From Candidatus Stahliibacteriota bacterium (GTDB lineage: Bacteria; Hydrothermota; Tepidihabitantia; SM23-42), in the NCBI GenBank assembly GCA_030602565.1, contig JAUVZL010000031.1, forward strand, positions 1 through 33,091: a stretch of DNA of 33,091 nucleotides. Reading direction: 5' to 3'. The notes beneath the pieces were generated by a model that was not told the origin of the DNA, searched no databases, and saw nothing but the letters and a program-made list of their open reading frames with translations. Below are positions 1 through 33,091 of the stretch, in pieces; positions within the stretch are counted from its first letter, which is position 1, and each line of letters starts with the position of its first letter. A program made the translations under genes and the position numbers.

Positions 1-890
1 CTTTGGATTTACTGCCGGTAGTGATTGATCAGACGACGATTCGTGGGGTGGAGGTTATTTCGACGAGTGTGCCTTTTGAGGGACGGGCTTTACCAATTGG
101 TTTAACCAGTTTTGAGTATGGTTTAATGGAAGGTAGTCAGAATGATATTGAGTGGGGTTTTTTTAAAACATTAATTGATCGATTGCCGGCGCGACTGGCA
201 GCTGTTTTTATTTTGGATCGTGGTTATAGTCGGGTACAGTTGATGCGTGATTTCAGTAGTCATGCGGCATTATTTATTATTCGTGGGTGTCGGAATGTGA
301 GTGTTAAAGTTGGTCGGCGTTGGTTGTCATTAGGTCGATTAAAGTATCGTCTCGGAAAAGTGGTGCGCTATCGTAATGTACTTTTGCGCCGGCATGATAG
401 TGAGTTAGTAGATATTATTGTTTATCGTGAACGTGGGTTTAAAGAGCCTTGGTTTTTAGTAGTGCCCCCAGGTTGTGAGGGGATCCTTACTACTGAGAAG
501 GTGGTAGAATTATACCGTGAGCGTATGCAGATTGAGGTTAAGTTTCGAGATTTTAAGACTCATTTAGGTGTTCGTGGGTTGAAACTTGAAGTACGTAAGG
601 GAGAGCGGCTACTTCGTCTTTTGGTTGGATTAGCGCTTTGCTATATCATTTTAGTAGTCTTGGGTGCTAGTAAGTTAGGGCAAGAGATTCGTCCATTAGT
701 AGAGATTCCCCGGCGACAAGCTCGTCATGGAACAAAGCGGACATTGAGTGTTTTATTAATTGGATGTCGTCTTTTATCGGACCCTTTTCTTCTTCCAGTA
801 AAAGTTATCATTAATGCTTTAAGGTATTTACTTCTTTTAGTAAAAGAGAATAAAGGGTGTATCAGCATCCTATCTTCTCCTCCGCCTTAA
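1..890 (+). mobile_element. Partial IS4-family insertion sequence (left part outside window)
   Basis: The stretch is occupied by the 3' part of an IS4-type transposase gene. The left end of the element lies before base 1, so its terminal inverted repeats cannot be paired and the right boundary is not fixed; it probably lies shortly after the stop codon, in the AT-rich sequence around 890-930. No target duplication can be called. Confidence 0.6.
3..890 (+). CDS. IS4-family DDE transposase, 5'-truncated by window edge
   Basis: This enzyme would cut and join the ends of its own insertion sequence using an RNase H-like DDE active site. Of the 295 residues visible, D9 (in VIDQTT) and D72 (in LDRGY) fit the first two catalytic aspartates. 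The third region contains YRERMQIEVKFRDFK, which matches the IS4 signature Y-(2)-R-(3)-E-(6)-K exactly at Y171, R174, E178 and K185. A hydrophobic, basic tail follows. The frame is open to the window edge, so the TTG at base 3 is not a real start; about 60-100 N-terminal residues, including the DNA-binding part, are probably missing. Frequent CGT and GTT codons differ somewhat from neighbouring genes, as expected for a mobile gene. The catalytic core looks intact. Confidence 0.9.
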   Translation: MDLLPVVIDQTTIRGVEVISTSVPFEGRALPIGLTSFEYGLMEGSQNDIEWGFFKTLIDRLPARLAAVFILDRGYSRVQLMRDFSSHAALFIIRGCRNVSVKVGRRWLSLGRLKYRLGKVVRYRNVLLRRHDSELVDIIVYRERGFKEPWFLVVPPGCEGILTTEKVVELYRERMQIEVKFRDFKTHLGVRGLKLEVRKGERLLRLLVGLALCYIILVVLGASKLGQEIRPLVEIPRRQARHGTKRTLSVLLIGCRLLSDPFLLPVKVIINALRYLLLLVKENKGCISILSSPPP

Positions 891-1211
891 TTTTTTTAGT
901 ATATTCTCTTGTAGAAAACTAAAATAGATTCTTCGTAATCCGCTAATAATCATGGCAGATTCTTCAGAATGATAAGAAACGACAGAATAATATCAGCCCT
1001 AATTTAATCTGTTCTACAAAAGCAACTTCGAAAATAGCTTATTGAGTTACCTGGCAGTATAAAAACCACATACTACTAAAAAAAATACATGATACCTGTA
1101 AATATAATACCTTTTGCACCCTATGGTTAAAAATAACATATCAAAAACTGGGGGATGGCAAGGCGTGATACCTTCTTGACATTTAGGCAGAATTTTGTAC
1201 ACTATTGGTAC
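891..1211. other. AT-rich intergenic region upstream of the chemosensory operon
   Basis: No gene is supportable here. It separates the transposase from the receptor gene. A TATAAT hexamer at 1103-1108 has no convincing -35 partner. The best promoter is at 1176-1203. A reading frame from ATG 1155 would run into the receptor gene, but its first 19 residues look non-coding and lie over that promoter. Confidence 0.5.
1176..1203 (+). promoter_or_regulatory. Sigma70-type promoter for the chemosensory operon
   Basis: TTGACA (1176-1181) and TACACT (1198-1203) are separated by 16 bp. Eight bases later comes ATG 1212, so the expected transcription start falls at or just before the start codon, predicting a leaderless mRNA. 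No Shine-Dalgarno sequence precedes 1212. Confidence 0.6.
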
Positions 1212-4200
1212 ATGAATCGAAATCTAAAGGATATTGTAATTAACCGAATTAAAGCGCCGCTGGAGGAATATAATACTTCCTTTGGGGATCTTTTAAAAAC
1301 TAGTCAGCAAATGGAAAACCGGCTTATCAAAGACACCGAGCTTCTTTCTGAAATAAGGAGGAAATTCGATGTTCTGTCTGCGGCGGTTGAACTTGAGTTT
1401 GAGGGGATATCAGTTTTCGACCAGGAAATAAAAAAGACCAAAGAGATTCTTGAACAAAGTATTGTCAAGGTAAATGAATCTTTGGTCGTATCGAATCAGA
1501 TTTCAAGGGATCTTGACGATATCTCGCAATTCTTTGACAAAATCCACACCGATGCCTCACAACTTGATGACATTGTTAAAAATATCGCGATGGTGTCGGA
1601 TTCCATAGAAGTAGCTTCGCGTAATGCGGGTATAACTGCTTTTCACGCTGGTGAACAGGGAAGAGGGTTTGAAGTGATTTCCCGAGAAATGACTTTGCTT
1701 GTGAGAAGCGTACAAGAGCCAACAAAACTTATCCCTGAAGTTTCTGACGAAGTCGTTAAAGGAACCGTAGATCTGGGGCATGACCTACTGAGAATAAGTA
1801 GTATAATACATGATTTAAAGGAGATAAACGAACGGTTTTCCAGTATTACGAATGAACTTCTTGCATTGATCCCGAATATTGAGACTGGTATTAAAAGCCT
1901 TGCCGCGAGTGTGGTTTCGCAGAAGGATTTGCACCAGCTTTTGATGACTGAAAATGAACGTTCAGCACAATGGTTAAGCAGCATTTACAACACAGCCCGT
2001 TCTTCAGCGATTCTGGAACTATATTTAGAGGCTATGTTCCGTAGGGTTAGTAATATTCGCGAGAATCTTATGAGGGTTGAAGACAACACGTCTTTTGCAT
2101 GGATATTCAATACCTTAAAGGTTGCCTTGACCCATGCTTCAAAGAGCTATGCTAAGGGCATGGAGGAGCTATCTATCAAAGAGATTGGTCGAGGCGGTAT
2201 ACAGTCGTCAGAACGTTCGATTCTCCAACTGGTCAGTGAGGCTAATCAACTCTCTGGAGTTATCAGCAGCATTGCTGCAGAGATCAAGAACTGGTTAAAG
2301 ACAAATGGTGTAGCTTGTGAGGTTCTCACTAAAGGGATTGCTTTTTATCAGGATATCGTTAACATCCTTGCGTCATTGAATAAAAAACTCCACTCGATAC
2401 GGATAAGAGCAGAGCAGATAGAAAACCCGCTTTTTGATCTGAAGAAGATCACTGAGCGTTCACGGATACTTGGTCTGTATGCAAGTATTGAAAGTGCAAG
2501 GGGCGGTCAGTATGCAGAGTCGCTTGGCGTTGTAACCAAAGAGATAAAGGATCTATCAGACAAGACTACTTTATTTGTCACTGATATTGATGAAGTCGCC
2601 TCCAGTATGACTAAGAGTTTTGACAAACTATCCACATTCCTGATTAGGAGTATGAGTGATGTTGAACAGGGTGTTGGATCGTTGAGTGCCGCGATAGTTA
2701 TTCTTGAAAAAAACAAAGGATTGCTACAAAGCCTTGATAATCTTGGACAGGAAATGATCGGTTCAACCGATAAGATAAAAACACAATGTAATGACCTAGG
2801 TGCGTATGTAAGAGAACTCAACCTCGACTACGAAAACATAGAGCATGGTTTTAACAGCTACTCAGAGACAATCAATGCATGCGGTAAGACCGCTGAACAG
2901 TTATTGAATAGTGTTCGCTCCTATGATAAAGAATTTGCGGTCTTAACGCGGGAACGTAAGACTATTGTTTTTCATCAGTCAGTGGAACCGATACTACTTG
3001 ATCCAGCAAATAAAACTGATGCCCGCAGCCATGAAGTGATTGCACAGATATTCATCGGTTTATTGACCTTTGATTCAGCCAACCACATGGTTCCAGGTAT
3101 GGTTGATACGTTTTCAGTATCAAAGGATGGGTTGATTTGGGACTTCAAGATAAAGCGGGGTATTAAATTTCATAATGACGATGTGGTTACCACGCAAGAT
3201 ATTGCCAATTCCATAGCGCGTGTGAAAGCCGGTCCTAATGTTGGCTTCATTGATTATATCGATGATGTGGCGATCCTGGATGGTCTTAACATCAGGTTTA
3301 GTCTTAAGTTTCCTTATCTTCCTTTTCTCGCTAATCTGGCATGTGGTACGTGTGATATTACGCACCGGGATTTCTCGGTCGAAAACCCGATTGGCGCCGG
3401 CCCCTATAGATTTGTACATTGGGAAAAGGAAAAGGAACTCATCCTTGAGGTCTTCGAGGATTTTTTTGACGGTCGACCACCGATTGATAAAGTTATCATC
3501 AAGTTTACTCAGGATAGCAAAGAGGCGGTGCAGCGTTTCAGAGATGGTGAAATCTCGATTATGGCTGTTACCCCAGAGATCGTTAAGGAATTCTCACCCG
3601 ATGAAATCCTTTCCGGGCCGGGTTTATCCACTCAATATGTTGGTATTAATGTTTCACTAGATACCCCTTTCAAAAACAGAAAAGTCCGTCAGGCGATGAA
3701 CTATGCCATTGATAAGGAACACTTCAGCAATACTATAATGGAGGGGCAAGCCATGCCAGCCGGTGGTGTTTTCCCGCCTGGTATGTACGTCTATAACAAG
3801 GACTTGTCGGGTTACCGATGTGATTTGGATACTGCGAGACAGTTGATGCGTGAAGCAGGTTATGGTAGTGGTTTTGATAGTGCTTACCCTTTTGATATCC
3901 GAGACAGCGCAGCTGCCATCAAAAGAGCTGAGTACATAATCAAAAGTCTTGAAAAGATCGGCATAAAGCTTATACTTAATCCCCTATCATGGAATGATTT
4001 CTTAGAGCGGGGCTATCGTGGTGATAGTATTTTATGTATGAAGAGTTGGGTTTCGGATAACGGTGATCCTGACAATTTCCTTTATCCGTTGTTCCACTCA
4101 AAGAGTTTTGGACGTGCTGGCAATACTTCGTTCTACAGCAATCGCGAGGTGGACGCAGTGATTGAGTCCGCAAGATCTGAGCGGAGCAGTAAGAAGCGCC

Positions 4201-4358
4201 AGCAGATATATCAGGATGTCGAGCAGATGATAGTGGGTGACGCACCGTGGATATTTCTTTCTCATGCGGTTGATTCCTATGCGGTCAGTAAGGATATCGG
4301 CGGTTTTAAAGTCGATCCGTTTGGTATTATTAGATTTCGGTATTTGTGGAGCAGATGA
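1212..4358 (+). CDS. Soluble MCP-like receptor fused to a family 5 solute-binding domain
   Basis: This is the probable input receptor of the downstream CheA/CheW array. From ATG 1212 it has 1048 residues and no signal peptide, HAMP domain or membrane segment. The first 580 or so residues are mainly helical coiled coil. They contain two stretches resembling the MCP hairpin tip: about 143-153 (AFHAGEQGRGF) and about 424-439 (ASIESARGGQYAESLG), each followed by the usual VxxxE-L continuation. From about 583 to the end the sequence is a complete SBP_bac_5 (oligopeptide/dipeptide-binding) domain, starting like a mature binding protein (HQSVEPILLDPANKTDA) and including the IKRGIKFHND block. Known SBP_bac_5 proteins are normally extracytoplasmic; here the fold should be cytoplasmic. 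I chose ATG 1212 over in-frame ATG 1155 because the promoter lies between them. The ligand is unknown. The TGA overlaps the cheW start region. Confidence 0.85.
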   Translation: MNRNLKDIVINRIKAPLEEYNTSFGDLLKTSQQMENRLIKDTELLSEIRRKFDVLSAAVELEFEGISVFDQEIKKTKEILEQSIVKVNESLVVSNQISRDLDDISQFFDKIHTDASQLDDIVKNIAMVSDSIEVASRNAGITAFHAGEQGRGFEVISREMTLLVRSVQEPTKLIPEVSDEVVKGTVDLGHDLLRISSIIHDLKEINERFSSITNELLALIPNIETGIKSLAASVVSQKDLHQLLMTENERSAQWLSSIYNTARSSAILELYLEAMFRRVSNIRENLMRVEDNTSFAWIFNTLKVALTHASKSYAKGMEELSIKEIGRGGIQSSERSILQLVSEANQLSGVISSIAAEIKNWLKTNGVACEVLTKGIAFYQDIVNILASLNKKLHSIRIRAEQIENPLFDLKKITERSRILGLYASIESARGGQYAESLGVVTKEIKDLSDKTTLFVTDIDEVASSMTKSFDKLSTFLIRSMSDVEQGVGSLSAAIVILEKNKGLLQSLDNLGQEMIGSTDKIKTQCNDLGAYVRELNLDYENIEHGFNSYSETINACGKTAEQLLNSVRSYDKEFAVLTRERKTIVFHQSVEPILLDPANKTDARSHEVIAQIFIGLLTFDSANHMVPGMVDTFSVSKDGLIWDFKIKRGIKFHNDDVVTTQDIANSIARVKAGPNVGFIDYIDDVAILDGLNIRFSLKFPYLPFLANLACGTCDITHRDFSVENPIGAGPYRFVHWEKEKELILEVFEDFFDGRPPIDKVIIKFTQDSKEAVQRFRDGEISIMAVTPEIVKEFSPDEILSGPGLSTQYVGINVSLDTPFKNRKVRQAMNYAIDKEHFSNTIMEGQAMPAGGVFPPGMYVYNKDLSGYRCDLDTARQLMREAGYGSGFDSAYPFDIRDSAAAIKRAEYIIKSLEKIGIKLILNPLSWNDFLERGYRGDSILCMKSWVSDNGDPDNFLYPLFHSKSFGRAGNTSFYSNREVDAVIESARSERSSKKRQQIYQDVEQMIVGDAPWIFLSHAVDSYAVSKDIGGFKVDPFGIIRFRYLWSR

Positions 4359-4780
4359 TGGAAGCGATGATTGTTTTTCGGATTGGCGATGAACACATTG
4401 GTGTAGATATAAGCCAGGTTCGTGAAGTCACAGAAGCGCAAACTCCAGTCCCTGTACCGCGGTCTCCTGCATTCTTGGTCGGTTTGGTGAATATAAGGGG
4501 AGAAGTAATACCGGTTATCTCCTTAAAAAAGCGTTTAGGGCTTAGTGGTGAAGAAGCTGGTAACCTCTTGATTATTGTGGAAAACAAGGGAAGGCTTGCA
4601 GGTGTCAAAGTGGATGAATTGTTTGGCACAAAGAAGGTTATTGATGCGCACATTAACCGTCGTGCCGAGCTTCTTTCAACAAGAGAAGAAAAGGATTTTT
4701 TCGATGGCGTTTACGAAGCGGAAGGTAAACCAATACTTATTTTGAACTTGGGGAAAGTATTATCAAAGGAGGATAAATGA
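4355..4780 (+). CDS. cheW: CheW chemotaxis coupling protein
   Basis: CheW links receptor tips to the CheA P5 domain in the signalling array. The 141-residue product has the full CheW-like beta-barrel pattern: an N-terminal FRIGDEHIGVDISQVREV segment, a central VGLVNIRGEVIPVISL core with the conserved NIRG turn, and the C-terminal ILNLGKVL strand. In-frame starts exist at GTG 4346, ATG 4355 and ATG 4358. A GGAG at 4348-4351 fits 4358 best, and ATGA at 4355-4358 overlaps the receptor stop codon, so translation is coupled whichever is used. Length is normal for the family. Assignment is secure; the exact start is uncertain by one to four codons. Confidence 0.93.
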   Translation: MMEAMIVFRIGDEHIGVDISQVREVTEAQTPVPVPRSPAFLVGLVNIRGEVIPVISLKKRLGLSGEEAGNLLIIVENKGRLAGVKVDELFGTKKVIDAHINRRAELLSTREEKDFFDGVYEAEGKPILILNLGKVLSKEDK

Positions 4781-5136
4781 GGGTTTTGGTTGTGGATGAC
4801 GCAATGTTCATGCGTCGTATGCTCAGCGACATTTTAGAAAAAGGTGGGCATCTTATCTGTGGTGAGGCGGCGACTGGTAAAGAGGCAGTAGAACGTTATA
4901 AGGAATTGAAACCTGACCTTGTCACAATGGATATCATCATGCCTGATATGAGTGGTATTGAGGCGGTTAAGGAGATAAAGAAAATGGATAGCGAAGCAAA
5001 GATATTGATGGTATCAGCCATGGGGCAGCAGGCACTTGTTCTCGAAGCAGTCCAGGCTGGTGCGCTTGACTATGTTGTTAAACCTTTTCAACCATCAAGG
5101 GTTTTGGAGTCTATTGATCGGATTGTCGGAAAGTGA
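4777..5136 (+). CDS. cheY: CheY-like single-domain response regulator
   Basis: A stand-alone receiver domain of 119 residues, expected to accept phosphate from CheA and bind the motor or another output. The acid pocket is D7/D8, the phospho-acceptor D52 (in TMDIIMPDMSG), the switch residue S80 (in MVSAMG, Ser in place of the common Thr), Y99 and the invariant K102 (in VVKPF). No output domain follows. Its ATG shares ATGA with the cheW stop, so the two are translationally coupled, and cheA follows after one base. Position between cheW and cheA supports a chemosensory role rather than a transcriptional one. The downstream target is not shown by the sequence. Confidence 0.93.
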   Translation: MRVLVVDDAMFMRRMLSDILEKGGHLICGEAATGKEAVERYKELKPDLVTMDIIMPDMSGIEAVKEIKKMDSEAKILMVSAMGQQALVLEAVQAGALDYVVKPFQPSRVLESIDRIVGK

Positions 5137-5137
5137 T

Positions 5138-6661
5138 ATGGAGAGTTATTTAGAGCTGTTCATCAGCGAATTAGAAGAGTACATCAGGCAATTGAATAAA
5201 CAATTGCTAAACTTGGAATCGAACAACCGAGATACTTCATCAATAATTGAGGTTTTTCGTATTTTCCACACGATCAAAGGCATGGCACAGACCATGGGGC
5301 TTGATGGATTATCTGAGGTTAGCCATTCGATTGAGGACTTATTGGATGAGGCAAAAGAAAAGGGCGAAGTAAGTCCGAGCCTTGTTGATTTCCTCTTTAT
5401 TGCTGCTGATTTGCTTTCCAAATCTGCCGTGGCTTTGAGAAATAAGAAAGAGCTACCTCCAGTTCGTGACATCCTTGATTCGATGGCGAAAATCAAGAAG
5501 GGTGAAGTCTTGGAATACTACAAGGAGGAGCCAGGCACCAGGGATATTGGTGAGATACGCATCAAGATGGAGAAACTCGATACCCTATTCAATCTGGCAA
5601 ATGAATTGACGATTGCGCGATCCAGGCTGCTGAAATTAAATCAGACCCTAAAAGATACCAGCTTACAGAACCTTGCCGATACTGCTTCAAGGCTCATCTC
5701 TTCGTTACAGGATGAGGTTATGCACTTAAGGATGTTACCTCTGACAACAGTATTCGAGTTTTTTGCAAGGTGGTTTCGAGACGAGGCTAAACAACAAGGG
5801 AAAGAGGTTAGTCTTGAGATTGTCGGTGGTGAAATCGAGGTCGATCGTTCAATTGTTGATGTTCTCAAAGAACCGCTCATGCACCTAATACGAAATGCCC
5901 TTGACCATGGGATTGAAGCTCCTGCGGTCCAGCGTGAAAAAGGTAAGGTTGTGCTCAAGGCAGTGCGTGAGAAGGAGAGAATAAGGATTTCGGTTATTGA
6001 CAATGGCAAGGGCATCGATTTAGAAAAAGTCCGCCATAAAGCGATAAAGAACGGGTTGCTCAACGAAACTGAAGCTCAGCACTTGAGCCAAGAAGAATTG
6101 TTCCGACTTCTAACCCACCCTGCTTTTTCCACGAAAGATGAGGTTACTTCAATATCTGGGCGAGGTATTGGATTGGATATTGCAAATTCCACGGTCGGCA
6201 AACTTGGCGGTAAGCTTCTTATTTCCTCGCAACTTGGAGAGGGTTCTTGTTTCACACTTGAATTACCGCTGAGTCTTGCAATTATCCGTGCAATGATTTT
6301 CAAGTTAGACGGGCAGAGATTTGCACTACCTTTAAACTATATACAAGAGACATTTTATGCGCATGAAGATATGTTTCAGACTGTATATCACCGTGAGCTC
6401 TTTGCCCTGCGTGATGAGATACTGCCGTTGGTGAGGCTAAGCGACCGATTGGGCTGGATGGGAAAAAGAGGTAGAAAATCAGTGATTGTTGTTCAAACCC
6501 AAGCAAAGCGGCGCGGGTTTGTAATCGATGAAATCATTGACGAGGAGGAGGTTGTTGTCAAAAAATTGGATCCGTTGCTTACATCTCCTTTCTACTCAGG
6601 TTGTTCGATCTATGCAGATGGTTCGCCAGTATTGATATTAGACCCAAGGGGGTTTGGATGA
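5138..6661 (+). CDS. cheA: CheA sensor histidine kinase, short form without P2
   Basis: This is the kinase of the chemosensory array: it autophosphorylates on a P1 histidine and passes phosphate to CheY. From ATG 5138 (GGAAAG upstream) it has 507 residues. P1/HPt spans about 1-112 with H44 in FHTIKGMA. P3 dimerisation starts near 139 (EKLDTLFNLANEL). The P4 ATPase has the N box HLIRNALDHGIE (249-260), G1 DNGKGID (288-294) and G2 GRGIGLD (341-347). P5, the CheW-like domain, spans about 380-507. Only about 25 residues join P1 to P3, so the CheY/CheB-docking P2 domain is absent. Compared with about 650 residues in enteric CheA, the length difference is explained by this loss. The frame is open upstream inside cheY, but that part is not CheA-like. 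The stop overlaps the cheC ATG. Confidence 0.95.
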   Translation: MESYLELFISELEEYIRQLNKQLLNLESNNRDTSSIIEVFRIFHTIKGMAQTMGLDGLSEVSHSIEDLLDEAKEKGEVSPSLVDFLFIAADLLSKSAVALRNKKELPPVRDILDSMAKIKKGEVLEYYKEEPGTRDIGEIRIKMEKLDTLFNLANELTIARSRLLKLNQTLKDTSLQNLADTASRLISSLQDEVMHLRMLPLTTVFEFFARWFRDEAKQQGKEVSLEIVGGEIEVDRSIVDVLKEPLMHLIRNALDHGIEAPAVQREKGKVVLKAVREKERIRISVIDNGKGIDLEKVRHKAIKNGLLNETEAQHLSQEELFRLLTHPAFSTKDEVTSISGRGIGLDIANSTVGKLGGKLLISSQLGEGSCFTLELPLSLAIIRAMIFKLDGQRFALPLNYIQETFYAHEDMFQTVYHRELFALRDEILPLVRLSDRLGWMGKRGRKSVIVVQTQAKRRGFVIDEIIDEEEVVVKKLDPLLTSPFYSGCSIYADGSPVLILDPRGFG

Positions 6662-7272
6662 TTGATGCAAAGCGTTTGTCGCCAGAACAACTCGACGCCT
6701 TGAAAGAAGTGGCAAATATAGGGAGTGGTCACGCGGCAACTTCTTTATCCCAGTTGATGAACAAGAAAGTAATGGTTCGTGTTCCCAAGATCCTTACCGG
6801 GCCATTAGAAGACGTCATACTGAAGATTGCCGACCCCAATGATGTGGTGGTTTCTGTTTTATTGTACTTTCTTGGTGATTTGACAGGACGGACTTTGTTA
6901 ATTTATCCTTTTGAAGATGCTCAGGAGATCACATCGCTCTTGATGCCTACGGTGCAGGATAACTCAGCAGAGGTTCAGGAATCACTACTAAAGGAGGTAT
7001 CGAATATCCTTTCATGTTCCTACATGAATGCGTTAGGAGAACTCCTCGGGCTTTTGATTCTGCCGTCGGTACCTGGTATGATTGTAGATATGGTTGGTGC
7101 GGTGCTTTCTAGTGTTGTAATTGAATTCGGAGGCGAAAAGGACTACATTTTCTGTGTCGAGACAGAATTCGATTTCGGGGGTACGGAAAAACCGCTCAGC
7201 ACATTTTTCCTTCTTTTGCCAGACACCGCGAGTTTGGAATTGATATTGAAGAAACTGGATTTAGCAAAATGA
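6658..7272 (+). CDS. cheC: CheC-family CheY-P phosphatase
   Basis: CheC dephosphorylates CheY-P and resets the signal. The 204-residue product from ATG 6658 (ATGA overlap with the cheA stop) carries two copies of the family motif [DS]-x3-E-x2-N-x22-P. The first is D13, E17, N20, P43; the second is S109, E113, N116, P139. Both active sites are therefore complete, unlike CheX (one site) or FliY (extra domains). The length matches CheC. Known CheC proteins are often stimulated by CheD; no cheD lies in this window. The operon position beside cheA makes CheY D52-phosphate the likely substrate. The upstream in-frame start at 6601 lies inside cheA and was rejected. Confidence 0.9.
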   Translation: MIDAKRLSPEQLDALKEVANIGSGHAATSLSQLMNKKVMVRVPKILTGPLEDVILKIADPNDVVVSVLLYFLGDLTGRTLLIYPFEDAQEITSLLMPTVQDNSAEVQESLLKEVSNILSCSYMNALGELLGLLILPSVPGMIVDMVGAVLSSVVIEFGGEKDYIFCVETEFDFGGTEKPLSTFFLLLPDTASLELILKKLDLAK

Positions 7273-9653
7273 TAACACAAGAAGAATTCAAGATACTAAG
7301 GAGTTTTGCGGAACGAATACCAGCTGATGATCCAGGCGCACACAATAATTTGGCAATTGTTTACTATAATAAAGGTTTGTATGATGAAGCAATAGAAGAA
7401 CTCGAGAGCGCTCTTAAAATCGACCCCCAATTTGTGCTTGCCCGCAATAACCTTGATATCATATTGAGAAAAGCCGGACGGTTGGAGAAAAAGATTGAAC
7501 AGCTTGTGAGGATTATAGAAAGGGAACCATACGATGAAATGAGGATCCTGGAGCTTGCTGATACTTACAGAAAACTCAACAGATTTTCGCAGGCTATTAT
7601 TTTCTATAGGAAGGTGCTTGATTTCAACCCTGGATCTTTTGAGGCACATTGTGGTTTGGGTATCACGTTAAAGTTGTTGGGTAAGTACGATGATGCTTTG
7701 GAGGAAATAAAAACGGCCCTCGAGATCAAAATCTCGCCGGATGTCTACAGAATCTTGGGTGAGATATATTTCAACAAAGGGGTAATAGATTTAGCAATTA
7801 GGAACTTCCGTGAGTCGATCACCCTTGATCCTTCGCTGGCTGAAGGACATTTCTTGCTCGGTTTTGCGCTCGGTGAGAAAGGCAGAATAGATGAGAGTCT
7901 CGAGCAAGTTAAAAAGGCGATTGCCCTAAACCCCGCGCTTGCCCAATTTGAACCCAATCTTCCAATTGACATCAAGGAACACAAAGGTCATTGGGAGTTT
8001 CTAAAAGAACAACTTGGTACACCAAAGATATCTAAGAATGAGTATCAGGTTCATTTTAACCTTGGTATGACCTATCGCAACAAAGGATTGTTCAGCGATG
8101 CAAAGCGGGAATTCGAAGAGTGTTTGAAGTTCCAACCAGATAACCCTGATCTTCAGCTTGCTCTTGGTGAGGTAGACCTGTTTCTCGGTAAATTCGACAG
8201 TGCCCTAGAATTTATTCAGAAGGCTTACGAATTTGATTTTGATTCACCAATATGTGTCAATACATGGGGCGCTGCTTGTTGCCTGAAAGGTGATCTTGCT
8301 GAAGCTGCTAAACTATTTGACAAAGCGCTTGCACTCCAGAATAATCATACCGCGGCTTTAAACAATCTGGCGGTGGTTGAGAGTAATTTAAATAATTCAG
8401 CAAAGGCTTTGGATTACTACAAAAAGGCGATTGATTGTGGTTGTGCCGAGGCAAGATATAACCTCGGTATGCATTATTTGCGACTTGGGGAGCATGAGAA
8501 TGCGTTGAAGTCTTTCTCTGGTGACTCAGCCGATGAAAAATTTGGTAAAGGCTTAGTCTATTATGAGTTGGGTAAGGATGAAGATGCTATTGATGCGTTC
8601 AAGAAGACTTTATCAGCAGCCCCGAATCATGCGGGAGCATACTACAATTTGGGTTTTATCTATACTAAACGGGGCGAGTTTAAGGTCGGACTTGATTATA
8701 TAAGAAACGGCATGGAAATTGAGCCCAACTACGATAAAGACAAATACCGTATAGCTTTGGAACCGGAACTTTCAGGATATAGGTTATACTATTTACCGAG
8801 CGCTGGCGATGCGGAGAAAGTGAAACCGGCTGAAAAAGAGCTTCCGGTTCTTGAAATCCCGAGTGCTGAGAATTACCTTACAAATGCCGAAGTTTATTTT
8901 AGGAGCAGCGAATTCGACAATGCCTTGAGTATGGTGGATCAGGCTCTGGGATTTGAGCCTGTGTGGAGTAAGGCAGTTATCCTGAAAGCAAATATTCTTT
9001 TAGAGATGGCGCGAACTGATGATGCTTTCAGTTTTCTAAGGAAATATATCAAAGATCACCCGCAAGACGTCGAAGTGAAGGCAACCTCGGGGGATTTGAT
9101 GCAGCAGCATGGACTTTTGGAAGAAGCCAGGAGGATATTCTTGGAGCTGCTCGACGTTGATAAAAGTAATGTGGCATGGCTTACACGGGAAGCCGAGGTT
9201 TTATGCGAGATGGGTAAGCTGGATGATGCCCTCTTGTACTACAACCAAATATACGGAATAAACAAGGAGAACATCTCAGCAAATCTAGGTTTTTTAAAGA
9301 TTTACATAAGTAAAAAGGACTATGCAAAAGCTAAGCCCTTTTTGGATTTTCTTAAAGGAGAACATTCAAACATTTATGATCTTAACGTACTTGCCGGTTT
9401 GTATTACTATGAGAATAATGAACACAATGAAGCAGTACATCATTTCGAAAAAGCCGTAGAGATTGATTCTTCACAGGCACTTCCTTACTACCAACTCGGC
9501 CTTTTGTTGGTGCAAAAGGGAGATTTTGAACAGGCATGTGATAATTGGAAGAAAGCCTTACTTCTGAGTCCCGATGAAGAGTTAGCAAAAAAGATAAGAC
9601 ATTGTCTGAAGATTACGATTGAATTGTCTGAATTTTTAAAACAACAAGCATGA
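7269..9653 (+). CDS. Large TPR scaffold protein of about 20 repeats
   Basis: The 794-residue protein is almost entirely tetratricopeptide repeats, a fold that builds superhelical protein-binding scaffolds. About 20 repeats can be read. Clear ones begin near residues 20 (AHNNLAIVYYNKGLYDEAIE), 156, 190 and 258, with a further run to the C terminus (YYQLGLLLVQKGDFEQA). Two short non-repeat breaks occur near 225-255 and 500-535. There is no signal peptide or membrane segment, so it should be cytoplasmic. The ATG overlaps the cheC stop (ATGA), placing it in the chemosensory operon, and the next gene also starts with TPRs. A role organising or reading out the chemosensory array is inferred from position only; no enzymatic domain is visible. 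Confidence 0.85.
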   Translation: MITQEEFKILRSFAERIPADDPGAHNNLAIVYYNKGLYDEAIEELESALKIDPQFVLARNNLDIILRKAGRLEKKIEQLVRIIEREPYDEMRILELADTYRKLNRFSQAIIFYRKVLDFNPGSFEAHCGLGITLKLLGKYDDALEEIKTALEIKISPDVYRILGEIYFNKGVIDLAIRNFRESITLDPSLAEGHFLLGFALGEKGRIDESLEQVKKAIALNPALAQFEPNLPIDIKEHKGHWEFLKEQLGTPKISKNEYQVHFNLGMTYRNKGLFSDAKREFEECLKFQPDNPDLQLALGEVDLFLGKFDSALEFIQKAYEFDFDSPICVNTWGAACCLKGDLAEAAKLFDKALALQNNHTAALNNLAVVESNLNNSAKALDYYKKAIDCGCAEARYNLGMHYLRLGEHENALKSFSGDSADEKFGKGLVYYELGKDEDAIDAFKKTLSAAPNHAGAYYNLGFIYTKRGEFKVGLDYIRNGMEIEPNYDKDKYRIALEPELSGYRLYYLPSAGDAEKVKPAEKELPVLEIPSAENYLTNAEVYFRSSEFDNALSMVDQALGFEPVWSKAVILKANILLEMARTDDAFSFLRKYIKDHPQDVEVKATSGDLMQQHGLLEEARRIFLELLDVDKSNVAWLTREAEVLCEMGKLDDALLYYNQIYGINKENISANLGFLKIYISKKDYAKAKPFLDFLKGEHSNIYDLNVLAGLYYYENNEHNEAVHHFEKAVEIDSSQALPYYQLGLLLVQKGDFEQACDNWKKALLLSPDEELAKKIRHCLKITIELSEFLKQQA

Positions 9654-9668
9654 AAAGGGGGTGGAGGA

Positions 9669-10853
9669 ATGTCTGATGATTTGACCATGGATTCTGGAGC
9701 GCTGATTTTCGCGACCTTAGCGGATGTCTATTTATCGTCCGGGATGATCGATGAGGCGATTTCGATATTGCAGGATGGTCTGTCACGGAACCCGACATAT
9801 AGTCTGGCAAAGGTAATACTTGGCCGGGCATATTACATAAAAGGTGATATCGAAGAATCATTGAAAGTTTTGGAAGGTAACTATGAGGAACTCAAAGGTA
9901 GCGAAAACACTAATCTTTACATTGGACACTGTTATAAAAAGCTTGGTGAGTTTGAAAAAGCGGTTGAATATTACAACATCACCCTTAAGATAAACCCTGA
10001 GAACAAAGATGCCAATCAGGAGCTTAAGGTACTAGTACGTGAACCTAAGCAGGTTGTTACTGAAAAGAGCGAAGAGGTTGCAAAGCCAGTTGCTAAAGAC
10101 GAGGAAGAAGTTGTTGAAGAGTCAGCCGTGACCGCTACTGTGGACCATGCTGCAGTTGAAATAGCGCCACCATTGGGAACTCAGGAGGTAGTTGAAGTGC
10201 AGCCTGAACCCGTGGCTGAGGAGTTGAAAAAAGTAGCGGCGGAACCTAAACCCCCGTCGGTAAAAGAGATACCTGAACCAGCCCGAGAGGAGAAGTTTGA
10301 ACCAACGCCTGAACCGGTTGCAAAGGCGGAAGTCCAGAAAGCTCCTGAGTCGGCCGAAGCGGTGCGAGAAATAGAACAACCGGTTGTTCAAGAAGAGCAG
10401 AAAGAAGAGGTGATATCCGAACCACCTGCGGTAAAGGAAACGGTTGCCCAGGAGCGAGAAAAAGTTGAGGTCGGAGAGCCTCCGGTCGATATATTTCCTT
10501 TAGAGGCTTTGGAACAACCCATAAAAAGGCTGTTGAATATGAAAGCAGTGAAAGGCGCTTTCATATGTTCGAAAGACGGTCTTCTCATCCAAAACTATTA
10601 TGAAGAATGTCGTGACATAGAATTGATTAGCGCCATGATTGCGGCTATTCACAATGAAGCTGAAGAGTCATTCAAGTTCTTGAAAGATGGAAGCGTAGAG
10701 AAATTCATCATTGATAAGATAGAATACCCGATTTGTGTCATTACTGCGGGTGAATCACTTCTCACTGTGGTGACACAACCTGAAGCAAAACCCGGTTTGG
10801 TATTTGTTTATGCAAGAAAGATAATAGAGGAAATAAGGGAGATATTGGGATGA
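9669..10853 (+). CDS. TPR - acidic linker - roadblock/LC7 protein
   Basis: A 394-residue three-part protein. Residues 1-122 contain about three TPRs. Residues about 124-272 are a disordered linker rich in Glu, Pro, Val and Lys. Residues about 276-394 form a roadblock/LC7 domain (KAVKGAFICSKDGLLIQNYY, later LTVVTQPEAKPGLVFVYARK). Roadblock proteins such as MglB commonly dimerise and regulate small Ras-like GTPases; no GTPase gene is in view. A strong AGGGGGTGGAGGA stretch precedes ATG 9669, the only SD-rich junction in the operon, suggesting independent strong translation. The N-terminal repeats closely resemble those of the TPR protein upstream of accB (LAD.Y...MIDEA..IL..GL). The stop overlaps the next roadblock gene. 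Domain calls are secure; the function is inferred. Confidence 0.85.
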   Translation: MSDDLTMDSGALIFATLADVYLSSGMIDEAISILQDGLSRNPTYSLAKVILGRAYYIKGDIEESLKVLEGNYEELKGSENTNLYIGHCYKKLGEFEKAVEYYNITLKINPENKDANQELKVLVREPKQVVTEKSEEVAKPVAKDEEEVVEESAVTATVDHAAVEIAPPLGTQEVVEVQPEPVAEELKKVAAEPKPPSVKEIPEPAREEKFEPTPEPVAKAEVQKAPESAEAVREIEQPVVQEEQKEEVISEPPAVKETVAQEREKVEVGEPPVDIFPLEALEQPIKRLLNMKAVKGAFICSKDGLLIQNYYEECRDIELISAMIAAIHNEAEESFKFLKDGSVEKFIIDKIEYPICVITAGESLLTVVTQPEAKPGLVFVYARKIIEEIREILG

Positions 10854-11152
10854 AAGTGGCAGAACTGACTAGAATGCCAAAGGTTTTAGGCGCTGGTCTT
10901 GGTACGGATGATGGTTTCATAATCGACAGCCAGTTTACAGTTGGCTACGATGCTGAAAAATCTGCAGCAATGGCGGCGCGGGTGGTAAATAGAATTAAAA
11001 CCAGCCTGGGTGTGGAAAAGGCTTCAGCTATTCTTTACACGCGAAATAATGTTTTTTTCATAAAAGAAACTGATGCTGGCATTTACTTTGTCATCTGTCA
11101 AAAAGACGCAAACCTTGGGCTTATAAAAATTAAAATCGATAAACTCACTTAA
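10850..11152 (+). CDS. Stand-alone roadblock/LC7 (MglB-like) protein
   Basis: The 100-residue product is a single roadblock/LC7 domain: a VLGAGLGTDDGFIIDS strand pair, a helix rich in Ala (EKSAAMAARVVNRIKT), a strand (ASAILYTRNNVFFIKE) and a final IYFVICQKDANLGLIKIKI hairpin and strand. It starts within ATGA of the preceding TPR-roadblock gene, so the two roadblock domains are made together and could form homo- or heterodimers. The family regulates Ras-like GTPases such as MglA or acts as an assembly scaffold. It is the last gene of the chemosensory operon; no clear terminator is visible before the convergent gene 20 bases on. Confidence 0.82.
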   Translation: MKVAELTRMPKVLGAGLGTDDGFIIDSQFTVGYDAEKSAAMAARVVNRIKTSLGVEKASAILYTRNNVFFIKETDAGIYFVICQKDANLGLIKIKIDKLT

Positions 11153-11172
11153 CCAACCGGCAGGATATTCCC

Positions 11173-11478
11173 TTACTTTTTGTCAGACAATTTCTGGTTT
11201 AGCGGCGGCAAGTTGTTAAACTGTTGTTTGTATTCCTCAATGAGCCCGGCATACTCCTGTTTGAAATCCTGGGTTGCGTGGAATCGGAAAAAGGAAACAG
11301 TGGCAAATACTGGTTCCTTCTTCTCAAATATCTCCTGGAGGGTTTGAGCAAGACTTTCTGTTTTACCGATGAAAAGATGTTCTTGAAGGATGTCGGCGAA
11401 TTCATAGACACCGGGGAAATCTGGCGCGTTTTTTATCTGTTCAGGGATTAACTTACGCCAATAATCGTCTATAGGCAT
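11173..11478 (-). CDS. Small GIY-YIG-like domain protein, probably catalytically degenerate
   Basis: A 101-residue protein that reads as a single GIY-YIG-like fold. GVYEF (residues 24-28) matches the first motif and LFIGKTESL (35-43) the second, with Phe for the Tyr of YIG. EYAGLIEEYKQQFNNLPPLN, near the end, resembles the C-terminal Glu helix and the closing P-x-x-N of UvrC-type domains. The arginine expected shortly after YIG is not present; a Gln-rich stretch stands there. The family cuts DNA, so this copy is likely inactive or non-nucleolytic. It has its own promoter with the -10 box five bases before the ATG and no Shine-Dalgarno, suggesting a leaderless mRNA. It converges on the chemosensory operon. 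The fold call is moderately sure; no partner is evident. Confidence 0.6.
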   Translation of the reverse strand: MPIDDYWRKLIPEQIKNAPDFPGVYEFADILQEHLFIGKTESLAQTLQEIFEKKEPVFATVSFFRFHATQDFKQEYAGLIEEYKQQFNNLPPLNQKLSDKK

Positions 11479-11483
11479 GGTGA

Positions 11484-11511
11484 AGTATATGCCTAATATC
11501 AGTTAAGTCAA
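11484..11511 (-). promoter_or_regulatory. Promoter of the GIY-YIG-like gene, leaderless type
   Basis: On the minus strand, TTGACT (11511-11506) is followed by a 16 bp spacer, then TATACT (11489-11484), five bases and the ATG at 11478. The expected transcription start coincides with the start codon, and no ribosome-binding site is present. Confidence 0.6.
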
Positions 11512-11517
11512 GGATAA

Positions 11518-11671
11518 CAAGAACCAAGAAGCAAGAAGCAAGAGTCAAGAGTCAAGAAGCAAGAAGCAAGAGTCAAGAAGCAAGAAGCAAGAGTCAAGAA
11601 GCAAGAGTCAAGAAGCAAGAAGCAAGAAGCAAGAGTCAAGAAGCAAGAAGCAAGAAGCAAGAAGCAAGGGG
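11518..11671. repeat. Heptamer tandem array, 22 units
   Basis: Twenty-two uninterrupted 7-bp words make up 154 bp. The two main words are CAAGAAG and CAAGAGT, in irregular alternation; the first unit is CAAGAAC and the last CAAGGGG. There is no spacer sequence, so it is not a CRISPR. It lies between the GIY-YIG-like gene and the 3' end of carB. Seven is not a multiple of the 10.5 bp helical turn, but it would be read as a heptad in any translation. Confidence 0.95.
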
Positions 11672-11701
11672 AAAAGACAGTATAAATCCAATATTACGAG
11701 C

Positions 11702-11819
11702 ACGAAAAACGAATTACGAATACGGTTCCAATCTTTGGTTTATCTAGTTTTTTTGGTCTTTTCGGTCTTTTTAGTTAATTTGGTTTATTTAGGCGTTTAG
11801 GTATTTTGGATTTTAGGTG
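11702..11819. repeat. Mixed short-word arrays (7-mers, 9-mers) downstream of carB
   Basis: Three ACGAANN-type heptamers run from 11702 to 11722. At 11738-11791, six 9-bp words can be read on the minus strand as NNNNNNNAC with mostly A-rich cores (TAAATAAAC, CAAATTAAC, TAAAAAGAC, CGAAAAGAC, CAAAAAAAC, TAGATAAAC). At 11790-11819 the minus strand carries a CCTAAA-type segment that matches the array right of carA. The remaining bases to 11864 are pyrimidine-rich with TCTCCCAT-like words. No coding sequence is supported. Confidence 0.8.
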
Positions 11820-11864
11820 TTTGTATCTTCTCCCATACTCCGTTTCTCCCATTCTCCATGTCAT

Positions 11865-14800
11865 CTATCTTCGGTGATATTCCCGGAGTGGTCTAGTTGT
11901 TAGTGAAGCACTCTTGGCAAATCGAATAGCTTCTATTTCTGCACTGGCTGAGCTCAGGGCAGTTATGAATGGGATATTGAGTTCCACTGCAAGACGCCTC
12001 ATGGCATAGCCATCGCGCTTGGCTCGGAAGGTAAGGGTTGGTGTATTGATAATCAAATGGATTTTCTGCTGGCGCATTAGGTCAAGGGCATTCGGTGACT
12101 TATGTTCGCTAATTCGATAGACTGTTTTCACCCGGATACCCAGGTCTTTCAGAAAATCTGCGGTTCCGCGTGTGGCAACGATACTGAAACCAAGACTGAT
12201 GAAGTCTTTTGCTAACTGGACAATCTTTGGTTTATCTTCATCCCTTATTGTCATATAAACCGTACCGTGGTCGCTGAACTTGTTGTCGCTGAGAATAGCT
12301 TTGTAGTACGCGGCTCCAAAACTTTGGTCAATAGCCATTATTTCACCGGTTGATTTCATTTCGGGTCCAAGTATTGGGTCAACCCCAGGCAGTTTCAAAA
12401 ATGGAAAGGTCGGACCTTTGATCGAAACGAACTTGCTTTTAGGTAGTGTACGCTGTCTTGCCTTAAGAAGATTTTCCAGTTTTTCTCCGATGATGATTTT
12501 CGTTGCCAATGTGGCAAGCGGCACATTGATTGTCTTTGATACATAAGGGATGGTTCTTGATGCTCGCGGGTTTGCTTCTAACACAAATATTGCGCCTTTT
12601 TTTATCGCGAATTGCATATTGATAAATCCTTTTGTCTTCAAGGCAAACGCAAGCTTTCGAGTAATTGATTTTATTCTATCGACCGTGCGCGGCGTGAGAG
12701 TATAGGGAGGCATCACACAGTATGAATCACCCGAGTGAACCCCGGCTTGTTCAATGTGTTCCATTATGCCGGCAACATATACATCGCGACCATCACAAAG
12801 CGCATCAACATCCACTTCAACAGCGTCGGCTATGTATTTATCAACGAGTACTGGATGTGTCTTGGAAACTTGAGCAGCGGTTTCAATGTATTGCTCAAGT
12901 CCCTCAGGTTCATACACTATTTCCATAGCGCGACCACCGAGGACATAGCTTGGTCTCACGATTACTGGATAGCCAACCTCTTCTGCCATAGTTTTGACAT
13001 CTTCATAGGTATAACCAGTACCAAATGCAGGATGCTTGATCTTCAGCGACTTGAGGAGGTGTGAGAAGAGTTTCCGATCCTCGGCACGATGTATATCATC
13101 AGGTTGGGTTCCAAGGATTGATATTCTTGGCTTAGCCGTTTTGCCGAGTTTGGCAAGTGGCATGGCAAGGTTTATCGAAGTCTGCCCGCCAAACTGGAGG
13201 ATTATTTTGCTGCAGTTCTCTTCTTCGAGAACATTGAGAACGTCCTCCAAGGTTAACGGTTCGAAATAAAGTCGGCTCGAGACATCAAAATCCGTTGATA
13301 CCGTTTCAGGGTTGCTGTTTATCATGATAGCTTCAAAACCGGCATCTTTCAAAGTTAAGGCGGCGTGTACACAGCAGTAGTCAAATTCTATACCTTGACC
13401 GATACGTATCGGTCCTGAGCCGACAATCAAAATCCGTTTTTCATTTTTCTTTCTGTATTTCTTACCGGGTGTAGTGTAATAAGTAGAGTAGAAGTAAGGG
13501 GTTATGGCTTCGAATTCACCGGCACACGTGTCGACCATGTTAAAGCCCGGTCTTATATCGTGGGAAATTCTCAGTCTTCGAATCTCACGAGCGGTTTGGT
13601 TGGTGAGTTCGGCAATTGTCTGATCAGAATACCCAAGACGTTTTGCCTGCCTGAGTAGCTGTTCATCAAGACGTTCTCTTTTCAACCTTTTTTCAAAGGT
13701 TACAATCCTCGCTATTTTCCGAATGAAGAACTTATCTATCTTCGTTAATTCTGAGACCTTCTTTATAGAGTAACCACGGCGCAGCGCTTCAGCAATACAA
13801 AGGAGTAATCGGTCAGTTGGTTCCTGCAGTTCTTTTATCAATTCGTGTTCGATAATCGGTTCTGGCTCAAAACCGTATTTGTCTATTTCCAGAGCGCGCA
13901 GTGCCTTTTGGAGCGATTCTTCTATAGTGCTGCCGATTGCCATGGCTTCACCGGTTGATTTCATTTGTGTCGTGATTCTACGATCGACCGTGGGGAATTT
14001 GTCAAATGGCCAACGGGGTATTTTGACAACAACATAGTCAAGCGTTGGCTCAAATGCGGCAGATGTTTTTTTGGTTACTGCGTTGGGTATTTCATCCAAG
14101 GTCATACCTACTGCTATTTTCGCACTTACCCGTGCGATCGGGTAGCCAGTAGCCTTTGATGCCAGGGCTGATGAACGTGATACCCGTGGGTTTACTTCAA
14201 TTATTCTGTATTCCCATTTGAATCTGTTCACTGCGAACTGAATATTGCACCCACCGCATATTTTCAGAGCCCTTATGATCTTTAGACTGGTGCTTCTTAA
14301 TTTTTGATGCTCTTGGTCAGTGAGCGTTTGGGTTGGAGCAACAACCGTGCTTTCGCCGGTGTGCACACCCATTGGATTGATGTTTTCCATACCGCATATC
14401 GTTATACAGTTATCGTTTCCATCGCGCATGACCTCGTATTCAAATTCTTTCCAGCCCAGAAGGTTCTCTTCGACCAGTACTTGCTTTATCGGTGACTGCC
14501 TCAGTCCGGCGGAGGCGATTTCCTGTAAATCCTGCCAGGATTCAGCCACACCACTTCCGGTACCACCGAGTGTATATGCCGGTCTTACAAGTACCGGGTA
14601 GGAAATCTGTTCAACCGCCTGACGTACCCCGTCGAGACTCTGACACACTGAACTCCTGGGGCTTGGTTCGTGCACAGCTTCCATGAGAAGACGGAATGCC
14701 TGTCGGTTTTCTGCTATTTCAATCGTTTCATAAGTTGAACCAAGGAGTTCGACCGAATATTTACCGAGGATCCCTTGCTGTGCCAATTCGCATGACAGGT

Positions 14801-15089
14801 TGAGTGCAACCTGTCCACCAAAACCTGGTAACAGTCCGTCAGGACGTTCCTTTTTGATGATCTTGGTTAATGTATCGATGTTGAGAGGTTCGATATAGAC
14901 GATGTCAGCGGTCCGTTCATCAGTTTGTATTGTCGCTGGATTTGAATTGACAATGATTGTGCGGTACCCCTCTTCCTTAAGGGACCAGCTTGCTTGGGAT
15001 CCTGAAAAATCGAATTCAGCAGCTTGACCAATGATAATTGGTCCGGAGCCAATAATGAGGATTTTCTTCAGGTCTTTGCGTTTTGGCAT
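11865..15089 (-). CDS. carB: Carbamoyl-phosphate synthase large subunit
   Basis: With CarA it makes carbamoyl phosphate from glutamine-derived ammonia, bicarbonate and two ATP, feeding pyrimidine and arginine synthesis. The 1074 residues equal the usual family length (about 1073). The N-terminal half starts with ILIIGSGPIIIGQAAEFDFS and is duplicated in the second half (ILIVGSGPIRIGQGIEFDYC, near 555), the two ATP-grasp synthetase units. TLGGTGSG and VLGGRAM mark their ATP-binding loops. The C-terminal MGS-like allosteric domain (about 940-1074) contains SIVATRGTADFL and the expected INTP. The start lies within carA (22 bp overlap), so translation is probably coupled; no separate Shine-Dalgarno is obvious. 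Whether UMP or ornithine regulates it cannot be told here. Short-word repeats follow its stop codon. Confidence 0.98.
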   Translation of the reverse strand: MPKRKDLKKILIIGSGPIIIGQAAEFDFSGSQASWSLKEEGYRTIIVNSNPATIQTDERTADIVYIEPLNIDTLTKIIKKERPDGLLPGFGGQVALNLSCELAQQGILGKYSVELLGSTYETIEIAENRQAFRLLMEAVHEPSPRSSVCQSLDGVRQAVEQISYPVLVRPAYTLGGTGSGVAESWQDLQEIASAGLRQSPIKQVLVEENLLGWKEFEYEVMRDGNDNCITICGMENINPMGVHTGESTVVAPTQTLTDQEHQKLRSTSLKIIRALKICGGCNIQFAVNRFKWEYRIIEVNPRVSRSSALASKATGYPIARVSAKIAVGMTLDEIPNAVTKKTSAAFEPTLDYVVVKIPRWPFDKFPTVDRRITTQMKSTGEAMAIGSTIEESLQKALRALEIDKYGFEPEPIIEHELIKELQEPTDRLLLCIAEALRRGYSIKKVSELTKIDKFFIRKIARIVTFEKRLKRERLDEQLLRQAKRLGYSDQTIAELTNQTAREIRRLRISHDIRPGFNMVDTCAGEFEAITPYFYSTYYTTPGKKYRKKNEKRILIVGSGPIRIGQGIEFDYCCVHAALTLKDAGFEAIMINSNPETVSTDFDVSSRLYFEPLTLEDVLNVLEEENCSKIILQFGGQTSINLAMPLAKLGKTAKPRISILGTQPDDIHRAEDRKLFSHLLKSLKIKHPAFGTGYTYEDVKTMAEEVGYPVIVRPSYVLGGRAMEIVYEPEGLEQYIETAAQVSKTHPVLVDKYIADAVEVDVDALCDGRDVYVAGIMEHIEQAGVHSGDSYCVMPPYTLTPRTVDRIKSITRKLAFALKTKGFINMQFAIKKGAIFVLEANPRASRTIPYVSKTINVPLATLATKIIIGEKLENLLKARQRTLPKSKFVSIKGPTFPFLKLPGVDPILGPEMKSTGEIMAIDQSFGAAYYKAILSDNKFSDHGTVYMTIRDEDKPKIVQLAKDFISLGFSIVATRGTADFLKDLGIRVKTVYRISEHKSPNALDLMRQQKIHLIINTPTLTFRAKRDGYAMRRLAVELNIPFITALSSASAEIEAIRFAKSASLTTRPLREYHRR

Positions 15090-16153
15090 ATGGTGAGCTC
15101 TGAAAATTCTTTAAAAAGAAACCATGTATCACGCGGGCCAGGTGCAGCCTCTGGATGGAATTGTACGGAAAAAACAGGTCGCGTTCGATGGCGTATCCCT
15201 TCAATCGTACCGTCATTGACGTTTACCCAGGTAATTTCGGCATCAAGGTTCTTCTGGGCTTGAAGCGCATACCCGTGGTTTTGTGATGTGATGTATATTT
15301 TCTGGCTGCAAACATGCTTAACTGCATGGTTTGAACCGCGGTGGCCGAACTTCAGTTTGTAAGTCTTAAAGCCGAGCACAAGACCCAGTATCTGATGGCC
15401 AAGGCAAATGCCCATAACTGGGTACTTATCAATCAGTTTCTCAACTGTCTTGGCAGTCGTTGACAGTATAGCCTGGAGTGCTGGGTTTCCTGGACCATTT
15501 GAAACTACGATACCGTCAGGTTTTAGTCTATCAATAGTCTTAATGTCAGTATCAAACGGAACTTGGATAACAGTGCCATGTTTTATTAGGTGTTTTAAAA
15601 TGCTTGATTTTACACCGCAGTCTATCAATACAAAACGGCTGGGACCCTTGCCATGAATTATTTTCTTGGTACAGGATACATGCGCGACCAAATTTTCAGC
15701 ATCCGGGTACGGCGTCTGTTTGATTCTTCGAAGCAATGCATGGTAGTCCATTTTTGAAGGGTGTGCTACAATCATTGCTTTCATTGTCCCGTGCTTTCTT
15801 ATTTTCAAAGTCAAGGCTCTGGTGTCGATATTGTAAAGGCAAGAGACTTTTGACAAATCAAGGAATTTATCGAGATGCATACCACGGTAGGCGAAAAAAC
15901 AGGGCTCTTTCAAAATGAGCCCTCTTATTTGAACTTTATTAGATTCGAAGTTCTTTTTTCGAATGCCGTAGTTACCGACCAGAGGATAGGTCATCAGAAG
16001 AATCTGGCCGGCGTATGAAGGGTCAGTGAATGCTTCTTCATAACCGGTCATTGATGTATTGAAGACTATTTCACCGAAAACATCTCTTTTTGCACCAGCG
16101 TGTTTAGCTTTGATGAGGGTTCCGTCCTCAAGGACGAGGAAAGCGGTTGACAT
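15068..16153 (-). CDS. carA: Carbamoyl-phosphate synthase small subunit (glutaminase)
   Basis: This subunit hydrolyses glutamine and passes ammonia to CarB. The 361-residue product has the CarA-specific N-terminal domain (LEDGTLIKAKHAGA, then FNTSMTGYEE) and a class I glutamine amidotransferase domain from about 170 on. The catalytic triad is readable: C250 in GICLGHQ, and H333 and E335 in FHPEA. VSNGPGNP (218-225) is the oxyanion loop. It sits first in a carA-carB pair with 22 bp overlap. The gene has a near-consensus promoter whose -10 box ends 11 bases before the ATG; no Shine-Dalgarno sequence is present, so a very short leader is expected. Confidence 0.97.
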   Translation of the reverse strand: MSTAFLVLEDGTLIKAKHAGAKRDVFGEIVFNTSMTGYEEAFTDPSYAGQILLMTYPLVGNYGIRKKNFESNKVQIRGLILKEPCFFAYRGMHLDKFLDLSKVSCLYNIDTRALTLKIRKHGTMKAMIVAHPSKMDYHALLRRIKQTPYPDAENLVAHVSCTKKIIHGKGPSRFVLIDCGVKSSILKHLIKHGTVIQVPFDTDIKTIDRLKPDGIVVSNGPGNPALQAILSTTAKTVEKLIDKYPVMGICLGHQILGLVLGFKTYKLKFGHRGSNHAVKHVCSQKIYITSQNHGYALQAQKNLDAEITWVNVNDGTIEGIRHRTRPVFSVQFHPEAAPGPRDTWFLFKEFSELTICQNAKT

Positions 16154-16164
16154 TCTAAAAATAT

Positions 16165-16192
16165 ATTATACCCAAAAAGCGAAGGTTGTCAA
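16165..16192 (-). promoter_or_regulatory. Consensus sigma70 promoter of carAB
   Basis: TTGACA (16192-16187), a 16 bp spacer and TATAAT (16170-16165) lie on the minus strand, both hexamers perfect. The carA ATG follows after 11 bases, so the mRNA leader would be about four bases and lacks a ribosome-binding site. The short leader leaves no room for an attenuator or riboswitch. Confidence 0.75.
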
Positions 16193-16206
16193 TAGCTGAT
16201 AAAACG

Positions 16207-16465
16207 CCTAAAGATAAGCAAATACCTAAAAATCCAAAATACCTAAATGCCTAAAGACAAGCAAAGACCTAAAGATAAGCAAAGACCTAAAGATAAGCAA
16301 ATACCTAAAAATCCAAAATACCTAAAGACCTAAAGATAAGCAAATACCTAAAAATCCAAAATACCTAAATGCCTAAAGATAAGCAAAGACCTAAAGATAA
16401 GCAAATACCTAAATGCCTAAAGACAAGCAAAGACCTAAAGATAAGCAAATACCTAAAAATCCAAT
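16207..16465. repeat. CCTAAA-word array between carA and accC
   Basis: Seventeen units each begin with CCTAAA and are 18, 17 or 8 bp long, in a mosaic order. The main types are CCTAAAGATAAGCAAATA, CCTAAAAATCCAAAATA and the short CCTAAATG or CCTAAAGA. The array starts just upstream of the carA promoter and runs into the palindrome series at 16463. A related segment in opposite orientation lies beyond carB (11790-11819). An open frame through the repeat (Lys- and Pro-rich) is an artefact of the word structure. Confidence 0.92.
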
Positions 16466-16609
16466 TCGAAGGGAATTCCAACTGTTCCAGCCGAAGGTCT
16501 CGAGTTTTTCGAGAGGCACGCAGTGCTAACTTCCAGCCTATGGCTCCTTTCCAGCATGTAGTGCTCTCTTCCAATCACTTGTGATTAAATCTAAGTCACT
16601 CAATGACTT
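16463..16609. repeat. Array of about eight unrelated short palindromes with 17-20 bp period
   Basis: Small hairpins follow each other at a nearly constant step. They start at 16463 (AATTC/GAATT), about 16480 (weak), 16498 (TCTCGA/TCGAGA), 16516 (GCAC/GTGC), 16535 (AGCC/GGCT), 16553 (AGCAT/GTGCT with one G-T pair), 16573 (AATCAC/GTGATT) and 16593 (AAGTCA/TGACTT). Loops are 2-5 bases. Several are separated by a CTTCC or TTTCC spacer. The stems differ in sequence, though four share a CAC-like/GTG-like core. No T-run follows any of them, so they are not ordinary terminators. Confidence 0.75.
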
Positions 16610-16610
16610 T

Positions 16611-16655
16611 TAGTGAAACGATCTAAACAATCTAAACGAATCAAACGAACAAAAC
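16611..16655. repeat. 9-bp word array, five units
   Basis: Five consecutive 9-mers end in AAAC: TAGTGAAAC, GATCTAAAC, AATCTAAAC, GAATCAAAC and GAACAAAAC. The array immediately follows the palindrome series and ends 11 bp from the accC stop codon. The same 9-bp class occurs in opposite orientation downstream of carB. Confidence 0.75.
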
Positions 16656-16665
16656 GTTGAGGTTG

Positions 16666-18003
16666 TTACATTTCTTCGATGAAATGCGTTGAAATGTCGC
16701 CCTTGATGAACTTTTTGTTGTCCATGATTTTTTTATGAAAAGGGATGGTAGTTGGTATGCCTTCAATAACGATTTCATCAAGGGCATGTCGCATACGTGC
16801 GATCGCTTCCTGGCGCGATGAGCCATGGCATATCAACTTGCCGATCAGCGAGTCATAGTGACTCGGGATATTGTAGCCGGCAAATATATGGGTGTCAAAT
16901 CTAATGCCGAGGCCTTGCGGCATGTGGAAAAAACTGATTCTGCCGGGCATTGGTACGAAGTTGCGGTCGGGGTTTTCTGCATTGATACGACATTCTATGG
17001 CATTGCCTCTGAGTTCAACCTCATTCTGCCCAAGCGTCAGCTTTTCACCAAGGGCAATTTGAATCTGTTCCTTTAGTAAATCTATGCCGGTCACCATTTC
17101 TGTTACTGGATGTTCAACCTGTATCCTTGTATTCATTTCCATGAAATAGAAATTCTTGTTTTCGTCGAGGAGAAATTCAATGGTGCCGGCGGACCGGTAC
17201 TGGATACTCTGTGCGGCCTTTATTGCGTTTTTTAATAGTTTCTGCCTTAGTTTGTGGTCGATACCTGGCGCGGGCGACTCTTCAAGTAACTTCTGGTGGC
17301 GACGTTGGATAGAACACTCCCTTTCGCCTAGCGCTATCACGTTGCCATAGTTATCACCCAGGATCTGTACCTCAATATGCCTGGGTCGGGCAATGTATTT
17401 CTCGATATATATTCTGCCGTCGCCAAAGGCTGCCTTGGCTTCTGCTTGGGCGATGCGATAACCTGATTCCAGTTCTTCGTCATTGCGGGCGATTCTCATC
17501 CCTTTACCGCCGCCGCCTGAAGCCGCCTTCAGCATTACTGGATAGCCGATTTCTTCACTTGCCTTTTTTACTAAAGCAAGCGATTCTATTGCGCCGTCGC
17601 TGCCCGGGATACCAGGAATACCGGCTTGGTTCATGGTGTTTTTTGCTCTGATTTTGTCGCCCATAGCCCTTATGTGTTTGGGGTCAGGACCGATGAATAT
17701 TATACCGCAGGATTCGCAAATCTCGGCGAATTCCGGGTTTTCAGCGAGAAACCCGTAACCCGGATGGATTGCTTTAGCGCCAGTTATTTCTGCAGCACTA
17801 ATAATGCGTGTTATATTTAGGTAGGAATCTCTGCTCGGCGCCGGGCCAATACATACAGCTTCGTCGGCGATTCTAGTATGTAAGGCATCACTATCAACCT
17901 CTGAATACACGGCAACCGTTTCAATTTTCAACTCTTTGGCGGCGCGGATAATGCGGATTGCGATCTCTCCGCGGTTAGCAATCAGTATTTTTGTAAATTT
18001 CAT
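16666..18003 (-). CDS. accC: Biotin carboxylase subunit of acetyl-CoA carboxylase
   Basis: It carboxylates biotin on AccB using ATP and bicarbonate, the first half-reaction of malonyl-CoA synthesis for fatty acids. At 445 residues it has the normal AccC length. Visible are the N-terminal [16 protein letters not shown], the ATP-grasp glycine loop SGGGGKGMR (162-170), [14 protein letters not shown] (229-242) with the catalytic-region lysine, and [14 protein letters not shown] (289-302) with metal and biotin-site residues. It is the last gene of the TPR-accB-pilT-accC unit, after a 95 bp gap that holds a 10-bp word repeat. No good Shine-Dalgarno is seen before the ATG. A lone AccC could also serve another biotin-dependent carboxylase, but accB two genes upstream argues for acetyl-CoA carboxylase. 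Confidence 0.96.
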
Positions 18004-18028
18004 AATTTCATAGAAATTTTGAATGTAA

Positions 18029-18058
18029 ACGAATGACTACGGATTCAAACGGATTCTA
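18029..18058. repeat. Three 10-bp words in the pilT-accC gap
   Basis: ACGAATGACT, ACGGATTCAA and ACGGATTCTA follow each other directly. The remainder of the 95 bp gap is AT-rich without a recognisable promoter or terminator. It resembles, in style, the ACGAANN heptamers at 11702-11722. Confidence 0.55.
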
Positions 18059-18098
18059 TTTCTGTCTGTATTCGCATAAATCTGTTGCATCTATTATT

Positions 18099-19205
18099 TT
18101 ATTTTTTATCAAATGAACCCCAACCTCGTTCTGCAGTAGCTTCAATGCCTACGAGTCTAAGTTTGAACTCATCAGGGTTAGTAACTGCTTGTATTGCGTC
18201 ATCATATGCGATCATCCCGTTCTTATACAGCTTAAAGATGGATTGATCAAAGGTTTGCATACCATACTGGCCGTAGCCTTCCTCAATAGCCGATTGTATG
18301 AGCAACGTCTTAACTGGGTCCATGAGGTAGTCTTTGATTGTTGGTGTTGTTAAAAGAATCTCGACGGCTGGTATTCTTCCTTTGCCGTCTGCACGAGGCA
18401 ATAAACGCAAGGAACAGACGCCGACCAAAGTCGTTGCGAGTAGCACTCGGATATGCTGATGTTGATGTGGCGGGTAAAATGAAATTATTCGGTTAATTGT
18501 CTCGGTTGCGTTCAATGTGTGAAGGGTTGAAAGAACAAGGTGACCCGTATCCGCAGCTTTAAGCGCGGTGTCCATGGTTTCCCGGTCTCTTATTTCACCA
18601 ATCAGAATCACGTCCGGGTCCTGACGCAGAATGTGCTTTAAGGCAATAGAAAAGGATATCGTGTCCATTAATACTTCTCGTTGACAGATGTTTGAAAGGT
18701 TGTCCCGGAAAAGGTACTCTATTGGATCTTCGATAGTAATGATATGGCGTGATGTATTTTCGTTAATATGCTCGACCATTGCAGCTAAGGTCGTAGATTT
18801 TCCACTTCCTGTAGTACCAGTACAGAGGATAAGACCGCGCGGCTTTAAGGCAAGGTCTTTCAGAACCAGAGGAAGGTTCAACTCTTCTATTCGCTTAACT
18901 GATATCGGGATTGCCCGCATTGCAACGGCAATGCTGCCGCGCTGCTTAAATACGTTCACCCGAAATCTTCCAACACCCCTTACGCCAATAGCAAAGTCCA
19001 TTTCTTTCATACGTTCGAATGTCTCTTGTTGTGGGTTTGTCATTATTTGGTAAGCTATGGTCTTGATTATTTCTGGAGTTAGCGATTCTCCTTTTTCCGA
19101 GACCAGTTTTCCATCGATTCTAAATACTGGTGTTGAATTTGCTTTTAGATGTAAGTCTGAAGCATTGACCTTTATCATTTTTTCAAGAAGTGTTTTTAGC
19201 TCCAT
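18099..19205 (-). CDS. PilT/PilU-type pilus retraction ATPase (paralogue 1, PilU-like)
   Basis: A hexameric secretion-type ATPase expected at the base of type IV pili, powering retraction. The 368 residues show an N-terminal PAS-like region with NASDLHLKANSTPVFRIDG, Walker A GTTGSGKST (130-138), the Asp box (ITIEDPIEYLF), Walker B DPDVILIGEIRD and the His box (HLVLSTLHT). The C-terminal part reads YGMQTFDQSIFKLYKNGMI and lacks the AIRNLIRE motif, as in PilU rather than PilT. AGGAG lies nine bases before the ATG. The gene lies between accB and accC, 24 bp after accB, which is unusual. Two other paralogues lie 5-8 kb away. Confidence 0.9.
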   Translation of the reverse strand: MELKTLLEKMIKVNASDLHLKANSTPVFRIDGKLVSEKGESLTPEIIKTIAYQIMTNPQQETFERMKEMDFAIGVRGVGRFRVNVFKQRGSIAVAMRAIPISVKRIEELNLPLVLKDLALKPRGLILCTGTTGSGKSTTLAAMVEHINENTSRHIITIEDPIEYLFRDNLSNICQREVLMDTISFSIALKHILRQDPDVILIGEIRDRETMDTALKAADTGHLVLSTLHTLNATETINRIISFYPPHQHQHIRVLLATTLVGVCSLRLLPRADGKGRIPAVEILLTTPTIKDYLMDPVKTLLIQSAIEEGYGQYGMQTFDQSIFKLYKNGMIAYDDAIQAVTNPDEFKLRLVGIEATAERGWGSFDKK

Positions 19206-19229
19206 AGTCAGTTACTCCTATTGATGATA

Positions 19230-19664
19230 CTACAACGGTTCAACCATGAACAATTCCTGGTTGTATTCCACGGGGTCGTCATTTTTTACAAGCATCTTGA
19301 CTATCTTACCGGCGATATCTGATTCAATTTCATTCATTAACTTCATCGCCTCGACAATACAGACTACTTGACCCGGTTTCACAACATCACCAATGTCGAT
19401 ATATGGTGGTGCATCTGGGGCAGGTGAGCGATAGAATGTGCCAACAATAGGCGATCTTATTGCCACAAGATTGTCGACTCCTTTCTCGGTTTTTTCTGCT
19501 TCTTCCTTTACCGGCTGAGCAGGTGCTTCAACCTTGACTGGTGGGGTATTATTTGTGCACTTGGTGATTCTGATTTTTCTACCCAGGAAACCAGTTACCT
19601 CGATTTCTCTAACACTGCTGGTCTCGAGTATCTTCACAATCCTTTCAATGTCTTTGAACCTCAC
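19230..19664 (-). CDS. accB: Biotin carboxyl carrier protein of acetyl-CoA carboxylase
   Basis: It carries biotin between AccC and the carboxyltransferase. The 144 residues comprise an N-terminal helix pair, a Pro/Ala/Glu-rich linker (about 40-62) and the biotinyl domain. APDAPPYIDIGD (82-93) includes the thumb region, and the biotinylated lysine is K108 in EAMKLMNEI. The length fits a short BCCP. GTG is used as start in a GTGA overlap with the TPR gene stop, with GGAGG upstream inside that gene. It is followed by the PilU-like ATPase rather than directly by accC. Confidence 0.96.
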   Translation of the reverse strand: MRFKDIERIVKILETSSVREIEVTGFLGRKIRITKCTNNTPPVKVEAPAQPVKEEAEKTEKGVDNLVAIRSPIVGTFYRSPAPDAPPYIDIGDVVKPGQVVCIVEAMKLMNEIESDIAGKIVKMLVKNDDPVEYNQELFMVEPL

Positions 19665-21133
19665 TTAAGCAATCCTCCTAACCAGTCCTTGAACGACTGG
19701 AAATCCTCTTCAGGTGGTTTCTTTGCTTCAGGCTTTTCTTTAGGTTTTGCCGGTGGGCTTTCGGATGGCGGTTGGCTAACATCGGTTGCTTTGTCCACCT
19801 CGGCAGTTGACGCCGGGGATGGCTCCGTGGTTTCCGCGGCGGGTTCTTCCTTGATTTCTTTGACTTCTTCGGCCGGCTTGAGCAGATCCTCAGCCTCACC
19901 GAGCTTATCGCTTGGTTCTTCAGTCGGGGGTTGCTGCGGTTCAGTTTTTTGCTCAGGTTCGGCGGTATCCACAAGTTTTGGTATTTCAGTTTCCCCGGTT
20001 TCGGCTGGGGGTTCTTCAACTGGTTCTAAAGGCTGCAATAAATCCTCAGCACCCATGATCTCTTTGGTTGGTGTTTTTTGCTCAGGTTCTGGAGGTTGTT
20101 CAGCAGTTTCCACAGGTTGCAATATGTCAGGTTCAGCTATTTGTACCTCTGGTGTTTCAGTCGACTCAACAGTTTCAGTTTTTTCAACCGGTTGGCTTGG
20201 TGTCTCATCTTGCTGTGCAGACGCAGGTTCAATCGGTTCCAAAAGATCAAGACCAGCTGGCTCTTCAGTCTTAGGTTTTTCCGTAGTCTCAATGGCTTGG
20301 GCTGGTTCAGTTGGTTCGTGGATTTGTTCGTCTTGTTTAGTTACGGCTTCTTCTGGTTTTTCTCCAGTATCGCTCGGAAAAAATTCTTGAGATTTAACTT
20401 CTGCAATTTGTTCTGGAGCTGAAGTCGGTTCAGGTGTTGCCTTGGGACCAACTTCCTCGGTCTGAGTTGTTTCTGGTTCAGTCTTCTGGTCCAAGTCTTC
20501 TGCTTTGAAATAAGTATCCAGCTGAAGCCCTTCGATTTTCTCTTCTTCCAGTTTTTTCCTCTCAACATCGATTTTCTCTTTCAACTCGGTAACTTTTTGC
20601 TCGAGTACCAGATCATTTGGAGTAGTGAATGACAAGTTCTCATAAATCGACAAGGCTTTTTCGAGATCACCTTGTTTTTCATATTCTTCAGCCATGGCTA
20701 TCGTATAAAGAGGTTCTTTTCTACGAAGCGATTCGAGCTGGGTTAGTTTCTCCTTAGCCGGCGCGTCAAAAGGATCAATAGCAAGGATACCTTTGTAAGC
20801 TTCGATCTGACCATCCTCGTCTTTGATAGCTTCGCAGGTCTGGGCAAGCATTCGTAGCGCAACGATATTCTGGGGATCGAAGGACAGGGTTTTTTTGAAT
20901 GATTCCTTGGCTTGTTCGAGTTTCCTCTTGTCAAAATTGCACTTACCAAGGATCAAATGGGCGAGTGGATAATTTGGATGAAAAGCCAAACCCTTGTTTA
21001 GTATTTCAAGGGCTTCGTCAATCATATTGTTTTTTCTATAAGCATCCGCAAGTTGTACAAACATCTTTGATTCTGGATCTTTATTAAAGCGCTCGCTAAG
21101 TCGGGCAATTTCAGAAAAGTCTTTTTCTCCCAT
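19661..21133 (-). CDS. TPR protein with long acidic linker and C-terminal WLGGLL motif
   Basis: The 490-residue protein (from ATG 21133) starts with about five TPRs (residues 1 to about 185: LADAYRKNNMIDEALEILNK and following). A charged helix comes next (VTELKEKIDVERKKLEEEK), and then about 250 residues of low-complexity Glu, Pro, Thr and Ala. It ends in a conserved-looking SFKDWLGGLLK. There is no signal peptide. The N-terminal repeats are clearly related to those of the TPR-roadblock protein at 9.7 kb, but here the C-terminal domain is replaced by the short peptide. I chose ATG 21133 because GGAGG lies five bases before it; ATG 21145 has no such site. It is the first gene of the unit with accB, pilT-like 1 and accC. 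Its function is unknown; a scaffold is likely. Confidence 0.8.
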   Translation of the reverse strand: MGEKDFSEIARLSERFNKDPESKMFVQLADAYRKNNMIDEALEILNKGLAFHPNYPLAHLILGKCNFDKRKLEQAKESFKKTLSFDPQNIVALRMLAQTCEAIKDEDGQIEAYKGILAIDPFDAPAKEKLTQLESLRRKEPLYTIAMAEEYEKQGDLEKALSIYENLSFTTPNDLVLEQKVTELKEKIDVERKKLEEEKIEGLQLDTYFKAEDLDQKTEPETTQTEEVGPKATPEPTSAPEQIAEVKSQEFFPSDTGEKPEEAVTKQDEQIHEPTEPAQAIETTEKPKTEEPAGLDLLEPIEPASAQQDETPSQPVEKTETVESTETPEVQIAEPDILQPVETAEQPPEPEQKTPTKEIMGAEDLLQPLEPVEEPPAETGETEIPKLVDTAEPEQKTEPQQPPTEEPSDKLGEAEDLLKPAEEVKEIKEEPAAETTEPSPASTAEVDKATDVSQPPSESPPAKPKEKPEAKKPPEEDFQSFKDWLGGLLK

Positions 21134-21162
21134 TTCTTCCTCCATTAAGAATAATATAATAT

Positions 21163-21190
21163 ATATTAATCATATTATAAACCTTGTCAA
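21163..21190 (-). promoter_or_regulatory. Promoter of the TPR-accB-pilT-accC unit
   Basis: TTGACA (21190-21185), a 16 bp spacer and TAATAT (21168-21163) lie on the minus strand, just after the stop codon of the DUF4837-like gene. The region is very AT-rich. The expected start near 21156 gives a leader of about 20 bases to ATG 21133. Confidence 0.6.
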
Positions 21191-21193
21191 GTC

Positions 21194-22204
21194 TCATTCC
21201 ATGTTTTTGTTTTTGGGCTTGACTATCTGGAAAGAGTTCATTATTACTTCAAGTGTTGTGAAATGGTCACTTTTTCTTTTGCCGGGGTTGAACAGGATAC
21301 CATCAATAATGTATAAGGTATCTTCGGCAGTCAAGAAATATGAGATGAAAGGGCCACCGGCAACGAGTGAATCATTTTGCCAGACCCCCTTCAGTTTTAT
21401 ACCTTTCATATCCTTAAATTCAATTTCTTCGCTGGTGACCAGATCTTCTAACACATAGTCACCATTGTAATACTCGTTGGTGAGCGCATTGCGTTTCTCT
21501 ATTGCTGACGTTCGTGACAGTTCCTGGCTGATCTGCTCCTTGTAGAAAAAGATGCTGCGGTCTGGGAAATGTTTATGGAAGAAAATAAAATGGTTGTCCT
21601 GCTGTGTGGAATCAATCATCCATGATTTGCTGAGGTTAAAGGTCACGCCGAAGTTCTCCAGAGCTTTTTTGTTTTTCTTATCCATATCTTTGCAGTAGTA
21701 ATTCTTCTTAATGTGCTGGTAATAGTTTTCCTCCAACATATTGGCGATCATATTTTTATATTTGATAATACCCTGGGCAGTATAAATGGATCCAGATACT
21801 GCCATAACAATGACAAGTTGTTCTTTTGCCCAAAGGTCATTGAGCTTGAAAAGTGTGAAAGTATCTTTTTCTGTGGCTACCTTGGCTTCCTCACTCAATA
21901 GGGTACTAATGGATTCATCCTGGAGTGTTCCATAGATGAAAATCGTATGATACGTGCTGAACCTCTTGGCTGCGGTATCCGCCTTGAAGAGAAAGGTAAA
22001 CAACCCTTCCTTTTGAGGAACGTAGTTAAAGATTTGAATATTGTCGATGATCATGCTGCTGTCGATCGCCGATGATGCAACAACCACCTCGCTACTTTTA
22101 CCGATGTTTGACGGAATGTTTGTGCAAGATATTGTTAGCGCCGCCACCAGTACAAAACCAGCAATAACATTGCAGGTACCTAAAACCAGGGTAAACTTGT
22201 TCAT
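21194..22204 (-). CDS. DUF4837-like lipoprotein
   Basis: A 336-residue exported protein of unknown function. The N terminus has a long hydrophobic segment ending in AALTISC, so C27 is a possible lipidation site, although Thr at -3 is not canonical. The following IPSNIGKSSEVVVAS resembles the start of DUF4837 proteins known from Bacteroidota. The middle (DLWAKEQLVIVMAVS) and C-terminal parts (FNLSKSWMID, FIFFHK, SIFFYKE) also fit that pattern of a repeated PsbP-like half. ATG 22204 is preceded by AAGGAGG with five-base spacing; an upstream in-frame start lacks this. It is the last gene of the lipoprotein-pilT-pilT-recG unit. The family match is from memory of the pattern, not a search. Confidence 0.65.
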   Translation of the reverse strand: MNKFTLVLGTCNVIAGFVLVAALTISCTNIPSNIGKSSEVVVASSAIDSSMIIDNIQIFNYVPQKEGLFTFLFKADTAAKRFSTYHTIFIYGTLQDESISTLLSEEAKVATEKDTFTLFKLNDLWAKEQLVIVMAVSGSIYTAQGIIKYKNMIANMLEENYYQHIKKNYYCKDMDKKNKKALENFGVTFNLSKSWMIDSTQQDNHFIFFHKHFPDRSIFFYKEQISQELSRTSAIEKRNALTNEYYNGDYVLEDLVTSEEIEFKDMKGIKLKGVWQNDSLVAGGPFISYFLTAEDTLYIIDGILFNPGKRKSDHFTTLEVIMNSFQIVKPKNKNME

Positions 22205-22214
22205 TATTTCCTCC

Positions 22215-24287
22215 TTAACCAATACTCAGCAATTTTTCTTTAGGGGTCAGCTTACGCAGTTGTTTTTTTATTGTAAAGAACTCGGAAGATTTCATTTCGG
22301 GGTCTTTTGTGATTGTACCAAATGCATCATCGCGAGCTAAAAAGAGCAATTCCTTGTCATCTTCCAGATCGCCGATTTTTAGGTCGGGCAGTCCGTGTTG
22401 CTTTTTTCCAAGGATTTCTCCAGGTCCGCGTAACTCTATATCCTTTTGGGCGAGGGCAAAGCCATCATTATTCTTTTCGAAATAGGCAATCCGCTCATAG
22501 GTTTCTGGCGCAAGGTAACGGTTTAGGAATAGAAAACAGTATGATCGTTGTGTCCCGCGACCGATGCGACCTCTCAATTGATGGAGTTGAGCTAAGCCGA
22601 ACCTTTCTGGATGCTCAATGAGCATGATACTGGCGTTCGGGATGTCAACGCCTACTTCGACGACGGTGGTGGCGATGAGTATATCCAGCTGCTTAGCGCG
22701 GAAGTCGTTCATGATTTTGATCCGCTCGGTACTTTTTAACCGACCATGGATTACGCCGATTGAATAATCGCAGAAAATTGAGGCGATTTCATGATAGACT
22801 TCATCTACTGATTTCAGATCAAGCTTCTCTGATTTTTCAATGAGTGGACATATCACGAAGGCTTGATGTCCTTTTGCCAGCTCATTCTTAACAAATGAAT
22901 AGATATCTTGTTTTTTATTTTCCTTAATGATTTTAGTCAACACTTCACCGCGCCTCGGCGGTTTATCCCTTAAAAAGGATATGTCCAGATCACCGTAAAG
23001 CGTTAGGGCTATTGTACGCGGTATTGGTGTCGCTGATAAAACAAGAAAATCCGGGTTAATTCCTTTGTTAACCAGGGCGGCTCGCTGCATAACACCGAAG
23101 CGGTGTTGTTCATCAACGACTACAATGCCCAACTTATTGAACTTAATTTCTTCTTCGATGAGGGCGTGGGTGCCAAATACGATTTGAGCATCGCCGCTGG
23201 CGATTTTTCCGATTACTTGTTTTCGAGCATCAGCTTTTATGCTGCTGGTCAGCAGAACAGCTTCGATTTTCAGTTCTTTTAATGTTTCAGACAGGCCGAC
23301 AAAGTGTTGCTCAGCCAATATTTCCGTCGGTGCCATGAGTGCCGATTGATAACCGTTCTCAACTGATACAAGCATAGCATAAAGCGCCACGACGGTTTTG
23401 CCTGCGCCAACATCACCCTGGAGCAAACGGTTCATGGGACGAGGTTTTACCATGTCATCGGTTATGTTTTTTATAACTTCAACCTGTCCTTTGGTTAATT
23501 CAAAAGGTAAAACATCGAGAAGTCGGTGCGTTAGAACACCTTGGTCGGGCAGACTGATGCCTGTTTCATGCTTCGCCATTGATCGCCGCTTAGCCAGTAT
23601 TAGTTCAAAGAAGAAAAACTCATCATAAACCAGACGCCGTCGGGCGGCAAAAGCATCTTGTAGGTTGCCGGGGAAATGGAGGTTTCTTATTGCCTGTGGT
23701 AATGCCATCAGATCATTCTTTCTAAGAAGCGATTCTGGTAGAGTTTCCTGGACATCATCGAGGCATTCATCAGCGCAGATCCTTACGGCGCGCTTTATGT
23801 CCCAAAGCCCGAGTCCCTCGGTTAATGGATAGATCGGAATCACTGTACCTTGAGTTTTGTCCACTTCCTGTTCAGTAATAATTTCATAAATCGGGTTTAC
23901 AATTTGTCGACCATGAAAGAAAGTTACTTTGCCTGATACCAACAGACTGTCTCCAGTTTTGAACCTATTCTTCAGGTCACGTCGGTTAAACCATTTCACG
24001 GCGATTGTATCAAACTCATCGGCTAAAAGCACTTTTACTATTTGCCCCCGGTGTTTTGTTCGCTGGACGTCTACCGCTTTGATTTTACCAATAACAGTCG
24101 CCTCATCGTTGATTTTAAGGTCGCTGATTTGTCGCATAGCAGAGTAGTCAACATATCTTCTCGGCACAAGGAATAAGAGGTCATTTACCGTCTCAATACT
24201 GATTTTCTTAAAATATGTTGACCGTCTTGGACCTATTCCTTTTATGTATTGCACTGGACTGTTGAGTTTAAGATAAGATTTTTTCAC
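22215..24287 (-). CDS. recG: ATP-dependent DNA helicase RecG
   Basis: RecG remodels stalled replication forks and Holliday junctions. The 690 residues match the family length (693 in E. coli). In order are the N-terminal wedge/OB domain (IKGIGPRRSTYFKKI, then VIGKIKAVDVQRT and VSGKVTFFHGRQIVNP), Walker A GDVGAGKT (291-298), the DEQHRFGV Walker B box and ATPIPRTIALTLYGD. The C-terminal helicase half has TTVVEVGVDIPNA and QLRGRIGRG. RecG-specific C-terminal motifs (ELRGPGEILGKKQHGLPDL) are intact. The start is GTG, overlapping the pilT-like 2 stop codon by one base. No oddity in its core is visible; its place behind two pilT genes is unusual but common for operon fillers. Confidence 0.97.
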   Translation of the reverse strand: MKKSYLKLNSPVQYIKGIGPRRSTYFKKISIETVNDLLFLVPRRYVDYSAMRQISDLKINDEATVIGKIKAVDVQRTKHRGQIVKVLLADEFDTIAVKWFNRRDLKNRFKTGDSLLVSGKVTFFHGRQIVNPIYEIITEQEVDKTQGTVIPIYPLTEGLGLWDIKRAVRICADECLDDVQETLPESLLRKNDLMALPQAIRNLHFPGNLQDAFAARRRLVYDEFFFFELILAKRRSMAKHETGISLPDQGVLTHRLLDVLPFELTKGQVEVIKNITDDMVKPRPMNRLLQGDVGAGKTVVALYAMLVSVENGYQSALMAPTEILAEQHFVGLSETLKELKIEAVLLTSSIKADARKQVIGKIASGDAQIVFGTHALIEEEIKFNKLGIVVVDEQHRFGVMQRAALVNKGINPDFLVLSATPIPRTIALTLYGDLDISFLRDKPPRRGEVLTKIIKENKKQDIYSFVKNELAKGHQAFVICPLIEKSEKLDLKSVDEVYHEIASIFCDYSIGVIHGRLKSTERIKIMNDFRAKQLDILIATTVVEVGVDIPNASIMLIEHPERFGLAQLHQLRGRIGRGTQRSYCFLFLNRYLAPETYERIAYFEKNNDGFALAQKDIELRGPGEILGKKQHGLPDLKIGDLEDDKELLFLARDDAFGTITKDPEMKSSEFFTIKKQLRKLTPKEKLLSIG

Positions 24288-25360
24288 TATCCAGATTTTG
24301 ACAGCTGTTCCATTTCTTTATGGAACGTGTCCGGATTGAGGGATTTTGACTCAGCTTCCTCCCGTGCAAGGACATTCTTTTTTACCAGGCTGGCGAGAGA
24401 TGCATCAAAAGCTATCATACCCAGTTGTTGGGATGTTTGCAGAATTGAGGATATCTGATGAGTCTTTGCCTCCCGTATCAGATTTCTCACGGCCGGGGTG
24501 GCAATCAGTATTTCGGCTACAGCAATTCGTCCCTTGCCATCGGCGCGTTTTAAGAGGTTCTGGGAAACAACGCAAAGGAGGTTCAGTGAAAGTTGCATCC
24601 TTATTTGGTTTTGTTGATGGGGCGGAAAGACATCAATGATGCGGTCAATTGTTGATATTGAATCAGCTGTGTGTAATGTTGTTATTACAGTATGTCCAGT
24701 TTCAGCGGCGGTAATAGCTAACGCAATTGTTTCTAAATCTCTCATTTCACCTACGAGGATAACGTCCGGGTCCTGTCGGAGCACGAATTTGAGGGCATTG
24801 GCAAAAGAATGGGTGTCTTTACCGACTTCTCTTTGGGTCACTAATGCCTGTTTATTTTTGTGAATGAACTCAACTGGATCCTCGACTGTTACGATGTGAC
24901 ACTTGTCATTTGTATTGCGGTGATCTAATAGGGCAGCTTGGGTTGTTGATTTACCGCAGCCGGAAGGTCCAGTGACAACAATTAGACCGCGTGGTCTCAA
25001 GGTCATTTCTTTCAGCCCTGCAGCAAAACCGATTTCGTCGAGGGTGGGGATTTTTGAGGGGATAAGTCGAAATACACCGCCCAGGTTACCCTTTTGTTTG
25101 AATAAGTTGATTCGAAATCTCTCACCGGTGGGTGTGGTATATGAAAAATCGAGTTCAAACGTTTTTTTATATTCTTCTAACTGTTTTTTTGACAGAAGTT
25201 CAACAAGACCGGTTTCAATATCGACTTTATTTAGTGGCGGTAGATCGAGTAATTTCAAATCGCCATCAACGCGCATAATAGGTGGCGAATTGACTTTGAG
25301 TATTAAATCTGACGCATTATACTGGATCTGTGCTCTGATAAGATCGTGCAGTTTGGTCAT
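24287..25360 (-). CDS. pilT: PilT-type pilus retraction ATPase (paralogue 2, variant Walker A)
   Basis: The 357-residue hexameric ATPase has the PilT layout: YNASDLILKVNSPPIMRVDG, Walker A GPSGCGKSTT (131-140), Asp box VTVEDPVEFIH, Walker B DPDVILVGEMRD and His box HTVITTLHT. The PilT-characteristic AVRNLIREAK is present, then MIAFDASLASLVKKNVL. The Walker A loop reads PSGCG where the other two paralogues have TTGSG or PTGSG, and the helix after it has QAAL in place of LAA. The basic residues that bind ATP are kept, so activity is likely. It begins two bases after the stop of paralogue 3 and overlaps recG, so these form one transcription unit. With no pilin or pilus assembly gene in the window, the pilus itself is inferred. 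Confidence 0.9.
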   Translation of the reverse strand: MTKLHDLIRAQIQYNASDLILKVNSPPIMRVDGDLKLLDLPPLNKVDIETGLVELLSKKQLEEYKKTFELDFSYTTPTGERFRINLFKQKGNLGGVFRLIPSKIPTLDEIGFAAGLKEMTLRPRGLIVVTGPSGCGKSTTQAALLDHRNTNDKCHIVTVEDPVEFIHKNKQALVTQREVGKDTHSFANALKFVLRQDPDVILVGEMRDLETIALAITAAETGHTVITTLHTADSISTIDRIIDVFPPHQQNQIRMQLSLNLLCVVSQNLLKRADGKGRIAVAEILIATPAVRNLIREAKTHQISSILQTSQQLGMIAFDASLASLVKKNVLAREEAESKSLNPDTFHKEMEQLSKSG

Positions 25361-25362
25361 TG

Positions 25363-26421
25363 CTAAGCCCTTTTTTCAAATTCATCTGGGTTATTACAAT
25401 TTGCAAGAGCCTCTTCGTATTCGATGACACCCTGATGAAATAAGTTTTTCAGGTATTGATCCATCTGTATCATACCCATCCTTGAGCCAGTCTGGATAGA
25501 CGTGTAGATTTGAGGAGTTTTGGCTTCTCGGATAGCGCTTCTTATCGCCGGCGTGCAAACCATGATTTCAAAGGCAGCAGCTCTTCCAGGGCCGCCTTTG
25601 CGGCGTACCAGGGTTTCTGTGATTACGGCCTGGAGGGTCGTTGACAGTTGCAGCCGGATTTGCTGCTGCTGTGCTGGCGGAAAGACATCTATTATTCGGT
25701 CGACCGTCTGGACCGCATCAATAGTGTGCAGGGTTGAAAAAACCAAGTGGCCAGTCTCGGCAGCAGTTATTGTTTGCGCAACCGTTTCGAGATCCCGCAT
25801 TTCACCAACTAAGATAATATCTGGATTTTGTCTGACAACTCGGCGCAAAGCTTCTGCATAAGAAAGCGTGTCAATGCCGATTTCCCGCTGTTCAATTATA
25901 GACTTGGTGTCGCGATGCAAGAATTCAATGGGATCTTCTACCGTAATTATGTGTTTTTCCTGGGTTTGATTTATATGTTCTATGATAGCGGCAAGAGTAG
26001 TGGATTTACCGCTGCCAGTTGGTCCAGTGACAAGAACCAGACCACGCGGTAGTTCGGCGATTTTCTTGAACACGCTTGGGAAACCCCACTCATCAATGGT
26101 TTTTATTTTAAGCGGGATGATTCTCATGACCGCACCAATGTGACCCATTTGTCTAAAGCAATTGACCCTGAACCTTGCGACACCGGATATTTCATATGCC
26201 ATATCAAATTCCAACATCTTGTGGAATTTGTCTTTCTGGAGGGGCTTCATCAAGCCGTAGATAAGACATTCAAGATCCTGGTCGTCGAGCGGCTTTTGTT
26301 CCATTCTTTGGAGTTTTCCAGCGACCCTGAGGATAGGTGGTTCTCCATAGCGGAGATGGAGGTCTGAACCTTCTCTTAAGACCAGTTCTTCAAGGAGAAC
26401 ATCAAGCTCTATTCTTGCCAT
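25363..26421 (-). CDS. pilT: PilT-type pilus retraction ATPase (paralogue 3)
   Basis: The 352-residue protein is the most canonical PilT of the three: GSDLHLRYGEPPILRVAG, Walker A GPTGSGKST (133-141), ITVEDPIEFLH, PDIILVGEMRD, HLVFSTLHTIDAVQTVDRII and the AIRSAIREAK motif, with a C-terminal GMIQMDQYLKNL. It would use ATP hydrolysis to depolymerise pilins. It lies 22 bases after the FN3-like lipoprotein and two bases before paralogue 2. No Shine-Dalgarno is found before the ATG, but an extended -10 promoter ends seven bases upstream, which predicts a leaderless transcript besides the operon mRNA. Similarity between paralogues 2 and 3 suggests a tandem duplication. Confidence 0.92.
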   Translation of the reverse strand: MARIELDVLLEELVLREGSDLHLRYGEPPILRVAGKLQRMEQKPLDDQDLECLIYGLMKPLQKDKFHKMLEFDMAYEISGVARFRVNCFRQMGHIGAVMRIIPLKIKTIDEWGFPSVFKKIAELPRGLVLVTGPTGSGKSTTLAAIIEHINQTQEKHIITVEDPIEFLHRDTKSIIEQREIGIDTLSYAEALRRVVRQNPDIILVGEMRDLETVAQTITAAETGHLVFSTLHTIDAVQTVDRIIDVFPPAQQQQIRLQLSTTLQAVITETLVRRKGGPGRAAAFEIMVCTPAIRSAIREAKTPQIYTSIQTGSRMGMIQMDQYLKNLFHQGVIEYEEALANCNNPDEFEKRA

Positions 26422-26428
26422 AGGGGAT

Positions 26429-26437
26429 ACTATACCA
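26429..26437 (-). promoter_or_regulatory. Possible extended -10 promoter inside the operon, before pilT-like 3
   Basis: On the minus strand TGG-TATAGT is followed by seven bases and the ATG at 26421. No good -35 hexamer is present (GAGAAC at 16 bp), but the TGn extension can compensate. It would give a leaderless mRNA for a gene that has no Shine-Dalgarno. Confidence 0.4.
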
Positions 26438-26443
26438 GATGAG

Positions 26444-27190
26444 CTAAGGTGTTCTCCTCATGAAAGCTCGGAGTCCAATAGAGGTATCTGTAATATAGTC
26501 TAACTGGCCGATCTTAGAAGAGGAGATTTTTATTATGTAGAAAGAAAGTGTACCAAATAACGCATCAGCTCCATAAACGACTAATTGGGTATTAGTCAAG
26601 GTCGTATCAACAAGCGGGTTGGTGAGGATCTGCAATAGCTCTTCGATCGGTGTGTTCAGGATACTGTCGATTTGTGAAAATGATGTCTCATAGATTGCGA
26701 CATCAGTTTCATCAAATCCTGCAAGCGCGCTGAAGTTTATGGTCAGGGTAGCGGTAGCGGTAGTATCTATCGTTATGAATTCAGTATCTGGTTGTACGAA
26801 ATGTTGGGTCCCGGGTATTGTGCAATCCGTGGTCACAAAATAATCTACCGACTTGCCGACAAGAAAACCCAAACGGTAGGATACCGCGAGGTTTGGTTCA
26901 AGCAAGTCAGACGTATCAGTAAACGTCATCAACGAAGTAATAGAATCTACATAAGCAATCGAATCATAGTCACTTGAGATCTGTCTTTCGACAATCACAC
27001 CGTCACCATTAGGCGTGGTATAAACCCAGGTCCAGGAAAGGTTGACAAAAGCCTCTTCAATATCACCTGCCGTGTTTTCGAATTTCACCATTTCCGCGGT
27101 GTGTTTGAGCACGCATTCAGTATTGATCTCTAAGCCAGTATTGCAGGCAACCAGAATAAGAATCGATGATATCACCAAAAATCTTTTCAT
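26444..27190 (-). CDS. Lipoprotein with fibronectin type III-like region
   Basis: The 248-residue protein has a basic start, a hydrophobic helix and a perfect lipobox LVAC (C16), so it should be lipidated and anchored in a membrane facing the periplasm or outside. Residues about 40-115 read like a fibronectin type III sandwich (VNLSWTWVYTT, then VERQISSDYDSIAYVDSIT and NLAVSYRLGFLVG). The rest is Thr/Ile/Asp-rich beta sequence (FITIDTTATATLTINFSAL) without a recognised domain. AGGGGG precedes ATG 27190. It is the first gene of the unit with pilT-like 3, pilT-like 2, recG and the DUF4837-like gene. No enzymatic motif is seen; a structural or adhesion role is possible but not shown. Confidence 0.75.
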   Translation of the reverse strand: MKRFLVISSILILVACNTGLEINTECVLKHTAEMVKFENTAGDIEEAFVNLSWTWVYTTPNGDGVIVERQISSDYDSIAYVDSITSLMTFTDTSDLLEPNLAVSYRLGFLVGKSVDYFVTTDCTIPGTQHFVQPDTEFITIDTTATATLTINFSALAGFDETDVAIYETSFSQIDSILNTPIEELLQILTNPLVDTTLTNTQLVVYGADALFGTLSFYIIKISSSKIGQLDYITDTSIGLRAFMRRTP

Positions 27191-27212
27191 ATAACCCCCT
27201 TATAATCGCGTA

Positions 27213-27241
27213 AGAATACCCATTTTTGCGTTACTTGTCAA
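27213..27241 (-). promoter_or_regulatory. Promoter of the lipoprotein-pilT-recG unit
   Basis: TTGACA (27241-27236), a 17 bp spacer and TATTCT (27218-27213) lie on the minus strand. The leader to ATG 27190 is about 15-20 bases and contains AGGGGG as ribosome-binding site. Confidence 0.65.
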
Positions 27242-27253
27242 GAGATATTTTTA

Positions 27254-27278
27254 AGATTTCTGAAAAAATAAGAAATCT
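27254..27278 (-). terminator. AT-rich inverted repeat downstream of rodA
   Basis: AGATTTCT and AGAAATCT form a perfect 8 bp stem with a nine-base loop, about 48 bases after the rodA stop codon. The stem is weak and is followed on the minus strand by TTAAAAATAT rather than a clean U-run, so termination is only possible. Between it and rodA, GATTACA/GATACA words recur at 27281, 27290, 27301 and 27310. Confidence 0.3.
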
Positions 27279-27325
27279 CTGATTACAACGATACAAAAGA
27301 GATTACAGAGATATCATTGTGAAGT

Positions 27326-28504
27326 CTAGTACTTAAACTTTGACCTTGACACGGCAAGGCAAACGCCTATTGCCATATAGCAAGCAAGGAGCGAAGAACC
27401 GCCATAGCTGATAAATGGTAAGGGTACACCGGTTACTGGTAAAAGACCCAAGGTCATCCCCATATTTACGAATGTTTGATATCCCAGCCAGGCAAGTACT
27501 CCGGCAACTATGATACTGGAAAAACGGTTTTTTGTTGTTCTTGTAAGAAGCAGTAGTTCATAGAAGAGATAGGCAAAGACAAGGGTTGTTAAGATGATGC
27601 CGATCAGACCGAATTCTTCACCGAGACATGAGAATACGAAATCAGTATGCCTCAATGGCAGAAATTCCAGTTTTTTCTGGGTTCCTGACAAGAACCCTTT
27701 ACCAATGATGCCGCCTGAACCAATGGCGATTTTTGATTGGATAGTCTGCCACGCCATGCCTCGAGGATCGACCCATGGTGAGAAAAAAGTGATTATACGC
27801 TCTTGCTGATAAGGTTTCAGCAAATTCCAAACAAGGGGCATTACTAAACCGGCGAGGAAGTTGCTAACGGTGCCATAGATAAAGTCATTCAGTTGTTTAT
27901 GAAAATAGAGGAAGACGGTTAAGCCTATGAAATATGCTACCCAGACATAAATGATAAAGCTTGCCGCGGCGGAGACAAGGGGAGAGAAGAAGATGAAAAT
28001 TTTAGTCGCTGGCATACCAGCCCAGTACAACATGAGCAAGAGGATTGGAAAGAAAATCTGAGCACTTCCTAAATCAGGTTCCAAGAATATTAAGATTGCG
28101 GGCATCGCGATTATGACAAGGGGCACCAGAAGGTCTGAGAATCGTTTCATTTTCTTCCGTGCAGCGAGGTAACTTGCGAGAAAAACCACGGTTGCAAACT
28201 TGGTGAATTCAGATGGCTGGATCGCGACCGTACCGATCTTAAACCAGCGTTTTGGATAAGAACTTTGGGTGAGGAGTAAGATAAGAAGGAGGATTATCGC
28301 TCCAATGTATAGTGCTGGCGCAATATTTGACCAGAACCTTGGGGGGATTCTCGAGAGGACTATCGCGGTGATCATTGCGATGACCAGCCAAACTGTTTGT
28401 TTTATGAGGGTATATAGGTCCGCAGTTGAGAATACCATGAGGAGACCGATGAGTGAGAGTACGGTAACCGCGACGATAATCCCGAAGTTAGTCTTCTTTT
28501 GCAT
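27326..28504 (-). CDS. rodA: RodA peptidoglycan glycosyltransferase (SEDS family)
   Basis: RodA polymerises glycan strands for side-wall growth together with PBP2 and MreB. The 392 residues contain about ten membrane helices (LSLIGLLMVFSTADLY at the start, LLILLLLT, and so on). Family blocks include WFKIGTVAIQPSEFTKFATVVFLASYLA, split here as QPSEF-TKFA; FLEPDLGSAQIF with the conserved Asp; GIIGKGFLSGTQ; LPLRHTDFVFSCLGEEFGLIG; and TGVPLPFISYGGSSLL. The start overlaps the PBP2 gene by 17 bases. It ends the mreB-mreC-mreD-mrdA-rodA operon. Compared with E. coli RodA (370) it is slightly longer in the loop around residues 190-230. No missing catalytic residue was seen. Confidence 0.96.
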   Translation of the reverse strand: MQKKTNFGIIVAVTVLSLIGLLMVFSTADLYTLIKQTVWLVIAMITAIVLSRIPPRFWSNIAPALYIGAIILLLILLLTQSSYPKRWFKIGTVAIQPSEFTKFATVVFLASYLAARKKMKRFSDLLVPLVIIAMPAILIFLEPDLGSAQIFFPILLLMLYWAGMPATKIFIFFSPLVSAAASFIIYVWVAYFIGLTVFLYFHKQLNDFIYGTVSNFLAGLVMPLVWNLLKPYQQERIITFFSPWVDPRGMAWQTIQSKIAIGSGGIIGKGFLSGTQKKLEFLPLRHTDFVFSCLGEEFGLIGIILTTLVFAYLFYELLLLTRTTKNRFSSIIVAGVLAWLGYQTFVNMGMTLGLLPVTGVPLPFISYGGSSLLACYMAIGVCLAVSRSKFKY

Positions 28505-30212
28505 ATTGCGTAACCCTTGTATTATTGAGAAAGGTGCGAATTATTTTACCGACGGCTGGTGCTGCTACACTTCCGCCGTGCCCGGCATTTTCCATAACCA
28601 GACACACCAAGATATCTGGCGCGTCCCCAGGAGCATAACCTATGAATAAGGCATGATCATCACCATGGGGATTCTGGACTGTTCCGGTTTTACCGCACAC
28701 TACGTAATCATCAAGACGAGCCAAACCACCGGTACCAGAGGCGACAACGCCGGCGAGCATTTCCTTGATAATCTCAATTGATGCCGGGGAGATATCGGCT
28801 GTATGATATGCATAGTCGTCAGTCTTAGTAACATGGGGCACAACGATTTCACCATCATTTGCAAATGCTGTGTAAGCGCAAGCCATTTGCAGGGGCGTAG
28901 TGAGTAAGTCACCCTGCCCAATGCTCAAATTAAAGATGTGTCCTTCAGTCCAGTTCTTGCCGTACTTCTTTTCTAAGAACGCTCGGTCAGGTAAGAGGCC
29001 TTTTTTTTCGCCGGGTAAATCAATGCCGGTGAGCTTGCCAAAGCCGAGCGCGCTTATCCTTGATACGATTGTGTCAATTCCAATAAATGCACCGAGTTGA
29101 TAAAAATAGATGTCGCATGAATGGATTATGGCGCCGCTAAGCTGCAGCTTGCCGTGCTTTTTCCAACACTTGAATGTCCGTCTTCCTAAGCGATATTTGC
29201 CAGTACATGTTTTGAAGGTTTTTTCAGGGGTAATCATATTAGCGTCCAGAGCCGCAAGGGCAACAAATGGTTTGAATGTGGACCCACCTGGATAACAACT
29301 CATCAGCGCGCGGTTATACATCGGCGCATCCGGTGCTTTGTTAAGTATTTCCCATTCTTTTTTTTTCATTCCATGGACAAAAAGATTTGGGTCAAAACCA
29401 GGTTTTGAATAAAGAACAAGGATGTCTCCATTCTTTGGGTCCAGACACACGCAAGCTGCCCTTTTGTACTTTTCCAAGTAGACCGCCACCGATTCAGTCA
29501 ACACGACATCGATTGTTGTGTAGAAGTCCTGCCCGTTGACTGCAGGGATCGTTCTTTTTTCAGCGATTTTACCTATTTCTCTGCCCCGCGCATCAACTTC
29601 GACAAATTCGATACCGTAGTTCCCCTTCAATTGATTTTCATTGTGTTCTTCAATGCCCATCCTTCCTATGTAATCATTGATAGAGTAGCCCTGTAATCGC
29701 TTTATTTCTTGGTGTGTTATTTCACCAACATAACCAAGGAGATGGCAGAGCAGTTCACCATATGGATAGTTCCTAAGTGGTTCAACACCAACTTCAATGC
29801 CTTTGAGGTCATCTATGTTTTCTTCAATAATCGACAGTTGTCTGTAAGATATGTCGTGGGCGATTTTTACAGGCATAAAGGGATTCTTCTCAAGCTTGAA
29901 TTTATCCTGGGCAGTTTTTTTATCGATATCAAGAATCTTTGATATACTTTCCAGGGTTTTGTTATCGATCATCGATTGGATTACTGACACATAGAAACCT
30001 GGTCTCGTATTGGCGATTTCGATTCCGTTTCGGTCAAAAATTTTGCCGCGCGATGCGGTGATATATCGCTGTCTTATTCGATTTTTTTCCGCGAGTCGAG
30101 AATACTTCTTGCCCTCGATCACCTGTAGTTTTATGCTTGCAATGATGATAATGATCGCGGTGCCGATGATGACATTGCGCAGGAACTTGAATTTCTTTAT
30201 GTTCTCATCCAT
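28488..30212 (-). CDS. mrdA: Penicillin-binding protein 2 (elongasome transpeptidase)
   Basis: A class B PBP that crosslinks peptidoglycan made by RodA. The 574 residues comprise a single N-terminal membrane anchor (about 13-30), the dimerisation region (ITASRGKIFDRNGIEIANT) and the transpeptidase domain. Catalytic S311 and K314 are in the STFK motif, the second motif is S365-C-D367 (the usual form is SxN or SxD) and K508-T-G510 closes the site. A class-typical FNLSIGQGDLLTTPLQMA is present. Only a weak AAGG precedes the ATG. Its start overlaps mreD by 16 bases and its end overlaps rodA by 17, so it is translated within the mre cluster. The length is a little below E. coli PBP2 (633), as is common outside proteobacteria. 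Confidence 0.96.
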   Translation of the reverse strand: MDENIKKFKFLRNVIIGTAIIIIIASIKLQVIEGKKYSRLAEKNRIRQRYITASRGKIFDRNGIEIANTRPGFYVSVIQSMIDNKTLESISKILDIDKKTAQDKFKLEKNPFMPVKIAHDISYRQLSIIEENIDDLKGIEVGVEPLRNYPYGELLCHLLGYVGEITHQEIKRLQGYSINDYIGRMGIEEHNENQLKGNYGIEFVEVDARGREIGKIAEKRTIPAVNGQDFYTTIDVVLTESVAVYLEKYKRAACVCLDPKNGDILVLYSKPGFDPNLFVHGMKKKEWEILNKAPDAPMYNRALMSCYPGGSTFKPFVALAALDANMITPEKTFKTCTGKYRLGRRTFKCWKKHGKLQLSGAIIHSCDIYFYQLGAFIGIDTIVSRISALGFGKLTGIDLPGEKKGLLPDRAFLEKKYGKNWTEGHIFNLSIGQGDLLTTPLQMACAYTAFANDGEIVVPHVTKTDDYAYHTADISPASIEIIKEMLAGVVASGTGGLARLDDYVVCGKTGTVQNPHGDDHALFIGYAPGDAPDILVCLVMENAGHGGSVAAPAVGKIIRTFLNNTRVTQYAKED

Positions 30213-30616
30213 ACCTTGTATTTTATTTTATTGGATATTAAGACCAATGGCAAGAAACACATAATTGTGAAGATAATAGGTTGGATCCTCACCGGTGCGG
30301 AAATTGCGATGTGTGTTACAAACACTTTCGCCAGGTAATAGACGGCGAAGACAATCCAGTTTACCCACATATTTTGCTTAAAGTACTTTTTAACATATAA
30401 TAGAGTTTGCACAAATATAACGTAAATGAGGATATTTACACCTAAGACAACGGGGTGGAATAAATCGATGAGGAGTCCGGCGAAAAAAGAAAAAATAAGG
30501 GCAAATCTTTCATCTTCATTGAAAACCAAATAAAATATCAGTATCGAAATTAGATCGATATATAGGTTGAAAGGCAGCAGGACATAAAGTAGTGCAAAAT
30601 ACAATAGGTATTTCAA
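30197..30616 (-). CDS. mreD: Rod shape-determining protein MreD
   Basis: A small integral membrane protein of the elongasome, 139 residues with four or five hydrophobic helices (YLLYFALLYVLLPF, LISILIFYLVF, FALIFSFFAGLLIDLFHP, ILIYVIFVQTLLYV). FFAGLLIDLFHPVVLGVN fits the central MreD signature. The start is TTG within TTGA, sharing bases with the mreC stop; AAGGA lies a few bases upstream. The assignment rests on pattern and position between mreC and PBP2. It is slightly shorter than E. coli MreD (162). Confidence 0.9.
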   Translation of the reverse strand: MKYLLYFALLYVLLPFNLYIDLISILIFYLVFNEDERFALIFSFFAGLLIDLFHPVVLGVNILIYVIFVQTLLYVKKYFKQNMWVNWIVFAVYYLAKVFVTHIAISAPVRIQPIIFTIMCFLPLVLISNKIKYKVWMRT

Positions 30617-31359
30617 TTGTTTTCCTTGCCATAAACAACATAAACATAATTGAGCCGGTTGATCCGGACGCTCGGTTTTAGATAGACTGGCTTGAAAAAC
30701 TGATCATCTGATTCATCGATTTTTTTCACTGTTCCGATCAAGATGCCTTCGGGGAAAATATCACTCATCCCTGAAGTGTATACAGAGTCACCTATGTTTA
30801 TTTCATCATCTATCCTAACAAAATCAAAAACCAGATTTCCGTGGTTCTTCACAATACCGTGGATGCCTGTTTTAGCATCTAAGGCGCTTGCTGCAAAGCC
30901 ATGTTTTTCGATGGTTTCAACGATCGTGTAATTGTTGCCTACATATCTTATTTTACCGATCAAGCCGTCTATAGAAAGGACTGGTTGATCAATCCGGACA
31001 CCTTCTTTTTCACCGATATTTATGTACAAATAGCTGTTTATGTTTGATGGGTCGCGACCAATTATTTGTGCCTTTTGCAACCGATACTCAGTGGTTTGGT
31101 AATCTGTTGTGTCGAGAAGTATTATCTTCTTCCACTCGGCATTTTCAAGACGCAGACGGTTCACCATGGTCTCCAATTCAGTTATCCGGGTGCTTGAGAC
31201 AGACAGGAAGTCAACGAGTTTAGTAATTGTCGTTACTGGAAAAAGGAGAATCGGAGAAAGGCGGGTTGATATAGTTAGTTTGGTGTGTTCACCGAGTGAC
31301 AGAAAGGTTATTGAGATCAATAAAAGAGAAAAGAAAAATGCTAACTGACGACGCGACAA
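30613..31359 (-). CDS. mreC: Rod shape-determining protein MreC
   Basis: MreC is a bitopic membrane protein that activates PBP2 and bridges it to MreB. The 248-residue product has one N-terminal membrane helix (LAFFFSLLLISITFLSL), a coiled-coil region (about 55-80, ELETMVNRLRLENAEWK) and the periplasmic beta domain with GRDPSNINSYLYINIGEKEGV, DGLIGKIRYVG, and DSVYTSGMSDIFPEGI. The GExxGV and SGxxxxxPxG blocks are family hallmarks. The start is TTG immediately after the mreB TAG, with only a GAAGAGAGAA purine stretch as ribosome-binding site. Shorter than E. coli MreC (367) because the C-terminal extension is missing, as in many phyla. Confidence 0.94.
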   Translation of the reverse strand: MSRRQLAFFFSLLLISITFLSLGEHTKLTISTRLSPILLFPVTTITKLVDFLSVSSTRITELETMVNRLRLENAEWKKIILLDTTDYQTTEYRLQKAQIIGRDPSNINSYLYINIGEKEGVRIDQPVLSIDGLIGKIRYVGNNYTIVETIEKHGFAASALDAKTGIHGIVKNHGNLVFDFVRIDDEINIGDSVYTSGMSDIFPEGILIGTVKKIDESDDQFFKPVYLKPSVRINRLNYVYVVYGKENN

Positions 31360-32424
31360 CTATTCTCTCTTCATTTGGAATATTACTTTTTCATAGGTGG
31401 CCATGTCCTCGAGAATCTTGCCGGCACCAATAACAATTGCTTTATGCGGTTCATCTGCAATCCTTACCGGCAGATTGGTTTCTTCACGAATAAGGGTATC
31501 GATGCCCCTTAACAGAGAACTACCGCCAGCCAGGTAGATACCAGAATTTAGGATGTCAGCCGCGAGTTCTGGTGGCGTTTTTTCTAAGGTTGATCGTATT
31601 GCTTCGATAATCATCGAGAGGGGTTCTTGGATCGCTTCGCGCACCTCGTGACTGGTGAGTTTAATAGTCTTGGGGATACCCGATACAAGATCACGACCTC
31701 GGACTTCATAGGTCTTATCCTCTACTGTGGGAAAGGCATTTCCGATGTCGATTTTTATCTGTTCTGCAGTTTGTTCCCCGATGATTAGATTATAGTTCTT
31801 TTTTATATACTGAACTATTGCATCATCCATTTCATCTCCGGCAATGCGCACCGAGCTATTGGTGACAATGCCAGATAATGCGATTACTGCGATTTCTGTT
31901 GTTCCACCCCCGATGTCGATGACCATGTTACCGGTTGGCGACTGGACAGGTAGATCAATACCGATAGCCGCAGCAATAGGTTCGGATATCAAAAACACTT
32001 CCCTTGCACCAGCTGCTTCGGCCGAATCGCGTACCGCTCTCTTTTCAACCTCGGTAATCCCTGAAGGAACGCAGATAATTATCCTTGGGCGGGTGAACAA
32101 TTTTCTTTTCTGAACTTTTTCAATAAATGTGCGCAGTAGTAACTCAACCATTTCAAAATCCGCAATAACGCCATCTTTCATTGGTCGAATAGCTTTGATA
32201 TCAGCCGGTGTCCTGCCGAGCATCATCTTTGCTTCATCCCCAACGGCAAGGCACTTTTTTGTTTTCGTATCAATTGCTACGACGGTCGGTTCGTTGAGCA
32301 CAATGCCACGGTCGTTCACATAGATAAGCGTAGTGCATGTCCCAAGGTCAATAGCTATGTCACTCACGAATTGGCTTTTCACAAGCCTCAAAAATTTTAG
32401 AACTGCAGTTAAATCAATCGCCAC
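31360..32424 (-). CDS. mreB: Rod shape-determining protein MreB (actin homologue)
   Basis: MreB filaments under the membrane direct the side-wall synthesis machinery. The 354 residues carry the actin-family ATPase motifs: phosphate-1 IAIDLGTCTTLIYV (near 24-36), phosphate-2 MVIDIGGGTTEIAVIALSG and the adenosine loop LAGGSSLLRGID. LNEPTVVAID and GEEAKMMLGRTP-like sequence (GDEAKMMLGRTP) are typical of MreB. A hydrophobic N-terminal stretch (LTAVLKFLRLV) may act as a membrane anchor. The start is GTG 32424 with AAGGAGGA six bases upstream; the ATG five bases further up is out of frame. It is the first gene of the operon, after a promoter about 20 bases away. Confidence 0.97.
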   Translation of the reverse strand: MAIDLTAVLKFLRLVKSQFVSDIAIDLGTCTTLIYVNDRGIVLNEPTVVAIDTKTKKCLAVGDEAKMMLGRTPADIKAIRPMKDGVIADFEMVELLLRTFIEKVQKRKLFTRPRIIICVPSGITEVEKRAVRDSAEAAGAREVFLISEPIAAAIGIDLPVQSPTGNMVIDIGGGTTEIAVIALSGIVTNSSVRIAGDEMDDAIVQYIKKNYNLIIGEQTAEQIKIDIGNAFPTVEDKTYEVRGRDLVSGIPKTIKLTSHEVREAIQEPLSMIIEAIRSTLEKTPPELAADILNSGIYLAGGSSLLRGIDTLIREETNLPVRIADEPHKAIVIGAGKILEDMATYEKVIFQMKRE

Positions 32425-32445
32425 TTCATTTCCTCCTTTTATTTA

Positions 32446-32473
32446 ATAATATCAATTTTCGCCATAAAGTCAA
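32446..32473 (-). promoter_or_regulatory. Promoter of the mreBCD-mrdA-rodA operon
   Basis: TTGACT (32473-32468), a 16 bp spacer and TATTAT (32451-32446) lie on the minus strand. The leader to GTG 32424 is about 15 bases and holds AAGGAGGA. It is back-to-back with the promoter of the small basic gene, with about 38 bp between the -35 boxes. Confidence 0.65.
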
Positions 32474-32511
32474 GAGCGAAAAACCTGCGGTGGTATAGCA
32501 AGACCAATTGC

Positions 32512-32539
32512 TTGACACCTTGTTTTTATTAGGTAAAAT
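32512..32539 (+). promoter_or_regulatory. Promoter of the small basic gene
   Basis: TTGACA (32512-32517), a 16 bp spacer and TAAAAT (32534-32539). A leader of about 35 bases leads to ATG 32581 with AAGGAGGT at 32569-32576, the best Shine-Dalgarno sequence in the window. Confidence 0.65.
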
Positions 32540-32580
32540 TGCAAGTAAAGACAAGGGGATTTAGCAACAAGGAGGTATGA

Positions 32581-32754
32581 ATGAAAAAAGAACGACGAAA
32601 AAAGACTGAGCAACGTCGGGACCAGCAGAGGAAACAACTTACTGAAAAACAGTTCAGGAAACTCATTGAAACTGGCAAGGCATCCGCGGGCGATAAGCGC
32701 TCATACAGCAAACGCCGCAAAACCAAACGCCGCAAACGACAGGTTGGAGTATAG
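32581..32754 (+). CDS. Small, very basic protein (57 aa), unknown function
   Basis: The 57-residue product starts MKKERRKKTEQRRDQQRK and ends SKRRKTKRRKRQVGV. By count 25 residues are Lys or Arg against six acidic ones, a net charge of about +19. There is no signal peptide, no Cys and no membrane segment. The middle (LTEKQFRKLIETGKA) could form a short helix. A good promoter and AAGGAGGT precede it, so it is very likely expressed, perhaps strongly. The composition suggests binding to RNA, DNA or the ribosome, like small ribosomal proteins, but I recognise no family. It is transcribed away from mreB. The other frame starting at ATG 32577 stops after ten codons and was rejected. Confidence 0.7.
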   Translation: MKKERRKKTEQRRDQQRKQLTEKQFRKLIETGKASAGDKRSYSKRRKTKRRKRQVGV

Positions 32755-32969
32755 TGTAACAGAAGACAAGAAGACAGGGAGACAAGGTGATCTCAATCAA
32801 TTGTAGTCGCCTCTGCCTGAGGCAGACAGGTGATTCATCGGGCACTGAGCATTGAAGACATCTCACATTTGTTCGATACACTGAAATCTGCAGCTCAATC
32901 GGAGATTAAGGCATATTTCGTGCACGTTTCGCTGAAGAATTCAATGACTTAATCAGGCTGTTGATTTAG
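32755..32969. other. Intergenic region with octamer words, a palindrome and possible gene remnant
   Basis: AGAAGACA, AGAAGACA and GGGAGACA follow each other at 32761-32784, another short-word array. CTGCCTGAGGCAG (32813-32825) is a short hairpin without a T-run. Between 32830 and about 32970, two overlapping frames give protein-like stretches (SIEDISHLFDTLKSAAQSE, then RARFAEEFNDLIRLL in a different frame), which could be a frameshifted remnant. Neither is a supportable gene. Confidence 0.4.
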
Positions 32970-33071
32970 TGGAGTAGGGGCTTTAGCCCCGTCAAAAGCA
33001 ATGAAATTTCATCAGTTTTCACGAGCATAAATGCCTGCCTATGCGTTCGCACGCAGACAGGCTCTACTCCA
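32970..33071. repeat. REPIN-like inverted pair of hairpin elements
   Basis: TGGAGTAG at 32970-32977 begins a unit with the hairpin GGGGCT-TT-AGCCCC (32977-32990). The inverse CTACTCCA at 33064-33071 begins, on the other strand, a second unit with an imperfect GCCTG...CAGGC hairpin (33033-33062; inner GCG/CGC pairing). The two head-to-head units with the same 8 bp leader and different stems resemble REPIN or MITE structure. No associated transposase is in view. Confidence 0.55.
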
Positions 33072-33091
33072 GTGAAAAATGACTTTTTCAA

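Follow-up and report, generated by a model that had tools for sequence, protein, structure and literature searches.

Within the window, a stretch of 33,091 nucleotides from a Candidatus Stahlbacteria (candidate division WOR-3) MAG, the gap between the minus-strand genes accC and carA, whose identities were confirmed by Pfam, holds a series of small hairpins (Table 1). Among named relatives, CSMAG_2146 is the closest (accC protein 98% identical); array-bearing genomes are treated as MAGs throughout, and gene context comes from plain ORF calls. An initial annotation had described at least six clear hairpins with stems of 4–6 bp, stepping by 18–20 bp. The six that it listed were all recovered at their positions, and a six-hairpin chain with 14–22 nt steps arose in 2 of 10,000 dinucleotide shuffles of the same region, which was picked post hoc, after the chain had been seen. 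The chain holds, with midpoints spaced about 15–22 nt, but it does not form one homogeneous series: hairpin 1 lies in a separate 26-bp insertion, the next four belong to TTCC modules, and the sixth is a border. Folded as a single RNA, the region scores moderately better than shuffles (z of −1.7 on the minus strand and −2.7 on the plus strand).

Table 1 Features of the accC–carA gap and its flanking genes (window positions; hairpin stems are 4–6 bp).
Feature	Coordinates	Strand	Composition and basis
carA	15068–16153	−	
Remnant of the two-armed element's centre	16468–16484	+	GAAGGGAATTCCAACTG; alignment of full-length copies, whose centre reads ...GGAATGATTTAAAATGAAGGGAATTAAAACTG... at this place; left arm missing in the window
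Module R1	16485–16530	+	TTCC tag (16485–16488), cassette AGC(insert)ACGCAGTGCT, linker AAC
26-bp palindromic micro-insertion	16492–16517	+	CGAAGGTCTCGAGTTTTTCGAGAGGC; filled/empty site pairs, other copies
Hairpin 1	16498–16514		
Hairpin 2	16516–16526		
Module R2	16531–16548	+	TTCC + AGCC-TAT-GGCT + CCT
Hairpin 3	16535–16545		
Module R3	16549–16568	+	TTCC + AGCAT-GTA-GTGCT (one T.G wobble) + CTC
Hairpin 4	16553–16565		
Module R4, array end	16569–16590	+	TTCC + AATCAC-TT-GTGATT
Hairpin 5	16573–16586		
Hairpin 6, border hairpin	16593–16609	+	AAGTCACTCAATGACTT, no TTCC module; meets flanking DNA
accC	16666–18003	−	

The stems had been called unrelated and the series not a copied repeat. The former is true within the window array, but genome-wide the modules have copies elsewhere, and the latter fails: a 198-bp segment, searched against the genome it comes from, finds 55 matches, of which roughly half are strong (E down to 3e-33), and these partial matches cover differing parts of the query in differing contexts. 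Across the genus there are 14–26 element matches per genome. A scan for hairpin runs of the kind the initial annotation had proposed, over a 36-kb sample of intergenic sequence, returned 10 chains of at least four hairpins, against 1.4 in shuffles, the window chain being the longest; G000 was sampled as 361 kb of stretches, partly chosen for having matches, so that densities are biased upward. Many further instances exist in the genome, where the initial annotation had named a lack of any as grounds for abandoning the idea.

Full-length copies have a centre near GGAATGATTYAAA...GTTCC from which two arms extend outward, each arm holding about 4–6 hairpins that differ in sequence while the linkers stay constant; the window has the right arm only. 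The module grammar is a TTCC tag, an A...T-closed hairpin (stem 3–6 bp, loop about 3 nt), a linker usually of 3 nt, and the next TTCC; R1 without its insert is the common module TTCCAGCACGCAGTGCTAAC. From 68 arrays in G000–G003 and G016 we collected 184 modules, 81 of them distinct, by tag spacing alone and with hairpins not used as a criterion. Perfect hairpins make up 63 of the 81, and about 7 more pair perfectly and depart from the grammar in the length of the linker alone; whole modules measure 16, 17, 18, 20, 22, 24 or 25 nt. The window series is probably an incomplete copy, reduced to the right arm, of a dispersed repeat family that is non-autonomous, an estimate that covers this reading jointly with the rest of the best explanation developed below.

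Searches yielded arrays in the genus and also in G016 and G013; at the same sensitivity, the other genomes searched gave none. Most G016 copies sit on short MAG contigs and could be mis-binned; those at L162 and L168, on contigs of 3–4 kb, are about 93% identical to arrays of another genus and could reflect transfer or mis-binning. Of the 20 arrays that could be assigned to gaps, 17 are in tandem gaps, a share not clearly different from background, and a preference for convergent gene ends was rejected. A second tagged hairpin family, with the linker TGAAGACAC, occurs at L139:17700–17850 and in L193, L207 and L211, with stems of at least 5 bp in 17 of its 39 distinct modules compared with 6.4 when permuted; two ACCG-type tag patterns gave no clear palindrome excess.

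Within the TTCC modules, stems of at least 4 bp directly after the tag occur in 38 of 75 distinct modules (a smaller set), against 4.7 when halves were exchanged between modules (maximum 11 in 500 trials). Ungapped 20-nt modules have 92.8% of cells paired with 20 double-sided changes, and ungapped 18-nt modules 100% with 18; for both lengths, none of 500 shuffles matched the pairing, the double-sided changes or the covariation score. Variant stems include AGTGT-GAA-ACACT, AGTGC-GAA-GCACT, AGTAC-GAA-GTACT, AGCAC-GTA-GTGCT and AGCAT-GAA-ATGCT. Because relatedness among the sequences weakens the shuffle controls, more weight falls on slid controls, which pair only 13–44%, and on the second genus. 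There (G013), tag and A–T closure are unchanged and the stems partly different, and at loci chosen because they match one module pair all 16 distinct modules have stems of at least 3 bp, compared with 8.7 permuted. On the TTCC strand, about 7 distinct cassettes carry G.T wobbles against about 1 with A.C, which weakly suggests that this is the folding strand.

Judged from the aligned modules, it is pairing, and not sequence, that is conserved. The module permutation, shuffle and slid controls bear out the initial proposal that symmetry and spacing persist while stems change, and the compensatory change it had anticipated is strong. Its alternative picture, a symmetric DNA site every two turns on one face, is not favoured, since module lengths vary and what is kept is pairing rather than sequence. 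The family supplies dozens of natural hairpins that keep their shape and lose their sequence.

In aligned copies, whole hairpins are replaced with tags and linkers unchanged: slot L2 holds AGTGT...ACACT, ATCCC...GGGAT or ATCGC...GCGAT, and slot R3 holds AGCAC...GTGCT or ATCCC...GGGAT. The cassette ATCCCGAGCAAGTCGAGGGAT precisely fills the space from TTCC to the linker in both slot R3 and slot L2, and arrays gain and lose modules as whole units. The 26-bp palindrome in R1 (TTCCAGC^ACGCAGTGCTAAC) has an empty site at L139:17467; GC lies on either side of the insert, a possible 2-bp duplication, and the R1 hairpin is re-formed to its right. Copies of this palindrome occur in other modules of G000 and G003 and also in a GCAC/GTGC hairpin tip outside the TTCC family (L203:1223; empty site at L139:12038), while those in L149 and L015 themselves host a second 26-bp palindrome. 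Among 98 insertion/empty pairs, 24 inserts have a stem of at least 6 bp, against 4.5 expected; loop insertion as a general rule was set aside as weak (30 of the 98 insertion points, 19.5 expected). Comparison of the copies thus demonstrates dispersal, presence/absence, insertion and cassette exchange of arrays. A bolder reading, which we hold only tentatively and rate as rather improbable, is that the hairpin cassettes are themselves mobile: pieces of ~9–30 nt whose only defining traits are A–T closure, palindromic symmetry and a position after TTCC. An enzyme recognising shape and tag irrespective of sequence would shift them between slots, continually renewing the set of hairpins in the arrays.

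Other nested palindromes, GTAGTTGTCTGAT..ATCAGACAAT.GCCCGAT..ATCGGGCGACTAC, lie in L193, L203, L132 and L211, and the loops of some of them contain CCCCGTTAGAT..ATCTAACGGGG elements. A palindromic insert of 28 bp, GCCTGCCTATGCGTTCGCACGCAGACAG, is found at 33033–33060 of the window, with an empty site at L142:121.

Orthologous gaps differ in their arrays. The accC–carA gap of G003 has no array between flanks that are 97% identical; other palindromes stand there instead, together with the right-hand part of the border hairpin (AATGACTTTTAGTGAAACG), the left stem being absent as such. Nor was the array seen in the accC–carA gaps read from G013 and G008. Between G000:C48 and its G003 counterpart, whose genes are about 95% identical, most of the palindromic content is not shared between the gaps that were compared, and one array is present in G003 only; presence and absence at orthologous sites, as expected of a mobile element, is therefore observed. 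The initial annotation had placed its string of hairpins in the accC–carA setting, and the position between two same-strand genes would suit an attenuator or an array of protein-binding sites. Because the array is missing from the G003 gap despite its near-identical flanks, it is no conserved carAB control element, and a regulatory element of this gap is very improbable; under the same joint estimate as the repeat-family reading, the array is more credibly a passenger than a conserved regulator. Short stems commonly arise by chance, but the shuffles and the genome-wide grammar contradict a chance series, the probability of which we consider close to negligible.

The strong covariation would also suit a structured RNA family with a fishbone fold, in which GGAA/TTCC linkers join the two arms by base pairing into a stalk, the side hairpins are paired as well, and selection acts on the transcript, for example for mRNA processing or termination. 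Such a cross-arm stalk is possible, since same-rank linkers are partly complementary across the arms of full copies, and the wobble bias also weakly favours one folding strand. However, the outer letters of the linkers show no covariation between arms, half-arrays and insertion-broken arrays are common, orthologous conservation is slight, the window and five array-bearing loci gave no Rfam match above the gathering score, and the window copy has only a moderate folding advantage over shuffles; we regard an RNA family as unlikely. Less likely still is replication template switching (quasipalindrome correction), a mechanism raised initially, which would make and repair palindromes with no mobile element and use the linkers as microhomology for exchange between arrays. 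It would account for symmetry that is perfect while sequence is free and for modules gained or lost whole, and the short common linkers could serve as exchange points. Taken alone, though, it leaves unexplained why several sites hold identical copies of a 26-mer or of a 21-bp cassette; these copies, with the empty sites for the 26-mer, call for copying between loci beyond local correction. A CRISPR array was rejected: in place of identical repeats with unique spacers, the arrays have a constant part of just 4 nt and variable palindromes with copies elsewhere. Phage carriage was likewise dropped, one module-pair pattern having no exact match in viral contigs, and the matches listed in a plasmid search were carA coding DNA only.

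On the best reading, the arrays form a new family of non-autonomous repeats, REP/BIME-like and tagged with TTCC, that is maintained as a folded single strand. The unit would be recognised and propagated in folded form, which would keep the pairing; the strand is probably lagging-strand ssDNA, with a transcript less likely. The covariation, together with the likeness to tagged palindromic repeats handled by RAYT/HUH enzymes (PMC3733652, PMC3116915), is the ground for inferring an enzyme that recognises a single strand in folded form. The agent would be a structure-reading nuclease or transposase, and an HUH (Y1) transposase of these genomes is the likeliest, on circumstantial grounds. Y1 genes number 9–13 per genome in the genus. 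The link is circumstantial because none of the 13 Y1 genes of G000 lies within 2.6 kb of a TTCC-array match detected in element searches, and the Y1 flanks examined bear other inverted ends; G017 has 12 Y1 genes and zero element matches, and no autonomous partner was found for the TTCC arrays. A reverse transcriptase as the shared agent was discarded (one RVT_1 in G000, none in G001–G003). The Y1 genes at L151, L153 and L155 have inverted, TIRYT-like ends such as GGGGTCAAATCTCGAAA and GGTCAGGTCTTGAAATTTAAG. That at L157 has GGAGTGCGTCAGCTTGCTGACGC / GCAATAGCAAGCTATTGCACTCC hairpins on either side, of a kind also present in the G003 accC–carA gap.

REPINs are non-autonomous, intergenic elements with two inverted palindromic halves. 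These halves form one larger structure (PMC3116915), as in the full-length TTCC copies, although here each arm has about 4–6 different hairpins with constant linkers, compared with one REP per arm. Like REP/BIME and the GTAG/CGTC-tagged repeats (PMC3733652), the TTCC arrays carry a constant tetranucleotide at one hairpin end, have alternative complementary stem letters, form dimers or clusters and are mostly intergenic; the family is a short stem-loop with complementary stem variation in many intergenic copies. Their stems, however, are 3–6 bp against mostly 6–9 bp (PMC3733652), no flanking RAYT was found among the 13 Y1 genes, and, unlike REP/BIME, they are ordered arrays of several different hairpins each, with whole-cassette swaps. 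Because their tag is TTCC throughout, and not the defining GTAG or CGTC, we file them as a tagged-hairpin variant outside those families. MITEs and TIRYT/TIRtron ends (PMC3733652) fit the neighbouring CCCCGTTAGAT...ATCTAACGGGG elements and the Y1 genes with GGGGTCA-type ends, both of which nest in the same gaps as the arrays; the arrays, unlike MITEs, appear to lack long terminal inverted repeats, and a possible target-site duplication, GC, is seen only at the 26-bp nested insert.

Very small mobile hairpins of variable sequence are also known as mitochondrial double-hairpin elements and GC clusters, and the TTCC arrays resemble them in this. We know of no tag-plus-slot grammar for those elements. 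They are organellar, from fungi and algae (for example PMC4478555 and PMC5910586), which sets them apart from the TTCC arrays. An open-access literature search found no paper on such repeats in this phylum. With module boundaries, empty sites and candidate enzymes in hand, the spread of tiny palindromic repeats becomes testable.

Two further repeat arrays lie elsewhere in the window. Positions 16207–16457 form a tandem-like array of CCTAAAGATAAGCAAATACCTAAAAATCCAAAATA with periods of 18, 43 and 61, the vocabulary of which reappears in other gaps, for example in L014, L005 and L149, and a CAAGAAG heptamer array of 21.6 copies (11518–11668) adjoins carB.
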